A stretch of 64,000 bases of DNA, from NCBI GenBank assembly GCA_018000455.1, contig JAGNJW010000003.1, positions 186,001 through 250,000 on the forward strand, written 5' to 3'. Source of the DNA: Acidobacteriota bacterium. Its GTDB lineage: Bacteria; Acidobacteriota; Vicinamibacteria; Vicinamibacterales; UBA2999. The translations under genes and the position numbers were made by a program. Below the pieces are notes generated by a model. It saw nothing but the letters and a program-made list of their open reading frames with translations, did not search any database and was not told the DNA's origin. Of the stretch, positions 1 through 64,000 are shown in pieces (position 1 is the first letter of the stretch; every line of letters begins with the position of its first letter).

Positions 1-1
1 A

Positions 2-337
2 CAGCCGTTCACCGGCGGCGGCGAACGCCGGCTGGCCGACGAAGCATGGGGTGCGGTGCGCGCGCTCGACGCGAAGACGGGCGCGAGGGTGTGGGACTTC
101 CGTCTGCCGTCGCCGTCGTGGTCGGGCGTGCTCTCGACCGCCGGGGGCCTGGTGTTCTCGGGCTCGAACGAGGGCAACTTCTACGCGCTCGACGCCGTGA
201 CCGGCGCGCCGCTCTGGCAGTTCCAGGTGGGTGGCATCGTGCGCTCGAATCCCACGACGTTCCTCGTGGGCGGCAGGCAGCACGTGTCGGTGGCGGCCGG
301 CCGCGCCGTGTTCGTGTTCGCACTGCCCGCGCGGTGA
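2..337 (+). CDS. PQQ-binding beta-propeller protein, C-terminal end (5' truncated by window)
   Basis: This is the last 111 residues of a pyrroloquinoline-quinone beta-propeller protein of the quinoprotein alcohol/glucose dehydrogenase type. The frame is open from base 2 and ends at TGA 335-337. It shows consecutive propeller strands with the family's typical wording: ALDAKTGARVWDF, GGLVFSGSNEGNFYALDAVTG and the tryptophan-docking AxDxxTGxxLWxF pattern twice. Such enzymes are normally exported and oxidise alcohols or sugars in the periplasm, but the catalytic N-terminal part lies outside the window, so the substrate cannot be inferred. The next gene converges on it 16 bp downstream. Confidence 0.85.
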   Translation, partial: QPFTGGGERRLADEAWGAVRALDAKTGARVWDFRLPSPSWSGVLSTAGGLVFSGSNEGNFYALDAVTGAPLWQFQVGGIVRSNPTTFLVGGRQHVSVAAGRAVFVFALPAR

Positions 338-353
338 CGACGCGACGGCGAGC

Positions 354-2045
354 CTAGCGGGGCCGATAACCGGGGCCGCGCAGGGCCCGTCCCGGTCGCG
401 CCGCGGTGATCCGCCCGTCGTCGACGACCAGCTGGCCGTTCACGGCGACCCAGCGCATGCCCTCCGCGTACTGCCGAGGCTCGGCGAACGTGGAGCGATC
501 GCGGATCGTGGCCGGGTCGAACACCACCAGATCGGCCGCTGCACCAGGCCGCACGACACCGCGCTCCCACAGCCGCATGCGCTGTGCCGGCAGCGACGTC
601 ATCTTGCGCACGGCCTCTTCGAGCGTGAGGAGCCGCTCGTCTCGCACGTAGGTGCCGAGGATGCGTGCCGCCGAACCCCACGCCCGTGGGTGCACGCCCG
701 CCGTGGGCGGGCCGCTGTCGGGCGCCATGCCTCCAGAGTCGGTGCCGAGCATGACGAGCGGATGTGCCAGGGCTGCGCGCATGTCGGTCTCGTTGATGAA
801 GAACATGATGCCGCTGCCGGTCGTGTCGTCCTTGGCGATGAGATCGATCAGCACGTCGAGCGGATCCCGGCTCTCGGCTTTGGCGATGTCGTCGAGCGTG
901 CGTCCCTGGTAGATCTTGAGCTCCGCCCGCCCCACCGACGACACCAGGATGCCGGCGGCGCCGCCGGAGCCCAGGTACTGGTTCTCCCAGGTGGTCGACG
1001 GCTGCAGAATCTCGGCCTTGATCCTGGCCCGCGTGGCCGGGTCGATGAGACGCTTCACCATGGCCGCGCGTCCACCTTCGCGTGCCCAGACCGGCAGGCT
1101 CGCGTCGAGCGGGTTGCTTCCGGCCGTGTAGGGATACAGATCGGCGGCCACGTCGAGGCCCTCACGCCGTGCGCGATCGAAGCGCTGCAGCACGGCGGGC
1201 ATGCGGCCCCAGTTCTGTTTGTAGGCGGTTTTCAGGTGGTGCACGATGGCCGGCACGCCTGCCTCGCGGGCAACGCGGAACACCTCGTCGAGACTCTCGT
1301 CGATGGCGTCGGCCTCGGAGCGCTGGTGCGAGATGTAGCTGCCGCCGTAGCGGCCGGCCACGCGCGTCAGCGCGATGAGCTCGTCGGTGCGAGCGAAGCG
1401 ATCGGGCACGTACTGCAGCGAGGTCGAGACGCCGAACGCTCCGGCCTCCATCGCCGCGGCCACCTGTGCCTCCATCGCCGCCAGCTCAGTGGGGGTCGCG
1501 GCGCGGTCGTCGCGGCCGACCACGGAATCCCTGACACCGCCAGCGCTGATGAAGGTGCCGAGGTTGATCGTGGCCGGTCGCTCATCGAGCACGGACAGAT
1601 AGCCTGCCAGGTCGTCCCACGCCGGCACGCCTTCGTTGTCGAACATGGCCGCGAAGGGATGCAGGTGCCGCGCCCGCCGATGGGCCGCGCTGCTGAAACT
1701 CGCCTCGCCGGTGAGCTCGGTGGTGATGCCCTGCATGATCTTGCTGCCGACGCGGCTGTCGCGCAGCACCCAGTACTCCGACTGGCCCAGCATGTCGATG
1801 AAGCCGGGCGCGACGACGAGACCCCGCGCGTCGAGGCGCCTGGTCGCGGTCGATGGATCGCGCTCGCCGACCGACCGGATGCGGTCACCCGAGACGCAGA
1901 CGTCGGCTGCGAACCACGGCGCACCGGTGCCGTCGACGACACGCCCGCCGGTAATCAGCAGATCGCACGGCGGCGCTTGAGTCGCGGGCGTTGCTGCGAA
2001 CACGGCAATTGCCGCCAGCGCCACGACGGTGAAGAGGCGCGTCAC
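354..2045 (-). CDS. Secreted N-acyl-D-amino-acid deacylase-like amidohydrolase
   Basis: A 563-residue metal-dependent amidohydrolase of the D-aminoacylase/N-acyl-D-amino-acid deacylase group, starting at GTG 2045. Residues 1-22 form a Sec signal peptide, so it is predicted to be exported. An N-terminal beta-sandwich (ITGGRVVDGTG) leads into the TIM barrel. Candidate metal ligands are seen in YISHQRSE, AIVHHLKT and LGTDSGG. The usual HxH after PGFID is absent (PGFIDMLGQSE, residues 80-90), and the Cys of the usual GNCG motif is replaced (TGEASFS, near 112-118). This matches what I recall of a divergent subfamily that keeps one metal site. It lies 30 bp downstream of the serine hydrolase gene on the same strand, so the two are probably co-transcribed. 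The substrate is unknown; acyl-D-amino acids or peptides are plausible. Confidence 0.82.
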   Translation of the reverse strand: MTRLFTVVALAAIAVFAATPATQAPPCDLLITGGRVVDGTGAPWFAADVCVSGDRIRSVGERDPSTATRRLDARGLVVAPGFIDMLGQSEYWVLRDSRVGSKIMQGITTELTGEASFSSAAHRRARHLHPFAAMFDNEGVPAWDDLAGYLSVLDERPATINLGTFISAGGVRDSVVGRDDRAATPTELAAMEAQVAAAMEAGAFGVSTSLQYVPDRFARTDELIALTRVAGRYGGSYISHQRSEADAIDESLDEVFRVAREAGVPAIVHHLKTAYKQNWGRMPAVLQRFDRARREGLDVAADLYPYTAGSNPLDASLPVWAREGGRAAMVKRLIDPATRARIKAEILQPSTTWENQYLGSGGAAGILVSSVGRAELKIYQGRTLDDIAKAESRDPLDVLIDLIAKDDTTGSGIMFFINETDMRAALAHPLVMLGTDSGGMAPDSGPPTAGVHPRAWGSAARILGTYVRDERLLTLEEAVRKMTSLPAQRMRLWERGVVRPGAAADLVVFDPATIRDRSTFAEPRQYAEGMRWVAVNGQLVVDDGRITAARPGRALRGPGYRPR

Positions 2046-2075
2046 GTCAATCCTCGCTTGGTTGCCCGCCGTTCC

Positions 2076-3620
<1,545 letters not shown>

Positions 3621-3760
3621 GTCTCGCTCCCTTGAAATCGGGGGCAGTCTACACGATGTGACTTCTCGCCGGACCGCTGTGTCTCATGCAGTGCCGAGGG
3701 ACAATGGGAGGTGCCGGACGGGGGAATCTTCCCAAGAGAACCGGCATGGAGGACGGAACA

Positions 3761-4336
3761 GTGAAGAAGTTGATTGCGTTCGTACTGACGGCCGGCATGA
3801 CCGTGGCGTGTTCGTCCCAGAAAGAGCCGGCGGACATGGCGTTCAAGGGTCTCGAAGAGGCCGTGTCGACCGCCCGGCCGGAGATCGAGATGTTCGCCCC
3901 TGACCAGATGACCGCTGTCACCGATGGCGTGAACGCGGTGAAGCAGAAGCTCGACGCCGAAGACTACGCCGGTGTCATCGCCGGCGTGCCGGGCGTGTCG
4001 TCGGTGCTCTCGGCGGCGGCTCAGGCCGCTGCAGCAAAGAAGGCCGAGCTCACGACCCAGTGGGCCGACTTCGCGACCATGCCCGCGATGGTGGGTGAGG
4101 TATCGGCGAAGGTGGCCGAACTCGACGGCATGCGCCGCCTGCCGAGGGGCGTGACGAAGGCGACGGTCGCCGACGCGAAGTCGACACTCGACCAAGTGAA
4201 GGCGCTCTGGACCGAGGCGTCTGGCGCATTCGCGAAGGGCGACTTGATGGCGGCCGTGGCGAAGGCCAAGGACGTGAAGCCGATGGTCGAGTCGCTCATG
4301 AGTTCGCTCGGCATGGCCTCCGCGGCCGCCAAGTAG
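3761..4336 (+). CDS. Small helical lipoprotein of unknown function
   Basis: I do not recognise a characterised family. The protein has 191 residues when started at GTG 3761, which follows a GGAGG at 3748-3752 with good spacing. An upstream ATG at 3746 is possible but would place charged residues before the signal. The N-terminus MKKLIAFVLTAGMTVACSS is a lipoprotein signal with the lipid Cys at residue 17. The rest is Ala/Lys/Glu-rich, predicted to be all-helical, with heptad-like spacing and no catalytic motif. It is transcribed divergently from the serine hydrolase. A periplasmic structural or binding role is possible but not shown. Confidence 0.7.
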   Translation: MKKLIAFVLTAGMTVACSSQKEPADMAFKGLEEAVSTARPEIEMFAPDQMTAVTDGVNAVKQKLDAEDYAGVIAGVPGVSSVLSAAAQAAAAKKAELTTQWADFATMPAMVGEVSAKVAELDGMRRLPRGVTKATVADAKSTLDQVKALWTEASGAFAKGDLMAAVAKAKDVKPMVESLMSSLGMASAAAK

Positions 4337-4345
4337 AGAGACTGC

Positions 4346-4363
4346 CTCGCACTTCGGTGTGAG
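4346..4363 (+). terminator. UUCG-capped hairpin after the lipoprotein gene
   Basis: CTCGCAC and GTGTGAG form a 7-bp stem (one G-U pair) closed by a TTCG tetraloop, starting 9 nt after the stop codon at 4336. There is no T-run, so it may be an RNA-stabilising 3' end or a weak terminator rather than a classical intrinsic terminator. Confidence 0.45.
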
Positions 4364-4514
4364 CCGGTACCGGTCGGACGCCTTTCTAGGGGGGAGGGCT
4401 CCGGCCGGTCTTGTGTACCGCCGGCTTGACCGCGTCGTGGTTCGGCACTACAACGGGAAGTGCGGGCAGCGTTCCGGCTGGCCCAGCTTCGTCCCTCATC
4501 CTTGAGACCCGCCA

Positions 4515-4880
4515 ATGCGCCCGCTTCTGCTGCCGTCCTTCGCGCTTCTTCTCATCGCGCTGCTCGCCGCACCGGTACAGGCCGACTTCACGATCGTGAG
4601 AGGTGAGGTGGTGGACCTGGCGTGCTCGGTGAGCAAGGGGGCTGCCGGCACCGGTGAGAGCCACGCCGCCTGCGCCATGACCTGCGCGAAGAACGGCGAC
4701 CCGATGGCCCTGCTGACCGACGACGCGGTCTATGTCATCGAGGGTAGTTATGCCGCCGACAAGAACGCCAAGCTGCTCGACTTCGTGGCCCGCAAGGTCG
4801 AAGCCAAGGGCTCCATCACCGAGCGCGACGGCCGGAAGTACATCAACATCGCCGCGATGATGGTCCAGAAGGACCAGTAG
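4515..4880 (+). CDS. Small secreted protein with Cys/His cluster
   Basis: A 121-residue protein with a clear Sec signal peptide (MRPLLLPSFALLLIALLAAP, cleavage near residues 22-23). The mature part looks like a small beta-barrel. It carries Cys37, His50, Cys53 and Cys57 in the pattern C-x12-H-x2-C-x3-C, followed by GDPMALL. The pattern recurs in uncharacterised secreted proteins of this phylum that I recall only as hypothetical. Metal binding or a disulfide are the likely roles for these residues. The start ATG 4515 has no strong ribosome-binding site. It precedes the TonB-ExbD pair on the same strand, 166 bp upstream, so a shared operon is uncertain. Confidence 0.7.
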   Translation: MRPLLLPSFALLLIALLAAPVQADFTIVRGEVVDLACSVSKGAAGTGESHAACAMTCAKNGDPMALLTDDAVYVIEGSYAADKNAKLLDFVARKVEAKGSITERDGRKYINIAAMMVQKDQ

Positions 4881-5046
4881 GCCGGTCTGCACCGCGCGGA
4901 ACCAATCGCGCCGCCCGGTGTCCAATTCGTTACAACCGACGACATTCGGGCCCGAACCGTCGTCCTTCGTTCGCGCGTGTGCAGGGGCGTCCCGCCGGGA
5001 CGGCTTCGTGCAGCCTCGATGGGCAGTCGCGCGCAGGAGGATGCTC

Positions 5047-5760
5047 ATGGCCCGCGACCTGTTCGGTGATGTCACCCGTCCTTTCAGCGGCGTCGGCGTG
5101 CGGTCGCGCCTGACCGTCCCGCTCTCAATCGCCGCCCACACCACGGCCGTCGTCGCGATCGTCGTCGTGCCCTTGCTGGCGACCGACGCGCTGCCGGCGC
5201 TGCGCTCGCGCGTCGAGTACTCGGTCATCACGCCGCTCCTGCCGCCCGAGCCGCCGCGTCCCCGAATCGCGCGAGCGCCGGAGCCGCAGATGGCGAATCC
5301 TGATGCCGCGCCGCTCGTGACGCCGGATCGCATCACCGAGGAACCCGCGTGGCAGCGCGATCCCATCTCCACGATTGACGCGGGTGCCGGCATCATCAAC
5401 GGCCTCGAGCGCGGGGCCGACCTGCTGGCACCTCCGCCGCCCCCGCCCCCGCCCTCGCCTCCGGGGCCGAAAGGCCCGGTTGAGGTTGGCGGCCGCGTGA
5501 CGGCCCCGGCGCGAACTTCGTACGTGGCGCCGGTGTATCCGGCCATCGCGCAAGCCGCGCGTGTTCAGGGACTCGTCGTCATCCAGGCGACGATCGGAAC
5601 GGACGGGGCCGTCGTCGACGCCACCGTGCTGCGATCGGTGCCCCTGCTCGACCAGGCGGCGCTCACGGCCGTGCGGCAATGGCGCTACACGCCCACGCGT
5701 CTGAATGGCGAAGTCGTGGCGGTCATCATGACCGTGACCGTCAACTTCGAGCTCCGGTGA
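5047..5760 (+). CDS. TonB-family energy transducer
   Basis: A 237-residue TonB-type protein that would couple the inner-membrane proton motive force to outer-membrane receptors. ATG 5047 is chosen because CAGGAGG sits at 5034-5040 with 6-nt spacing; ATG 5041 abuts that site. A single membrane segment lies at about residues 22-46. It is followed by a periplasmic Pro-rich stretch with eight consecutive prolines interrupted once by Ser. The C-terminal TonB domain contains YPAIAQAARVQGLVVIQATI and ALTAVRQWRYTPTRLNGE, the usual family signature. It is followed 5 bp later by exbD. No ExbB is adjacent, so that subunit must come from elsewhere in the genome. Confidence 0.9.
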   Translation: MARDLFGDVTRPFSGVGVRSRLTVPLSIAAHTTAVVAIVVVPLLATDALPALRSRVEYSVITPLLPPEPPRPRIARAPEPQMANPDAAPLVTPDRITEEPAWQRDPISTIDAGAGIINGLERGADLLAPPPPPPPPSPPGPKGPVEVGGRVTAPARTSYVAPVYPAIAQAARVQGLVVIQATIGTDGAVVDATVLRSVPLLDQAALTAVRQWRYTPTRLNGEVVAVIMTVTVNFELR

Positions 5761-5765
5761 CCGCC

Positions 5766-6215
5766 ATGAGCACCATGAGCTACGCCAACTCCCGCCACGC
5801 GCCCGTGCGCACGCCGCGCCGCCTCACGGCCACCGCCGACATGAACATCGCGCCGATGATCGACGTGCTGCTGGTGCTGCTGGTGATCTTCATGGCCGCG
5901 CTGCCGCTGTCGCAGACCGGCCTCGATGCCACCGTGCCGGCCAAGACCGAGCGCAAGCCCGACGTGCCCACCGATCAGATCGTGGTCGAGTACTCGGCAG
6001 CGCGGCGGCTCTCGATCAACCGCCAGGACGTGACCCTCGGGCAACTCCGTGACAGGTTGCGGGCGGTCTTTGCCGGGCGCCGCGACAAGACGCTCTACAT
6101 CATGGGCGACGGCGTGCTGCGCTACGGCGAGGTGGTGGCCGTCGTCGATGCGGCCAAGGGCGCGGGCGTGGAAAAAGTCGGCATCGTGACGCCCGCCATG
6201 CGGGGGCTGCCGTGA
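5766..6215 (+). CDS. exbD: ExbD/TolR-family biopolymer transport protein
   Basis: A 149-residue ExbD/TolR protein. The start ATG 5766 lies 5 bp after the TonB stop, so the two are co-transcribed. After a short basic cytoplasmic tail comes the diagnostic MNIAPMIDVLLVLLVIFM segment, with the conserved membrane Asp of the proton channel (the D in PMIDVLLV). The periplasmic C-terminal domain ends GVEKVGIVTPAM, as in the family. With ExbB it would form the proton-driven motor that energises TonB, probably for carboxypeptidase-domain TonB receptors such as the one at 41193-43829. Confidence 0.93.
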   Translation: MSTMSYANSRHAPVRTPRRLTATADMNIAPMIDVLLVLLVIFMAALPLSQTGLDATVPAKTERKPDVPTDQIVVEYSAARRLSINRQDVTLGQLRDRLRAVFAGRRDKTLYIMGDGVLRYGEVVAVVDAAKGAGVEKVGIVTPAMRGLP

Positions 6216-6228
6216 CGGCCGCCGCGTC

Positions 6229-7785
6229 TCATCCTGCCGTGATGCCACGGGCAGCAAGGGCGGCTCGCACCTGACGCCCGGTGGCCTCGGCGTCGCCCGT
6301 GGCATCGAGGCGCACCCAGTCGGCGGGCGGATGCGCGTCCGCCATCTGCTGGCGCACCACATCTGGCGTTGCGTCCGACGCGTCGCCACGCCGGGTGGCG
6401 ACGCGGTCGAGCAGCGTGCTGCCTGGTGCCTCCAGCCAGAGCGCCGCAAGTGGCGTCCCGGCACGCCGTGCGAGCGCGGCCACCGCCTGACGTTCGCCGG
6501 CATCGCCATAGACGCCGTCCAGCACCACGGCGTGACCGGCCGCGAGCGACGTGGCGGCCAGCTCGCCGAGGCGCGCGTATACGCGTCTGCTCACGTCGGG
6601 CTGGTAAGCCGCCGCAGGCAGCGTCGCGTCCCAGGACACCCCGAAGAGGTCCTTGCGGATGACATCAGTGCGCAGGTGCACGGCGCCCGGCACGGCGCCG
6701 AGGTCTGGGGCGAGCATCGCCGCCTGCGTCGACTTGCCCGAACCCGACCAGCCGCCGATGACGACCAGCGCGGCCGGCCGCGGCTCGATGAGCGTCAGCG
6801 CCAAGATCAGATAGCCGCGCGCGGCCTCGAGGAGTGCGGCGCGGGCGTCGACGCGGTCTGAGAGCAGGGCGGCCGTGGCGCTCGTCTTGGCCCGCACGGC
6901 CGCGCGGCAGGCCAGGAAGAGCGGCAACGGCGAGAGCCCGTCGAGGTCGCCGGTCGCGCGAGCGTACTCGTTCATGACCACATTGGCGTGCCGTGGCAAG
7001 CCGCGGCGCCACAGGTCCATGAGCAGGAACGCCAGGTCGTACCAGACGTCGATGCAGGCGAGGTCGGCGTTGAACTCCACGGCGTCGAACGGCGTCGGAC
7101 GTTGGTCGAGGATCACGATGTTGCGCAGGTGCAGGTCGCCGTGGCACTGACGCATTGCGCCACGAGCCCACCGGGCGTCGAGCTGCCCCGCCAGGTGGTC
7201 GCACATGACCCGCGCCGTTGCCGTGAACGCCCGATGGCGGGAGCTTTCGAGCACCGCGTCATCGAATGCCTCGAACGCCGTGGCATTGCCGTCGATGACC
7301 CAGCGTATGGCCGCCGCCCCGCTGCGGGCCTGACAGGTGTGCGCAGAACCGTGCATTTCCGCTACTGCCCGACCGAGTGCCCGGGACGTCGAGAGGCTCA
7401 GGGCGCCGCGCTCGGCCAGGCGGTCGCACAGAGCGTCGTTGTCGAACTGTGCCATTTCGAGCAGCCACTCGACCGGCGGGCCGCTGCCGTCGAGCACCAG
7501 CCGGCCGTCGGGTTCGCGCGTCAGCGCGACCACCCGGCGGTACAGGGCCGGCGCCGTGCGCGCGTTCAGCGCCAGTTCGGCTTCGCAGCACTGCCGGCGC
7601 CGCTCGACGGTGGAGAAGTCCAGGTAGTCGTAGCGCACCGCCCGCTTGAGCTTGAAGGCCCGGTCGCCGGTGAGGAACACCGCGGCGCTGTGGGTGTCGA
7701 TGCGCTCAACGGCCTGGCACGACGGGCCATAGGTGGCGGGTCGCGACAAGACGGTGAGAACCTCACGCTGGTCGTCGATGACCAT
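6229..7785 (-). CDS. Fusion of aminoglycoside-phosphotransferase-like kinase and P-loop ATPase
   Basis: A two-domain protein of about 518 residues from ATG 7785; an in-frame upstream start at 7860 would add 25 residues, and neither has a strong ribosome-binding site. The N-terminal half is an APH-type kinase: AVFLTGDRAFKLKRAV resembles the nucleotide-binding lysine strand, and CHGDLHLRNIVI is the HxDxxxxN catalytic loop. The C-terminal half is a zeta-toxin/gluconate-kinase-like P-loop domain with Walker A GGWSGSGKST and the LRTDVIRKDLFG segment typical of this fusion. Such fusion proteins are widespread and their substrate is not established. It converges with exbD. Confidence 0.85.
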   Translation of the reverse strand: MVIDDQREVLTVLSRPATYGPSCQAVERIDTHSAAVFLTGDRAFKLKRAVRYDYLDFSTVERRRQCCEAELALNARTAPALYRRVVALTREPDGRLVLDGSGPPVEWLLEMAQFDNDALCDRLAERGALSLSTSRALGRAVAEMHGSAHTCQARSGAAAIRWVIDGNATAFEAFDDAVLESSRHRAFTATARVMCDHLAGQLDARWARGAMRQCHGDLHLRNIVILDQRPTPFDAVEFNADLACIDVWYDLAFLLMDLWRRGLPRHANVVMNEYARATGDLDGLSPLPLFLACRAAVRAKTSATAALLSDRVDARAALLEAARGYLILALTLIEPRPAALVVIGGWSGSGKSTQAAMLAPDLGAVPGAVHLRTDVIRKDLFGVSWDATLPAAAYQPDVSRRVYARLGELAATSLAAGHAVVLDGVYGDAGERQAVAALARRAGTPLAALWLEAPGSTLLDRVATRRGDASDATPDVVRQQMADAHPPADWVRLDATGDAEATGRQVRAALAARGITAG

Positions 7786-8003
7786 GCCAAGACCCAGTGC
7801 AAGGCTCGCGCCGCGGCCAACCTGCGCGCCGGCGCGGCCCTTCGAATGGCCCCGGCACAAACCCCCGGCACGAGGGAACTCCAGCCCGCGAGGAAATCCC
7901 CACGCAGCATTGCTTCTGGCAGCGCACGCCCACCGTTTTCAGGCCTGAATGCCTGCCACGGGTGGCGGCACCGATTTTGATAAGGAGGCCCACGGAGGGT
8001 GAG

Positions 8004-8324
8004 ATGCCAGACGTCGCAGGTGTGCGTGCCGATCTCGAACGTCGACTCGAGGTGCTGCTGAAGCGCGTCGATCGCATCTCGGTCGATCTCCGAAAGACCG
8101 GTGACCGCGACTGGCAGGAACGCGCCGTCGAGGTCGAGAACGACGATGTGCTCGAGGGTCTCGACGAGGCCAGCCGCGCCGAGGTTGCTGCCATTCGCAC
8201 GGCGCTCAGCCGCATCGAGGCAGGCACCTACGGCGCCTGCTCCCGGTGTGGCGCCGAGATCGGACGAGTCCGCCTGGCAGCGCTGCCGAGCGCGACGACG
8301 TGTGTGGCCTGCGCGGGCAGCTGA
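8004..8324 (+). CDS. TraR/DksA-family zinc-finger protein
   Basis: A 106-residue protein with an N-terminal coiled coil (residues about 10-75) and a C-terminal C4 zinc finger, CSRCG followed by CVAC. This is the layout of short DksA/TraR proteins that act in the RNA polymerase secondary channel. The acidic tip region (ENDDVLEGLDEAS) sits between the two helices as in DksA relatives. ATG 8004 is supported by two purine-rich sites, AAGGAGG at 7982-7988 and GGAGGG at 7994-7999. It lies upstream of the macro-domain gene, 33 bp apart on the same strand. Confidence 0.85.
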   Translation: MPDVAGVRADLERRLEVLLKRVDRISVDLRKTGDRDWQERAVEVENDDVLEGLDEASRAEVAAIRTALSRIEAGTYGACSRCGAEIGRVRLAALPSATTCVACAGS

Positions 8325-8357
8325 GACCCGGCCCGGGTAGCCAAAAGGAGTGTGTCA

Positions 8358-8876
8358 GTGATTCATCTCGTGTCAGGCGACATCCTGCGGACGCGCGCCC
8401 AGGTGCTGGCGCACGGCGTGGCCCCGAACGACCCCATGACCCAGGGGCTCGCCCTCGCGATTCGTGAAATGTACCCCGCGTTGCACAAGGACTATCACCA
8501 CTGGTGCAGTCAACAGCATCCGAAGCCCGGATCGGCATGGCTGTGGGGCGCGGCAGGAGGCGTGCGCATCGTCAACCTGCTCACGCAGGAGGGTGGGTAC
8601 GGCGTGGGGGCGCGGCCGGGCCGGGCCACGCTTCACAACGTGCGCGAGGCGCTGCGCGCGCTCGCGAAGATGGTCGCCAAGGAAGGATTCGAGTCCGTGG
8701 CACTGCCGAAGCTGGCCACCGGGGTAGGAGCGTTGGCGTGGAGTGACGTGCTGCCGGTGATCGAAGACCGGATGGGTGCGCTGGGAATCCCCGTCTACGT
8801 CTACGCCGAGTACCAGCCAGGGCAGGTCGCCGAGGAGCCCGATCTGGAAACGTCGCACCCTGCCGGGACGGCGTGA
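8358..8876 (+). CDS. Macro-domain (ADP-ribose-binding) protein
   Basis: A 172-residue single macro domain. GTG 8358 is preferred over GTG 8352 because AAAGGAG at 8344-8350 gives proper spacing only for the former. The N-terminal IHLVSGDILRTRAQVLAHGV is the macro-domain signature strand and ADP-ribose-binding loop. A second conserved loop, LPKLATGVGALAWSDV, corresponds to the catalytic and diphosphate-binding loops of ALC1-like macro domains. It probably binds or hydrolyses ADP-ribose adducts. I see no DarT-like partner beside it, so a toxin-antitoxin role is not supported. It ends just before a strong bidirectional hairpin shared with metK. Confidence 0.85.
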   Translation: MIHLVSGDILRTRAQVLAHGVAPNDPMTQGLALAIREMYPALHKDYHHWCSQQHPKPGSAWLWGAAGGVRIVNLLTQEGGYGVGARPGRATLHNVREALRALAKMVAKEGFESVALPKLATGVGALAWSDVLPVIEDRMGALGIPVYVYAEYQPGQVAEEPDLETSHPAGTA

Positions 8877-8908
8877 AGACGGGCGGCTGAGGCGTCCGGT
8901 ACACGGAC

Positions 8909-8944
8909 AACGGCCCCGGCGGGTTGTCCCCGCGCGGGGCCGTT
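8909..8944 (+). terminator. Intrinsic terminator-like hairpin between convergent genes
   Basis: AACGGCCCCG at 8909-8918 and CGGGGCCGTT at 8935-8944 form a perfect 10-bp stem with a 16-nt loop, followed by CACTTT on the plus strand. It lies between the stop codons of the macro-domain gene (plus) and metK (minus) and could terminate both transcripts. Confidence 0.65.
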
Positions 8945-8984
8945 CACTTTGCATCAGTGCCGAGCGCAGACGAGCTCGCGCGAT

Positions 8985-10094
8985 CTACTTCTCCCAGGGC
9001 AGTCCCGGACGGCCGAAGTGGCCGTAGTTGGTCGTCGTGCGGTAGATGGGCCGCAGCAGGTCGAAGGTCTCGATGATGGAGCGCGGGCGGAAGTCGAAGT
9101 TGTTCCTCACGAACTCCGCCGCGGCAGCTTCGTCGCCGGTGCCGAAGGTGTCGACTTTGACCGACACCGGCTGCGCCATGCCAATGGCGTAACCAACCTG
9201 GATCTCGGCCTTTTTCGCCAGACCCTTCGCGACGACCTGGCGGGCGACGTAGCGGCAGAAGTAGGCGCTGCTGCGGTCGACCTTCGACGGGTCCTTGCCA
9301 CTGAACGCGCCCCCGCCATGACGGCCCCAGCCGCCGTAGCTGTCGACGATGATTTTGCGGCCCGTCAGGCCGGCATCGGCCGAGGGGCCACCGTGGGTGA
9401 AGCTGCCGGTGGGGTTCACGAAGAGCGTGGCGGCCTTGTTCCACCAGTTGCCGAGGGCGCGCGGTCCCAGGTCTTCCCGCACGTACTCGGTGATCTTCTT
9501 CTGGTCGGCGGCCGGCGTGTGCTGGGTCGACACCACCACGCAGGTCACGCCCTTCGGGGTATTGCCGTCGTAGTCCACCGACACCTGTGACTTGCTGTCG
9601 GGACGGAGGAAGTCGACCTTGCCGGCCTTCCGGTCGACGGCCAGTTCGTGGGTGAGCCGGTGCGCCAGCAGAATTGGCAACGGCATCATCTCCGGCGACT
9701 CGCTCGTGGCGTAACCAAACATGATGCCCTGGTCGCCAGCGCCCTGGTCGCCGCTCTGGCTGGTCGTCGCCGTCACGCCCTGTGAAATCTCGTTCGACTG
9801 CTTGGTGATGAGCGAGATCACCTTGAGCGTCGTGTCGCAGAAGGGCTCCGAGCGGTCCGTATAGCCGATCTCCTTCACAGCCTGGCGCACGACCTTCTCG
9901 TAGTCGAAGTTTGCGTTGGTCGTAATCTCGCCCGCGAGCACCACGTGGTCACTTTTGACCAGGGTTTCACACGCCACTCGGCTGTGCGGATCCTCGGCAA
10001 AACAGGCGTCCAGAACCGAGTCGGAAATGTAGTCGCACACCTTGTCTGGGTGGCCTTCGGACACCGACTCGGACGTAAACGTGAACTTCGACAT
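8985..10094 (-). CDS. metK: S-adenosylmethionine synthetase
   Basis: A 369-residue methionine adenosyltransferase making S-adenosylmethionine from methionine and ATP. The N-terminus FTSESVSEGHPDKVCDYISD holds the ATP/metal-binding GHPDK motif. GAGDQGIMFGYA is the conserved signature hexapeptide region, and GGGAFSGKDPSKVDRS is the P-loop-like motif. It is slightly shorter than the E. coli enzyme (about 384). ATG 10094 follows AAGGAG on the minus strand at a good distance. The reading frame stays open upstream, but that stretch contains the attenuator, so the downstream start is right. It is monocistronic and preceded by a terminator and antiterminator leader, which implies control by a metabolite. 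Confidence 0.95.
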   Translation of the reverse strand: MSKFTFTSESVSEGHPDKVCDYISDSVLDACFAEDPHSRVACETLVKSDHVVLAGEITTNANFDYEKVVRQAVKEIGYTDRSEPFCDTTLKVISLITKQSNEISQGVTATTSQSGDQGAGDQGIMFGYATSESPEMMPLPILLAHRLTHELAVDRKAGKVDFLRPDSKSQVSVDYDGNTPKGVTCVVVSTQHTPAADQKKITEYVREDLGPRALGNWWNKAATLFVNPTGSFTHGGPSADAGLTGRKIIVDSYGGWGRHGGGAFSGKDPSKVDRSSAYFCRYVARQVVAKGLAKKAEIQVGYAIGMAQPVSVKVDTFGTGDEAAAAEFVRNNFDFRPRSIIETFDLLRPIYRTTTNYGHFGRPGLPWEK

Positions 10095-10118
10095 AGTGCT
10101 CCTTGTGCACGGGCAACG

Positions 10119-10150
10119 AAAAAGCCCGCCGACCGTTGGGTCGCGGGCTT
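10119..10150 (-). terminator. Leader terminator of metK (attenuator)
   Basis: On the minus strand AAGCCCGCGACC and GGTCGGCGGGCTT form a 12-bp stem (one bulged G) with a 4-nt loop, followed by TTTTT. It ends 25 nt before the metK start codon, so it would stop transcription before the gene unless the overlapping antiterminator forms. Confidence 0.75.
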
Positions 10151-10159
10151 CACCGCGAC
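10140..10159 (-). promoter_or_regulatory. Antiterminator hairpin of metK leader
   Basis: On the minus strand GTCGCGG (10153-10159) pairs perfectly with CCGCGAC (10140-10146) around a 6-nt loop. The 3' arm is part of the 5' arm of the terminator stem, so the two hairpins exclude each other. Confidence 0.6.
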
Positions 10160-10270
10160 TTAGATAGGGCCAGCCGGCGACGGTCTTCTGCCTACCGGGG
10201 CGCGGCCCATCAAGTCGGGAAATCGCCGCGCCAAATGACTCTCCAGTATCGCCGTGGGGCTCACGGAGTG
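10151..10270 (-). promoter_or_regulatory. Candidate riboswitch aptamer region upstream of metK
   Basis: The region before the attenuator is highly structured on the minus strand. CCGTG/CACGG form a small hairpin. GGCGCGGC/GCCGCGCC form a perfect 8-bp stem whose large loop contains GATTT and GACTTGATGG. CGGT/ACCG form another small hairpin. The loop segment GACTTG can pair with TAAGTC just upstream, which shares GTC with the antiterminator. GATTT and CTTGA in a stem-loop recall the SAM-II/SAM-V pseudoknots, but I cannot match the full consensus of any class. The gene context makes S-adenosylmethionine the first ligand candidate. Confidence 0.5.
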
Positions 10271-10373
10271 TCAACAGTTCTACGCCTCGGTAGGATCCGT
10301 GATTGTCCGAGACTGCGCAGACTCAAGTCCTGCCTGCACAAGACTTGCTGGTGTAAAGACGCGCGCACACCCA

Positions 10374-10395
10374 GCGAATTCCCGCAGGAATTCGC
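10374..10395. repeat. Perfect 9-bp inverted repeat upstream of the SdrD_B-repeat gene
   Basis: GCGAATTCC and GGAATTCGC flank a 4-nt spacer CGCA. It lies in the 293-bp gap between the metK leader and the giant repeat protein, about 170 bp before the start codon at 10568. No T-run follows, so an operator is more likely than a terminator. A second inverted pair, GTTCGAG (10505-10511) and CTCGAAC (10533-10539), sits just before the gene. Confidence 0.5.
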
Positions 10396-10567
10396 CGTGG
10401 CATTGTCCATGCTACCGCTGCGTGTGCGCATGGCCAGACGACACGCGAATCGACCGTCATCGTTCACCGAACTGCGTCGCGGTGCGTCATGTATGGCTCG
10501 ATGAGTTCGAGACCAGGCCGTCCGAATAGCCCCTCGAACTTCAGTGCCGTCACTACACAAGGTTGCA

Positions 10568-13500
10568 ATGACTCGTATCCGCAAGAGACTCCTGACTGCT
10601 GCCATGGCCGCTTGCGCGGCGTTGACAATCGCCACGGGGGCGCGCTTGGACGCCCAGGGGTTTCCACGCCCCGGGATTCCGCTGATGTCGATCGGCGACT
10701 TCGTGTGGTACGACACGAACAACAACGGCATCCTGGATGGGAGTGAGCAGCCGGTGGCCGGCGTCGATTTGGCGCTCTTCCGCGACAACGGCGACGGCGT
10801 GTTCAATCCAGCAACCGACACGCCCGTCGGCGGCCAGGTGACCTCCGCCGCCGGGCGCTATCTCTTCAGCGGCCTGGTCCCAGGGGGCTACTTCGTGCAG
10901 GTGCCGCCCACGGAGTTCGCCGTCGGGCAGCCGCTCTTCGGCTACCAGAACAGCAGCGGGCAGACCCTGGGCGACATCAACAACGCCGACCATGGCGCGC
11001 CGGTGCCCGGTCTTGGTGTGGTCAGCGGCCTGGTGACGCTCATCGCCAATGGCGCTCCGACCAACGACGGCGACACCGATCCCAACACCAACCTGACGAT
11101 CGATTTCAGCTTCTACCGCCTGTCGCTCGGGAACCTGGTGTTCGACGACCTCGACAACAGCGGCACCTTCAATTCCGGTGACGTTCCCCGCAACGGCGTG
11201 CAGGTCGACCTCCTCGACAGCGCCGGCACGACCGTTCTCTTGTCGATGGCGACGATGAGTGGCGGGCTCTACGAGTTCACTGGCCTCCCGCCCGGCGACT
11301 ACCGGGTGCGCATCACGCCGCCTGCCGGCTTCACCTCCAGCACCGGCGGTGGGTCGGAGCCTGGTGCCGACCCCGACAACGATGTCGACAACGACGACAA
11401 CGGCACCAACGCCGGTGCGTTCATCGTCAGCGCGCCCATCACACTGACGCCCGGCGGCGAGCCGAGCGTCAACCCCGTGACCGGTGAAACCGTGAACAAC
11501 ACCCTCGACTTCGGCCTCATCCGCGTGCCGCTGTCGCTCGGCAACCTGGTGTGGGCCGACGCCAACGACAACGGCGTCGTCGACGCGGGAGAGGCGGGCA
11601 TTGCCGGGGTCACGGTGCGGCTCATCGCGGCCAACGGCACGACCGTCCTGGCCACGACCACGACCAACGCGGCGGGCCAGTATCTGTTCACGGGCCTAGC
11701 GGCCGGGACCTACTCGGTGGAAGTGGACCGGACGAGTGCCGCCCTGGCCGGCCACCTCTCGAGCACCGACACCGCCACCTCGGCCAATCCGAACAACGAC
11801 GTCGACAACGACGACAACGGCGTGCTCATCACGGCCACGACGGTGCGCAGCAACCCGGTCATGCTGACCGTGGGCGGCGAGCCGGTCAACGACGGTGATA
11901 CCGATCCGAACACCAACCTGACAATCGACTTCGGCTTCGTGCCGCCGGCCACCCTGTCGCTCGGCAACTACGTGTGGCGGGATGTGAACAACGACGGCCT
12001 GGTCTCGGCCGGCGAACCCGGGCTCAACGGCGTGACCGTGCGTCTGCTGAACGCCACTGGCACATCGGTGCTGGCGACGCAGGTTACGGCGGGCGGCGGC
12101 TTCTACCTCTTCACGGGTCTGGCCCCCGGCGACTACGTGGTCGAGGTCGTCACGCCCGCGGGACACGTCAGCAGTTCAGGCGGCGGCACCGAGCCGGCAT
12201 CCGACCCCGACAACGACATCGACAACGACGACAACGGCACCACCGCGGGTGCCGTGGTGCGCAGCCTGCCGGTGACCCTCACCGCTGGTGGCGAGCCCGT
12301 CACCGACGGCGACACCGACCCCAACACCAACCTGACGGTCGACTTCGGCTTCGTGCCGTCGGGCACGCTGTCGCTCGGCAACTTCGTCTGGATCGACCTG
12401 AACAACAACGCGCAGGTCGATGCCGGCGAGCCAGGCGCCCCCGGTGTCACCGTGCGTCTCATCGCCGCCAATGGCGCGACCGTTCTGGCCACGACCACGA
12501 CCAACGCCGCAGGCGAGTACCTGTTCGCGGGCCTTGCGCCAGGGACCTACTTCGTCGAGGTCGACCGCGCGAGCGCGGCCCTCACCGGCTACCTGTCGAG
12601 CACCGACATCGCCACCTCGGCCGACCCCGACAATGACATCAACAACGACGACAACGGCGTTGTCGTCACGGCCACCGCCGTGCGCAGCGGCGCCGTCACG
12701 CTGACCCTATTCGGCGAGCCGGTCGATGACGGCGACGCCGATCCCAACTCGAACCTGTCGGTCGACTTCGGCTTCGTGCGCGCACTGAGCCTCGGCAATC
12801 TGGTGTGGACCGATGGCAACGACAACGGCGTGGTCGACGCCGGCGAGTCGGGCATCGCGGGCGTGACCGTGCGGCTCCTGGCGGCCAACGGTGTGACGGT
12901 GCTGCAGACGACCACGACCGACGCCAGTGGGCACTATCTCTTCGGCGGGCTCCCGCCAGGCACCTACGTGGTGGAGGTGGTGCCGCCGCCGGGATCGGTG
13001 TCGAGCACCGACGTGGCCACGTCGGCCAATCCCGACAACGACGTCGACAACGACGACAACGGGGTGACGGTAACGGCATCGGGGGTGCGCAGCGGTCCGG
13101 TGACGCTCGGACTCGGTAGCGAGCCAACCGACGACGGCGACGGGAATCCCGACAGCAACCTCACGGTCGACTTCGGATTCGTTCCGGGTGGCCTCCTCTC
13201 GCTCGGCAACCTGGTGTGGCTCGATCTGAACAACAACGGGCGGGCCGAGGCTGGCGAGCCCGGTGCGCCGGGCGTGACGGTGCGGCTCGTCGCGGCCAAC
13301 GGCACGACGGTGCTCAGCTCGACGACCACCAGCGCCACCGGCCACTACCTCTTCACGAGCCTGCCGGCCGGGAGCTACATCGTCGAGGTCGACCGCACGA
13401 GCAGCGCCATCACCGGCTACCTGTCGAGCACCGACATCACCACGTCGGCCAATCCCGACAACGACGAGGACAACGACGACAACGGCGTGCTCATCACCGC

Positions 13501-15781
13501 GACTACGGTGCGAAGCAATCCGGTCACGTTGACCCTGTTCGGCGAACCAATCACCGACGGCGACGCCGATCCGAACTCGAACCTGTCGGTCGACTTCGGG
13601 TTCGTGCGCACCGTGAGCCTCGGCAACCTCGTATGGGTCGATGACAACAACAACGCCCTCGTCGACGCTGGCGAGGCCGGACGCGCCGACGTGACCGTGC
13701 GGCTGCTCGGCGCCGACTGCGCCACCGTCGTCGCCAGCACCACGACCAACGCCGATGGGAACTATCTCTTCGGCGGGCTGTTGCCGGGGACCTACTGCGT
13801 TGAGGTCATGCAACCCCTCGGCCTGCAGTCGAGCAGCGACATCGGCACGTCGGCCAACCCCGACAACGACCGTGACAACGACGACAACGGCGTCACGATC
13901 ATCGGCGACGTCGTGCGCAGCGGTCCGGTCACACTGGCGTTCGGCCTCGAGCCAGTTGACGACGGCGACACCAACCCCGATAGCAACCTGTCGGTCGACT
14001 TCGGGTTCGTGCCCGAGACGGGCGGCGGCTTCCTGGCCGATATCTGCCTGGGACAGACGATTCCGTCGGCGGTCGTGGCTGGCGCTCCGTTCACGGCGAT
14101 CTACACGGCCGTCAACCGCGGACCGGGCGTGGCTCAGAACGTCGTGATTGACGGGATGCTGCCGGCAGGACTGTTCGTCGTCGCGACGGCCCCCTCGGCG
14201 GGTGGCGCCTGCACCATCACGGCAACCAACGTTGACTGCCGGTGGCCGGGCGGCACGCCGGCCGGCATCGATCGCTCGGTCGTCGTCACCTTCAACACCG
14301 CGCCGACCGTGGCGCCGGGTTCGGTCATCTGGCTCTGGTTCATGACCCACTCATCGAACCCCGATCCAAATCCCGCGTGCGCTGTCACCGATTCATACGT
14401 CTTCGTGACCGGCGCGTCGGGGCCATCAGCGGACCTCGTCATCACCGCCAGCAGCGCTTCGGGAATGGCGGGCGGCGTCATCTCAGGAGCCGTCAACCGG
14501 CCCGTGTCGGCGCGCTTCACGGTCGCCAATTCGGGCTCGGTGCCGGCCAGGGGACGCTACGCCATCCTCCTCGACGAGGGAGCTGGCATCGAGTTGACCG
14601 CGGCCTCAGCGACGCAGGGGTGGCTCGGCGTGAGCAGCGGCACTGCCGGCACGTGGGAAACCGATCCCATCGCGCCAGGAGGCACGGCGGTGCTGAGCAT
14701 GACGTTCGTGCCGAGGTCGGGTCTCTCGTGGCGCATCCAGGCGATTCGCACCGAAGGGGCTCCGGCCGATCCCAATGCCGCCAACGACACGGCGCAGTTC
14801 ACGATTGACGGCATCGGCACGGGCGGCGGCCGCTTCGTCGCGGCCGGCAACATAGATGGCGCACCGGGGCACGAGATGATCTCTGGCACCGGTCAGGGGG
14901 AGACGCCGCAGGTGCGGGTCTTCACTGGCACCGGCGGCAGGCTCTTCGAGTTCTTCGCCTTCGTGCCGACGTTCCACGGTGGTGTGCGGGTGGCGAGCTG
15001 CGATGTCGATGGCAACGGGGTCGACGAGTTGATTGCGGCGCAGGGCCCCGGGGGCGGCCGCGTCCGCGTGCTGTCGCTCGCCGGCGGCTACGTCGCTGAG
15101 ATGGTGGCGTTCGACCCGTTCGAGGCCGGCTTTGCCGGTGGCGTGAACGTCGCCTGTGGCGATCTCGATGGCGATGGCCGGGCCGAGGTCGTCGTGGGAC
15201 CGGAAGCTGGCCGCGCGCCAGACGTCAAGGTGTTCGCGGTCGGTCCGCTGAGTGCCGTGCTCACCACCCAGTTCCAGGCCTACGAACCGGCCTTCACCGG
15301 CGGCGTGCGCGTCAGCGCAACACGCTTTGCGGGCTCTGGCGTGGTCGGCGCGTTCAACATCGCCACCACGCCCGGGCCGGGCCGTGCCGTTGACGTTCGC
15401 ATGTGGCTCGCGGGTGGCGGCTCGGCCGCGCAAGTGTTCAGTGCCGGCCTCATGGCGTCGACGACGGGCGCGCGCGTGGTGCTCGGCGACGTCGACGGCG
15501 ACAGCAGCCTCGACCTCGTCGTCACCTCCGACAGTGGCACGCCCTGGGTGCTCCGGGCTTACGCGCTGTCGACTGGCGCGCTGGTGCTCGACGCGACGGC
15601 CGGCGCAGGCGGGTATCGCAGCGTCACTGCCGCGGTCGGCGTTTTCGCAGGTGGTCCCGGCCGCCCGGAGCTGCTCGCGGGCAGTGGGCCTGGCGAAACA
15701 CCCACGGTCGCGACGTATATCGTGGGCAGTGGCAGTGTGGTCGGGCCACGCGTCCGTGTTGCCGCCGCCGAGGTGCCGTAG
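10568..15781 (+). CDS. Giant secreted SdrD_B-repeat, DUF11 and FG-GAP protein
   Basis: A 1737-residue exported protein starting at ATG 10568; an earlier in-frame GTG at 10544 would spoil the signal peptide. Residues about 1-31 are a Sec signal. Eight SdrD B-like modules follow, each opening with SLGNLVWxDxNNNG and carrying AGEPGxxGVTVRL, YLFTGLAPGTY and the acidic, probably calcium-binding DPDNDxDNDDNG. Next comes a DUF11-type domain (GAPFTAIYTAVNRGPG), a second adhesion-like domain starting ADLVITASS, and a C-terminal beta-propeller of FG-GAP-like blades (CDVDGNGVDELIAAQGPG, GDLDGDGRAEVVVGPE). No LPxTG or PEP-CTERM anchor is visible. It is probably a surface or secreted adhesin-like protein stiffened by calcium. 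Confidence 0.88.
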   Translation: MTRIRKRLLTAAMAACAALTIATGARLDAQGFPRPGIPLMSIGDFVWYDTNNNGILDGSEQPVAGVDLALFRDNGDGVFNPATDTPVGGQVTSAAGRYLFSGLVPGGYFVQVPPTEFAVGQPLFGYQNSSGQTLGDINNADHGAPVPGLGVVSGLVTLIANGAPTNDGDTDPNTNLTIDFSFYRLSLGNLVFDDLDNSGTFNSGDVPRNGVQVDLLDSAGTTVLLSMATMSGGLYEFTGLPPGDYRVRITPPAGFTSSTGGGSEPGADPDNDVDNDDNGTNAGAFIVSAPITLTPGGEPSVNPVTGETVNNTLDFGLIRVPLSLGNLVWADANDNGVVDAGEAGIAGVTVRLIAANGTTVLATTTTNAAGQYLFTGLAAGTYSVEVDRTSAALAGHLSSTDTATSANPNNDVDNDDNGVLITATTVRSNPVMLTVGGEPVNDGDTDPNTNLTIDFGFVPPATLSLGNYVWRDVNNDGLVSAGEPGLNGVTVRLLNATGTSVLATQVTAGGGFYLFTGLAPGDYVVEVVTPAGHVSSSGGGTEPASDPDNDIDNDDNGTTAGAVVRSLPVTLTAGGEPVTDGDTDPNTNLTVDFGFVPSGTLSLGNFVWIDLNNNAQVDAGEPGAPGVTVRLIAANGATVLATTTTNAAGEYLFAGLAPGTYFVEVDRASAALTGYLSSTDIATSADPDNDINNDDNGVVVTATAVRSGAVTLTLFGEPVDDGDADPNSNLSVDFGFVRALSLGNLVWTDGNDNGVVDAGESGIAGVTVRLLAANGVTVLQTTTTDASGHYLFGGLPPGTYVVEVVPPPGSVSSTDVATSANPDNDVDNDDNGVTVTASGVRSGPVTLGLGSEPTDDGDGNPDSNLTVDFGFVPGGLLSLGNLVWLDLNNNGRAEAGEPGAPGVTVRLVAANGTTVLSSTTTSATGHYLFTSLPAGSYIVEVDRTSSAITGYLSSTDITTSANPDNDEDNDDNGVLITATTVRSNPVTLTLFGEPITDGDADPNSNLSVDFGFVRTVSLGNLVWVDDNNNALVDAGEAGRADVTVRLLGADCATVVASTTTNADGNYLFGGLLPGTYCVEVMQPLGLQSSSDIGTSANPDNDRDNDDNGVTIIGDVVRSGPVTLAFGLEPVDDGDTNPDSNLSVDFGFVPETGGGFLADICLGQTIPSAVVAGAPFTAIYTAVNRGPGVAQNVVIDGMLPAGLFVVATAPSAGGACTITATNVDCRWPGGTPAGIDRSVVVTFNTAPTVAPGSVIWLWFMTHSSNPDPNPACAVTDSYVFVTGASGPSADLVITASSASGMAGGVISGAVNRPVSARFTVANSGSVPARGRYAILLDEGAGIELTAASATQGWLGVSSGTAGTWETDPIAPGGTAVLSMTFVPRSGLSWRIQAIRTEGAPADPNAANDTAQFTIDGIGTGGGRFVAAGNIDGAPGHEMISGTGQGETPQVRVFTGTGGRLFEFFAFVPTFHGGVRVASCDVDGNGVDELIAAQGPGGGRVRVLSLAGGYVAEMVAFDPFEAGFAGGVNVACGDLDGDGRAEVVVGPEAGRAPDVKVFAVGPLSAVLTTQFQAYEPAFTGGVRVSATRFAGSGVVGAFNIATTPGPGRAVDVRMWLAGGGSAAQVFSAGLMASTTGARVVLGDVDGDSSLDLVVTSDSGTPWVLRAYALSTGALVLDATAGAGGYRSVTAAVGVFAGGPGRPELLAGSGPGETPTVATYIVGSGSVVGPRVRVAAAEVP
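10688..14028 (+). repeat. Eight tandem SdrD_B coding repeats, 411-440 bp each
   Basis: Repeat units begin at 10688, 11123, 11534, 11957, 12371, 12788, 13199 and 13616. The six units from 11534 onward are close copies with periods of 411 to 423 bp, for example the recurrent segment encoding ATTTTNAAGxYLF. The first two are more diverged. The near-identity at DNA level makes the block prone to recombination and copy-number change. Confidence 0.85.
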
Positions 15782-15820
15782 AACCGGCGCACCGCGCGAC
15801 GGCAGAACCCGTACGTGACA

Positions 15821-15847
15821 CGAGGGCGGCCGGCGGGGCCGTCCTCG
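15821..15847. terminator. Strong hairpin between convergent genes
   Basis: CGAGGGCGGCC and GGCCGTCCTCG form an 11-bp stem (one G-T pair) with loop GGCGG, between the stop codon of the SdrD_B protein and that of the outer-membrane barrel gene. There is no T-run on either side, so it is only terminator-like. Confidence 0.4.
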
Positions 15848-15877
15848 TCGTTGGAATGCTGATCGTTCGTCAGGCCG

Positions 15878-16441
15878 TCAGAACTTGATTGCGATGCCTG
15901 CCGTCGCCCGCCAGAACGAAAAGTCCCCCAGCACGTCCTGCAACACGACGTCGTCGGCGCTGGTGATGTTGCGGAAGTAGCGCACGTCGCCCCTGAGCGA
16001 CAGCCGGCCACCGCCGACGCGCACGCCAGCGCCGGCGTTCACCGCGAAGCCGTTATCGGTCGCATCGAAGAACTCCCCGAACGAGCCGACCTGACTGCGC
16101 ATCAGGCCGGCGCCGGCCGAGACGAAAGGCTGGATGCCGCCACCCCCGCGGCCGACGACGATGTTGCCCATGAGCGTCGTGACGCTGTTGTCGCCGAACA
16201 GGTCGAGGTCGAGATCCTTCGGGGCGAAGAAGTCAGGGATGAACCCCATGTCGACTTCGAACCCGACACCGCGCGCCCCCAACCACGTCAACGAGGCGCC
16301 GAGGTTGGTGCGCTTGTCGATGGTGCTGCCGGCGAAGTTCACGCCTGCATACGGCGTGAGGAACAGGTCGGCACGAGCCTCGGCGGGCACCGCCAGGGCC
16401 AGTGCCAAGGCGGACGCCGACGCCAATAGAATCTTCCTCAC
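15878..16441 (-). CDS. Small outer-membrane beta-barrel protein
   Basis: A 187-residue OmpA/OmpX-like barrel protein. GTG 16441 is preferred because GAGGAG lies at the right distance and gives the signal peptide MRKILLASASALALALAVPA, cleaved after AEARA. The mature part has alternating beta strands (LFLTPYAGVNFAGS, FEVDMGFIPDFF, SLRGDVRYFRNI) and ends in Phe (AGIAIKF), the usual C-terminal insertion signal for the Bam machinery. The family, outer-membrane protein beta-barrel domain, has no fixed function. It is followed by the phosphatase gene in the opposite order on the same strand, and the 96-bp gap between them means a shared transcript is unproven. Confidence 0.85.
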   Translation of the reverse strand: MRKILLASASALALALAVPAEARADLFLTPYAGVNFAGSTIDKRTNLGASLTWLGARGVGFEVDMGFIPDFFAPKDLDLDLFGDNSVTTLMGNIVVGRGGGGIQPFVSAGAGLMRSQVGSFGEFFDATDNGFAVNAGAGVRVGGGRLSLRGDVRYFRNITSADDVVLQDVLGDFSFWRATAGIAIKF

Positions 16442-16537
16442 GGAGTTTCTCCTCTCGGATCGAACCATCGAGGGGCACGAGGGGATTCGGCGCCGCGCGG
16501 TCGGGGCCGCCACACTGGCGGCTCGGTGAACTACTGC

Positions 16538-17056
16538 CTACTTCTGGTGGTCGGCGATGTACTGCAGGGCGAATTTTTCGAGACCGGGGTTCGAGAGTCC
16601 AATCGCCTTGGCCTCCGCCGTGGCCTTTTCGATCGAGTAGTGGTCCTGCAGCACGCGCTTGGCCAGCCACACGGCACCGACGCGGTTGGCTGAGGCGCAG
16701 TGCACGAACACCGGCTGGTTCGTCTCGTCGGCAATCGTGGCCAGAAAAGTGTCGATGACCAACGGGTCGGGGCTGCCGCCGCTGAACGGGATGTGCACGT
16801 AGTTCAGGCCCAGCTCGTGCGCCTTGGCCTGGTTCTCTTCGATGTTGGCGCCCGGCTCGGTTGCCACCCGCAGGTTGATGACGGTCTTGAAGCCGTCTTT
16901 CTTCAACGCGTCGAGGGCGGCCACTTCGGCGGCGCCACCGCACGCTATGGTCGCGTCCACGCGCGTGAAGTTGGTGACGCCTGGGAACTCCTGCTTGGTC
17001 TGCGCCGCGAGCGGCGCCACGAGTGCGAGACAAACGATGGCGATGGTCGAGCGCAT
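16538..17056 (-). CDS. Exported phosphatase-like protein (BLH/DUF442 type)
   Basis: A 172-residue protein with a signal peptide (residues 1-18). It has a cysteine-phosphatase core: strand GFKTVINLR, then QPVFVHCASANRVGAVW, giving Cys120 and Arg125 spaced C-x4-R as in beta-lactamase-hydrolase-like (BLH) phosphatases. The usual Gly in the loop is Ala123. It likely acts on phosphate esters outside the cytoplasm, but the substrate is unknown. Upstream on the minus strand, TAGAAT lies inside an inverted repeat GGCGT/ACGCC, a plausible -10 box overlapped by an operator. Confidence 0.8.
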   Translation of the reverse strand: MRSTIAIVCLALVAPLAAQTKQEFPGVTNFTRVDATIACGGAAEVAALDALKKDGFKTVINLRVATEPGANIEENQAKAHELGLNYVHIPFSGGSPDPLVIDTFLATIADETNQPVFVHCASANRVGAVWLAKRVLQDHYSIEKATAEAKAIGLSNPGLEKFALQYIADHQK

Positions 17057-17134
17057 GGCGCGGGCTCCTTGGTGTGGTAGGCGTCAATTCTACGCCAGCC
17101 GCTGCAGGTGCTCCGCCAGCGCGCCGGACCGGGG

Positions 17135-18145
17135 CTACTCCTTCTCGATCGTCACCGTCACCGGCTGCCTCATCCGTACGCTGACCGTCGAGCCCGCCGG
17201 CACCGTGACGGTATTGCGGTCGCTCGCCATCACCGCCGCCGTGCCCCCACCAGCGCCGACGCCGGCACCAATCGCCGCGCCCTTGCCGCCGCCGAGGATG
17301 GCGCCGAGAATCGCGCCGCCGACGGCCGCGCCGCCGATCTTGGCCGCGCTCTCCCGTCCGGGCGACTCACCTTGGCGGATGATGGGGTCGGTGCGCAGCG
17401 CGAGCTTGTCGCCGCTGGCGAGCACGATGGTGTGGAAGCGGATGCCGAGTCGGGCCCGCTCGCGCACCTTGCCGCCGCGCTCCACCTCGGTGACCGTGCC
17501 ATGCACGAGCGAACCGGCGGGAATGGCTACGCGGCCGGCCACTCGAACATCACGTGTCACCCGGGCTTCCACCGTGTCTTCGACCCTGGCGCGGTCGCTC
17601 GAGACGGTCGTCTCGAGTTGCAGGCCGATCACGGCATCCGCCGGCACGACCAGTTCTACGAATTCGGGCTCGGGCGCCACGACCGGTTCGGGCTCGGGGG
17701 CCGCCCGCTCGGGTACCTCGGCCACAACCGCCGGACGGGCTTCCCACATCGTGCTGCCGGCCGAGGGGGCGGCGACGGCCGGCGCCGGAACGGGCGCCGG
17801 CGGTGACGGGCGCGCCACCTCCGGACGCGACGACGCCTGACGTGGAGCCGGGCGTTCGCGGCGCGGTGCGGGTTCAGCCCGACGTGGGGCTCGAGCCGGC
17901 GGGGCCGGCCGCGTCACTGGTGCCTCGGCTGCGCCGCCGCTCGTCGGCCGGGATTCCGGTTCGGCCACCGGGGCAACGACGCCCTCGGAGGCCGTCACCG
18001 CCTGGGCTGGTGCCAGCTCGACCGCTGGCACGCCAACTGCCGCCGGTGCCGGGGTGCTCGACCGGTTGGCCAGGTAGCCGCCAACCGCCGCTGCGCCGAG
18101 GCATCCGATGACCAGCCCGCCGAACACCAGCTTGTTGATTTGCAT
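17135..18145 (-). CDS. Membrane-anchored Pro/Ala-rich protein with glycine-zipper domain
   Basis: A 336-residue protein from ATG 18145; an in-frame TTG two codons earlier is less likely. One membrane segment (LVFGGLVIGCLGAAAVGGYL) is followed by a long Pro/Ala/Arg/Glu-rich low-complexity region to about residue 160. A beta-rich domain comes next (VVPADAVIGLQLETTVSSDR, VTRDVRVAGRVAIPAGSLVHG), resembling domains in proteins that handle envelope cargo or TrbI-like proteins. A glycine-zipper stretch (GGAAVGGAILGAILGGG) follows, then a closing strand with VPAGSTVSVRM. The function is unknown; the segment order occurs in acidobacterial hypothetical proteins. The low-complexity region explains the many spurious reading frames on the other strand. 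Confidence 0.72.
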   Translation of the reverse strand: MQINKLVFGGLVIGCLGAAAVGGYLANRSSTPAPAAVGVPAVELAPAQAVTASEGVVAPVAEPESRPTSGGAAEAPVTRPAPPARAPRRAEPAPRRERPAPRQASSRPEVARPSPPAPVPAPAVAAPSAGSTMWEARPAVVAEVPERAAPEPEPVVAPEPEFVELVVPADAVIGLQLETTVSSDRARVEDTVEARVTRDVRVAGRVAIPAGSLVHGTVTEVERGGKVRERARLGIRFHTIVLASGDKLALRTDPIIRQGESPGRESAAKIGGAAVGGAILGAILGGGKGAAIGAGVGAGGGTAAVMASDRNTVTVPAGSTVSVRMRQPVTVTIEKE

Positions 18146-18365
18146 TGCCAACTCCCGAAGTAGGGCGAAGCAAGGCGCGTACCCACGGCACTAGGCGATT
18201 TGTGGGGCCTTGGGGCGCGTGCATCGGGATTCTAGTCTGGGGACGTGTCCTGTCGGATGGATCGTGTCCTCGATTCAGGGTTGACGTTGTGGTGCGGAGC
18301 GTCGCCGCCCGCTCAGGTTCCGGGCGGCGTCTCGGGCGGCGCCCGGCGCGCCCGAAGGACCTGTC

Positions 18366-21300
18366 GTGTATCCTCCTCGACGGGTCGTGGTGTCTCGGTC
18401 CTCGTTCCAGATCGTCGTCTCGCCGTCGGCCAAAGCGCGCGGCGAGGCCGCGCGTCGCTTCGTCGAGGAGCACGCGCGGGCCGGTGTACTCGTGGTGGGC
18501 GCGTCGAGGGCGGCGGCCGATGAGCTTGCGCTCGACGTCGCCCGTGAGCGTGGAGCACTGGCCGGTGTCACGCGAATGTCGTTCGGCGAGCTGGCCACCA
18601 GGATCGCACTGCCCGTTCTCGCCGAGCGGCTGGCGGCACCGGGAAGTGCCCTCGGCGTCGAAGCGATGGTGGCGCGAGCGTCATTCGACGTCCGCAAGGC
18701 CGGGGAGCTGAGCTATTTCGATCCGGTCGCGGACCTGCCGGGATTTCCGCGCGCGGTAACGCGCACGCTGAGCGAACTGCAGCTTGCCGAGGTGCCGCTC
18801 GAGGCGCTGGCCGCGGTGGATCGCGTCGGCCCGGACCTGGCGGCGCTGGCGCGACGGGTGGCCAAAGAGGCCGCTCGGGCCGGTGCCGTGAGTCGTGCCG
18901 ACGTCGTCACGACGGCCGCCGGCCGCATCGCCGCCGTGCCCGACGCGCTGCCGGCGCGCCACCTGCTCCTGCTCGACGTCGCGGTGAACTCGGCCGCGCA
19001 GCGGCGCCTCTTGGCCGCACTCGTCGCGGCCTCGTCGCACTGCCTGGCCGTCGTGCCCGACGGCGACGCGCCCACGCTGGCGGCGTTCCGCGCCGAGGGC
19101 GCGGTCGAGGCATCGGCCTCTGTCGACGGCGCGCTCGCCGCGTCTGGCCGAGACGCGCCGACCAGCGACGCCCTGGCACGGCTCCAGCGATGGCTCTTCT
19201 CACCCGACGCCCCGCCGGTAGACGTCCTCGACGACACCGTGCAAATCTTCTCGGCGCCGGGCGAAGGGCGCGAGGCGGTCGAGATCGTCCGCCGCGTGCT
19301 TGGCGAAGCCGACGCCGGCGTGCCGTTCGACGGGATGGCGGTGTTGCTGCGCGCGCCCCACACCTACCTGGGGTTGCTCGAGCACGCCTTCGCCCGCGCC
19401 GGCGTGCCCGGCTGGTTCGAACGGGGCACGAGACGTCCCGATCCGGCAGGCCGCGCCTTCCTGGCGCTGCTCGCCTGTGCCGACGAGGGCCTGTCGGCGC
19501 GCCGCTTCGCCGAGTACCTCTCGCTCGGTCAGGTCCCCGCACCGACAGCTACCGCGACCGAGACAGGTATGGGGACAGGCCCCAACCACGAGCGCCAGGG
19601 GCCTGTCCCCAGTTCTCGTCCCGATGCTCGGCTGGCGATCTCTGCCGACGATGCCGTCGCGGCGCTCGTGCCGCCCGAGCAGCGCGCGGGGGATCCCGCG
19701 CCGATCGACGAGGCGCCGGGCCCCTCCGAACGCGACGGCTCACGCGTCGTCGCCGGCACACTGCGCGCACCATGGCGGTGGGAGGAACTGCTCGTCGAGG
19801 CCTATGTCATCAAGGGCCTGGCGCGGTGGCAGCGCCGCCTGCCAGGGCTTCGCAACGAGTACGATCGCCGCTGGCGCGAGCTGGCCGACGAAGACCGCGA
19901 CTCGCCACGCCTGCGCGCGCTCGAGCGCGATCGCGAGCAGCTCGGACACCTCGAGGGTTTCGCGCTACCGGTCGTGGCCGTGCTCGACCAGTGGCACGCG
20001 CCGCGCACGTGGGCCGATTGGATTCGCGAGTTCGCGACGCTCGTGCCGCAAGTGCTGCGACAGCCGGCCCGAGTCGCTCGCGTGCTCGCCGAGATGGCCC
20101 CGCTCGGAAGCGTTGGTCCCGTCTCGCTGCGCGAGGTGCGCGACGTTCTCACACCGCGTCTTCTCACGCTCACGCACGAACCGCCGCGGCGACGGCACGG
20201 CCGCGTGTTCATCGGCACGCCGCAGGGCGCGCGCGGCCGCACGTTCTCGGTCGTGTTCGTGCCTGGAATGGCCGAGCGCCTCTTCCCGCAGCGCCTCCGC
20301 GAAGACGCGCTGCTGCTCGATGCCCGCCGCGCGGCGCTCGATCCGGCGCTCGCCGTGGCTGACAGGCGCGCCGACGACGAGCGGTTGCAGCTGCGTCTGG
20401 CCGTCGGCGCGGCGACCGCGCGCGTGCACCTGTCGTATCCGCGCCTCGAGCTCGCCGAGTCGCGGCCGCGCGTGCCGTCGTTCTACGTCCTCGACGTCGT
20501 GCGTGCCACCACCGGCACCATTCCGCGCTACCTGGCCTTGGCGGCCGAGGCTGCGGCCAAGGGCGGCGCCTGGCTCGACTGGCCCGCACCGCGCGATCCA
20601 CTTGCCGCCATCGACGACATGGAGCACGACCTCGCCGTGCTCCTCCCGCTGCTCAGGGCGCCGGCTGCCGCCCGCGGCCGCGACGAGGGCCGGGCCCGCT
20701 ATCTGCTCGAACTGAATGCCCCGCTGCGCCGGTCGGTCATCGAACGCTGGTCGCGCTGGCAGCCCCGATGGTCCACGGCCGATGGCCTGACGCGAGTGCA
20801 GCCGCTGACCGCGCCGGCGCTGGCCGCGCAGCGGCTCGCCGCGCGACCCTACTCGCTCACGGCTCTGCAGCGCTTTGCGGCCTGCCCGTACCAATTTCAG
20901 CTCGCGGCGATTTACCAACTGGCGCCGCTCGAGGTACCGGCGCCGCTCCAGCGCCTCGATCCGCTCACCCGCGGCAGCCTCTTCCACGAGATCCAGACGA
21001 CCTTCTTCCGCACCCTGGTGAAGAACGGCATGTTGCCGCTGGTGCCCGGGCACACCACGGGCGCGCGTGGACAGCTCGAATGGGCGATCACGGCAATCAC
21101 CACCAAGGCCTACGACGATCTGGCGCCGGCCATCGACCGCGTCTGGCACGACGAGATCGCCGGCCTGCGCCGCGACCTGTATCTCTGGTTCGACGAGATG
21201 GTGGTCCCCGACGCCGCCCACTGGGTGCCCGAGCGGTTCGAACTGGCCTTCGGCCTGCCGCTCGATAGCGGCCGCGACGAGGCGTCCGTGCGCGAGCCGG

Positions 21301-21776
21301 TTGGCGTCGGCGAGACCCGCTTCCGGCTGCGCGGGTCGATCGACCTCGTGGAACGCCGGCTGCGCGATCGAGCCCTGCGGGTGACCGATCACAAGACCGG
21401 CAAGAACCGCACGACACCGGCGACGATCGTGGAGGGCGGCCGCGTTCTGCAGCCGGTGCTCTACGCCGTGGCGCTCGAGGCGTTGATGGGTGAACCGGTC
21501 GTTGAATCACGCCTGTCGTATTGCACGACGGCCGGCCAGTTCACCGTGCGCAGCATCGCGCTCGACGAGCACATCCGGAAGCGCGGCCTCGAAGTGCTCG
21601 AGATCGTCGACCGCGCCATCGAACACGGCATGCTGGCTGCCAAGCCCGGCCTCATCGGCAACCACGCCGTCTGCGACTATTGCGATTTCAGGCCGGTGTG
21701 CGGGCCCGATGAGCCGCGGCGCACGGGCAACAAGCCCGCGGTGCCAGACCTCGATGCCCTGCGGAGGATGCCGTGA
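18366..21776 (+). CDS. addB: AddB-like ATP-dependent nuclease subunit
   Basis: A protein of about 1136 residues related to AddB/RecC-type subunits of the recombination nuclease. GTG 18366 is the most upstream reasonable start; a later start is possible. The N-terminal helicase-like half has no Walker A motif, as in proteobacterial AddB, so it probably does not hydrolyse ATP. The C-terminal RecB-type nuclease has TDHKTGKN (Asp1008, Lys1010). An iron-sulfur ligand set is visible: Cys840 (FAACPYQ) and Cys1103, 1106 and 1112 in C-x2-C-x5-C, identical in spacing to Bacillus AddB. It overlaps addA by 4 nt (GTGA), so the two are translationally coupled and should form one complex. A 40-bp palindromic element is inserted in frame at about residue 402. 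Confidence 0.88.
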   Translation: MYPPRRVVVSRSSFQIVVSPSAKARGEAARRFVEEHARAGVLVVGASRAAADELALDVARERGALAGVTRMSFGELATRIALPVLAERLAAPGSALGVEAMVARASFDVRKAGELSYFDPVADLPGFPRAVTRTLSELQLAEVPLEALAAVDRVGPDLAALARRVAKEAARAGAVSRADVVTTAAGRIAAVPDALPARHLLLLDVAVNSAAQRRLLAALVAASSHCLAVVPDGDAPTLAAFRAEGAVEASASVDGALAASGRDAPTSDALARLQRWLFSPDAPPVDVLDDTVQIFSAPGEGREAVEIVRRVLGEADAGVPFDGMAVLLRAPHTYLGLLEHAFARAGVPGWFERGTRRPDPAGRAFLALLACADEGLSARRFAEYLSLGQVPAPTATATETGMGTGPNHERQGPVPSSRPDARLAISADDAVAALVPPEQRAGDPAPIDEAPGPSERDGSRVVAGTLRAPWRWEELLVEAYVIKGLARWQRRLPGLRNEYDRRWRELADEDRDSPRLRALERDREQLGHLEGFALPVVAVLDQWHAPRTWADWIREFATLVPQVLRQPARVARVLAEMAPLGSVGPVSLREVRDVLTPRLLTLTHEPPRRRHGRVFIGTPQGARGRTFSVVFVPGMAERLFPQRLREDALLLDARRAALDPALAVADRRADDERLQLRLAVGAATARVHLSYPRLELAESRPRVPSFYVLDVVRATTGTIPRYLALAAEAAAKGGAWLDWPAPRDPLAAIDDMEHDLAVLLPLLRAPAAARGRDEGRARYLLELNAPLRRSVIERWSRWQPRWSTADGLTRVQPLTAPALAAQRLAARPYSLTALQRFAACPYQFQLAAIYQLAPLEVPAPLQRLDPLTRGSLFHEIQTTFFRTLVKNGMLPLVPGHTTGARGQLEWAITAITTKAYDDLAPAIDRVWHDEIAGLRRDLYLWFDEMVVPDAAHWVPERFELAFGLPLDSGRDEASVREPVGVGETRFRLRGSIDLVERRLRDRALRVTDHKTGKNRTTPATIVEGGRVLQPVLYAVALEALMGEPVVESRLSYCTTAGQFTVRSIALDEHIRKRGLEVLEIVDRAIEHGMLAAKPGLIGNHAVCDYCDFRPVCGPDEPRRTGNKPAVPDLDALRRMP
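19571..19610. repeat. REP-like palindrome inserted in frame in addB
   Basis: GGGGACAGGCCCC and GGGGCCTGTCCCC form a perfect 13-bp inverted repeat (14 bp with the flanking T/A) around a 14-nt loop. It encodes a low-complexity tract between helicase-like segments of AddB. Related copies of the ACAGGCCCC core occur at 61192-61225. It looks like a dispersed palindromic element rather than part of the protein fold. Confidence 0.7.
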
Positions 21777-24700
21777 CGGTGCCGGTGGCCGACGCCATCG
21801 ACCGCGCGCTCATCGCCGACGCCCTCGATGCGACCCTCGTCGTCGAGGCGGCTGCCGGCACTGGCAAGACCACCGAGCTCGTGAAGCGCATCGTGCGCCT
21901 CGTCGAAACGGGCCGCGCCACCATCGACCAGATTGTGGCGGTGACCTTCTCGGAGAAGGCCGCCGGTGAACTCAAGCTGCGCCTGCGCGAGCAGCTCGAA
22001 CATGCCCTCGGCGCCGCCGGCGGCGAGGCGGCGATGCGCCTCGCACACGCCGTGCAGCGCTTCGAAGAGGCGCACGTCAGCACGATTCACGGCTTCTGTG
22101 CCGACCTGCTGCGTGAACGCCCGGTGGAGGCGCGCATCGATCCGTCGTTTGCCGTGCTCACCGAGGGTCAGGCCTCGCGTCTCTTTGACGAGGCTTTCGC
22201 TGACTGGCTGCAGCGCGAGCTCGACCAGCCGCGCGAGGGCGTGCGCCGGTCGCTGCGTCGCGTGACGACGCGCCGGTTCGGCCAGGACGAAGACGACGAC
22301 GCCCCGATTGCGCGGTTGAAGCGCGCGGGTCGCGAGCTGCTCGAATGGCGCGACCATCCGACGCCCTGGATGCAGCCGGACGGCTTCAACCGCGACGCTG
22401 ACATCGATCACCTGCTCGACGCGCTGGCGGCATTCGCCGGCGCGACCGCCGACCCGATCAGCCGGAGTGACTTGCTGGTCAGGGCCATCGCGCCGCTGAG
22501 ACGTGCCTGGGACGAGATCCGGCCGCTGCGTGCCCGGGCGTTACCGGACTACGACGGGTGGGAAGCGGCGTTGTGTGAGCTGGCCGCGCAGGAGCGGTCG
22601 CTAGGCGGCGGACGGCGGACGTCCGGGCAGTACTCGCGGAAGGTGTCCAACGCCGACGTCATCGCCATGCGCGATGCGATCGTGGACGCCCTGGCGGCCT
22701 TCCGGGCGGCCGCCGACGCCAGCCTCGCGGCCCTCGTGCACGAAGCCTTGGGCGATGCCGTGCGGCACTACGAAGCGCGCAAGCTTCGCGCCGGGGCGGT
22801 GGACTTCCTCGACCTGCTGATTCAGGCGCGCAACCTGGTCCGCGACGACGTCGACGTGCGGCGCGACTTCCAACACCGCTTCCGCTACCTGCTGGTCGAT
22901 GAGTTCCAGGATACCGATCCACTGCAGGCGGAGCTGCTCCTGCTGCTGGCCGCCGACGAGCAGACCGATACTGCCACTCCGGCGGTCGAACGGCGGGTGC
23001 GGCCCGGCGCGCTCTTCATCGTGGGCGATCCGAAGCAGTCGATCTACCGCTTCCGCCGCGCCGATGTCGGCGTCTATCGCGCCATCTGCGAGCGCCTGGT
23101 GGCCGAAGGCGCCACGCGCGTGCGCCTGCGCACGAGCTTTCGCAGCGTGCCTGCCATCCAGCGGGCGGTGAATGCCGCCTTCAGCACCCACATGACCGGT
23201 GACCGGGCGTCGCTCCAGGCCGACTACGTGGAACTCCAGCCGGCGCGCGCCGACGTGCCGGCGCAGCCGGCGGTCGTCGCCCTGCCCGTGCCCCGTCCAC
23301 TGAGCGACCGCGGCAACGTCACACAAGCCGCGATTGCCGCGTCGCTGCCTGCGGCGGTGGGGGAGTTCGTGCGCTGGCTGGTGCGCGACAGCGGCTACAC
23401 CGTGCCCGACGAGCACCCGCCAGCCGCCGAGGGCCCGCTGCCGCGGCGTCCGATCCGCGCCGGCGACGTGTGTCTGCTGTTTCGCCGCTTCCTCGACTTC
23501 CAGACGGATGTGACCCGCGACTACGTCGAGGCGCTCGAAGCCCGTGGCCTGACGCACCTGCTGGTGGGCGGCAAGGCGTTCCACGAGCGCGAGGAAGTGG
23601 ATGCGCTCCGGACGGCGCTCACCGCCATCGAGTGGACCGACGATGCGCTCAGCGTGTTTGCCACTTTGCGCGGTCCTTTTTTCGCCGTGTCCGAAGAGGA
23701 ACTGCTGGCCTGGCATGCGCTCGGTCATGGGTTCCGGCCGCACCATGTGCCTGAAGACGCGCCGGCGGCGCTGGCGGCCGTGGCCGAGGCGCTCTCGACG
23801 CTGGCCGAGCTGAGCCGTCTGCGTAACGCCCGGCCCGTGGCCGAGACGATCGGCCGCCTGCTCGAGGCCACCCGCGCGCATGTCGGCTTCGTGCTCTGGC
23901 GTGGCGGCGAACAGGTGCTGGCCAACGTGCTGCAGATCGCCGAGCTGGCGCGCCGCTTCGAGGCTGATGGCGGCCTGTCGTTTCGCGGCTTCGTGGACGA
24001 ACTGCGCGAGGCGGCCGATCGCGCCCCGGCGCCGGAGGCGCCGATTCTCGAAGAGGGCACCGACGGCGTGCGCCTCATGACGGTACACAAGGCCAAGGGC
24101 CTCGAGTTCCCGGTCGTGATCCTGGCCGACATCGGCTGCCGGATGAGCCGCGACGAGGCGCAGCGCTATCTCGACTCGGCGCGCGGCCTGGCCGCCATCA
24201 AGCTGGCCGGCTGGGCGCCGCTCGATCTGCGAATGAACAACGCGCTCGAGGCGTCGCGCGACAAGGCGGAAGGCGTGCGACTGGCCTACGTGGCGGCCAC
24301 ACGCGCCAGGGATCTGCTGGTGGTGCCAGCCATTGGGGATGGACCCGACGACAAGCACTGGGTGCAGCCGCTCGCAGCGGCAATCTATGGTGGCGACGCG
24401 GTGACGGCGGTTGGCGTGCCGGCCTTCACCGGCAAGGACACACATCTCGATCGACCGCCCTCGAACATGCCCACCCTTCACACGATGCGTCCCGGTGCTT
24501 ACGGGCACGTCGATCCCACAACCGGCGAGTCCTACACCGTCGCCTGGTGGGATCCCCTGGCGCTCGACCGCCCGGGAGCCGAGCGTCGTGGCCTGCGCCA
24601 CGAGCACCTGATCCACAAGGATGCGCCGGCCGATGTGGTGGCCGCCGATCGCGCCGGCTACGACCGGTGGCGCGCCTGGCGGACGTCGGTGCTCGAGCGG

Positions 24701-25285
24701 GGTGCCGCCTCGAGCCGTCGGGTCATGACGGCTACCGAATGGGCGGACGCCAGCCTCGAGGGCGCGGTCGGCACGCCGCCTGACATCGCCGCCGTGGCCG
24801 CCGGTATCACCGTCGTCGACGTCGGAGGCGACGGCGGAGCGCGGCCCTCCGGGCGCCGCTTCGGCACGTTGCTGCACGCGCTGCTCGCGCACGTGCCGCT
24901 CGATGCGTCGGTCGAGGCGATTGCGCGGATGGCGGCGATGCAGGCGCGCATGCTGAATGCGTCCGACGACGAGCGCGCTTTCGCGGCTGAAGCCGCCGAA
25001 CGCGCTCTGGCCCACGACGTCTTCGTCAGAGCGCGAGCGGCGGTGGCTGCCGGGCGCGCCTGTCAGCGCGAGATGCCGCTTGCCGCCATGGCCGGAGGCG
25101 TGCTCGTGGACGGACAGGCCGATCTGGCCTTCGACGACGGCGCGTCGTGGGTGGTCGTGGACTTCAAGAGCGACGTCGCCATCGCCAGCGCCGAACCGGG
25201 CTACCGCCTCCAGGTGGCTTTCTATGCGAACGCGGTGAGCCGCGCCTACGACCGGCCGGTCGAGGCGCTGCTGCTGCGGGTGTGA
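21773..25285 (+). CDS. addA: AddA-like helicase-nuclease subunit (UvrD/RecB type)
   Basis: A 1170-residue superfamily 1 helicase fused to a RecB-type nuclease. GTG 21773 overlaps the addB stop. Walker A is EAAAGTGKTT (Lys32). Further helicase motifs are AVTFSEKAAGELKLRLRE, the DEFQDTDPLQ Walker B region, GDPKQSIYRFRRAD, MTVHKAKGLEFPVVI and the AYVAATRARDLLVV motif VI. The C-terminal nuclease has VDGQADL and VVVDFKSD (Asp1130, Lys1132). With AddB it would resect double-strand breaks for RecA-dependent repair and degrade foreign linear DNA. It is followed 29 bp later by the type I restriction operon, a common defence-island neighbour. Confidence 0.92.
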   Translation: MTVPVADAIDRALIADALDATLVVEAAAGTGKTTELVKRIVRLVETGRATIDQIVAVTFSEKAAGELKLRLREQLEHALGAAGGEAAMRLAHAVQRFEEAHVSTIHGFCADLLRERPVEARIDPSFAVLTEGQASRLFDEAFADWLQRELDQPREGVRRSLRRVTTRRFGQDEDDDAPIARLKRAGRELLEWRDHPTPWMQPDGFNRDADIDHLLDALAAFAGATADPISRSDLLVRAIAPLRRAWDEIRPLRARALPDYDGWEAALCELAAQERSLGGGRRTSGQYSRKVSNADVIAMRDAIVDALAAFRAAADASLAALVHEALGDAVRHYEARKLRAGAVDFLDLLIQARNLVRDDVDVRRDFQHRFRYLLVDEFQDTDPLQAELLLLLAADEQTDTATPAVERRVRPGALFIVGDPKQSIYRFRRADVGVYRAICERLVAEGATRVRLRTSFRSVPAIQRAVNAAFSTHMTGDRASLQADYVELQPARADVPAQPAVVALPVPRPLSDRGNVTQAAIAASLPAAVGEFVRWLVRDSGYTVPDEHPPAAEGPLPRRPIRAGDVCLLFRRFLDFQTDVTRDYVEALEARGLTHLLVGGKAFHEREEVDALRTALTAIEWTDDALSVFATLRGPFFAVSEEELLAWHALGHGFRPHHVPEDAPAALAAVAEALSTLAELSRLRNARPVAETIGRLLEATRAHVGFVLWRGGEQVLANVLQIAELARRFEADGGLSFRGFVDELREAADRAPAPEAPILEEGTDGVRLMTVHKAKGLEFPVVILADIGCRMSRDEAQRYLDSARGLAAIKLAGWAPLDLRMNNALEASRDKAEGVRLAYVAATRARDLLVVPAIGDGPDDKHWVQPLAAAIYGGDAVTAVGVPAFTGKDTHLDRPPSNMPTLHTMRPGAYGHVDPTTGESYTVAWWDPLALDRPGAERRGLRHEHLIHKDAPADVVAADRAGYDRWRAWRTSVLERGAASSRRVMTATEWADASLEGAVGTPPDIAAVAAGITVVDVGGDGGARPSGRRFGTLLHALLAHVPLDASVEAIARMAAMQARMLNASDDERAFAAEAAERALAHDVFVRARAAVAAGRACQREMPLAAMAGGVLVDGQADLAFDDGASWVVVDFKSDVAIASAEPGYRLQVAFYANAVSRAYDRPVEALLLRV

Positions 25286-25314
25286 GGACGGGGTAGTAGG
25301 ATCCTCGTCACACG

Positions 25315-26848
25315 ATGATTACGGGCACCATCAAGTCACAAGTCGATCAGGTCTGGAACGCCTTCTGGTCGGGGGGCATCTCGAACCCGCTCGAAGTGAT
25401 CGAGCAGATCACCTACCTGCTCTTCATTCGCCGCCTCGACGACATCCAGACCCTGCGACTGAATCAGCGCGCCCGCACGAAGGAGCCGGTCAATCTCATC
25501 TTCCCGGAGGGCAGCGACTCGAAGGGGCGGCCGTACTCAGACTACCGCTGGTCGGCGCTGCGCAACATGCCACCGGGCGAGATGCTGACGGTGGTGGGCG
25601 AGCACGTGTTCCCCTTCCTGCGAACGCTCGGCGGCGATGGCTCCACCTACGCGCAGCACATGAAGGACGCACGCTTCACCATCCCCACGGCTGCGCTCCT
25701 GGCCAAGGTCGTGGACCTCATCGCCGAGATTCCCCTCGAAGGCCGCGACACCTCCGGCGACCTCTACGAGTACATGCTCGGCAAGATCGCCTCCGCCGGG
25801 CAGAACGGGCAGTTCCGCACTCCGCGCCACATCATCAAGCTGATGGTGGAACTCACCGCGCCGCAGCCGAAGGACAAGATCTGCGACCCGGCGAGCGGCA
25901 CCTGCGGCTTTCTCGTGGCTGCGGCTGACTACGTGCGCCAGCACCATCCGCGCTCGCAGTCGGACGAGGTGCTCAGCGACCACTTTCACCACCACATGTT
26001 TCACGGGTTCGACTTCGACAACACGATGCTCCGCATCGGCAGCATGAACATGCTGCTGCACGGCATCGAGAACCCGGATGTGAGCTACCGCGACTCGCTG
26101 TCGAAAGACCAACGAAGCGGTGGAAGAAGCCTTCACGCTCGTGCTGGCCAACCCGCCCTTCGCCGGCAGTCTCGACTACGAGAACACCGCCAAAAACCTG
26201 CTACAGGTGGTGAAGACCAAGAAGACGGAACTGCTGTTCCTGGCGCTCTTCCTGCGGCTGCTGAAACCCGGCGGCCGCGCCGCCGTGATCGTGCCCGACG
26301 GCGTGCTATTCGGTTCGAGCAAGGCCCACAAGGAACTGCGCCGCGTGCTGGTGGAAGACCAGAAACTCGACGCCGTCGTTTCGCTCCCCGGCGGCGTCTT
26401 CCGCCCCTACGCCGGCGTCTCCACCGCCATCCTGCTCTTCACGAAAACCAGCAGCGGCGGCACCGACAACGTGTGGTTCTACGACGTGGACGCCGACGGC
26501 TGGAGCCTTGACGACAAACGCAACCCGCTCCTGCCAGAGGAGAAGCTCGGCCCCGTTTCCGCGGAAACGTTGACCGCTGAAGAACACGCGAAGAACAACC
26601 TGCCCGACGTGCTGGCCCGCTGGCGCGACCGCGCCGGCGCCGAACGCGACCGTCCGCGCACCGCGCAGAGCTTCTGCGTGCTCAAGGCCGACATCGCAGC
26701 GCAGGGCTACGACCTGTCACTGAACCGCTACAAGGAGGTCGTGCACGAGGAAGTGGCGCACCGGTCGCCAAAGGAGATTCTGGCGGAGCTGGCGAGGATC
26801 GAGGCGGAGATCGCTGAGCAGCGGAAGGCGCTCGAGGTGTTGCTCTGA
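25315..26848 (+). pseudogene. hsdM: Type I restriction-modification methyltransferase subunit, frameshifted
   Basis: The DNA adenine methyltransferase of a type I system, split by one frameshift. Frame 1 runs from ATG 25315 with HsdM_N (VWNAFWSGGISNPLEVIEQ), the SAM-binding motif DPASGTCGFLVAA and FDFDNTMLRIGSMNMLLHG. At 26109-26110 one surplus C shifts the frame. Removing it reads [20 protein letters not shown], restoring the catalytic NPPF motif and the rest to TGA 26846-26848. The restored protein has about 510 residues, normal for HsdM. It may be a true mutation, a phase-variable state, or a sequencing or assembly error; the otherwise intact protein favours a recent event. A TAGGAT box lies 12 nt before the start. 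It overlaps hsdS by 1 nt. Confidence 0.9.
26554..26569. repeat. 16-bp palindrome CGTTTCCGCGGAAACG, copy 1 (in hsdM)
   Basis: A perfect 16-bp palindrome in the 3' part of hsdM, encoding part of PVSAETLT. Identical copies occur at 30774 and 30833 in the HNH gene of the same operon. Confidence 0.85.
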
Positions 26849-28032
26849 TGGCCGTGTGGCGCACCCTCCCCATCGGGGACTTCTGCGAGATCGTGTCCGG
26901 AGCCACGCCTAGCACTACGGTTCAGGAGTATTGGGACGGAGATGTGCCTTGGGTGACCCCTAAGGATCTCAGCGACTTGGTTGGTAAGCGGATCCACAAG
27001 ACAGGGCGCGAGATCACGAAGGCCGGTCTCGCAAGTTGTTCGGCGGCGTTGCTGCCTGCGGGTGCCGTGCTCCTGAGTTCTCGCGCTCCCATCGGACACG
27101 TCGCGATTGCGGCAGTTGCGATGGCGACGAATCAGGGCTTCAAGAGCCTGGTGCCCAGGTCGGACACTGCTGAGCCGACATATCTGTATTGGTGGTTGAA
27201 GGCCCACCGCAGCCATCTTGAATCGCTCGGCAACGGCGCGACCTTTAAGGAGATCTCCAAAGCGACGGTGGCTCGGGTCGAGGTGCCTCTGCCGCCCCTC
27301 GCCGAGCAGCGCCGCATCGCCGACATCCTCGACCGCGCGGACGCGATGCGCGCCAAGCGGCGCGAGGCGATTGCGCTCCTGGATTCGCTGACCCAGGCAG
27401 TCTTTGTCGACATGTTCGGCGCGCCGGACGGTGGTTCGATCAACGGCGCGACCGCCACGATCGATGACGTCTCGGAAGTCATAACCGGCTATCCGTTTCG
27501 GAGCCATGAATACGTCGAAGACGATGATGCGGTACGGCTCTGCCGAGGAGCTAACGTGCTGCCAGACCGGTTTGACTGGAGCGACCTGGCGCGCTGGCCG
27601 GGGGAGAAGCTGCAGGGGCTTTCCCAGTTTCTGCTTCGCCCTGGTGATATCGTCCTCGCGATGGACCGCCCTTGGATCTCTGAGGGATTCAAAGTGGCGC
27701 GGGTACGTGATGACCACTGTCCTGCACTGCTCGTTCAGCGCGTGGCACGTCTCCGCTTCGAAACCAGGGCCATCGGCGATTTCGTGTTCCACTTGCTCAA
27801 GCAGCCTGCATTCGCGCGTCACTGTCGACCTACGGAAACAACGATTCCGCACATTTCGCCAATTGAGCTCAGGTCGTTCCGCTTCAGTCTCCCCCCATCA
27901 GACGCCCTGGAGCAGTACTCGGCCCGCACCCAAACGGTGGAGCAGATGAAGGCCGCCCACTACGAGTCCCTCGCCGAAATGGATGCCCTCTTCGCCTCCC
28001 TCCAGCACCGCGCCTTCCGCGGGGAGCTGTAG
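26848..28032 (+). CDS. hsdS: Type I restriction-modification specificity subunit
   Basis: A 394-residue HsdS protein that would choose the DNA target for methylation and cleavage. It has the usual two target-recognition domains. The first includes GDFCEIVSGATPSTTVQEYW and GDVPWVTPKDLSD. A central conserved helix follows (LPPLAEQRRIADILDRADAM). The second recognition domain starts IDDVSEVITGYPFRS, and a second helical repeat ends the protein (EQMKAAHYESLAEMDALFAS). Base composition is more AT-rich than in its neighbours, as is common for these variable, often exchanged genes. ATG 26848 overlaps the hsdM stop (TGATG). Confidence 0.92.
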   Translation: MAVWRTLPIGDFCEIVSGATPSTTVQEYWDGDVPWVTPKDLSDLVGKRIHKTGREITKAGLASCSAALLPAGAVLLSSRAPIGHVAIAAVAMATNQGFKSLVPRSDTAEPTYLYWWLKAHRSHLESLGNGATFKEISKATVARVEVPLPPLAEQRRIADILDRADAMRAKRREAIALLDSLTQAVFVDMFGAPDGGSINGATATIDDVSEVITGYPFRSHEYVEDDDAVRLCRGANVLPDRFDWSDLARWPGEKLQGLSQFLLRPGDIVLAMDRPWISEGFKVARVRDDHCPALLVQRVARLRFETRAIGDFVFHLLKQPAFARHCRPTETTIPHISPIELRSFRFSLPPSDALEQYSARTQTVEQMKAAHYESLAEMDALFASLQHRAFRGEL

Positions 28033-28037
28033 ACCGT

Positions 28038-29663
28038 ATGCCGACGACACTCGATCAGCTGCGCGCGTGGATGGAGGCTCCGGAGGGGACGAACCTCGAG
28101 TTCAAGGAGGCGAAGAGCAACTTCCACTTCGAGAAGCTGGTCGAGTACTGCGTAGCCCTTGCCAATGAGGGCGGCGGGGCGATTGTGTTCGGCGTCACCG
28201 ACCGGCGCCCCCGTCGGGTCGTCGGGAGTCAAGCATTCGCCGAGCCGGGGCGCACCGAGGCTGGCCTTCACGAGCGCCTCAATCGCCGCATTCCCGTCGA
28301 GGAGGTCGCGACGCCCGACGGGCGTGTCGTCGTTGTGCATGTGCCGTCGAGGCTTCCAGGCACGGCCTGGCAGATCAACGGTCGATTCCTCAAGCGGGCC
28401 GGTGATGAGTTGACTTCGTTGAGCGGCGACGAGCTGACAACGATGTTCGCGGAAACTGGACCAGACTTCTCGGCCGAGGTGTGCCCGGGTGCTACGTTGG
28501 GCGACCTCTCCCCGGCTGCGATCTCGACCTTTCGTGGTCGATGGGCCGCCAAAGAGGGCGACGACCGTCGGCTGTCATGGACCGACGAGCAGACGCTCTT
28601 GAACGCCGAATTGCTGGTGAATGGTGGCATCACCTACGCGGCCCTCATCCTGTGTGGGACCTACGCCGCGCTCGGCCGCCACCTGGCGCAGGCCGAGCTG
28701 GTGTTCGAGTACCGGTCGTCGGACGCATCAGGGCCCGCCGCGGATCGCCGCGAGTTCCGCGAAGGGTTTCTGCTGTGGCACGACGCTTTGTGGGAACTCG
28801 TCAATCTGAGGAACGACAAGCAGACGTACCAAGGCGGCCTGTTTCGAAACGAACTATGGACGTTCGACGAGGTGTCGGTGCGAGAGGCGCTGCTGAACGC
28901 CGTGTCGCATCGCGACTACCGGCTCGGCGGGTCAGTGTTCGTCAGACAGTTCCCACAGCGGCTGGAAGTCGTCAGCCCGGGTGGCTTCCCCCCTGGTGTT
29001 ACTGTCGACAACCTTCTGGAGGCGCAGAATCCCAGGAATCGCCGCCTCGCAACAGCACTGCAGAAATGCGGGTTCATCGAGCGGTCCGGCCAAGGCATGA
29101 ACCTGCTGTTCGAATCAGCGATCCGCCAGGGCAAGGCGCTCCCTGACTTCACGGGGACATCCGCCCACGAGGTCCGGCTCACCCTGCGGGGCACCGTGAC
29201 GACGCCGGAGTTCGTCAGGTTCCTGGAGCGGCTAGGCGCGGAGCAGGTCCGATCGTTCTCCACTGATGACCTGCTCGCACTCGATCACCTTCGCCGCGAC
29301 CTACCACTTTCAGCGGCCCTCAAGGCTCGCCTGCCAGGCCTTGTTCAGGCTGGCGCCGTTGAGGCAGTTGGGCGGGGAAGAGCCACCAAGCACATCTTGG
29401 CGCGGAGCCTCTATGTTGCACTCGGGGGCAAGGGAACCTACACCCGGAAGAAGGGCCTCGACCGTGGCGCCAGCAAGGCGCTCCTACTGCAGCACATCAA
29501 GGAGAACGCCGAGACCGGTTCCCAGATGAAAGAGTTCCTCGAGGTGTTGCCGGCGGCCGGCGGCCGGGACGCCATCGCCTCGTTGCTCAAAGACCTGCGC
29601 AAGGATGGGCTGATTCGTCTGGTCGGAGAGCGGAAGTTTGCGCGTTGGTACCCGGTGGATTGA
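28038..29663 (+). CDS. AlbA_2 (Schlafen-like) and ATPase-domain protein in the restriction operon
   Basis: A 541-residue protein with an N-terminal AlbA_2/Schlafen-type putative nucleic-acid-binding domain (APEGTNLEFKEAKSNF; GGGAIVFGVTDRRP). A C-terminal RecG-related GHKL-type ATPase segment follows (VREALLNAVSHRDYRLGGSV, QGMNLLFESA), and a winged-helix-like region ends the protein. Such genes often sit between hsdS and hsdR in type I operons. A role as a regulator or accessory defence factor is likely but unproven. It starts 5 bp after hsdS, so it is co-transcribed. Homologues are often annotated as ATP-dependent DNA helicase or transcriptional regulator, but no helicase motifs are present here. 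Confidence 0.85.
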   Translation: MPTTLDQLRAWMEAPEGTNLEFKEAKSNFHFEKLVEYCVALANEGGGAIVFGVTDRRPRRVVGSQAFAEPGRTEAGLHERLNRRIPVEEVATPDGRVVVVHVPSRLPGTAWQINGRFLKRAGDELTSLSGDELTTMFAETGPDFSAEVCPGATLGDLSPAAISTFRGRWAAKEGDDRRLSWTDEQTLLNAELLVNGGITYAALILCGTYAALGRHLAQAELVFEYRSSDASGPAADRREFREGFLLWHDALWELVNLRNDKQTYQGGLFRNELWTFDEVSVREALLNAVSHRDYRLGGSVFVRQFPQRLEVVSPGGFPPGVTVDNLLEAQNPRNRRLATALQKCGFIERSGQGMNLLFESAIRQGKALPDFTGTSAHEVRLTLRGTVTTPEFVRFLERLGAEQVRSFSTDDLLALDHLRRDLPLSAALKARLPGLVQAGAVEAVGRGRATKHILARSLYVALGGKGTYTRKKGLDRGASKALLLQHIKENAETGSQMKEFLEVLPAAGGRDAIASLLKDLRKDGLIRLVGERKFARWYPVD

Positions 29664-29999
29664 CGGACTGATCCTTAATGAAACTCAAAGCACCTTAAAG
29701 CAGGCTTCTGTAAGTCATTGATCTGGCGGGACTTCTGTTTAAGAGACTTGACAAGTCCAAAGGGCGGCCTCCTCCAGAACGTCTCAAAAAATTGTTGAGT
29801 CCCGGTCATTTTTTTGTTGACGAGTTCTCGGGGGCGACCGCCCGAGGGTCCCCGACCCCGGTGGATTCGCTCGCCTCGGTAGATTAGCGCCCCTCAGGGC
29901 GCCGACCGCCCCAGAAGTCATTCGGCTTGGTCTCGTGATGCGCGTTCGCCCCTGCTGCGCCATCCTCCGAAGGCAAAAACTGCGCTGCTAGGATGCACC
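29664..29999. other. 336-bp AT-richer gap between AlbA_2 and HNH genes
   Basis: No reading frame with coding character is seen. The first 170 bp are markedly richer in A and T than the rest of the operon, with runs such as CAAAAAATTG and CATTTTTTTG. Two hairpins follow: CTCGGG/CCCGAG near 29827-29846 and GCGCCC/GGGCGC near 29888-29903. The gap ends in a TAGGAT box before the HNH gene. The break in an otherwise tight operon suggests an insertion boundary. Confidence 0.6.
29989..29994 (+). promoter_or_regulatory. -10 box (TAGGAT) of the HNH gene, probably leaderless
   Basis: TAGGAT ends 5 nt before ATG 30000 and there is no ribosome-binding site, so transcription would start at or next to the A of the start codon. 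No clear -35 box is seen. Confidence 0.5.
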
Positions 30000-31418
30000 A
30001 TGCACGCCGCATCCCTCACTGAAACGCCCTCGACGCTTGCACCGATTCCCGTCGGCGCGACACCCGAAAACGACACACACGCGCTTGGCGAATCCATCGC
30101 AGCGCTCGCCGCGCGCATCCACGCCGCTACCTACGAACTGCTTGTGATGCTCGCCGAGTTCGACGCCCGCAACGGCTGGAACACCGGCTTCCTCTCATGC
30201 GCGCACTGGCTGCACTGGCGCACCGGCATCGACCTGGGCGCCGCCCGCGAGAAGGTTCGGGTAGCGCGAGCGCTGCCGGCGTTGCCGCGCGTGAGTGAGG
30301 AGATGCAGCGCGGGCGGCTCTCGTACGCCAAGGTGCGGGCCCTCACCCGCGTGGCCACGCCAGACAACGAGCAAGCGCTCGTGGACTTCGCCCTCTCCGG
30401 CACGGCTGCACACGTCGAACGGTTCGTGCGCGGGTGGCGCCGGGTGGACGCGGTCTCCGACCGCACTACCGACGAGGCGCGCCATCTGGCGCGCAGTCTC
30501 GCCACCTGGGTGGATGACGACGGCATGGTGGTGATCCGCGGCCGCCTCACGCCCGAGGTCGGCGCCCTCGTGCAGCGCGCGCTCGAGGCAGCGGCAAACA
30601 CGCTGTTTCGTGAATCGGCCCCGGCGGTGAAGGGTGGAGGCATGGCGGAGGAGGTGAATGCCGCTCAGCGCCGGGCCGATGCCCTCGGCCTCATCGCCGA
30701 GACAGCCTTGTCCGCGAGCCTGGATGCTGGCACCGCGGGCGACCGCTATCAGGTGGTGGTCCACGTTTCCGCGGAAACGCCGAATACCGGCGGTCAGGAT
30801 GCGGGCATCGAGGTGGACCACGGCGCCCTCCACGTTTCCGCGGAAACGTCGCGGCGCCTGGCCTGCGATGCATCCGTCGTGCGCCTCGACCTCGACGCCA
30901 CTGGCGGCGTGCTCGATGTGGGGCGGAAGACGCGCACGATTCCGCCCTCGATTCGGCGCGCGCTCGCTGCCCGCGACGCGGGCTGCCGCTTCCCGGGTTG
31001 CACGTCTCGCCGGTGCGATGCCCACCACATCGAGCACTGGGCCGATGGCGGCGCCACCCGTGTCGACAACCTGCTGCTCCTGTGCCGGCGTCATCACCGC
31101 GCCGTGCACGAGGGCGGCTTCCATGTGGTGCGCAGCGACGACGGTCGGCTGACCTTCCTACGGCCAGACGGCCACGCCATTCCGCAGGCGCCACTTCCCG
31201 GTGAGCTCGACCCGGAGTGCACGCTCGTCGGCGGTAGCGGCCCGGTTGAACCACCGCCCGTGTGGGACGGCACCCCGTTCGACCTCGTCTGGGCACTCGA
31301 CGTGCTCTACAGCCGTTCCTCCGTTCCGAAAGAAGAACAAGAGGAGGAAGACGGCTGTGGGAGCTGTGGAAACCGTTCTGTGGTTTCCAAGGAGCTTGTG
31401 GGCGCGTTGCCCGCCTGA
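30000..31418 (+). CDS. DUF222/13E12-type HNH endonuclease-like protein
   Basis: A 472-residue protein of the 13E12/DUF222 family. The N-terminal helical DUF222 region (about residues 20-300) includes LSCAHWLHWRTGIDLGAARE. The C-terminal HNH nuclease has GCRFPGCTSRRCDAHHIEHW and LLLLCRRHHRAVHEGG, with the paired Cys and His residues for a structural zinc and the catalytic His-His. The family is abundant in actinobacteria and some acidobacteria, often in many copies per genome, and may be mobile; its biological target is unknown. Two identical palindromes lie inside it, each coding HVSAET. It separates the AlbA_2 gene from hsdR and has its own promoter, so it appears inserted into the restriction operon. 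Confidence 0.88.
   Translation: MHAASLTETPSTLAPIPVGATPENDTHALGESIAALAARIHAATYELLVMLAEFDARNGWNTGFLSCAHWLHWRTGIDLGAAREKVRVARALPALPRVSEEMQRGRLSYAKVRALTRVATPDNEQALVDFALSGTAAHVERFVRGWRRVDAVSDRTTDEARHLARSLATWVDDDGMVVIRGRLTPEVGALVQRALEAAANTLFRESAPAVKGGGMAEEVNAAQRRADALGLIAETALSASLDAGTAGDRYQVVVHVSAETPNTGGQDAGIEVDHGALHVSAETSRRLACDASVVRLDLDATGGVLDVGRKTRTIPPSIRRALAARDAGCRFPGCTSRRCDAHHIEHWADGGATRVDNLLLLCRRHHRAVHEGGFHVVRSDDGRLTFLRPDGHAIPQAPLPGELDPECTLVGGSGPVEPPPVWDGTPFDLVWALDVLYSRSSVPKEEQEEEDGCGSCGNRSVVSKELVGALPA
30774..30789. repeat. 16-bp palindrome, copy 2 (in HNH gene)
   Basis: CGTTTCCGCGGAAACG, coding the VSAET of HVSAETPN. It is identical to the copies at 26554 and 30833. Confidence 0.85.
30832..30849. 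repeat. 16-bp palindrome extended to 18 bp, copy 3 (in HNH gene)
   Basis: The same 16-bp core at 30833-30848, flanked by A and T so that the palindrome is 18 bp here. It codes HVSAETSR, which matches the conserved SAETxRRLxCDA region of the 13E12 family. It lies 59 bp after copy 2. Confidence 0.85.
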
Positions 31419-31463
31419 GCAGTCGCGGGCAAGGCGTCCACAGCTCCGGCAGCTTCCACAGCC
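31353..31463. repeat. Nested inverted repeats spanning the HNH 3' end and hsdR leader
   Basis: GGCTGTGG (31353-31360) and GAGCTGTGGA (31361-31370) are answered by TCCACAGCTC (31437-31446) and CCACAGCC (31456-31463). The outer pair is separated on one side by 9 nt. An inner hairpin GGAAACC/GGTTTCC lies at 31368-31388. The structure runs from the last HNH codons to 35 nt before the hsdR start and could act as a terminator-like or regulatory fold. Confidence 0.5.
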
Positions 31464-31497
31464 ACACGCGACCAACTTGCGGCAGAATCCGTGTGTC

Positions 31498-34400
31498 TTG
31501 AATCCCTTCGCCTTCCTGCAGGCCGAATGGCCGGATGTGTTCGACGCCGCCACCCGGGCGGCCTCGGCAGCCCATCCCGACCCGCGGACGGCCTGTTTCT
31601 ACGCCCGCCGGGCCCTCGAGCTGGCGGTGGCGTGGGCCTACAAACACGACGCGTCGCTGAAGCTGCCGTATCAGGACAACCTGAGCGCGCTCATCCACGA
31701 GCCGTCGTTCAAGGCCGTGGCTGGCGCGGCCGTGTTCGCCAAGGCGCGCCTCATCACGCAGCTCGGCAACCAGGCGGTGCACAGCCAGAAGCCCATTCAG
31801 CCGCAGGAAGCGGTGGTGGCGGTGACCGAGCTGTTCCATGTGGGCTACTGGCTCGCGCACACCTACGCGCGTAAGGGTCGGCCAGCGCCCGATCTGGCGT
31901 TCGACGCCAGCCGCCTGCCGAAGACGCGGCCGGCGCCGAAGCAGACGCAGGAAGAGCTGCAGCGCCTGGCCGCTGAGCTGCGGGAGCGCGACGAAAAGCT
32001 CAGTGCGCTCCTTGCAAACAACGCAGCGCTCGACGAGGAACTGAAGCGTGTGCGGGCGGAAGTGGCGGCCGCTAAAGCGGCCTCTGCCGCGCAGCCAGAC
32101 ACCCACGACTACTCAGAAGCCGAGACGCGCAACCATCTCATCGACCAGCTGCTGAAGGAGGCCGGTTGGCCGCTCGACCAGCCGCGCGACCGCGAGTTCG
32201 AGGTGTCGGGCATGCCAAAGTCGAAAGACAGCGGCTCGGGCCTCGGCTACGTGGACTACGTGCTCTGGGGGCGCGACGGCAAGCCGCTCGGGCTCGTCGA
32301 GGCCAAGCGCACCAAGCGTGATCCGCGGGTGGGCGAGCAGCAGGCGAGGCTCTACGCCGACTGCCTCGAACGGCAGTTCGGGCAGCGTCCGGTGATCTTC
32401 TACTCGAACGGCTACGACCATTGGATCTGGGACGACCAGCGCTACCCGCCACGGTCCGTGCAGGGCTTCTACAAGCCCGTAGAGCTGGAGCGCCTGATCC
32501 AGCGGCGCCAGTCACGCCAGTCACTGGCCGCGGCCGCCATCAGCGACACGATCGTCGAGCGGCACTACCAGACACGCGCCATTCGGCGGATTGCCGAGAC
32601 GTTCGAGCAGCAGCACGAACGTAAGGCGCTCGTGGTGATGGCGACCGGCGCCGGCAAGACCCGTACGGTCATCGCCCTATGCGACCTGCTCACCCGGTGC
32701 CACTGGGCGATGCGCGTGCTGTTCCTGGCAGACCGGGTGGCGCTCGTGAACCAGGCGGTGAATGCCTTCAAGAAGCACCTGCCCGACCTGCCGCCCGTGA
32801 ATCTGGTGACCGACAAGGATGCGGCCGGTCGCGTCTTCGTCTCCACCTATCCCACGATGATGGGGCTCATCGAACAGGCGCGCGAAGGCGACGAGCGGCG
32901 CTTCGGTGTGGGCCACTTCGACCTCATCATCATCGACGAGGCGCACCGCTCGGTCTTCCAGAAGTACCGCGCCATCTTCGACTACTTCGACTCCCTGCTC
33001 GTGGGCCTCACCGCGACGCCGCGCGACGAGATTGACCGCAACACCTACAAGCTCTTCGACATGGAAGACGGCGTGCCGACCGACGCCTACGCGCTCGACG
33101 AAGCCGTGAAGGATGGCTACCTCGTGCCGCCGAAGGCCATCTCGGTGCCGCTCAAGTTCCAGCGCGAGGGCATCAAGTACGCCGACCTGTCGGAAGAAGA
33201 CAAGGACCGCTGGGACGCCCTCGACTGGGACGACGACAACGGCCCGCCGCCGCAGGTCGACCCCGCCGCGGTGAACAAGTGGCTCTTCAACGAAGACACG
33301 GTCGACAAGGTGCTCGCGCACCTGATGGAGCGTGGTCTCAAGGTGAAGGGCGGCGACGTGCTCGGCAAGACGATCGTGTTCGCCAAGAACCAGGAGCATG
33401 CCCAGTTCATCGCCGAGCGCTTCAACGTGAACTACCCGCGCCATCGCGGCGAGTTCGCGCGCGTCATCACCTTCAAGACCGAGTACGCGCAGAGCCTCAT
33501 CGATAGCTTCTCGCAGAAGGAGAAGTCGCCGCACATCGCCATCTCGGTGGACATGCTCGACACCGGCATTGACGTGCCCGAAGTGGTCAACCTCGTCTTC
33601 TTCAAGCTCGTTCGCTCGAAGACCAAGTTCTGGCAGATGGTGGGCCGTGGAACGCGCCTGTGCCCGGACCTGTTCGGCCCCGGCCAGGACAAGACGTGCT
33701 TTCATCTCTTCGACTACTGCCAGAACCTGGAATTCTTCGGCCAGAACCCCGGCGCCGAGGAAGGGTCGGCTGGGCAGTCGCTCGGCACACGGCTGTTCGT
33801 GCAGCGGCTCGAACTGATCGCCGAGCTGGATGAGCGCCTGAAGGCAGACGGTGCAGCGAACGGCGCAGGGCGCACGCGCGAGCGGGACGGCAGCTACCTT
33901 GAGCCAGCGAACGACTTCGAGCTTCGTGTCGACACCGCCGAGGGACTGCGCACGGAGGTCGCGGCGATGAATGTCGAGAACTTCATCGTGCGGCCCAAGC
34001 GGCGGCTCGTCGAGCGTTACCGCGAGCCGGGTGTCTGGTCCACTCTCGGCGCCTCAGACCGGCATGAACTGGCCACGGAGGTTGCTGGCCTGCCCTCGGA
34101 GCTCGACCCGCAGCGTGAGGAAGCCAAGCGGTTCGACCTGCTCATCCTGCGGCTTCAGCTGGCGATGCTGCGCCACGAGCCCCGTTACGAGAGTCTCCGC
34201 GATGAGGTGCGGTCGCTCGTCGGCCGGCTCGAAGAGAAGGCCACGATCCCGATGGTGCAGGCCCGGATCGCGTTCATCCACGACATTCAGAGCGACGAAT
34301 GGTGGCAGGACGCGACGGTGCCGATGGTGGAGTCGGTGCGGCGGCGCATCCGCGACCTCGTGCAGTTCATCGAGAAGCGCCACCAGAAGGTCATCTACAC

Positions 34401-34944
34401 CGACTTCGAAGATGAGATGGGGCCCGAGACGGTCGTGCATCTGCCGGGTCTCGGCGGCGCCACGGGAGACTTCGAGAAGTTCCGCGAGAAGGCGCGCCGA
34501 TTCCTGCGCGAGCATCATGACCATGTCGCCGTGCACAAACTGCGCATGAACATGCCGCTCAACGCCGCAGACCTCGGAGAACTCGAGCGCATTCTAGGGG
34601 AGTCTGGCGCCGGCGGTAGCGCCGAGGACCTGGCGCTGGCCGCCGCAGAGTCTGAAGGGCTCGGCGTGTTCGTGCGTTCCCTCGTCGGGCTCGACCGCGA
34701 GGCCGCCAAGCAGGCGCTCGCGGGCTTCCTGTCGGGCAAGGTGCTTTCTGCCAACCAGATCGAGTTCGTCGATCTCGTCGTCAACCACCTGACCGAGCAT
34801 GGCGTCATGGCGGTGTCGCGGCTCTACGGCTCGCCTTTTACGACCATCACCCCGCAAGGCCCCGAGGGCCTCTTCAGTGAGCGGGACATCGACGCCCTCG
34901 TGGCGGCACTCGAATACGTGGCATCGACCGCTCGCGCCGCCTGA
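31498..34944 (+). CDS. hsdR: Type I restriction endonuclease subunit R
   Basis: A motor-nuclease subunit of 1148 residues, taken to start at TTG 31498 because the protein then begins MNPFAFLQAEWPDVF, the usual start of this HsdR group. An N-terminal DUF4145-like domain (residues 1-115) is followed by a coiled coil (about 140-200). The HSDR_N nuclease has Asp in YVDYVLWG and the ExK of GLVEAKRT. The helicase has Walker A MATGAGKTRT, IIDEAHRS, LTATPRDEID and MVGRGTRLCP. It would translocate and cut unmethylated DNA. If hsdM is truly inactive, an active HsdR would lack its partner, so the frameshift matters for the cell. The start codon is the least certain point. Confidence 0.92.
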   Translation: MNPFAFLQAEWPDVFDAATRAASAAHPDPRTACFYARRALELAVAWAYKHDASLKLPYQDNLSALIHEPSFKAVAGAAVFAKARLITQLGNQAVHSQKPIQPQEAVVAVTELFHVGYWLAHTYARKGRPAPDLAFDASRLPKTRPAPKQTQEELQRLAAELRERDEKLSALLANNAALDEELKRVRAEVAAAKAASAAQPDTHDYSEAETRNHLIDQLLKEAGWPLDQPRDREFEVSGMPKSKDSGSGLGYVDYVLWGRDGKPLGLVEAKRTKRDPRVGEQQARLYADCLERQFGQRPVIFYSNGYDHWIWDDQRYPPRSVQGFYKPVELERLIQRRQSRQSLAAAAISDTIVERHYQTRAIRRIAETFEQQHERKALVVMATGAGKTRTVIALCDLLTRCHWAMRVLFLADRVALVNQAVNAFKKHLPDLPPVNLVTDKDAAGRVFVSTYPTMMGLIEQAREGDERRFGVGHFDLIIIDEAHRSVFQKYRAIFDYFDSLLVGLTATPRDEIDRNTYKLFDMEDGVPTDAYALDEAVKDGYLVPPKAISVPLKFQREGIKYADLSEEDKDRWDALDWDDDNGPPPQVDPAAVNKWLFNEDTVDKVLAHLMERGLKVKGGDVLGKTIVFAKNQEHAQFIAERFNVNYPRHRGEFARVITFKTEYAQSLIDSFSQKEKSPHIAISVDMLDTGIDVPEVVNLVFFKLVRSKTKFWQMVGRGTRLCPDLFGPGQDKTCFHLFDYCQNLEFFGQNPGAEEGSAGQSLGTRLFVQRLELIAELDERLKADGAANGAGRTRERDGSYLEPANDFELRVDTAEGLRTEVAAMNVENFIVRPKRRLVERYREPGVWSTLGASDRHELATEVAGLPSELDPQREEAKRFDLLILRLQLAMLRHEPRYESLRDEVRSLVGRLEEKATIPMVQARIAFIHDIQSDEWWQDATVPMVESVRRRIRDLVQFIEKRHQKVIYTDFEDEMGPETVVHLPGLGGATGDFEKFREKARRFLREHHDHVAVHKLRMNMPLNAADLGELERILGESGAGGSAEDLALAAAESEGLGVFVRSLVGLDREAAKQALAGFLSGKVLSANQIEFVDLVVNHLTEHGVMAVSRLYGSPFTTITPQGPEGLFSERDIDALVAALEYVASTARAA

Positions 34945-34966
34945 CCTGACGGCCGGGGCGCTGGAG

Positions 34967-34972
34967 TATCGT
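34967..34972 (+). promoter_or_regulatory. -10 box (TATCGT) of the aldo/keto reductase gene
   Basis: TATCGT lies 5 nt before ATG 34978, with no ribosome-binding site in between. This fits a leaderless transcript that also carries the MerB-like gene. Confidence 0.4.
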
Positions 34973-34977
34973 GTCGC

Positions 34978-35970
34978 ATGCCCGTCCGCGTCCCGTCTCG
35001 CACGCTCGGCCGCTCAGGTCTCACCGTCTCCGCCCTGGGTCTTGGCTGCATGGGCATGTCCGACTTCTACGGCGCTGCCGATGACGCCGCCTCGGTCGCC
35101 ACGCTGCATCGTGCCCTCGACCTCGGCATCACGTTCTGGGACACCGCCGACGCCTACGGACCCTTCAAGAACGAGTCGCTCCTGGGCCGGGCCCTGCGCG
35201 GCCGCCGCGAGCAGGTCGTCGTGGCCACGAAGTTCGGTTTCGAGCGCCGTCCCGACGGCACGCCCATCGGCATCAACGGACGGCCCGACTACGTGCGGCA
35301 GGCGTGCGACGCCTCGCTCACGCGGCTTGGCGTCGAGACGATCGACCTCTACTATCAACACCGCGTCGATCCCGCCGTGCCGATCGAAGAGACGGTGGGC
35401 GCGATGGCCGACCTCGTGCAGGCCGGCAAAGTTCGCTACCTCGGCCTGTCGGAGGCCGCGCCGGCCACGCTGAGGCGGGCCGTGGCCGTGCATCCGGTGG
35501 CCGCGCTCCAGACGGAGTACTCGCTGTGGAGCCGCGATCCGGAGGGCGAGCTGCTGGCGACCTGCCGCGAGCGTGGCGTGGGCTTCGTGGCCTACAGCCC
35601 GCTCGGGCGCGGCTTCCTGACAGGCCGCTACCGCACCATCGACGATCTCGCGCCCGGCGACTGGCGGCGCACCAATCCCCGCTTCCAGGGCGAAAACTTC
35701 CAGAAGAACCTGGACGTCGTGGCCGAACTACAGAGGATCGCGGCGGCCAGGGGCTGCACGCCGGCGCAGCTGGCGCTGGCGTGGCTGCTGGCGCAAGGCG
35801 ACGACATCGTGCCGATTCCAGGATCGACGCGGGCCGAACGGGTGGAAGAGAACGCCGGCGCCGTCGCCATTGCGCTTGGTCCGGATGACCTGTCCGCCCT
35901 CGAGGCCCTCGCCCCCCGCGTCGCCGGCGAGCGCTACGTGGAAGGCGGCATGAAGTTCGTGAACGGCTGA
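34978..35970 (+). CDS. Aldo/keto reductase
   Basis: A 330-residue NADPH-dependent aldo/keto reductase of the YghZ/AKR13-like group. The start region [20 protein letters not shown] is characteristic. The catalytic set is visible: Asp in [10 protein letters not shown] (also holding the Tyr), Lys in VVATKFGF and His in YYQHRVDP. The C-terminal NADPH phosphate-binding segment is [16 protein letters not shown]. Typical substrates are aldehydes and ketones, but the real one is unknown. Its stop overlaps the start of the MerB-like gene (TGATG at 35968-35972), so the two are translationally coupled. Confidence 0.92.
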
Positions 35971-36656
35971 TGCCTTCGCTGTCGGTCACGGATCTTCGTG
36001 TGCGGCAGGCGATCCTGGAGACGCTTGCCGCCGGTGGCACGCCGACACGAATCGGCGTGATGCAGTCGCTGGAGCTGGCCTACGCAGACGTCGCGTCCAG
36101 CTACGCCGGGCTGGCGGCGGGGCACGTCATCGTGCTCGATTCCGGCACCGGCGAGGTGTGGATGGCGATGCCGTTCTCAGCAGTACCAACCGCGTTCCGC
36201 GTCACCGTGGACGGGCACGCCGTGTGGGCCAACTGCGTGTGGGATGCCTATGGCGTCGCGGCCGCACTCAACGCCGATGTTTCGTTCGTGTCGCCGTGTC
36301 CGGCCTCGGGTGTGCCGGTCTCGGCCGGGGTCCGCTTGGACGTGCCGTTCGCGGATGCCGGCGCCGTCGCTTACGTCGGCGTGCCGGCGGTGCGGTGGTG
36401 GGACGACATCGGCTATACCTGATCGACGATCAGGCTCTTCCGGTCGGAAGAGGACGTCGTCACCTGGACCGCCGAACGCGGATGCGGCATCGAGGGGATG
36501 GTGCCCGTGCGGCAACTGGCGGCCTTGGCGCGGCGCTGGTATCGCGGTCGGCTCGCGCCCGACTGGCGGCCGCGCACCCGCGACGAGTCACAGGCCCTGC
36601 TCACGGCCGTGGGACTCACCGCGCCGTTCTGGGCGCTGCCGGCTGCCGAGGAGTGA
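35970..36656 (+). CDS. MerB-like organomercurial lyase homologue, probable selenoprotein (in-frame TGA = Sec151)
   Basis: The frame from ATG 35970 meets TGA at 36420-36422. It then continues as clear family sequence (STIRLFRSEEDVVTW, PDWRPRTRDESQALL, GLTAPFWALP) to TGA 36654-36656. The full product is 228 residues with selenocysteine at 151. Aligned by eye to E. coli-type MerB, Cys89 and Asp92 (ANCVWDAYG) match the catalytic Cys96 and Asp99, and the TGA codon matches catalytic Cys159 (SFCCHVHFF against GYT-U-STIRLF). MerB breaks carbon-mercury bonds by protonation. A SECIS-like hairpin follows the TGA. It overlaps the aldo/keto reductase gene. Without Sec insertion the product would stop at 150 residues and lack a catalytic residue. 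The actual organometal or other substrate is unknown. Confidence 0.82.
36425..36461 (+). promoter_or_regulatory. Bacterial SECIS-like hairpin after the in-frame TGA
   Basis: CTCTTCC (36435-36441) and GGAAGAG (36446-36452) form a perfect 7-bp stem with loop GGTC. An outer 5-bp stem GACGA/TCGTC lies beyond an internal loop. The loop begins 19 nt after the TGA. A GGUC apical loop at this distance is the classical SelB-binding feature of bacterial SECIS elements such as that of E. coli fdhF. Confidence 0.75.
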
Positions 36657-36671
36657 GGCCGCCGTTCGCGC

Positions 36672-37253
36672 CTAGCGCTCGCGCGCTGAGATCCACTGCG
36701 GTACGGGCGGTACCGTCGTGGCCAGCAGACGCGCGAGCAATCCGGCCGGATCGGTGTCGGACGAGACGATCGCCCGCGTCTCGGGCTTGATGAAGCCTTC
36801 CGTCCACGCGTGGTCGAGGAACCGCAGCAGGCCGTCGTAGAAGCCGTCCACGTTCAGCAGCCCGCAAGGCTTGCGGTGGAGGCCGAGCTGGGTCCAGGTG
36901 ATGGCCTCGAACAGTTCCTCGAAGGTGCCAACACCGCCCGGCAGCGCCACGAACGCGTCCGAGAGGTCGGCCATCAGCGCCTTGCGCTCGTGCATCGAGT
37001 CCACGACATGCAGGCGGGTGACGCCGGTGTGTCCGATCTCGCGTTCCATCAGCGTGTGTGGAATGACTCCCACGACCTCGCCGCCGGCCGCCAGCACAGC
37101 GTCGGCGAGGACGCCCATCAGTCCGACGTTGCCGCCGCCGTAGACGAGGGTGTGGCCGCCGCTGGCCAGCGCGCCGGCGAGCGCCCGTGCCCCTTCGGCA
37201 TAGGAGGGTCTGATGCCGGGCGTGGAGGCGCAGAACACACAGATGCGGGCCAT
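36672..37253 (-). CDS. LOG-family nucleotide phosphoribohydrolase
   Basis: A 193-residue protein of the LONELY GUY/TIGR00730 family. These release the base from nucleoside 5'-monophosphates and are sometimes misannotated as lysine decarboxylase. The start is ATG 37253. The nucleotide-binding signature is YGGGNVGLMG and the family motif is ALPGGVGTFEELFE; Arg in HERKALM completes the site. A TATCCT box lies 9 nt before the start codon. It converges with the MerB-like gene with a 15-bp gap. Length matches cytokinin-type LOG proteins, but hormone production should not be assumed in bacteria. Confidence 0.92.
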   Translation of the reverse strand: MARICVFCASTPGIRPSYAEGARALAGALASGGHTLVYGGGNVGLMGVLADAVLAAGGEVVGVIPHTLMEREIGHTGVTRLHVVDSMHERKALMADLSDAFVALPGGVGTFEELFEAITWTQLGLHRKPCGLLNVDGFYDGLLRFLDHAWTEGFIKPETRAIVSSDTDPAGLLARLLATTVPPVPQWISARER

Positions 37254-37307
37254 TGGGCAGTCAGGATAGCAGCTGCCCGTGTGCGGGCGCCGGTGCCAGG
37301 CAGGCTC

Positions 37308-38012
37308 TCAGCCGACGAACTTGTAGCCGAGTCCGTGCACGGTCAGGATGAGATGCGGCAGCTTCGGATTCGCTTCGAGCTTCTGCCTGAGCCACGCCAC
37401 GTGCACGTCGACGGTGCGTGTCGACGGCGTGTGCTCGTAGCCCCACACCTCCTGCAGCAGTTCGTCGCGCGAGATCGTCGCGCCGCGATGCTCGAGGAAG
37501 TAGCGCAGCAGCTGGAACTCCTTGGCCGACAGCTCTATCGGCACGCCGGCCCTGACGACCTCCGCCTTGCGGGTGTCGACGGTCACGTCCTCGAACTCGA
37601 AGCGCGTCGCCCCGGGCGTGCCTGCCGGGGGCGACGCACCGTGGCCGGCGCGGCGCAGCAACGCTTCGACGCGTGCCAGCAGCTCCATCGCCTCGAACGG
37701 CTTCACCAGGTAGTCGTCGGCGCCCAGCTTCAGCCCCACGACCTTGTCCACGACCTGGCCGCGTGCGGTGAGCATCAGGATCGGGGTGGTGATACCGCGC
37801 TGACGCAGCGTGCGGCACACGTCGAAGCCGTCGCGCCTGGGCAGCATCACGTCGAGCACGACGAGATCGAAGGCGCCCGTGAGGGCGCGGGTCAGGCCGA
37901 TCTCGCCGTCGCCCGCCGTCTCGACATCGTAGCCTTCGGCCACGAGGCGATCGCTCAAGGTGAGCTGGAGGCCGGGCTCATCCTCCACCAGCAGCAGATG
38001 TCCTTCGGCCAT
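37308..38012 (-). CDS. OmpR-family response regulator
   Basis: A 234-residue two-domain regulator. The receiver has the acidic pair Glu10-Asp11 (LLLVEDEP), the phosphorylation site Asp54 (VVLDVMLPRRDG) and LVKPFEAMEL with the conserved Lys. The C-terminal winged helix shows LSAKEFQLLRYFLEHRG and the RTVDVHVAWLRQKLE recognition region. ATG 38012 is chosen because the earlier in-frame start adds an Arg/Pro-rich tail not found in the family. It follows the histidine kinase gene by 10 bp. Tandem TTAAC direct repeats upstream of the kinase are a candidate binding site. Confidence 0.92.
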   Translation of the reverse strand: MAEGHLLLVEDEPGLQLTLSDRLVAEGYDVETAGDGEIGLTRALTGAFDLVVLDVMLPRRDGFDVCRTLRQRGITTPILMLTARGQVVDKVVGLKLGADDYLVKPFEAMELLARVEALLRRAGHGASPPAGTPGATRFEFEDVTVDTRKAEVVRAGVPIELSAKEFQLLRYFLEHRGATISRDELLQEVWGYEHTPSTRTVDVHVAWLRQKLEANPKLPHLILTVHGLGYKFVG

Positions 38013-38022
38013 CAGTGGGCCA

Positions 38023-39948
38023 CTAGGTGGTCGCAGTCTGGGGCGCGGCCGCCGCTGCCGCATGCGTGACGGATGCGTCGGGCGCAGCCGGCAGGCAGAT
38101 GGTGAAGGTGCTGCCGTGCCCCGGCGAGCTGACGAGCTCCACGCGGCCGCCGTGGGCGTCGGCGATCCGGCGAACGAGGCTCAGGCCGAGTCCGCTGCCC
38201 TTGATCTGATTCGCGACGGCGGCTTTGCCACGGAAGAAGGGCTCGAAGACCAGCCGCTGTTCTTCGGCGTCGAGCCCGTCGCCGTGGTCTTCGACCGCGA
38301 TCCGCACTTCAGGACGTGGCGCTCGGCGGGCGGTGACGCTCACGTGCACCCAATGGTCGTCGCCGGCGTACTTGATCGCGTTGCCGAGGAGGTTCTGCAC
38401 TGCCGATTGCAGCGCGCCGGCATCGCCCACGAGCCAGGGCACGTCTGGCGCCACGTCGACCTGAACGGCGATGCCCGCCTGGGCGGCATCCGCCTCCGAC
38501 ATCCGCACGGCGTCGTGGACGATGCTCTCGGCCGAAACCGGCGCCATCGGCAGCGGCCGGCCCGAGCCGAGACCGGCGAGCTGCAATACGCGCTCGACGG
38601 TTTCGCCCAGTCGCCGCGCCTCCGCCTGGATGGTGACCCCGTAGCGTTTGACGCGCACCGGATCACCGACCACGCCGTCGGCAAGGTTGCCGGCGGCCGA
38701 GTTGATGACGGCCACCGGTGTGCGCAGTTCGTGCGAGACGGCGGCCACGAACTCCATCTGCCGCCGGGCCAATGACTGCGCGCGCCGCGCCGACACGGCA
38801 ATGAGGGCAACGGCGACACCGAGCAGCGCCAGCACGCCGCCGCTCAGACCGAGGTTGCGGCGTCGCGAGGCGGCCACGGCGGCCTCGAGGGAGCCGGCCT
38901 CGTGCTTCACGCGCAGCGTCCAGTGTCCGTGCGCGTGCGCCATCGTTCGCGTGCGGATCGTGCGATCGCCATCGCGGTCGCGCATCTCGATCACGCTCAC
39001 GACGCGTCCCGCCTCATCGGCATCGAGCCCCGACGGTGGCGGTGGCGGTGGTGGCGGTGCCTGCGTGACGCTCTCGGTCGTACGGCCGTCGGCGTCACGT
39101 CGCGCCACGATCATCATCGGGCTGATGCGCGGCTGCATGAGCGGCATCGTGAGATCGGGGGCATCGGCGGTGTCGGTGGCGGCGCCGGGCGCCGATTCGA
39201 AGAGCACGCGCTGGTCGCGCGTGGTCACGACGGCCACACGGTACTCGGAGGATTCAGGAAAATGCTCGGCGGCGAGCGCCGGCAGGCGTTCCCGCGCCAG
39301 CAGGTCGAGGTTCAGGCCGATGATCGTGAAGCCGCGCATGGCGACGTCGGTCCTGAAGCGATCCCGCGGCTGGTCCGGGACGCGCGGCAGCTGCACGCGC
39401 ACGATCGGGGTCACCAGCGTCCGCTCGTCGCCAAGCGCGCTGGCCGACGCGAACATCTCGCGCGGGCTCGAGTGTTCGGGCGCGCCGCGCCTGGCCGACT
39501 CGGCGACGAGTTGCGAATGCACGCTCTGCAAGGTGTCTGGCCACTCGGTCGGCTCGAACGTCCGTTGGGCGTCGCGCCAGACGTGGAGGACGAGGCGGCC
39601 GTCAGGCGAGGCGGTCGTTTCATCGAGCTCGACGAACCACACGCCAGCCACGAACACGCCGGCGCCGCTCTCGAGCACGCTGTCGTAGCGCAGGGCGTAG
39701 GCGTCCCAGTCCTTGCGCTCGACCATCGCGCCGTCGAGTTGCAGGCTGGCGCCGAGCCGTGAAATCTCGGTGTTGACGGCCGCCGTGAACTGCGCCCCGG
39801 CCGCCCGCAACGTCCGCTCGCGCCGTTCGCGGCTGGCGGTGGCCAGCTGGTTGGCCCAGTCGTACTGCAGCCAGGCCAAGGCGGGCAGCAGCAGCGCCAC
39901 CGTGACGGCCAGCCAGGTCGTGCCTCCGAAGCGCGGGACGCGCATCAT
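38023..39948 (-). CDS. Sensor histidine kinase
   Basis: A 641-residue membrane sensor kinase starting at ATG 39948 or 39945. A first membrane segment (LAVTVALLLPALAWLQ) is followed by an extracytoplasmic sensor region of about 370 residues and a second membrane segment (LSGGVLALLGVAVALIAV). The dimerisation domain has AAVSHELRTPVAV with phospho-acceptor His406. The ATPase has the N box NLLGNAIKYAG, DHGDGL and GSGLGLSLVRRIADAHGG. It would phosphorylate the downstream OmpR-type regulator. The ligand is unknown. The start codon lies 7 nt after a TACACT box, suggesting a leaderless transcript. Confidence 0.92.
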   Translation of the reverse strand: MMRVPRFGGTTWLAVTVALLLPALAWLQYDWANQLATASRERRERTLRAAGAQFTAAVNTEISRLGASLQLDGAMVERKDWDAYALRYDSVLESGAGVFVAGVWFVELDETTASPDGRLVLHVWRDAQRTFEPTEWPDTLQSVHSQLVAESARRGAPEHSSPREMFASASALGDERTLVTPIVRVQLPRVPDQPRDRFRTDVAMRGFTIIGLNLDLLARERLPALAAEHFPESSEYRVAVVTTRDQRVLFESAPGAATDTADAPDLTMPLMQPRISPMMIVARRDADGRTTESVTQAPPPPPPPPSGLDADEAGRVVSVIEMRDRDGDRTIRTRTMAHAHGHWTLRVKHEAGSLEAAVAASRRRNLGLSGGVLALLGVAVALIAVSARRAQSLARRQMEFVAAVSHELRTPVAVINSAAGNLADGVVGDPVRVKRYGVTIQAEARRLGETVERVLQLAGLGSGRPLPMAPVSAESIVHDAVRMSEADAAQAGIAVQVDVAPDVPWLVGDAGALQSAVQNLLGNAIKYAGDDHWVHVSVTARRAPRPEVRIAVEDHGDGLDAEEQRLVFEPFFRGKAAVANQIKGSGLGLSLVRRIADAHGGRVELVSSPGHGSTFTICLPAAPDASVTHAAAAAAPQTATT

Positions 39949-39968
39949 GAGCCGGAGTGTAGCATGCG

Positions 39969-39989
39969 AAAAACCGCTGAAATCAGCGG
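39969..39989 (-). terminator. Minus-strand intrinsic terminator-like hairpin ahead of the kinase gene
   Basis: On the minus strand CCGCTGA-TT-TCAGCGG is a hairpin (39974-39989) followed by TTTTT, about 20 nt before the kinase start codon. It would stop minus-strand transcription started further upstream, leaving the TACACT box at 39956-39961 as the kinase promoter. Confidence 0.5.
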
Positions 39990-40000
39990 GAAATCCCCAT

Positions 40001-40014
40001 TTAACATCCTTAAC
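40001..40014. promoter_or_regulatory. TTAAC direct repeats between divergent genes
   Basis: TTAACATCCTTAAC holds two TTAAC half-sites 9 bp apart in the region between the kinase gene (minus) and the secreted-protein gene (plus). Direct repeats of this size are typical sites for OmpR-family dimers, so the adjacent regulator is the obvious candidate. Confidence 0.4.
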
Positions 40015-40146
40015 AAACCCTTTGCCGATCCTTGACGTCGCAACGTCCGCCGGCACCGTCACAATGGTCACGAGCACTGCGGCAGCGGGTCGGCGTTGCC
40101 GACACACCTCATGGCAGTGCGCGAGACCGACTCCAAGGAGACAGCG

Positions 40147-41160
40147 ATGAAAGCGTGGATGGCAATCTCGGCGGCGATGCTCGTCGGAGTGGGTGGACCG
40201 GGCAGTGAACGCGTACTACCGCTGCCACTGTATGCGGCCGGGCAGGTCGCCGATCAGGCGGCCACGGTGCTGGCCGGCATGCGGCAGGCGCTCGGTGGCG
40301 CCAAGGTCGAGCAGGTGAAGAGCCTGACCCTCGAAGGACCGTTCCGTCGCGAGATGGGGCAGCGGCAGATTGAAGGCACGATCGTGCTGACGATGCAAGG
40401 CCCCGACCGAATGCACAAGAGCGAAGAAACCGAGTTCCCCGGCGGCATGTCGGTCGAGCGCATTCAGGCGCTGGCCGGCGACACGGCGTGGATGGACATG
40501 CAGAACCGCGGTGGCGGTGGCGGCATGCAGTTCATGATGCGCAACGGCCCTCCTGGGGCCGCCGACGCCGATCCGGCCGCTGCCGAAAAGCGGATGGCCA
40601 TGATGTTGCGCGGCGAGATGCAGCGCTGGATGCTGGCCCTGCTGGCGTCGCCGGAGGGCGAAGTGACCTATGCGGGGGTGGCGGAATCGCCTGACGGCAA
40701 GGCCGACACGCTCGAGATGAAGGACGCGCGCGGGCAGACGCTGCGGCTGTTCGTCGACCAGACGACGCACCTGCCGTTGATGCTCGCGTATCAGGAAGTG
40801 CGGCCGCGCATGATGATGCGGGGCGGCCCCGGCGGACGCGGTCCGGGCGGTGGACGCGGCGCCGGCGGCGGGCCCGGCGGCGCTGCTGGTGCCGGTGCCC
40901 CTGGCGCTGCCGGAGCCGGCGCTCCCGGCGCGGGTCAAGGACGTCCGAGCCCTGAAGAGATGCGGCAGCGGATGGAGTCGATGCCGCCGCCGGCGCCGAG
41001 CGCCATGCAGATGCGCTTTGACGACTACGCGAGCGTCGACGGCGTGAAGCTGCCCAAGCGCATCAGCCTGTCGGTCGACGGCGCGCCCACCGAAGAGTGG
41101 ACGCTCGAGAAGATCAAGGTGAATCCGTCCATCAAGGCGGATCTCTTCGAGAAGAAGTAG
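40147..41160 (+). CDS. Exported protein with Gly-rich tract, unknown function
   Basis: A 337-residue protein. ATG 40147 is set by AAGGAG at 40135-40140. The N-terminus MKAWMAISAAMLVGVGG is a signal peptide. The core has long amphipathic strands and helices (LTLEGPFRREMGQRQIEG, MHKSEETEFPGG, LEMKDARGQTLRLFVDQTTH), like LolA/LppX-fold periplasmic proteins and acidobacterial outer-membrane lipoprotein-sorting relatives. A Gly/Arg/Ala-rich tract covers about residues 225-260. It is divergent from the two-component system and immediately precedes a TonB-dependent receptor, so it may share its regulation. The exact function is unknown. Confidence 0.75.
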   Translation: MKAWMAISAAMLVGVGGPGSERVLPLPLYAAGQVADQAATVLAGMRQALGGAKVEQVKSLTLEGPFRREMGQRQIEGTIVLTMQGPDRMHKSEETEFPGGMSVERIQALAGDTAWMDMQNRGGGGGMQFMMRNGPPGAADADPAAAEKRMAMMLRGEMQRWMLALLASPEGEVTYAGVAESPDGKADTLEMKDARGQTLRLFVDQTTHLPLMLAYQEVRPRMMMRGGPGGRGPGGGRGAGGGPGGAAGAGAPGAAGAGAPGAGQGRPSPEEMRQRMESMPPPAPSAMQMRFDDYASVDGVKLPKRISLSVDGAPTEEWTLEKIKVNPSIKADLFEKK

Positions 41161-41192
41161 TCGGAAGTAGTCGTTCCTTCGTGAGGCCCGTC

Positions 41193-43829
41193 ATGCGTCG
41201 TCTGTGTTCGTTTCTCGTTCTGGTCGCCGCCGTCGCCGCGACGGCGACGCCAGCCCTTGCGCAGGGCACCACCGCGTCGCTGCGAGTCACGGTGCTCGAC
41301 GAGACGGCCGCCGTGCTGCCGGGCGCCGGCGTCCTGCTGGTCGGTGACGACCTCGTGGAGCACGCGCTGCAGGTCGACGAGACGGGCGTGGCGTCGGCGG
41401 CGGGCCTCAAACCGGGTGTCTACACCATCGGTGCCGACTACCCGGGCTTCCGGCCCTCCACCGGCACGCTCACGCTGAGGCGCGGCGCCAACCAGACGAC
41501 GATCACGCTGGCGGTGGCGATCAGTGAAGAGCTGACGGTCGAGGCGGTGGACGCGTCCGACCGCCGCGACAATGGCTTCACGCAGACGCTGTCGCAGGAG
41601 GAGGTCGACGGCCTCTCCGACGATCCCGACGAGATGGCCGACCAGCTCGCGCAGATGGCCGGCCCGGGCGCCCAGATCTTCGTCGACGGCTTCCGCGGCG
41701 GCCGCCTGCCGCCCAAGGACCAGATTCAGCAGATCCGCTTTCGCAGGAACTCCTACGCCGCCGAATACCACGATGCCGGCATGGTGCGCGTCGAGGTCAT
41801 CACCAAGCCCGGCATGGGCGACTGGCGCAGCCGCGTCAGCTTCGGCTTCCGCGACACCGCGCTCAATGCCCGCAACGCCTTCGCTAGCAGTCCGCTGCCC
41901 GAACAGGTCAAGCGCGTGCAGGTCAGCAGCCAGGGGCCGATCGTCAAGGGCAAGACCAGCGTCACCTTCTCGGCGGAAGGCAATGCCTCCTACGACGCAC
42001 AGACCATCGTCGCAGCCACACCCACCGGCGACGTGCGCGACCAGGTGCGCCGGCCGAACGACGTCATGAACGTCAACATCCGCGTCGAGCAGGCGCTCGG
42101 CGCCGGTAGCGCCATCAGGGCCGAGTACCAACGCCGCACGCAGGACCGCAGCAACCTGGGCGTCGGCGACTTCGACCTGCTCGAGCGCTCCTATGCCAGC
42201 AACGCCACGACCGACACGCTGCGCCTGCGCAACACCCGACTCATCGGCAAGAAGATGTTCAGCGAGCTGAAGTTCGAGTTCGTGCAGACCGCGACCGAGA
42301 ACTCGTCGTTCTCGACCAGCCCGACCGTGCGCGTGCTCGATGCGTTCACGGGCGGCGGCGCCGGGCAATCAGGCGTGCGGGAGGGCCGGCAGTTCATCGT
42401 CGACCAGAGCATCGATTTCAACCTGCGCAAGCATGCGCTCAGGGCCGGGCTGCTCTTTGAAGCCGGCCACTGGGACAGCACGCAGCAGACCAACACCAAC
42501 GGCACCTACACGTTCTCGAGTCTGGCCGACTTCGAGGCCGGGCTGGCCCGCACCTTCGCGCGCCGGGTCGGCGATCCGCAGGTCAACTACTCGCAGTATC
42601 AGCTCGGCTGGTACGTGCAGGACGACGTCCGCCTGTCGAAGAACGTGCAGGCGAGCCTCGGTCTCAGGCAGGAAATTCAGACGAATCTGGGCGACGCGTT
42701 CAATCTGGCGCCCCGCGCCGCCGTGACGTGGACCGTGGCCAAGACCAACGTGCGCGCCGGCTACGGCATTTTCTACGACTGGTTCGAGAGCGCCACCTAC
42801 GAGCAGACGGTGCGCGTCGACGGCGTCAAGCAGATCGACGAGATCATCCTCAACCCCACGTTTCCCGTGACGGCGACCTCGGCCGGCACGCGCCTGCCGG
42901 CCAGCCGCATCCAGGCCGCCGGCGAGCTGACGCAGCCTACCATTCACCAGGCGTCGATCGGCTTCGACAAGAATCTCAAGGAATGGATGGGCGTGCGCGC
43001 CGACTACATGTGGACGCGCGGCTACAACGTGCTGCGGTCGACGAACATCAACGCGCCGGCCGACGGCGTACGGCCCGATCCGACGATCGGCAATATCTCC
43101 GAGATCAGCTCCACCGGCCGCAGCGCCTCGGACCGGCTGTCGGTCGGGCTCAACCTGCGAGTGCCGCAGCGCCGCATCTTCGGCAACGTGATGTATCAGC
43201 TGGGCTCGGTGCGCAACAACGCCGACAGCGCGCTCAGCCTGCCGGGCGACTCGAACAACCCCGACGCCGACTGGGGACCGGCCATGCAGGACGTGCGTCA
43301 TCGCCTGTTCGTGATGGGCAACCTGCCGCTGCCGTACGGCCTGCGCGCCGGGCTCAATATGCAGGTCTCGTCGGCGCGGCCCTACAACATCACGACCGGT
43401 CTCGACGGCAACGGCGACACCGTCTTCAACGACCGGCCCGAAGGCGTCAGCCGCAATGCCGGCCGAGGCGCCAAGCAGATGACGGTCGACCTGCGGCTCA
43501 CGAAGTCGATCAGCCTGGGCGGGCTCTTCGCCGGGGGCGAAGGCGTGCCGATGGGCGGTCCGCCGCCGCCGCCCGATGCTGGCGCGGCCGGCGCGCTGGC
43601 GCAGCGCGGCCCCGGCGGCGGTGGTGGCAGCGGCGACGGGCCGCGGATGGTGATCATGGAGGGGTCGAACAGCCGCTACCGGGCTGACCTCTACGTGAAC
43701 TTCCAGAATCTCTTCAACCAGACGAACCTGAACGCCTTCTCGGGCAATCGGCTGTCGCCGTTCTTCGGCACCGCCACGTCAGCGGGCCCGGCCCGGCGGA
43801 TCGAGGTCGGGACGACGATTTCCTTCTGA
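41193..43829 (+). CDS. TonB-dependent receptor with carboxypeptidase-regulatory domain
   Basis: An outer-membrane receptor of about 878 residues. ATG 41193 is preferred, with GTG 41181 in frame as an alternative. A signal peptide (SFLVLVAAVAATATPALAQ) is followed by a carboxypeptidase-regulatory-like beta domain (residues about 25-110; LRVTVLDETAAVLPGAGVL). The plug has QIFVDGFRGGRLPPKDQIQQ, FRRNSYAAEYHDAGM and VRVEVITKPG. The barrel ends with IEVGTTISF, a C-terminal Phe as expected. A Gly/Pro-rich loop lies near the C-terminus. Acidobacteria carry many such receptors; the substrate is not readable from sequence. It would be powered by TonB-ExbD such as the pair at 5-6 kb. Confidence 0.9.
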   Translation: MRRLCSFLVLVAAVAATATPALAQGTTASLRVTVLDETAAVLPGAGVLLVGDDLVEHALQVDETGVASAAGLKPGVYTIGADYPGFRPSTGTLTLRRGANQTTITLAVAISEELTVEAVDASDRRDNGFTQTLSQEEVDGLSDDPDEMADQLAQMAGPGAQIFVDGFRGGRLPPKDQIQQIRFRRNSYAAEYHDAGMVRVEVITKPGMGDWRSRVSFGFRDTALNARNAFASSPLPEQVKRVQVSSQGPIVKGKTSVTFSAEGNASYDAQTIVAATPTGDVRDQVRRPNDVMNVNIRVEQALGAGSAIRAEYQRRTQDRSNLGVGDFDLLERSYASNATTDTLRLRNTRLIGKKMFSELKFEFVQTATENSSFSTSPTVRVLDAFTGGGAGQSGVREGRQFIVDQSIDFNLRKHALRAGLLFEAGHWDSTQQTNTNGTYTFSSLADFEAGLARTFARRVGDPQVNYSQYQLGWYVQDDVRLSKNVQASLGLRQEIQTNLGDAFNLAPRAAVTWTVAKTNVRAGYGIFYDWFESATYEQTVRVDGVKQIDEIILNPTFPVTATSAGTRLPASRIQAAGELTQPTIHQASIGFDKNLKEWMGVRADYMWTRGYNVLRSTNINAPADGVRPDPTIGNISEISSTGRSASDRLSVGLNLRVPQRRIFGNVMYQLGSVRNNADSALSLPGDSNNPDADWGPAMQDVRHRLFVMGNLPLPYGLRAGLNMQVSSARPYNITTGLDGNGDTVFNDRPEGVSRNAGRGAKQMTVDLRLTKSISLGGLFAGGEGVPMGGPPPPPDAGAAGALAQRGPGGGGGSGDGPRMVIMEGSNSRYRADLYVNFQNLFNQTNLNAFSGNRLSPFFGTATSAGPARRIEVGTTISF

Positions 43830-43888
43830 GGCGTGCACCACGAGGCGTCGGGACTGTCTGAGGCGTGCACCACGAGGCGTCGGGACTG
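43825..43888 (+). repeat. Perfect 32-bp tandem duplication at the receptor stop codon
   Basis: Two identical 32-bp units, 43825-43856 and 43857-43888, each starting TCTGAGGCGTGCACC. The receptor's TGA lies in the first copy. A third partial likeness, GCACCACG, occurs near 43905. Confidence 0.85.
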
Positions 43889-43925
43889 GGGCATACCGAC
43901 GTTCGCACCACGTTACAGTTAGGTC

Positions 43926-44143
43926 GTGCCGCCGCAAGAACCTGACGTCCTCGTGATCGGTGCCGGCATCGGCGGTTGCTGCATCGCCTTCGAGGTGGCC
44001 TCGTCTACGCCTGCGGTCACTACTACCGCAACGGCGCGCTGCTGGCGCCGCTCACGACGCGGCTGGTGGCCCGGCTCGTCGACGGCGACCGCTCCGATCC
44101 CGCCCTCGCCCTGCTGGCGCCGTCGCGCGCAGGTCGGCTGTAG
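43926..44143 (+). pseudogene. Glycine oxidase (ThiO-like) remnant with internal deletion
   Basis: Only the two ends of a FAD-dependent amine oxidase remain. GTG 43926 begins VPPQEPDVLVIGAGIGGCCI, the Rossmann GxGxxG start of glycine oxidase. After about 24 codons the frame shifts into LVYACGHYYRNGALLAPLTT and ends ALALLAPSRAGRL at TAG 44141-44143, the typical ThiO C-terminus. About 280 codons are missing. A TACAGT box lies 6 nt before the GTG. It is followed by the equally damaged pterin dehydratase gene. Glycine oxidase would feed thiamine thiazole synthesis. Confidence 0.75.
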
Positions 44144-44167
44144 ACTGAGCGGGTTCCCGCCCCATTC

Positions 44168-44368
44168 ATGGCCACCACGCTTTCGAGCGATGCGATTGCC
44201 GCCCAGCTGGCGGCGCTGCCGGGCTGGCAACTGGCTGGTTCGACGATCGTGAAGGAGTTCACGTTCGCCGGCTTTCCGGAAGCAGTGACCTTCACCACCC
44301 ACAGCGCCGGCGGACTCACCATGCGGGATTTCGCGGGGGCGGCCGCCGTCGAGGGGCTGGCGCGATGA
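44168..44368 (+). pseudogene. 4a-hydroxytetrahydrobiopterin dehydratase with internal deletion
   Basis: A 66-residue product with the start (AAQLAALPGWQL, VKEFTFAGFPEAVTF) and the end (THSAGGLTMRDFAGAA) of pterin-4a-carbinolamine dehydratase, which normally has about 95 residues. The middle, which carries the catalytic HHP segment, is absent, with the reading frame kept. It should be inactive as a dehydratase. Its stop overlaps the MerR-type gene by 4 nt (ATGA), so a translation-coupling role may have preserved the frame. Confidence 0.75.
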
Positions 44369-44871
44369 AGCTCAAGGGCCACTACTCGTCGCGCGAGGTG
44401 GCGGCCGAGACGGGTCTGACGGCACGACAGCTCCAGTGGTGGGACGCGCGCGGCATCTTCGCCTCGTCGGTGCCGACGCACAAGACACCGGCTGGCGGAT
44501 TCACCGAGCGCCGCTACACGCCGATCGAGCTCATCGAGCTGAAGGTGCTCGCCGATCTGCGGCGGCGTGGCGTGTCGGTGGCGCGTATCCGGCGGTTGCT
44601 CACGGCGCTGCGCACGCGCTTCAAGGTGCGGCTCTTCGACGCGGTCGAAGAGGGCGGCGCCGTGACGCTGTTCGTCGATGGCACCGACATCTACGCGCGG
44701 ACGGCCGCTGGCGAGTACTTCAACGTGCTCGAGAATCCCAGGCAGCCGCTGCTCGTGCTGGGGACGGAGCCGACGCTGCGTCGCCTGACCGCGCGTGACC
44801 AGAGCGCCCGGCAGAAAAGCGCACGTCGTCCGGCGCGCCGCGCTCGCGGCCGGACGGCGACCGGCGCATGA
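44365..44871 (+). CDS. MerR-family transcriptional regulator
   Basis: A 168-residue protein. The N-terminal MerR winged helix has YSSREVAAETGLTARQLQWW and GFTERRYTPIELIELKVLA. A dimerisation helix (VARIRRLLTALRTRF) and an effector-like C-terminal domain follow. The C-terminus is Arg/Lys-rich (SARRPARRARGR). There is no metal-binding Cys set, so a metal response is unlikely. It overlaps both neighbours by 4 nt, which places it in one translationally coupled operon with the membrane protein downstream. Confidence 0.85.
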   Translation: MKLKGHYSSREVAAETGLTARQLQWWDARGIFASSVPTHKTPAGGFTERRYTPIELIELKVLADLRRRGVSVARIRRLLTALRTRFKVRLFDAVEEGGAVTLFVDGTDIYARTAAGEYFNVLENPRQPLLVLGTEPTLRRLTARDQSARQKSARRPARRARGRTATGA

Positions 44872-46511
44872 CGGCCCGAGCCGGCGAGGAAGATCGCGCC
44901 AGGGTCGCCGACTGGGCGCTGGCGGTCGTCGTCGTCGTGACGACCACCGTCGTCTCCACGTGGCCGCTGGTCACCAGCCCGTGGCTCGTGCCCGAGCATC
45001 AGGATCCGCTCTTCTCGTCGTGGCGTCTGTATCAGTCGGCGCGCAATCTCTCACGCGGCCCGTGGTCGCTCTTCGACGGCAACATCTTCTATCCGGCCGC
45101 GGACGTGACGCTGTACTCCGACCCGATCGCGCTACCCGTGCTCTTGAGCACGCCATTCGTGTGGGCCGGCGTGCCGGCGGTGCTGATGTACTCGGCGCTC
45201 TTCTGGGTCTGCGCGCTCTCGGCCGGCCTGGCGATGTTCGCCTGCGCGCGGGCGGTGAGTGGGAGCCGCTGGGGCGGGCTCGTGGCGGCGGCGATGTTCG
45301 TCGGCGCGCCGCTGCGTCTCGAGCACGTGATGCACCTCGAGATGCTGTTCACGGCCTTTCTGCCGCTCACCGTGCTGGCGACGATGCGCGCCTTCGACGG
45401 CCACCCGCGCGCCCCCTGGGCGGTCGGGCCGCTGCTGGCCGGACAATTTCTGTGCGGGATCTACGCCGGCGTGTTCCTGCTGACGGCGTGGCCGGTATTG
45501 GCCGGCGTCGAGTGGCTGCGGCGTCGCGGGAAGGTGCCGCGCATGGCGCTGTGGCGTCTGGCCGGTGGCCTGGGCCTGGCGGTCGTCGTCATCGCGTTGT
45601 ACGGGCAGCCCTTCCAGGCCGCCAGAGCCATTGTCGGCGACCGTGGCGACGAAGAAGTCGGTTCGTATGGCGCCTCGCTCGGCAGCTACGCGATGTCGCC
45701 GGCCGCCAACCGTGTCTGGGGTTGGACCTCGATGCCGGAGGCCGCGGAGAAGCGGCTGTCACCAGGCCTGGTCGGCAGTGGGCTTGCCCTGGCCGCGCTC
45801 ACGACACCCGCCGCACCCTGGGTTGTAGCGCTGGCGGTGACCACTGCCGTTTCCGTCGAGGCCTCGCGCGGGGTGCAGGGGTGGATCTACCCGTGGCTTC
45901 GCCGTTACGCGACCCCGTATCGCGGGCTCCGTGTGCCGGCGCGTTTCGCCATGGTGGCGCTGGCCGGGCTGGCACTGCTCGCCGCCGTCGGCTGTGGCGT
46001 GCTGGCGCGCGCGTTCGGTGAAGGTCGTGGCGCACGCGTGGTGGCCGCACTCGTCGTCGCGCTGGTCGTGGGGGAGTCGGTCGCCGCGCTCCCAGTGCGG
46101 CGCCTGCCGAAGGTGCCGCCCCCGGTCTATACGCTGCTCGGGACCCTGCCGGCGAGCGTCATCATTCACCTGCCGCTGCCGCGCGCCGATGCGCTGCCGG
46201 GCGCCGAGCCCAACTTCCAGTACTTCGCCGAGCACCACCAGCACCGGCTCGTCAACGGCTACAGCGGTTTCTATCCGCCGCGCTACCTGCGTCTGCTCGA
46301 CCTGACCCGTGGGTTTCCCGACGACCAGGCGATCGCCGCCATTCGCGACATGGGGGCAGAGTACATCCTCGTGCACGAGCAGTACTACCCGACGCGAGAA
46401 GCCTTTGCCGCAGCCATCGAGGGCATGGAGCGCCGCACGGATATCGACCCAGTAGCGACGTCGAAGGACGACGGCGGGGCGGTGTGGGTCTACCGGCTCC
46501 TGCGCCCGTAG
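44868..46511 (+). CDS. Polytopic membrane protein, GT-C-like
   Basis: A 547-residue integral membrane protein with about ten hydrophobic segments in the first 400 residues and a soluble C-terminal domain of about 140 residues. After the first segment comes the loop VPEHQDPLFSSWRLYQS, with acidic residues positioned as in GT-C glycosyltransferases, and DGNIFYPAADVTLYSDP. The C-terminal part (SVIIHLPLPRADALPG, GYSGFYPPRYL) resembles the soluble end of acidobacterial and Planctomycetes membrane-bound glycosyltransferase relatives. The function is unproven; a lipid-linked sugar transferase is the best guess. It overlaps the MerR gene by 4 nt. Confidence 0.75.
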   Translation: MTARAGEEDRARVADWALAVVVVVTTTVVSTWPLVTSPWLVPEHQDPLFSSWRLYQSARNLSRGPWSLFDGNIFYPAADVTLYSDPIALPVLLSTPFVWAGVPAVLMYSALFWVCALSAGLAMFACARAVSGSRWGGLVAAAMFVGAPLRLEHVMHLEMLFTAFLPLTVLATMRAFDGHPRAPWAVGPLLAGQFLCGIYAGVFLLTAWPVLAGVEWLRRRGKVPRMALWRLAGGLGLAVVVIALYGQPFQAARAIVGDRGDEEVGSYGASLGSYAMSPAANRVWGWTSMPEAAEKRLSPGLVGSGLALAALTTPAAPWVVALAVTTAVSVEASRGVQGWIYPWLRRYATPYRGLRVPARFAMVALAGLALLAAVGCGVLARAFGEGRGARVVAALVVALVVGESVAALPVRRLPKVPPPVYTLLGTLPASVIIHLPLPRADALPGAEPNFQYFAEHHQHRLVNGYSGFYPPRYLRLLDLTRGFPDDQAIAAIRDMGAEYILVHEQYYPTREAFAAAIEGMERRTDIDPVATSKDDGGAVWVYRLLRP

Positions 46512-46554
46512 GTGGCACTCGTCTGACTCGTCAAACGCGATAAGCTCGGGCGTC

Positions 46555-47254
46555 GTGACGAGTCGCGCGCAGATCGACAAGTTAACCGGTTAGGCGAACG
46601 CCTGAGAGCGGGGCCGGTCACCGAGGCGGACCTGCGCGCGCTGGACGACTACCGGTTGACGTTCTCGAACGCGTACACTTTCGTGGTCACGCGACTCGTG
46701 GGTTTCGGGCTTCGCCCTACGGGACGTCCCGCGAAATCAACCCAGGCGATCGTCGAGAAGCTCCGACGGGAGTCAATTCGTCTCAGTCAAGTGCAAGATG
46801 TCGCCGGCTGTCGAGTCGTCGTGTCCGGCCTCCAGGAACAGGATGCGTGCCTGCGATCGTCTCAGCTGTGCCGGCCGGCTCGATCATCGACCGCCGCTCG
46901 ACGCCTAGTCATGGTTACCGTGCGGTTCATGTGGTCTCGACCCTCGAAGGAAGAGCAGTAGAGGTTCAGGTGCGCACCAAGTGGCAGCATTTCTGGGCAG
47001 AGGGTTCCGAGAAGCTCGCTGATACGTTAGGCTCGGGGATAAAATATGGCGTTGGCCCTGCTGACGTGTTGCAGGTACTTCAACGATGGTCCGAGGCTAT
47101 CGCAGAGTGGGAACCGCTGGAGAATGCCCACGTTCCAGTCCATCGGCGTCCGCATTTCAATCGAGTGCAAGCCCGTCTCAATGAGCAATTCGACGAATGG
47201 AGGTCCATGATGCGACGATTCCATGACGCCGACCAGAAGGCGGGTGAGCGATGA
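46555..47254 (+). pseudogene. RelA/SpoT-domain (p)ppGpp synthetase, two frameshifts
   Basis: The product is recognisable only by joining three frames. GTG 46555 opens TSRAQIDKL, then a shift near 46582-46587 leads to RLGERLRAGPVTEADLRALD, DYRLTFSNAY and RLSQVQDVAGCRVVV. A second shift near 46843-46847 leads to IIDRRSTPSHGYRAVHVV and VEVQVRTKWQHFWAEGSEKL, the RelA_SpoT catalytic core, to TGA 47252-47254. Both shifts look like single-base losses. The region is visibly more AT-rich than its surroundings, which suggests transfer. A TAAGCT box lies 8 nt before the GTG. It overlaps the next small gene by 4 nt. Confidence 0.75.
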
Positions 47255-47490
47255 TCTTCCTCATCGAGTACGACCGCGGACGCGGAAAGCTCCTTTCGCT
47301 CACCCAGTTTTCGCCAGATCGGCGTGCCGTCGCTGAAGCGGAGCGCCTGGTCAGAGAGATCGAGTTGAACGCCATTGGCGTTGAGCGGGAAATCGTCCTA
47401 CTCGAGGCCCAGGACGAGGACAGTCTCCGGGCTACCCATCGGCGTTATTTCGAAGGCGTCGAGCAGCTATCCGTTCCGGCACCTCGATAG
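47251..47490 (+). CDS. Small partner protein of the RelA/SpoT-domain gene
   Basis: A 79-residue acidic protein starting MIFLIEYDRGRGKLLSL and ending near RATHRRYFEGVEQL. Its start overlaps the RelA/SpoT stop by 4 nt (ATGA). I recall similar 75-85 residue proteins directly downstream of stand-alone RelA/SpoT-domain genes, but no activity is established. An antitoxin-like role beside a small alarmone synthetase is possible. It remains intact although its neighbour has decayed. Confidence 0.7.
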   Translation: MIFLIEYDRGRGKLLSLTQFSPDRRAVAEAERLVREIELNAIGVEREIVLLEAQDEDSLRATHRRYFEGVEQLSVPAPR

Positions 47491-47512
47491 CGTCGAGCCG
47501 GCGCCCGGGCGC

Positions 47513-47839
<327 letters not shown>

Positions 47840-47857
47840 GTCGTGGTTCGTCTCCGG

Positions 47858-48997
47858 CTACTGGCTACGGCCGCGAGCGTCGATCGGCAGGGCGCCGACG
47901 ATCTCCGGGCCGTCGACGAGCCACGCACTGTCGACCAGATTCGAGACGACGCACGCATGGTTCGGCACGACGCGCACCCGATCGCCTGGCAATAGCGGCC
48001 CGGCGCCCGGTGTCACGCGGACCGTCGCATGTTCCTCTGAGAGTCGCTCAACAAGCAAGTGCGGATCCGGTGCCTGCCCGGGTGCCGCCACCAGGCCGCG
48101 CAGCACGGCGCCGTGCCCGGGTGCGGCGGCAAAGCCGCGCGCCCCATCGGCGGCGAGCGTCTTGCTGCCGCAATCGAGCACCACGCGATCGCCGGCGGTC
48201 GCGCTGACGACCGTGGCGAGCACGGTCAGCGCGCAGTCGTCGAGCGTTGCCGCGCCCAGGCCGACCATCGTGCGATCGAAGTAGACGTAGTTTCCGGGAC
48301 GAAACTCCGTGATGACGCCGCCGCCCATGGCGAGCGAGTGGCGCGCCGGCGGCGTGGCGCCGGCGCTCACCTCGTCGATCCCCAGGCCGGTACGACGGGC
48401 CTCGCCGGCCAAGAGCGCCATCGCCGCCAGTTCGGCCTCGGCCAGCGCGCGCAGTTCGTCGTCCGAGTGCGCATGATAGGCGTGCCCGGCGTGGCTCAGG
48501 ATGCCTCTGAGGCGCAGGCCCGGCAGCGCGCCGACCTCGCGCAGGAAGGGCACGGCCGTCGCCGGATTCGGTGGAATGCCGCACCGGTGGAAGCCGACGT
48601 CCACCTTCACGAGCACGTCCGCGTGCTCTAGGGCGGCGGTCATCGCCGCCGACCATCCGCGCGCGACCTCGAGGTCGTCGACGATGAACGACAGGCGCGT
48701 CGTCTTCTGCAGGGCCAGCACGCGGCTCGCGTTGGCCGGCTGCAGGGGATAGGGCACGCGGATGTCGGCGATGCCGGCGGCCCCGAACACCTCGGCTTCG
48801 CCCAGCTTGGCGCAGCAGATGCCGATGGCGCCGGCCTCGATCTGGCGCCGCGCGACCAGCGGGCTCTTGTGGGTCTTCGCGTGTGGGCGCAGCGTGATCC
48901 CGGCGGCGACGGCCGCCGCCTGCATCCGGCGGATGTTCGTGTCGAGGCGCCCACGTTCGATGAGCACGGCAGGTGTCGGGAGGTCAGCGAGGGTCAC
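47858..48997 (-). CDS. PLP enzyme, D-threonine aldolase/D-serine dehydratase family
   Basis: A 379-residue fold-type III PLP enzyme starting at GTG 48997. The PLP lysine is Lys41 in TLRPHAKTHKSPLVA. Further features are VDVGFHRCGIPP, GILSHAGHAYHAHSDDE and the C-terminal metal site VPNHACVVSN. The His-x-Cys there matches the zinc site of D-serine dehydratases; classical D-threonine aldolases use His-x-Asp. Products could thus be pyruvate or 2-oxobutyrate with ammonia, or glycine with acetaldehyde. Its operon partner is a microcompartment shell gene, which would make sense if a volatile aldehyde is produced. A TATCAT box lies 6 nt before the start. Confidence 0.87.
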   Translation of the reverse strand: MTLADLPTPAVLIERGRLDTNIRRMQAAAVAAGITLRPHAKTHKSPLVARRQIEAGAIGICCAKLGEAEVFGAAGIADIRVPYPLQPANASRVLALQKTTRLSFIVDDLEVARGWSAAMTAALEHADVLVKVDVGFHRCGIPPNPATAVPFLREVGALPGLRLRGILSHAGHAYHAHSDDELRALAEAELAAMALLAGEARRTGLGIDEVSAGATPPARHSLAMGGGVITEFRPGNYVYFDRTMVGLGAATLDDCALTVLATVVSATAGDRVVLDCGSKTLAADGARGFAAAPGHGAVLRGLVAAPGQAPDPHLLVERLSEEHATVRVTPGAGPLLPGDRVRVVPNHACVVSNLVDSAWLVDGPEIVGALPIDARGRSQ

Positions 48998-49003
48998 GGC
49001 GAC

Positions 49004-49009
49004 ATGATA
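49004..49009 (-). promoter_or_regulatory. -10 box (TATCAT) of the PLP enzyme/BMC-H operon
   Basis: On the minus strand TATCAT ends 6 nt before GTG 48997. With the usual 6-7 nt distance to the start site, the transcript would begin at the start codon, so it is likely leaderless. Confidence 0.5.
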
Positions 49010-49086
49010 CGCGTCGGGCCGTGCCCCGCGGGCGGCTGAGGTAACCTTGCAAGGTTCCGTCGGCCGTCGCCGCCGGGCACGACGAC

Positions 49087-50055
49087 ATGGCGCTCACCCT
49101 GACACCGGCCACGGGCTCGGTGCTCGACCAGATTCTGCGCGACACCTACCCCATCTGGGGTGCCGGGCTGTCGTTTGGCGCCTATACCAGCTTCGAAGGC
49201 GCGCTGCGGCGCACGTCGTGGGGCGCCGGACACACCGAACGGGTCGCGCTCTTCGACGGCACACGGCTGCTGGCCAGCGCCCGGCGTCACGACCTGACCG
49301 CCCGCGTCGATGGCCGCATCCGCCGCGTGCTCGGCATCGGTTCGGTCTTCACCGCGCGCGAACTGCGCGGACGCGGAGCGGCATCAGCGCTCCTCGCCCA
49401 CCTCGTCGATGCCGCCAATACCGACGGCTACGAGTTCGCGCTGCTCTTCTCGGACGCCGCCTTGACGCTCTACGAGCGGCTCGACTTCGTGCCCGTGCCG
49501 CTTGAAGCGGCCAGGCTGCAAGTGCGCCTCAAGGCCGGAGCGCCCGCCATGCTCGTGCGCAGCGGCGACGAACGCGATCTGGCGCACATCGCGGAGTTGA
49601 GCGCCGCGCGGGCAGCCAAAGCGCGCTTCGCGCTCGACCGCAGCGAGGACTACATTCGCTACGCCATCAGCCGCCGCCGGCTGCTGGCCGGGCTCGGCCC
49701 CGCCGGCCTGCGCCAGACGGAGTTCCTGGTGGCCGAAGAGGGTCACATGGCCGTGGCCTACTTGGTGTGCAGTGTTTCCAACGGCGGGTGGACGATCGAG
49801 GAAGCCGGCGATCGCGATCCGACTCGCGCGCGACTCGGGGCGATGCTGCAGGTGATGCTCGCGCGCGAACCGTCGATTGAGCCGCCGCCGATTTCCGGCC
49901 TGTGGCCGCACGACTTCACGCCGCCGCAGCTCGAGTCGCTGGTGCGCCAGCCCCCGAGTGCGGTGATGATGATCCGGCCGCTGCGCGATCGCACGCTGCC
50001 GATGCCGCCGATGGGCGCCTCAGACGTCGTCTACTGGCACGGCGATCTGTTCTAG
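49087..50055 (+). CDS. GNAT-family N-acetyltransferase
   Basis: A 322-residue protein with an N-terminal GNAT domain: acetyl-CoA-binding motif A is VFTARELRGRGAASALLAHL, preceded by the strand VLGIGSV and followed by YEFALLFSDAALTLYERLDF. The C-terminal half looks like a second, degenerate GNAT-like domain (LVAEEGHMAVAYLVCSVSNG). Architecture resembles Eis-like and other two-domain acetyltransferases. The acceptor is unknown. It is divergent from the PLP enzyme operon, 89 bp away. No convincing ribosome-binding site is seen before ATG 49087. Confidence 0.82.
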   Translation: MALTLTPATGSVLDQILRDTYPIWGAGLSFGAYTSFEGALRRTSWGAGHTERVALFDGTRLLASARRHDLTARVDGRIRRVLGIGSVFTARELRGRGAASALLAHLVDAANTDGYEFALLFSDAALTLYERLDFVPVPLEAARLQVRLKAGAPAMLVRSGDERDLAHIAELSAARAAKARFALDRSEDYIRYAISRRRLLAGLGPAGLRQTEFLVAEEGHMAVAYLVCSVSNGGWTIEEAGDRDPTRARLGAMLQVMLAREPSIEPPPISGLWPHDFTPPQLESLVRQPPSAVMMIRPLRDRTLPMPPMGASDVVYWHGDLF

Positions 50056-50128
50056 GAGAGGACAGCGCCGCCGAGAAGGCCGGCGTCAGAGGCGGCGCGG
50101 CCGGGCCAGGCGGCCAACATCCTGCTCG

Positions 50129-51841
50129 CTACTGCCGCAGTCGCAGATCGAGCGACTTCGTTTCGCCCTCGGCCAGCGTGAGCCGCTCGCCGCTGTCGCG
50201 CAGCTGGGCCAGGAACTCCGGATCCGTGGCCTGGCCGTCCTCGAGACCCTGGATGGCGACGACGCGGTAGCCGTCGTGGTGGGGCAGGCCGACGATCTCG
50301 AACCGGCCCGAGGTGTCTGGCCGCGCCGTTCGGATGAAGCGCGACTGATAGGTCCATTGACGCTCGTCGTCGGGGAACACCACCACCGTCGTGTCGAGTA
50401 CCGCGTTGCCCCGCTCATCGCGCACGCTGCCCGTAAAGGTGGTTACCGTCTGCGTGAGGACGACGCGCACTGCCGACAACTGCGTGCCGGGTTCGAGGGC
50501 CAGCAGTTCGTCGGTGACGTCGCGCCCGTCGCGCATGATGGCCTTGAGCTGCCAGCCCGGCGGCGCAGTGACGCGCAGGTAGCCCGGTTCCGACACTCCG
50601 GTGAGCTCGAAGGTGAAGTCGCCGTTGACGGCGCCGCCGCGACTGCGCAACCCGGTCGTGCCGGCGGGTTGCGCCGGCGTGAAGCTGATACGGACCTGCG
50701 ATGACCTGAGGCCGACGGCGCCGGTGTCGGTCTGGACGACGCCGACGACGCTGGCCGGCGGCGCCAGTGCGATCGCCACTCCCGTCAGGTCGACGCCGCT
50801 CACTGTGATGGGCGTGCGGCCGGTGGGCTCGTCGCCGCCCTGGCGTCCACGGCCGCCCACCACCAGCGTGTAGCGGCCGGGCGCCAGGCCGCGCAGTTCG
50901 AACGTGCCGTCGGCGTTCACGGCTGCGCCCCGGGGCTGGCTCATGGCCTGGCGCACCGTGTCGTCGGGCAGGGCCATCACCAGACCCGCAAGCTCCAGGC
51001 CCGACATGCCGACGACGCGGCCACTGACCTTGGCCAGGGGCATCAGCGACAGGCCGAAGCCGATGCCGCTCACTTCCTGACCGAGGCCCACGGTGACGCG
51101 TTGCGCGTCGGCCGCGTTGGTCGTGCCTGGAAAGTAGGTCGGCGCATACCCGGTCGTGGCAGCCTCGTCGTCGCCGCCGCTGCGCTGGCGAAACAAGGCC
51201 CGATCCTCGTTGAGGGTCGCCGAGACGACGTAGTCGCCAGGTGACAGGCCGAAGACACGGAACGTGCCCTGATCGTCGGTGCGATCGCTCTGGCCGGCTG
51301 GCAGGAGCCGCCTGGCGCCTGCGGCGTAGCCGTAGCGCAGCACGCGCACCTGCGCGCCGGTCAGAGGCTCGCCGAACTCGTCGGCGATGCGACCCGTGAT
51401 CACGCTGCCGCGCGGCAGGCCGACGACGATCTTCTCGAGCGTCTGTCCGGCGGCCAGATCGACCGGCGTGCCGGGCTCGCTCGGGCGCCGCTGCCCGTAC
51501 TGCAGGCTGACGAAGCCGCCCTTGGTGGCGACGATCGTGTAGCGTCCACCGGCCAGCTCCTTGATCTCGAAGCGCCCCTGTTCGTCGCTGAGCGTCGTGC
51601 GCGTGTCCTGAACACCGGGCGCCGACGCCCGCACCTGTGCGCGGCGGATGGGCGCCCCGGTGTCGGCGGCCACGACCACCCCGCGCAGCACCGCCGTGCC
51701 CTTCGGCGCTTCCTCGCCAGGGCGGATCATTCGTGGCGGCATGCGCTGGCCGGCGGGCTGCGCCGCCAGCTCGGCCGGCACCAGGGCCGCGGCGACGAGT
51801 GCGAGTGCGACGAGCGACGCGGCAAGCGGCATGGGAGGCAT
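50129..51841 (-). CDS. Exported protein with tandem carboxypeptidase-regulatory domains
   Basis: A 570-residue secreted protein. A signal peptide (LAASLVALALVAAALVPA) is followed by several carboxypeptidase-regulatory-like beta-sandwich modules: VLRGVVVAADTGAPIRRAQV, GRIADEFGEPLTGAQVRV, a transthyretin-like LAPGRYTLVVGG, and FTGSVRDERGNAVLD near the C-terminus. Repeated phrases such as ELAGGRYTIVATKGG and LSPGDYVVSATL mark each module's last strand. These proteins are numerous in Vicinamibacteria and probably bind at the envelope; no enzymatic residues are present. A decayed relative lies directly upstream on the same strand. Confidence 0.85.
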   Translation of the reverse strand: MPPMPLAASLVALALVAAALVPAELAAQPAGQRMPPRMIRPGEEAPKGTAVLRGVVVAADTGAPIRRAQVRASAPGVQDTRTTLSDEQGRFEIKELAGGRYTIVATKGGFVSLQYGQRRPSEPGTPVDLAAGQTLEKIVVGLPRGSVITGRIADEFGEPLTGAQVRVLRYGYAAGARRLLPAGQSDRTDDQGTFRVFGLSPGDYVVSATLNEDRALFRQRSGGDDEAATTGYAPTYFPGTTNAADAQRVTVGLGQEVSGIGFGLSLMPLAKVSGRVVGMSGLELAGLVMALPDDTVRQAMSQPRGAAVNADGTFELRGLAPGRYTLVVGGRGRQGGDEPTGRTPITVSGVDLTGVAIALAPPASVVGVVQTDTGAVGLRSSQVRISFTPAQPAGTTGLRSRGGAVNGDFTFELTGVSEPGYLRVTAPPGWQLKAIMRDGRDVTDELLALEPGTQLSAVRVVLTQTVTTFTGSVRDERGNAVLDTTVVVFPDDERQWTYQSRFIRTARPDTSGRFEIVGLPHHDGYRVVAIQGLEDGQATDPEFLAQLRDSGERLTLAEGETKSLDLRLRQ

Positions 51842-51892
51842 CTGATGAAGTCTACGCGTGGCCCACCCCAGGCGTTTACGGCACCACGGCCG

Positions 51893-52576
51893 TCAGGGCC
51901 GCGGCCGCGGGATGGCGGTGAGGGCCACCTCGTGCATTCTGCGCTCGTCGATGCGCAGGGGCGTGGCGAACGGGCGCAGTGCCTGCAGCATCTCGGGCTC
52001 AGTCAGCACGGCCCGGGCGGCGCCGTCGACCGCCACGGCCAGGTAGCGGTCGCCGGCCGGTCAGGCCCCGCACGTCGAAGCGCCAGGACTGGTCGACTTC
52101 GGAGGTGCCGACCACACGCGAACCGCGTATCCACCTGGTGTCGTCGTCGGCAAACACCACGACCACCGGCCGACGCCGGCTGGCGCTGCGGGTCCAGGTG
52201 ACGGTGCCGCCGACGCTGGCCGCGCGGTTGGTCATCGTGATGTCGAGCGTCGCGCCGTCGTGGCTGAAGTCGTTGGGCTCGTCGGTCACGTCGCGACCAT
52301 TGTCGGTCACCGACTTCAGCCACCAGGTCGTAAGGGGTCGGGTGGCCGGTGTGACCTCCTGCAGGGCGCGGACGTTGATGCCCGGCGCTTCGGCGCACCC
52401 GTCATGCCATCGACCACGACGCCGCGGATCGATGCCGCCCCACGGCGACGCGCCGGCGCGTCACGCACCAGTGCCTGCGCCGTCGTGACGAGCGTCAGGG
52501 GTCCGGAGGCAGGCGTCGCCGGCGGCGGGAGCGCCGCCAGGGCGAGCAGACAGGACACCGGGACCAGATGACGCAT
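51893..52576 (-). pseudogene. Decayed carboxypeptidase-regulatory-domain protein
   Basis: A shortened, frameshifted relative of the preceding gene. From ATG 52576 a signal peptide (MRHLVPVSCLLALAALPPP) leads to SIRGVVVDGMTGAPK. After a shift near 52400-52404, probably with a large internal deletion, the sequence resumes as INVRALQEVTPATRPLT, VTDNGRDVTDEPNDF and VVVVFADDDTRWIRG. A second shift near 52054-52060 (one extra C) gives GDRYLAVAVDGAARAVLTEP and ends at TGA 51893-51895. The modules between the two ends of a normal 500-600 residue protein are lost. Confidence 0.75.
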
Positions 52577-52648
52577 GGCAGCCGTTGAGGGGGAGTGTAA
52601 TCCGCCGAACGAGTGGAGGCCTCGCTACGTAACTGGAGTGGGGGTGAC

Positions 52649-55123
52649 ATGGGTGAGTTCCTGCAGGACCTGCGCGTCGGGGCACGCCAGCTGGTGCGGC
52701 GGCCCGGGTTTGCGCTCACGGCCATCGGCTCGCTGGCGCTCGGCATCGGCGTCACCACCACGCTCTTCACGGTCGTCAACGCCGTGCTCTTCAAGTCGAG
52801 TCCGCTCAGCGATCCGGCGCGCCTGGTCGAAATCTACTCGGGGCAACGGGGTGAGTCGATGCAGCTCACCACGTCCCATCCCGACTACCAGTCACTGACC
52901 GCAGAAGTGCCGGCGTTTGCCGGTATTGCGGCCCACGCCTTCGTGCAGGGCGTGCTCTCCACCACCGCCACGCCGCTCCTCGTGACGGGCGAGGCCGTGA
53001 CGGCCAACTACTTCGATCTCCTGGGAGTTGCCATCACGGCCGGTCGCGGTTTCCGCGCCGAGGAAGGCCAAACGCCGGGCGCCGCCGCCGTCGCCGTCGT
53101 CAGTCACCTCCTGTGGCAACGCCAACTCGGTGGCCGCCAGGACGTCGTGGGCTCCACCATCAAGCTCTCCGGGCTGCCGTATGCCGTCATCGGCGTGGCG
53201 CCGCAGGGCTTCCCGGGTACCGTGCCTGGCATCGCCACTGATTTCTGGGTGCCCGTGACGATGGTCGAGAGCCTCCAGGTCACCGGTTTGCAGTGGACCT
53301 CGAGTGATGACCCCGGCGCGACACGTCTCGACCGCCGTGCCACGCGCTGGTTGTTCCTCAAGGGCCGCCTGGCCGACGGCCAGACCATCGCGCAAGCCCG
53401 GGCACAGGCCGAAGCCCTCTACGCGCGGCTCGCCGAGCTGCATGCGGTGACCAACGACAAGGTGACCGTGAGTCTCGAGCCGGCGGCCAACATCCGCTTC
53501 CATCCCATGCTCGACGGCTACGTGCGCGCTGCCAGCGCCGGCCTGCTCGGCGCCGTGGGCCTCGTCCTGCTCATCGCCTGTGCCAACGTTGCCGCGCTGC
53601 TGCTCGCCCGTGGCACGGCCCGCCGCAAGGAGATGGCCGTGCGGGCGGCAATCGGCGCCAGTCGCGGCCGCCTGGTGCGGCAGCTGCTCAGCGAAGGCCT
53701 CGTGCTGGCTGTCATCGGTGGCGCCCTCGGCCTGCTGCTGGCGTCGTGGGCCGGCCACGCCATCGGCGTCTTCGCCACCGACCTGCTGCCCATCCGCAGC
53801 ACGTTCGACTTCACGCTCGACCGCTTTGTCATCGCCTTCGCGGTGGCGGTCTCGCTCACCACGGCCCTGCTCTTCGGCCTGGCACCCGCATGGTCGGCAT
53901 CGCGGCCCGACCTGGTGCCCGCCCTCAAAGACGGGCTCGACGGCGGCGGCGGCTCGCGCCGGGTGACGCTGCGCGACGCGCTCGTTGTCGGGCAACTGGC
54001 CCTGTCGCTCGTGTTGCTCGTGGCCGGCGCGCTGCTGGCACGCGGGCTGATCGTGGCGCGCGGCACCGATCTCGGCTTCGATCCCACGCGCATCGCGTCG
54101 CTGTCGTTCAATGCGCAGATGAACGGTTACGACGTCGATCGCGCCATGGCGCTTTCGACCCGGGCGCTCGAGGCCGTGCGGGCGCTGCCGGGAGTGACGG
54201 CGGCGTCGGTCGCCACGCGTCTGCCGCTGGCTAGCGACATCAACCTGTCGAGCTACGCCGTGCCCGGGCATCACGCCGCCGACGACGACGGCACCACGGT
54301 GGACACGGTGGGCATCGGCGCCGACTACTTCACCGTCACGGGCATTCCGCTCGTGGCCGGGCGGCCGTTCACCGAAGAGGAAGCGGCGAACGAGCGCCCC
54401 GTCGCCATCGTGAACGAGGCGTTCGCGAAGACCTACTGGCCCAGCGAGACGGCCGTCGGGCGCGTCATCCACTCCGGCGGCTTCGATCGGCCCGCCATCG
54501 AGATCGTCGGCGTGGCCCGCGATCACAAGGTGCGCTCGGCGGGCGAGCAGGCCATGCCCTACGTGCACCGCCCCATCGGACGCGGCCGATCGATCGATCT
54601 CATCGTCCGCACTGCCGGCCCGGCCGCGCCGCTGCTTCCGGCCCTGCGCAAAGCGGTCTGGGCGCTCGAGCCCGACGCGGTCTTCACGACCGACGGCGCT
54701 GCCACCGACGCGGTCGAGGCCACGATGGCGCCGACGCGCATCGGCGCCACGCTCATCGGCGTGGTCGGCGTGATGGCGCTGCTCCTGGCCGCGGTGGGGC
54801 TGTACGGTGTCATCTCGTACTCGGTGAGTCTGCGCACACGCGAGGTGGGCATCCGCATGGCGCTTGGCGCCGAACGTGGTCAGGTGCTGCGCATGGTGCT
54901 CGGCCAGGGCGTACGCCTGGCGCTCGTCGGCGTGAGCCTTGGCGCCGTGCTGGCGGCGGGCGTGGCCGGCATCCTGCAGACGATGCTCTACGGCGTGAGC
55001 GCGTTCGACCCGCTGGCCTACGGCGCGGCGGGCATCCTGTTGCTGCTGGTGGCACTGGCGGCGAATCTCGCGCCCGCGGTCGCCGCGTCACGCATCGCGC
55101 CGGCGACAGCGGTCCGCGCCTGA
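52649..55123 (+). CDS. ABC transporter permease, ADOP type (MacB-like duplicated)
   Basis: An 824-residue permease of the acidobacterial duplicated orphan permease type. ATG 52649 follows GGAGTGGGGG. It opens FLQDLRVGARQLVRRPGFAL, then the first membrane helix with GSLALGIGVTTTLFTVVNAV. A MacB-like periplasmic domain and an FtsX unit with three helices follow (ACANVAALLLARGTARRKEM). A second, fused half repeats this arrangement, ending LAPAVAASRIAPATAVRA. No ATPase domain is present or adjacent, so it must use an ATPase from elsewhere or be orphan. Likely exports lipids or peptides across the envelope, or acts in mechanical signalling; the substrate is unknown. Confidence 0.93.
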   Translation: MGEFLQDLRVGARQLVRRPGFALTAIGSLALGIGVTTTLFTVVNAVLFKSSPLSDPARLVEIYSGQRGESMQLTTSHPDYQSLTAEVPAFAGIAAHAFVQGVLSTTATPLLVTGEAVTANYFDLLGVAITAGRGFRAEEGQTPGAAAVAVVSHLLWQRQLGGRQDVVGSTIKLSGLPYAVIGVAPQGFPGTVPGIATDFWVPVTMVESLQVTGLQWTSSDDPGATRLDRRATRWLFLKGRLADGQTIAQARAQAEALYARLAELHAVTNDKVTVSLEPAANIRFHPMLDGYVRAASAGLLGAVGLVLLIACANVAALLLARGTARRKEMAVRAAIGASRGRLVRQLLSEGLVLAVIGGALGLLLASWAGHAIGVFATDLLPIRSTFDFTLDRFVIAFAVAVSLTTALLFGLAPAWSASRPDLVPALKDGLDGGGGSRRVTLRDALVVGQLALSLVLLVAGALLARGLIVARGTDLGFDPTRIASLSFNAQMNGYDVDRAMALSTRALEAVRALPGVTAASVATRLPLASDINLSSYAVPGHHAADDDGTTVDTVGIGADYFTVTGIPLVAGRPFTEEEAANERPVAIVNEAFAKTYWPSETAVGRVIHSGGFDRPAIEIVGVARDHKVRSAGEQAMPYVHRPIGRGRSIDLIVRTAGPAAPLLPALRKAVWALEPDAVFTTDGAATDAVEATMAPTRIGATLIGVVGVMALLLAAVGLYGVISYSVSLRTREVGIRMALGAERGQVLRMVLGQGVRLALVGVSLGAVLAAGVAGILQTMLYGVSAFDPLAYGAAGILLLLVALAANLAPAVAASRIAPATAVRA

Positions 55124-55170
55124 CGGCGGGCGCCAGCCCGCAGGTGGCGCCCCCGGGCGGGCTGCTGCGG

Positions 55171-55176
55171 TAGAGT
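55171..55176 (+). promoter_or_regulatory. -10 box (TAGAGT) of the secreted-protein gene
   Basis: TAGAGT ends 6 nt before ATG 55183 and no ribosome-binding site lies between them, which again fits a leaderless transcript. Confidence 0.4.
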
Positions 55177-55182
55177 TGTCGG

Positions 55183-55959
55183 ATGATGACCGTTCGCCTT
55201 GTGGCTCTCTTGCTCTACCTCGCCTTCCTGCCCGTTGCCGCATCGGCACAAGACGAGCTGCCGGCGCGCCCCGAACTCTACAAGTTCGTGACCATCCAGG
55301 CGGCGCCCGGCAAGTTGCCCGACCTGCTGGCCGCGTATCGCGATCGCGCACCGGTCCTGGCGGCAAACGGCGACCAGCCGCCAATCGTCGTCCGCCACTC
55401 GCAGGGCGATCGCTGGGATCTGCTGGTCATCTACCCGATGGGCAGCTTCACCGCCTACTACAGCGCGGAGCGCGTGGCGGAGCGCGAAGCAGCCGGCAAG
55501 GCCTCGGGGGTCACGAACGCGGCGTTCCAGGACCGCCTCTACCAGCTCATCGCCTGGCACGAAGACGTCTTCGTCTGGGGCCCGCCGGTGACGGAACTGC
55601 GCGCCTACGTTGCCGGCACCACCGTCGCGCACCTCGAGATGATGCAGGCCATGGCCGGGCAGCACGCGGCCCTCACACGTCAGCGCCACATGGAGAGCGC
55701 CTTCAACGTGAACCGCGGCCGACCGCGGATGCTCGTCTTCACCCATCAGGAAGGCGCCGCCTGGGACGTCATCACTCTCGACGCGTGGAAGGACTGGCGG
55801 GCGTACGGTGAGGCGCAGATGGTCGCGCCCGAGGTGTCAGCCGCGGCGGCGAAGAAGGCGGGTTTTGCCAGCGCCGACGCCGTCGGCGTCGTCATGCGGA
55901 GTCTGATCAATACTCACCACGACACGCTCGGGACATTCGTGTCGCTTGCCCCGCGGTAG
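55183..55959 (+). CDS. Exported protein of unknown function
   Basis: A 258-residue protein from ATG 55183 (or 55186). A signal peptide (LVALLLYLAFLPVAASA) precedes a fold that looks like two ferredoxin-like alpha-beta barrel halves: FVTIQAAPGKLPDLLAAYRD and HLEMMQAMAGQHAALTRQ, with RWDLLVIYPMGSFTAYYS and AWDVITLDAWKDWRAYG in matching places. This recalls dimeric alpha-beta barrel (antibiotic-biosynthesis monooxygenase-like) proteins, but I see no cofactor motif. It lies between the ADOP permease and the tandem FAD oxidoreductases with no clear operon link. Confidence 0.65.
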   Translation: MMTVRLVALLLYLAFLPVAASAQDELPARPELYKFVTIQAAPGKLPDLLAAYRDRAPVLAANGDQPPIVVRHSQGDRWDLLVIYPMGSFTAYYSAERVAEREAAGKASGVTNAAFQDRLYQLIAWHEDVFVWGPPVTELRAYVAGTTVAHLEMMQAMAGQHAALTRQRHMESAFNVNRGRPRMLVFTHQEGAAWDVITLDAWKDWRAYGEAQMVAPEVSAAAAKKAGFASADAVGVVMRSLINTHHDTLGTFVSLAPR

Positions 55960-55990
55960 CCGGCGGCGCAGCACAGGGGGTGCCGGAGGC

Positions 55991-57562
55991 TCAGCCGGCC
56001 CGCAGGATTTCGCGCGCGGCGTTGGCGCCCGATCCGCCCGTGAGTCCGAGTCCCGGGTGCGTGCCGGCACCGCACAACCACAGGCCGTCAATCGGCGTGC
56101 GGTACTGGCTCCAGCCCAGCAGGGGACGCATCGTGTAGAGCTGGTCGAGCGCCAGCTCGCCGTGATGGATGTGCCCACCGGCCATGCCCCATTCGCGCGC
56201 CAGATCCGCTGGCGTGAGCACTTCGGCTTCTACGATCAGGCTGCGGACGCCGGGCATGTAGCGGTCGAGCGTCGTGAGTACGGCCTCGAGGAAGGCGCCG
56301 CGCGCGGCGTCCCATGTGTCGTCGCGTAGCGTGTGCGGCGCATACTGCACGTAGAGGGACAGGACGTGAGCGCCCGGCGGCGCCAGCGACGGATCAGCGA
56401 GCGACGGAATGAGCGCCTCGAGCCACGGCGACGGCGAGAACGCGCCGTACTTCACGTGGTCGAAGGCGCGCTCCATCGCGTCGACGTCGGGGGCCATGCG
56501 GATGCGCGTGGCCAACTGCTCGCGGTCGGCACCGGGCACCACCGGCAGCGACGACAGCGCGAGGTTCACCTTCGCTAGAGTGCCGGCGGTGCGGTAATTC
56601 CTGGCGCGCCAGCGCAGCTCGGCCGGCAACGCCATCGGATCGCAGAGACCGTAGGTGGTCTTCGGATCGATGCCCGACACGACGGCGGCGGCGGCGATGG
56701 TGCGGCCGTCGGCCAGGCGGACGGCCTGCGCGGCGCCGTTGTCGCTCAGAATCCCGTCGACGGGCACGCCGAGCTCGAACACCACGCCGGCCTGTTCAGC
56801 GGCCTTCCGCAGGGCCGAGGCGAGCGCGCCGGGACCGCCGCGGGGCCACACCAGTGTTGGATCCCCGGCAACGGCGTTGGCCGCCTGCAGCAGGAAGAGC
56901 AGGCCACTGCCGGCCGACCACGGGCCGAGCATCGCGCCGAAGACGCCGTCGGCGGCGAGTGCTGCGGCGACCATTGGCGTCTCGACATGCTCGTGGACGA
57001 GGTCGGCGACGGGCATCGGACCCCAGCGGAGCAGCCGATAGCCGTCGGTCGCGCCGAGGGCGCGGAACTGTCGCGCCGTCTGCAGCAGCCGCCACAATTC
57101 TCGAGGCGCCGGCGTGTCGATGGAGGGCGGCGTATGCGGCAGGATCGAGGCCACGACGCGTCCGAGTCCTGCGCGCGCCGCCATGAAGGCGGGCCAGCGG
57201 TTGGCGTCGGCCGTGTTGAACGCCGCCAGGGCGGCGCTCGTCTTCGCGGCGTCGTGCCAGAGCGTGACCGAACGGCCATGGCCATCGAGCGCGGTCATCC
57301 AGGCGTCGCGGGGGATGAACTCGAGCCCGTGCGCGGCCAGCCCTAGATCGCGTGCGACGTCGGTACGCAGCGGCCCGACGTCGTGCGCCGCCGCCGGGAC
57401 ACGGAATCCTGCCGTGAGCTCGCGCGTCACGGCCGCGCCGCCGACATCAGCGCGCTGCTCCACGACGAGCACCTTGCGCCCGGCCCGCGCCAGCAGCGTC
57501 GCGCAGACGAGCCCGTTGACGCCGCCGCCGATGACCACGGTGGCGTGAGACGCCGCGCTCAT
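55991..57562 (-). CDS. FAD-dependent oxidoreductase, phytoene-desaturase-like (paralogue 2)
   Basis: A 523-residue flavoprotein of the carotenoid-isomerase/phytoene desaturase superfamily. The N-terminal FAD site is TVVIGGGVNGLVCATLLARA, followed by VLVVEQRADVGGAAVTRE. The C-terminal FAD motif is LWLCGAGTHPGLGLTGGSGA. It is paralogous to the gene directly upstream, overlapping it by 4 nt (ATGA at 57559-57562), and the shared wording (RSLIVEAEVLTPADL against KNIIRHRQVLTPLDI; HHGELALDQL against FQGELSLEQL) shows a tandem duplication. The substrate is unknown; no carotenoid gene is nearby. Confidence 0.87.
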   Translation of the reverse strand: MSAASHATVVIGGGVNGLVCATLLARAGRKVLVVEQRADVGGAAVTRELTAGFRVPAAAHDVGPLRTDVARDLGLAAHGLEFIPRDAWMTALDGHGRSVTLWHDAAKTSAALAAFNTADANRWPAFMAARAGLGRVVASILPHTPPSIDTPAPRELWRLLQTARQFRALGATDGYRLLRWGPMPVADLVHEHVETPMVAAALAADGVFGAMLGPWSAGSGLLFLLQAANAVAGDPTLVWPRGGPGALASALRKAAEQAGVVFELGVPVDGILSDNGAAQAVRLADGRTIAAAAVVSGIDPKTTYGLCDPMALPAELRWRARNYRTAGTLAKVNLALSSLPVVPGADREQLATRIRMAPDVDAMERAFDHVKYGAFSPSPWLEALIPSLADPSLAPPGAHVLSLYVQYAPHTLRDDTWDAARGAFLEAVLTTLDRYMPGVRSLIVEAEVLTPADLAREWGMAGGHIHHGELALDQLYTMRPLLGWSQYRTPIDGLWLCGAGTHPGLGLTGGSGANAAREILRAG

Positions 57563-59142
57563 CGCTTCTGGTCCTTCAGGATCTTCTCGGCCGCGTTCTT
57601 GCCGGGAGCGCCCATGATCCCGCCGCCGGGGTGCGTCGCCGAGCCGCACATGTAGAGCTTCTGAATCGGCGTTCCATACTGCGCCCAGCCCGGCACCGGC
57701 CTGAGGAAGAACAACTGCTCGAGCGACAGCTCGCCCTGGAAGATATTGCCTTCGCTCAGGCCGAAGGTGCGCTCGATGTCGAGCGGGGTCAGCACCTGGC
57801 GATGCCGGATGATGTTCTTGATGTTCGGCGCGTGCACGGCGATGGCATCGATGACGGCGTCGCCGAACGCCTCGCGGCGGGCGTCGTCCCAGACGTCCCC
57901 GGCTGTGAGGTGGTACGGCGCGTACTGCACGAAGCACGACATCACGTGCTTGCCGGGCGGAGCCAGCGACGAGTCGCTGAGGGTCGGGATAACGATGTCG
58001 ATGTACGGCCGGCTCGAGAAGGCGCCGTGCTTGGCCTCGTCGTAGGCGCGCTCCATGTAGTCGATCGACGGCGAGATCGAGACGGCCCCGCGCAGGTGCT
58101 CGCCAGGGCCGGGCAGGCAGGTGAAGTCGGGCAGGGCGTCGAGCGCGAGGTTCACTTTGCCCGACGAGCCGCGGTACTTGTAGCGGCGCACGCCGTCCAT
58201 GAACTCGCCAGGCAGCTCCTCGGCGTCGATGAAGCGCTCGAAGGTGAGGCGCGGATCGACGCTGCTGGCCACGACATCGGCGTGGATCTCGTCCCCGTTC
58301 TCGAGGACGACGCCGGTGGCACGGCCGGCGCTGGTGAGGATGCGCGCGACGGGGGCCTCGGTGCGGATCTCGGCGCCGAAGCGACGGGCGGCGCCGGCAA
58401 TCGCGTCCGAGACCGCGCCGGTGCCGCCCCGCGAGAGGCCCCACGAGCGGAAGGCGCCGTCGATCTCACCCATGTAGTGGTGCAGCAACACGTAGGCCGT
58501 GCCGGGCGAGCGCACGCCGAGGAAGGTGCCGATGATGCCCGATGCGCTCATCGTAGCCTTGAGCGCATCGGTTTCGAACCACTGATCCAGGAAGTCGACT
58601 GCGCTCATCGTGAGCAGCTGCACCTGGTTGACCTTGTCGTGGTAGCGCATGCCGCGAAAGCGCTTACCGACCGACAGCAAGTCGAGCAGTCCGCGCGGCG
58701 AGAGCGACATCGGATCCGGCGGCGTCATGCTCAGAATCGGCTTGGCGAAGCGGCCCATCTCCACCATCGCCATGCCGTAGTCGTCGTAAGCGTCGGCGTC
58801 CGTGCGGCTGTGGCGCGCGATCTCGCGACGCGTCTTCGAGTGGTCGTTCACCCGCCACAGATAGTCGCCATTCAGCATCGGCGTGAAGGTGCCGTCGAGC
58901 GGCAATAGTTCGAGGCCGTGCGCCGGCAGGTCGAGGTCGCGGATGATCTCGGGCCTGAGCAGCGACACGACGTAGCTGCAGACCGAGAACTTGAAGCCGG
59001 GGAAGACCTCCTCGGTGACCGCCGCGCCACCGAGCACGTGGCGGCGCTCGAGCACGAGCGTCTTCCGCCCGGCCTTCGCCAGGTAGGCGGCGCAGGTCAG
59101 GCCGTTGTGACCACCGCCGATGACGATCGCGTCGTAGCGCAT
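57559..59142 (-). CDS. FAD-dependent oxidoreductase, phytoene-desaturase-like (paralogue 1)
   Basis: A 527-residue flavoprotein. The FAD-binding start is YDAIVIGGGHNGLTCAAYLA then TLVLERRHVLGGAAVTEEVF; the C-terminal motif is LYMCGSATHPGGGIMGAPGK. It belongs to the group related to pyridine nucleotide-disulfide oxidoreductase domain-containing protein 2 (PYROXD2) of mitochondria, which I recall shares the GGGHNGL and SATHPGGG wording. ATG 59142 lies 7 nt after a TATACT box on the minus strand, suggesting a leaderless transcript that also reads the second paralogue. Confidence 0.88.
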   Translation of the reverse strand: MRYDAIVIGGGHNGLTCAAYLAKAGRKTLVLERRHVLGGAAVTEEVFPGFKFSVCSYVVSLLRPEIIRDLDLPAHGLELLPLDGTFTPMLNGDYLWRVNDHSKTRREIARHSRTDADAYDDYGMAMVEMGRFAKPILSMTPPDPMSLSPRGLLDLLSVGKRFRGMRYHDKVNQVQLLTMSAVDFLDQWFETDALKATMSASGIIGTFLGVRSPGTAYVLLHHYMGEIDGAFRSWGLSRGGTGAVSDAIAGAARRFGAEIRTEAPVARILTSAGRATGVVLENGDEIHADVVASSVDPRLTFERFIDAEELPGEFMDGVRRYKYRGSSGKVNLALDALPDFTCLPGPGEHLRGAVSISPSIDYMERAYDEAKHGAFSSRPYIDIVIPTLSDSSLAPPGKHVMSCFVQYAPYHLTAGDVWDDARREAFGDAVIDAIAVHAPNIKNIIRHRQVLTPLDIERTFGLSEGNIFQGELSLEQLFFLRPVPGWAQYGTPIQKLYMCGSATHPGGGIMGAPGKNAAEKILKDQKR

Positions 59143-59168
59143 CGCCGCCAGTATAGGGCGGCGGACGG

Positions 59169-59900
59169 CTATCGTCGCCGGAAGGGCGCCTGGTACAGCC
59201 ACACCGGCCGGCCGTCGGGACAGCGAAGGACGTGCTGCGGTTCGAGGGCGGTCGCCTCGAACTCCAGGCTGGCCATCCAGGCCCCGGCATGGAGATCCCG
59301 GGCGGCCTTGTCGGCGGCGCGGGCCATCGTCTCGGGACGTTGGAACAGATAGACCATGCCGTAGGGCGACCAGTCGGCCGTCCAGATATCGGCGCGTCGC
59401 ACCCGCGCGAAGCGGCAGCGCCAGGCCGAGGCGACAACGAGCGGCCAGCTCCATTCCAGACCCTCGATGCGCGCCGCCGGGTACTCGCGGTGCAGTTCCA
59501 GCAGGCCATCACCGAGACCGCAGCCAGCGTCGACGATCGATTGGCGCCCGACAGGCAGTGGCGCCAGCGGCGCCAGTCCGGCCAGAGCGCCAGCCGGGGT
59601 CGGGAACAGAGGGGCATCGCGCCACGAACTCACGGGGTAGAGCAGCACGAGCAGGGCCAACGGCAGCAGCCAGGCCCAGGCCGGCGCGCTGCCTGCGATG
59701 CCGCTGGCCACGAGCAAGAGCGGGAAGCCGCCGGCGACAAAAACTCGACGCCAGGGCGAGGTGCCCCATGCGCTCAGCGCGGCGCCGAGCGCGGTTGCCA
59801 CGGCCACCGCCAGCCAGGCCGGCGCGCCGGCTGCGGTGAGGCCGGCAAACAGCATCCACGCCAGGCCCCAGGCCAGCAGGGCGGGCAACGGCCACGTCAT
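59169..59900 (-). CDS. Membrane-anchored class I methyltransferase
   Basis: A 243-residue protein. About four membrane segments in the first 100 residues (LPALLAWGLAWMLFAGLTAA, WLAVAVATALGAALSAWG, FPLLLVASGIAGSAPAWAWL, then LLPLALLVLLYPVSS) precede a Rossmann methyltransferase domain. SIVDAGCGLGDGLLEL is SAM-binding motif I, and ARIEGLEWSWPLVVAS carries the acidic residue for the ribose. The rest of the fold is compact. The substrate is unknown. ATG 59900 is chosen; an earlier in-frame start is far upstream and out of character. It is divergent from the GcvT-like gene by about 85 bp. Confidence 0.8.
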   Translation of the reverse strand: MTWPLPALLAWGLAWMLFAGLTAAGAPAWLAVAVATALGAALSAWGTSPWRRVFVAGGFPLLLVASGIAGSAPAWAWLLPLALLVLLYPVSSWRDAPLFPTPAGALAGLAPLAPLPVGRQSIVDAGCGLGDGLLELHREYPAARIEGLEWSWPLVVASAWRCRFARVRRADIWTADWSPYGMVYLFQRPETMARAADKAARDLHAGAWMASLEFEATALEPQHVLRCPDGRPVWLYQAPFRRR

Positions 59901-59972
59901 CGCGCCTATTCTGTCCGGATTGTGCGCCGGGGGGTGTCGCTTGCCGCACCACATGCCGCCAGCTTGCCCGCC

Positions 59973-59978
59973 TATAAT
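59973..59978 (+). promoter_or_regulatory. Consensus -10 box (TATAAT) of the GcvT-like gene
   Basis: A perfect TATAAT ends 6 nt before GTG 59985. No good -35 box is seen at 17 nt. Transcription would start at the start codon, the clearest leaderless arrangement in the window. Confidence 0.6.
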
Positions 59979-59984
59979 CGGCCG

Positions 59985-61187
59985 GTGCCAGTCGGGTCCC
60001 CTTTCCACGCCCGTACGTTGCCGCTCGCCGGAAGCCTCAGCTTTCGCGACTGGGCGGGCTTCTATGCGGTGAGCACGTTCGAGGCGCATCACGAGCACGA
60101 GTACAACGCCATCAGGAACGGCTGCGGGCTCATCGACATCTCGCCGCTCTTCAAGTATCACCTGCACGGGCCGGATGCGCAGAGGGTCGTCGACCGCATC
60201 ATCACCCGCGATGTCTCGAAGATGGCGGTCGGGCAGGTCTACTACACGCCCTGGTGTGACGACGACGGCAAGGTCATCGACGATGGCACGGTGGCGCGCC
60301 TAGCCGACACGCGCTTCAGGTGGACGGCGGCGGACCCGAGCCTGCGCTGGCTCACCGAGCACGCGCGCGGTCTGAACGTCGCCGTCGAGGATGTTTCCGA
60401 GCAGGTGGCGGCCCTGGCACTGCAGGGGCCCACGTCGGCGCGGCTGCTGGCGGCCGTCAGTGACGTTCCGGTGCGCGACCTGAAGTACTTCCGTGCCGCA
60501 TCAGGCACGATTGCCGGCGTACCGGTAGAGGTGACGCGCACGGGGTATACGGGCGATCTCGGCTACGAGGTGTGGATGGCGTGGGACCAGGCGCTCACCG
60601 TGTGGGACGCGCTCGTCGAGGCGGGCCGCGCCTACGTGCTGCGGCCGGCCGGAATGCTCGCACTCGACGTGACGCGCGTCGAGGCCGGCCTGCTCCTCAC
60701 GGACGTGGATTTCATGAGCAGCCGCAAGGCGAGCATCGACCCGCAGATGTATTCACCGTACGAGCTGGGCCTCGGTCGGCTCGTGGCCCTGGGGAAGGCC
60801 TCGCCGTTCGTTGGCCGGGCCGCGCTCGCGCGTGAGCATGCTGCCGGCCATCGCCGCGAGATCGTCGGACTCGAGGTGCGCTGGAGCGAGGTGGAGGCGA
60901 TCTACCAGGCGGTTGGCCTGCCGCCCGCGGTGCCGGCCGCCGCCTCGCGCGTCGCGGTACCGGTCTATCTCGGCAAGCAGCAGGTGGGGAAGGCGACGTC
61001 CACGGCTTGGTCGCCCACCCTCAAGAAGCTCATCGTGCTGGCCACGATCGACCGTCCGCACTTTGCCGGCGGCACCGAACTGCAGATGGAGATCACGGTC
61101 GAGGCGACGCGCTACACCGCCACGGCCACGGTGGTGCCGACGCCCTTCTTGACGCTTGCCCGCCGCACCGCGGCCCCCGACTTGTAA
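59985..61187 (+). CDS. GcvT-family aminomethyltransferase-like protein
   Basis: A 400-residue protein of the glycine-cleavage T-protein/YgfZ folate-binding family. GTG 59985 is set by the adjacent TATAAT box. It shows the first GcvT segment (GLIDISPLFKYHLHGPDA, VGQVYYTPWCDDDGKVIDDG), the middle strand VALALQGPTSARLL, the TRTGYTGDLGYEVW motif and the C-terminal GcvT_C domain. Members demethylate or transfer one-carbon units with tetrahydrofolate. No gcvH or gcvP is adjacent, so it may be one of the stand-alone enzymes (for example DmdA-like or sarcosine-related) rather than the glycine cleavage protein. Confidence 0.87.
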   Translation: MPVGSPFHARTLPLAGSLSFRDWAGFYAVSTFEAHHEHEYNAIRNGCGLIDISPLFKYHLHGPDAQRVVDRIITRDVSKMAVGQVYYTPWCDDDGKVIDDGTVARLADTRFRWTAADPSLRWLTEHARGLNVAVEDVSEQVAALALQGPTSARLLAAVSDVPVRDLKYFRAASGTIAGVPVEVTRTGYTGDLGYEVWMAWDQALTVWDALVEAGRAYVLRPAGMLALDVTRVEAGLLLTDVDFMSSRKASIDPQMYSPYELGLGRLVALGKASPFVGRAALAREHAAGHRREIVGLEVRWSEVEAIYQAVGLPPAVPAAASRVAVPVYLGKQQVGKATSTAWSPTLKKLIVLATIDRPHFAGGTELQMEITVEATRYTATATVVPTPFLTLARRTAAPDL

Positions 61188-61191
61188 TGGC

Positions 61192-61225
61192 GACGGGCCC
61201 CGTTGCAAAGGTGACAGGCCCCGTT
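61192..61225 (+). repeat. Direct repeat GACGGGCCCCGTT/GACAGGCCCCGTT
   Basis: Two 13-bp units differing at one base, at 61192-61204 and 61213-61225, in the 43-bp gap between the GcvT-like gene and the convergent membrane-protein gene. The core ACAGGCCCC is the same as in the addB palindrome. Confidence 0.6.
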
Positions 61226-61230
61226 AAGAA

Positions 61231-61593
61231 TCAGCCACGCGCGAGGCGCGCCGCCCTGAACGACTTGATGCCCTGGACGAGGTACCACGTCAGCAGCACC
61301 ACCGTCGCGATCTGCGCCCATACAGCCGCGCGCGCCAGGTCGAGCGTCCCGGCGGCAATGCCGGGCACCAGGCGCGATGCCGTGCCGGCGATGCCCACGA
61401 GCGCCACCACCATCGCGGCGTGCATGACATGGCGGCGGGCAGACTCGTTGCGGCCGACCCAGGCGAGGGCCACCAGCACGATGCCGAAGAAGGCCGGAAT
61501 CAGCGCCGTCATGCTCGTGCGCCCCGTTGCCACGTAGCTCACCACGCCCAGCAGCGCCAGGCCGATCCCCACCAGTCGCGTCGTTTGCATCAT
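61231..61593 (-). CDS. Small membrane protein of four helices
   Basis: A 120-residue protein starting at ATG 61593 (MMQTTRLVGIG). Four hydrophobic segments can be read: LVGIGLALLGVVSYV, ALIPAFFGIVLVALAWVG, MHAAMVVALVGIAGTA and AQIATVVLLTWYLVQGI. A short basic C-terminus follows. I recognise a common uncharacterised small membrane family but no function. It converges with the GcvT-like gene. Confidence 0.75.
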   Translation of the reverse strand: MMQTTRLVGIGLALLGVVSYVATGRTSMTALIPAFFGIVLVALAWVGRNESARRHVMHAAMVVALVGIAGTASRLVPGIAAGTLDLARAAVWAQIATVVLLTWYLVQGIKSFRAARLARG

Positions 61594-61716
61594 CGTCGTT
61601 CGGTCTCCGGGGGCATTGTATCCGTCACGTCGCCGCCCTTCCGGACAACGGCGCGCACGCCCGCCCGCATCCAGCCGGGGGCCAGCGTAGGGATTGCGGC
61701 CGACGATCGTCACCGG

Positions 61717-61722
61717 TAAAAT
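61717..61722 (+). promoter_or_regulatory. -10 box (TAAAAT) of the VapBC-like operon
   Basis: TAAAAT ends 7 nt before ATG 61730 (an alternative ATG at 61724 is in frame). No ribosome-binding site precedes the start. Confidence 0.5.
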
Positions 61723-61729
61723 CATGTGC

Positions 61730-61987
61730 ATGAAACGCACAAATGTCGTGCTTGATGAGCAACTGCTCGAGGAGGCCGTCAGGATCAGCGGCGAGAAGAC
61801 CTACAGCCGCACCATCGAGCGGGCGCTCGGCGAGATGGTCCGGCGCGCGCGCGCGGAGGGCATCGAAGCGTTGGCGGGCTCGGGGCTATGGCACGGCGAT
61901 CTGAGCGCGATGCGTCGTGACACGCCGATGGCTACGCGCGAGACGCCGGGCGTCTACCGAACGAAGAAGCGGCGTGCGACTCGTTGA
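61730..61987 (+). CDS. VapB-like antitoxin
   Basis: An 85-residue protein of the type II TA_system VapB group (DUF2191-like). The N-terminal ribbon-helix-helix segment is MKRTNVVLDEQLLEEAVRIS followed by TYSRTIERALGEMVRRAR, which would bind the operon's promoter. The flexible C-terminus would wrap the toxin. Its last 14 nt overlap the PIN-domain toxin gene, the usual arrangement. It is a short, self-contained unit, probably mobile. Confidence 0.85.
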   Translation: MKRTNVVLDEQLLEEAVRISGEKTYSRTIERALGEMVRRARAEGIEALAGSGLWHGDLSAMRRDTPMATRETPGVYRTKKRRATR

Positions 61988-62393
61988 CACCAGCGCCTGG
62001 GTCGAAGTGTTTCGCCGTCCCCAGCGGCTCGCGCTCGCAGACCTGGCGCCGGATCCCGACTGCGTCGTCACCTGCCTTCCGGTCATCCAGGAAGTGCTGC
62101 AGGGATTCGACGACGATCGCGCACATGGCATCGCGCGTGTCTCGATGTTCGCGTGGCGTTCGGTCGACATTCCGCTCGGGGCCGACGTCGTCGAGCGCGC
62201 GGTGCAGATCTACCGTCAGGCTCGCCGAGCCGGTGTCACGGTGCGGTCCACGGTCGACTGCCTCGTCGCCGCGTCGGCGCTCGGACACGGCTTGACCGTG
62301 GTGCACTGCGACCGCGACTTTGCGGCCATCGCCCGCGTCACCGGCCTGCGCCACGAAGACCTGTCGCCCCGCCTGCGGCCCACCAACGCCTGA
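61974..62393 (+). CDS. VapC-like PIN-domain toxin
   Basis: A 139-residue PIN-domain ribonuclease from GTG 61974. The active-site acidic residues are visible: Asp in MRLVDTSAWVEVF, Glu in VIQEVLQGF, Asp in STVDCLVAASAL, and the last Asp in VVHCDRDFAAI. It would cut RNA, often tRNA or rRNA, when free of the VapB-like antitoxin. The gene overlaps the antitoxin gene by 14 nt. Confidence 0.9.
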   Translation: MRLVDTSAWVEVFRRPQRLALADLAPDPDCVVTCLPVIQEVLQGFDDDRAHGIARVSMFAWRSVDIPLGADVVERAVQIYRQARRAGVTVRSTVDCLVAASALGHGLTVVHCDRDFAAIARVTGLRHEDLSPRLRPTNA

Positions 62394-62415
62394 GCCCGGT
62401 GCGCGTGCCGGGTGC

Positions 62416-62421
62416 TATGCT
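62416..62421 (+). promoter_or_regulatory. -10 box (TATGCT) of the nitrilase-family gene
   Basis: TATGCT ends 6 nt before ATG 62428, without a ribosome-binding site, as at several other genes here. Confidence 0.45.
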
Positions 62422-62427
62422 CCTGCC

Positions 62428-63252
62428 ATGAAAATCGCCCTCGTGCAGCAGCACGCCACCCGCGACAAGGCGGCCAACCTGCAGCGTGGGCTCGCGGCCG
62501 TGGACCGGGCCGCCGCCTCCGGCGCCCAGATCATCTGCTTTGCCGAGCTGGCCTTCGAGTGGTTCCACCCGCAGCACCCGGCCGATTCGAACGTGCGCAG
62601 CCTGACCGAGACCCTCGACGGGCCGCTCGTGAAGGCGTTCCAGGCCAAGGCCGCGGAACGTGGCGTGGTCATCGTGCCGAACTTCTTCGAGCGCGATGGC
62701 CTCGAGACCTACGACTGCTCACCGGTCATCGACGCCAACGGCATCGTGCTCGGCATGACGCGCATGGTGCACATCACCGACTATGCGTGCTTCCACGAGC
62801 AGGGTTACTACACACCGGGCGACACCGGCGCGCCGGTCTACGAGACGAAGTTCGGCAAGATCGGCGTCGCCATCTGCTACGACCGGCACTTCCCGGAGTA
62901 CATGCGGGCGCTGGCGCTCGGCGGCGCCGACCTGGTCGTCGTGCCCCAGGCGGGCACGGTGGGCGAGTGGACCGAGGGGTTGTACGAGGCCGAGATGCGA
63001 GTGACAGCCCTGCAGAACGGCTACCACGTGGCGCTCTGCAACCGCGTGGGCAAGGAAGATCTCCTCGACTTCTCGGGTGAGTCGTTCGTGTGCGGACCCT
63101 TCGGCGAGATGATCGCGCAGGCCCCGCGCAGCCAGGACTGCGTGCTGCTGGCCGACATCGATCTCTCGGCCAACAACGCTGCGCCGGCGCGCAAGCTGTT
63201 CCTGCGCCACCGGCGCCCCGAACTCTACGCCAGCTGGGTGGCGCGCGGGTGA
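62428..63252 (+). CDS. Carbon-nitrogen hydrolase (nitrilase family), catalytic Lys replaced
   Basis: A 274-residue protein related to N-carbamoylputrescine amidases and beta-ureidopropionases. Catalytic Glu40 is in IICFAELAFEWF, and the nucleophile Cys150 is in GVAICYDRHFPEYMRA. The lysine of the family's Glu-Lys-Cys triad, expected in RKMHI, reads RMVHI here, giving Met113. Other conserved parts (HEQGYYTPGD, TALQNGYHVALCNRVG) are intact. The replacement may mark a subfamily with different chemistry. The next gene, an amino-acid permease, overlaps its stop by 4 nt (GTGA), suggesting uptake and processing of one amino or amide compound. Confidence 0.87.
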   Translation: MKIALVQQHATRDKAANLQRGLAAVDRAAASGAQIICFAELAFEWFHPQHPADSNVRSLTETLDGPLVKAFQAKAAERGVVIVPNFFERDGLETYDCSPVIDANGIVLGMTRMVHITDYACFHEQGYYTPGDTGAPVYETKFGKIGVAICYDRHFPEYMRALALGGADLVVVPQAGTVGEWTEGLYEAEMRVTALQNGYHVALCNRVGKEDLLDFSGESFVCGPFGEMIAQAPRSQDCVLLADIDLSANNAAPARKLFLRHRRPELYASWVARG

Positions 63253-64000
63253 GTGTTGCCGCGCCGGTCCCGGCGCTGCGCCGCGCGCTCGGGAAGTGGG
63301 ACCTGACGGCCATCGGCGTCAATCAGGTCATAGGCTCGGCCATCTTCCTGATTCAGGCCGACGTGGCCCGCATCGTCGGCAGCTGGGGCCCGCTGATGTT
63401 CCTCGGCATCGGCCTCTCGTCGCTGTTCGTGGCGCTGTGCTTCGCCGAGGTGGCCAGCCGCTTCGACAGCACTGGCGGGCCCATCGGCCCCGCACGCGCG
63501 GCCTTCGGCCGTTTCGTCGGCTTCGAAGTGGGTTGGATGCTGTGGTTCAGCCGCGTGTCCAGCGGCGCGTCGGTGATCAACGGCATGGCACTGGCGCTCG
63601 GCTACTACTGGCCGGTGCTGGCCACGGGCGGGCCGCGGACGCTGGTGATCCTGTCTGTGCTGGGCGTGCTCACCTGGGTCAACGTGCGTGGTATCCGTCA
63701 GACGTCGTGGCTGGTGAACTTCTTCACCATCGGCAAGCTGCTGCCGCTGGTGGTGTTCGTAGTGGTGGGCGCCTTCTTCTTCGATCCCGGCCGCGTCGTG
63801 CCGTCGGAGTCGATCTCTCTCGAAAACCTCGGTGCCGCCGCGCTGCTGCTCATCTTCGCCTACGGGGGCTACGAGGTCACGGGCGTGCCGGCGGGGGAGG
63901 CGTCGAATCCGAAGAAGGACGTCCCGTTCGCGTTCATCGCGACCATTCTGATCGCCTCCGGCGTGATGACGCTGGCGGCGGCCGTGGCCGCCGGCCTGTT
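63249..64000 (+). CDS. APC-family amino-acid permease, N-terminal part (3' truncated by window)
   Basis: The first 250 residues of an amino acid-polyamine-organocation permease. GTG 63249 overlaps the hydrolase stop. The opening LRRALGKWDLTAIGVNQVIG and the GSAIFL segment are the family's helix 1 motif. Further helices are visible (LMFLGIGLSSLFVALCFAEV, LLPLVVFVVVGAFFF), along with FAYGGYEVTGVPAGEASNPK, the helix 6 region with acidic residue and NP break. The remaining helices lie outside the window. It is coupled to the nitrilase-family gene. Confidence 0.9.
   Translation, partial: MSVAAPVPALRRALGKWDLTAIGVNQVIGSAIFLIQADVARIVGSWGPLMFLGIGLSSLFVALCFAEVASRFDSTGGPIGPARAAFGRFVGFEVGWMLWFSRVSSGASVINGMALALGYYWPVLATGGPRTLVILSVLGVLTWVNVRGIRQTSWLVNFFTIGKLLPLVVFVVVGAFFFDPGRVVPSESISLENLGAAALLLIFAYGGYEVTGVPAGEASNPKKDVPFAFIATILIASGVMTLAAAVAAGL

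Follow-up and report, generated by a model that had tools for sequence, protein, structure and literature searches.

A putative S-adenosylmethionine-responsive pseudoknot RNA related to SAM-II and SAM-V upstream of metK in Acidobacteriota and Gemmatimonadota

The metK leader and its features

The window analysed here is a 64,000-nucleotide stretch of an Acidobacteriota genome (assembly GCA_018000455.1, contig JAGNJW010000003.1, positions 186,001–250,000), to which coordinates refer unless a locus is named. Its minus strand carries metK, which encodes S-adenosylmethionine (SAM) synthetase (TIGR01034, 498 bits against a cut-off of 309) with three S-AdoMet_synt Pfam domains. Read 5' to 3' on that strand, the leader runs from a promoter through a hairpin (P1) with its loop, a 31-nt linker, CUAUCUAAGUCGCGG and GCCCGCGACC...GGUCGGCGGGCUUUUU to AAGGAG and AUG. 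All elements named in a preliminary description of this leader were found on the minus strand at the positions reported for them. The features are as follows.

10245–10274, minus strand: sigma-70-like promoter (-35 TTGACA at 10274–10269, 18-nt spacer, -10 GATACT at 10250–10245)
10225–10232, minus strand: P1 5' strand GGCGCGGC, from sequence and two-sided changes in homologues
10220–10224, minus strand: GAUUU, putative third strand of a P2 triplex (U8, U9 and U10 in SAM-V numbering)
10207–10217, minus strand: 5' strand of the pseudoknot (P2), CGACUUGAUGG, covarying with 10156–10167
10199–10206, minus strand: P1 3' strand GCCGCGCC, from sequence and covariation
10168–10198, minus strand: variable linker of 31 nt, often able to form a P3-like hairpin in homologues
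10156–10167, minus strand: P2 3' strand CUAUC-U-AAGUCG with bulged U 10162 (U47 of SAM-V)
10153–10159, minus strand: antiterminator 5' arm GUCGCGG, overlapping the P2 3' strand
10140–10146, minus strand: antiterminator 3' arm CCGCGAC, overlapping the terminator 5' arm
10119–10150, minus strand: intrinsic terminator AAGCCCGCGACC/GGUCGGCGGGCUU (arms 10150–10139 and 10134–10122, U-run 10123–10119)
10099–10104, minus strand: Shine-Dalgarno-like AAGGAG before metK
8985–10094, minus strand: metK, the putatively regulated gene

The promoter pattern TTGACA-18-GATACT has one match against 0.3 expected in shuffled sequences, and promoter-like hexamers lie directly 5' of P1 in many relatives. P1 is an 8-bp stem (GGCGCGGC/GCCGCGCC, 10232–10225 with 10206–10199) whose loop carries GAUUU and CGACUUGAUGG; the stem and the GATTT and GACTTG of its loop had been pointed out in the preliminary description, and GACUUG lies within 10217–10207. 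Roles are assigned to GAUUU by homology to SAM-V (PMC6061858). In the direction opposite to metK, an open reading frame at 10544–15781 on the plus strand encodes 1745 aa with repeated modules (SLGNxVWxDxNNNG...), which by eye resemble repeated surface-protein domains.

The fold of the window leader by itself is not significant against shuffles (z = -1.66, and 0.24 without the terminator). Since the lone leader folds no better than shuffles outside its terminator, the case for a structured RNA must rest on relatives.

Distribution among relatives

Loci of metK were taken from related genomes and from a scan of the genome collection, and the same block was found before metK. A covariance model was built from 25 leaders with P1 as the sole structure and was applied to samples of three phyla. 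In the window's own family it detects the element in 29 of 43 genomes, and among 396 genomes sampled across the phylum in 18, all but two of them in the same order; the weakest three of these phylum-sample matches are probably due to chance. For the phylum to which the Gemmatimonadetes MAG of locus L086 belongs, the count is 36 of 249 genomes, and for that of L067 it is one of 47. Weak matches lacking the core (L136–L138, L158 and L159) were taken as chance. Of the 34 matches below E = 1e-7 in the window's own phylum, 32 adjoin metK, the exceptions being L135 and L157. The downstream metK genes are of two types, 84% and about 54% identical to that of the window, and the element therefore tracks function rather than one gene lineage. 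Conservation in relatives had been proposed as a test of the candidate, and the element is retained in both close and distant relatives; judged from sequence, this predicted RNA switch is conserved in Acidobacteriota and Gemmatimonadota.

Several leaders depart from this pattern. At locus L134/L024 (G011:C28, near 18375–18620) an insert flanked by inverted repeats (GGACCCTGGCCGGAATAAGGTTGCC ... GGCAACCGTATTCCGGCCAGGGCCC) breaks the P2 3' strand in the metK leader after CTAAG, and CTAAGTCGCG resumes behind the insert; this looks like a small mobile insertion within the switch. In three metK leaders of the same family as the window (L014, L017 and L044), a promoter-like hexamer and a T-run hairpin remain while the aptamer core is missing, which would fit decay or deletion of the switch.

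Covariation of P1 and the pseudoknot

The preliminary description had proposed that GACTTG of the loop pairs with TAAGTC. This pairing exists and covaries, although its extent is larger than proposed: P2 comprises CGACUU/AAGUCG and GAUGG/CUAUC, a total of 11 pairs with the single bulged U 10162 between the halves, as in SAM-II and SAM-V. In the alignment of 69 distinct homologues, which was fitted to the P1-only model so that the conserved P2 sequence is built in and the P2 pairing is not, columns 29–33 pair with 101–105 and T 106 is unpaired. Of all P1 and P2 cells, 98.8% pair. Two-sided changes occur in 57 cells (15.1 in shuffles) and at 10 pairs (3.7 in shuffles), namely all seven modelled P1 pairs and three P2 pairs; for example, U-A is replaced by C-G at columns 31/103 in 26 sequences. 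None of the three values (pairing fraction, pair count and cell count) was reached by shuffles. When the partner strand is slid by 1–3 columns, pairing falls to 29–47% with at most 8 two-sided-change cells. A smaller first set of homologues agrees on P1 and P2, and both helices are thus supported by covariation.

Sequence conservation is concentrated in the putative triplex region. Each of the three T of GAUUU is present in 68 of the 69 homologues and its A in 62, while UUG (U19, U20 and G21), the CU and AA of the P2 3' strand (with U47, A48 and A49 invariant) and the CUAAG core are found in all 69. The linker, by comparison, differs widely in both length and sequence.

Attenuation by a leader peptide, in which translation instead of a ligand would choose between antiterminator and terminator, was considered for the same region, because in the window a frame of 16 codons is open from the AUG in GAUGG to the UAA in CUAUCUAA, and an AUG is present at this site in 33 of the 69 homologues. 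The remaining 36 have lost the AUG, the spacing, at 26/14/29 modulo 3, retains no common frame, no Met- or Cys-rich peptide recurs, and it is the RNA pairing that is conserved instead. With the frame not kept and the AUG missing in more than half of the homologues, this explanation is hardly credible.

Comparison with SAM-II, SAM-V and other SAM riboswitches

The window leader has no SAM-related match in Rfam 15, either at gathering thresholds or at E<=10. Permissive E values returned Bp2_287, Thr_leader and asX2 in the window and Trp_leader in a relative, which are chance matches only. The SAM_alpha model RF00521 (gathering cut-off 36 bits) does not match the leader, and its whole-genome matches in G000, G006, G014 and G061–G065 do not coincide with metK leaders; in the L086 genome, where the variant precedes metK, RF00521 finds ordinary SAM-II twice. 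The SAM-II long-loop model RF01726 has no match in the same eight genomes, and its matches are confined to two other Gemmatimonadota genomes (G059 and G060). In a whole-genome search the SAM-V model RF01826 also missed the metK leaders. SAM/SAH (RF01727) and the SAM-Chlorobi motif (RF01724) occur before metK (PMC2864571) and share this position with the new element, but differ in that neither Rfam model matches the leader. A further 20 element-bearing loci scanned against Rfam gave no match. A hit to a known class had been named as the result that would remove the novelty, and no Rfam class matches the leader. With model R1, each of 71 loci gave a single match (71 in all), and the ordinary SAM-II copies of the tandem leaders described below are not among its matches at E up to 1e-4; variant and ordinary SAM-II are separable kinds. 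A description of the element was not found in open-licence papers, and an earlier report elsewhere is possible.

The likeness to SAM-II and SAM-V lies in the architecture and in the residues of the pocket. In the SAM-V crystal structure, the adenine of SAM pairs with bulged U47, which is itself contacted by U8 (PMC6061858). The sulfonium is placed beside the triple U20:A48.U9, with a second triple, U19:A49.U10; A50, in a weak pair with A18, grips the aminoacyl end, and ordinary P2 pairs continue below (PMC6061858). SAM-II has triples that match those of SAM-V (PMC3764141). The window element has U8, U9, U10, U19, U20, G21, C46, U47, A48 and A49, each of them invariant or almost so among homologues. 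With SAM-II (RF00521) it shares an H-type pseudoknot formed by the P1 hairpin loop, GAUUU as third strand, UUG opposite CUAA with a bulged U, a promoter just upstream, often a terminator platform, and met genes downstream. That a protein binds the conserved hairpin and pseudoknot, with the RNA being no metabolite sensor, is very improbable, since the core is that of the SAM-II/SAM-V pocket residue by residue, except for A50 and the pair below, and since the gene context is that of SAM synthesis.

The main difference concerns the ligand-binding A. The Rfam consensus is GCUAAA in both SAM_alpha and SAM-II long-loop, whereas the variant has CUAAG, so that the judgement of the preliminary description, namely a SAM-II/SAM-V-like core whose downstream A-rich motif does not fit, was sound. 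The residue in question is A50 of SAM-V, to which A47 of SAM-II, likewise an aminoacyl contact, is aligned. At this position (10159 in the window) all 69 homologues have G, opposite C in 52 and U in 17, while 12 ordinary SAM-II copies of the same lineage have the A (11 in tandem leaders and one before a metH-like ORF in the L086 genome). The A could have been lost by substitution or by deletion (CUAAAG to CUAAG), and either way the upper P2 becomes uninterrupted. The pair below G21:C46 is mostly A:U in the variant and C:G in SAM_alpha. Moreover, the variant has a lower P2 of five pairs of the GAUGG/CUAUC type, and its variable linker differs from the short UUAAA-type linker of SAM-II. SAM-II long loop, described in Bacteroidetes and in marine samples (PMC2864571), resembles the variant as a SAM-II core with an altered loop, but has its own consensus (GCUAAAgC) and an A-rich linker. 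SAM-V is similar in its multi-pair lower P2, its single bulged U47 and a P3 hairpin between P1 and P2 (PMC6061858), but it regulates translation via the ribosome-binding site and has A50 and the conserved adenines A41 and A42 before P2. Columns 97–100 of alignment A2 are variable, and A-minor adenines like those of SAM-V were thus not found before the P2 3' strand of the variant.

The element is not filed under SAM-II, SAM-II long loop or SAM-V, because it lacks their defining contact and their models do not match it. The best reading is that the element would work like SAM-II and SAM-V yet belongs to neither as filed. The suggestion of a variant or new SAM sensor has gained support from the Rfam misses and from conservation, with the ligand deduced from gene context and core.

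Gene context and tandem leaders

Thirty Gemmatimonadota loci were fetched, in which the variant stands before metK (9 loci), metY (O-acetylhomoserine sulfhydrylase; 8) or metX (homoserine O-acetyltransferase family, below the strict cut-off; 3). Downstream of the other 10 are a peroxiredoxin gene, genes without a known function or a second conserved element: seven precede another RNA-like element together with genes of unknown function, and three more precede genes unconnected with methionine synthesis. Because the RNA precedes two types of metK and, in Gemmatimonadota, metK, metY and metX, SAM feedback is the natural reading.

All 11 metX and metY leaders are tandem. The variant comes first, with its own terminator-like hairpin, and ordinary SAM-II follows 78–155 nt downstream; all nine Gemmatimonadota metK leaders of the set were scanned and ordinary SAM-II is absent from them. 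Doublets of SAM switches are known, with 44 SAM-II doublets and 149 SAM-II/SAM-V pairs (PMC9481103). The marine SAM-II/SAM-V tandems likewise have two aptamers of the SAM-II superfamily per leader (PMC9481103), but the Gemmatimonadota arrangement differs in that the variant, with its own hairpin, precedes ordinary SAM-II before metX or metY. A description of this pairing was not found in the open-licence literature.

Before metK of two Gemmatimonadota MAGs (L054 and L055) lies a SAM-II-like element that scores below Rfam cut-offs and has the ordinary GCUAAA core, so that Gemmatimonadota seemingly have at least two kinds of SAM-II-type metK leader. The window's own genome contains a SAM-I riboswitch (RF00162, 73.8 bits; locus L200, G000:C40:305161-305262) before a cystathionine gamma-synthase-type gene, and from this position the bacterium appears to use two SAM-type RNAs for two steps.

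The second conserved RNA-like element, of about 190 nt, usually lies 3' of the variant, and at L084 it is present without a recognised copy of the variant. It was located as follows.

L081, 1213–1405: second element, RNA-like
L084, 1281–1472: second element, RNA-like
L135, 1633–1836: second element, RNA-like
L157, 1030–1235: second element, RNA-like
L167, 416–592: second element, RNA-like
L170, 1668–1860: second element, RNA-like
L171, 1633–1825: second element, RNA-like
L178, 1255–1440, minus strand: second element, RNA-like
L196, 1231–1430, minus strand: second element, RNA-like

Its motifs are CAUGAAGAG..CGGCGAGAG..CGGCUC..GACCCG..GCCA.ACCGU..ACGGUGGC..CCAUGCGCGA..GAAAGGA, and it either stops close to the start codons of unrelated ORFs (some without a Pfam match) or precedes metK. 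RNAalifold on nine sequences gives 13 pairs with two-sided changes, and no Rfam match was obtained. It is possibly an unnamed cis-regulatory RNA.

Ligand of the variant

A changed ligand is the serious rival to SAM. The same architecture could bind decarboxylated SAM, another adenosyl-sulfonium compound or another metabolite of the methionine cycle, which is conceivable because the aminoacyl-binding A is gone. Replacement of A50 by inosine in SAM-V severely weakens SAM binding (PMC6061858), and the variant would therefore either hold the aminoacyl group differently, with the groove edge of its G:C pair as one candidate contact, or bind a different ligand. The invariant G, which puts a standard pair in place of the aminoacyl contact, points in this direction, as does the occurrence of variant and ordinary SAM-II within one genome and in tandem in 11 leaders. 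In addition, spermidine is bound by SAM-I variants whose pocket residues have changed, and a copy that was tested stands before metK (PMC10853860), so gene context alone is no proof of SAM. Set against this are the preserved adenine and sulfonium contacts, the classic SAM feedback set formed by metK, metY and metX, and the fact that tandem SAM switches with the same ligand are common (PMC9481103). A ligand other than SAM is accordingly unlikely, and SAM is preferred. A broader, tentative proposal is that the variant descends from SAM-II/SAM-V with a G:C or G:U pair replacing the aminoacyl-binding A, that it either makes other contacts with SAM or binds another adenosyl-sulfonium ligand, and that together with ordinary SAM-II in metX and metY leaders it may form a two-input or two-threshold device.

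A transcription attenuation model

Downstream of P1, the leader has the strand overlaps of an attenuator. The preliminary description had placed a mutually exclusive antiterminator and terminator directly before metK, and their arms lie at 10159–10153/10146–10140 and within 10150–10119, respectively. AAGUCG of the P2 3' strand doubles as the antiterminator 5' arm, and the antiterminator 3' arm is part of the terminator 5' arm, so that aptamer strand, antiterminator and terminator exclude one another in the window; this exclusion recurs across relatives. In the window the antiterminator hairpin has an energy of -11.9 kcal/mol and the isolated terminator -21.7 kcal/mol. The mean energy of the antiterminator duplex across 68 leaders is -11.0 kcal/mol, compared to -7.4 kcal/mol in 50 shuffled sets, none of which fell below -7.9. 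CGCGAC is found in 52 of these leaders. A terminator-like hairpin was detected in 50 (in 48 of which it overlaps the CGAC arm), and 18 have no terminator under the criteria applied. The suggested competition between pseudoknot and antiterminator is thus borne out by the shared strands in the window and across leaders, and since P2, antiterminator and terminator share strands, locking of P2 would end transcription and make this an OFF switch.

When SAM is scarce, GUCGCGG would pair with CCGCGAC as antiterminator and metK would be transcribed. When SAM is plentiful, it would sit in the P2 triplex, with its adenine paired with bulged U 10162 and its sulfonium placed by U:A.U triples of GAUUU with UU/AA. 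The locked P2 would then hold AAGUCG against CGACUU of the P1 loop, the antiterminator would be prevented, the terminator would form and metK would be off. The variant would achieve this with a G:C or G:U pair in place of the A that grips SAM, a 5-bp lower P2 and a variable linker. We infer the switching direction, the atomic contacts and SAM as the ligand, the last from gene context and the conserved core. Overall, we assign a probability of roughly 0.8 to the reading that this leader uses a variant of the SAM-II/SAM-V pseudoknot aptamer to turn metK transcription off in response to SAM.

Significance

The element adds a putative SAM-type family of regulatory RNAs, missed by current models, in two large and poorly cultured phyla. 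It gives metK of Acidobacteriota and Gemmatimonadota a plausible feedback control. The fixed change from A to G at a known ligand contact, in leaders some of which also contain ordinary SAM-II, would be a natural experiment on how the pocket of a small RNA alters its hold on a ligand.
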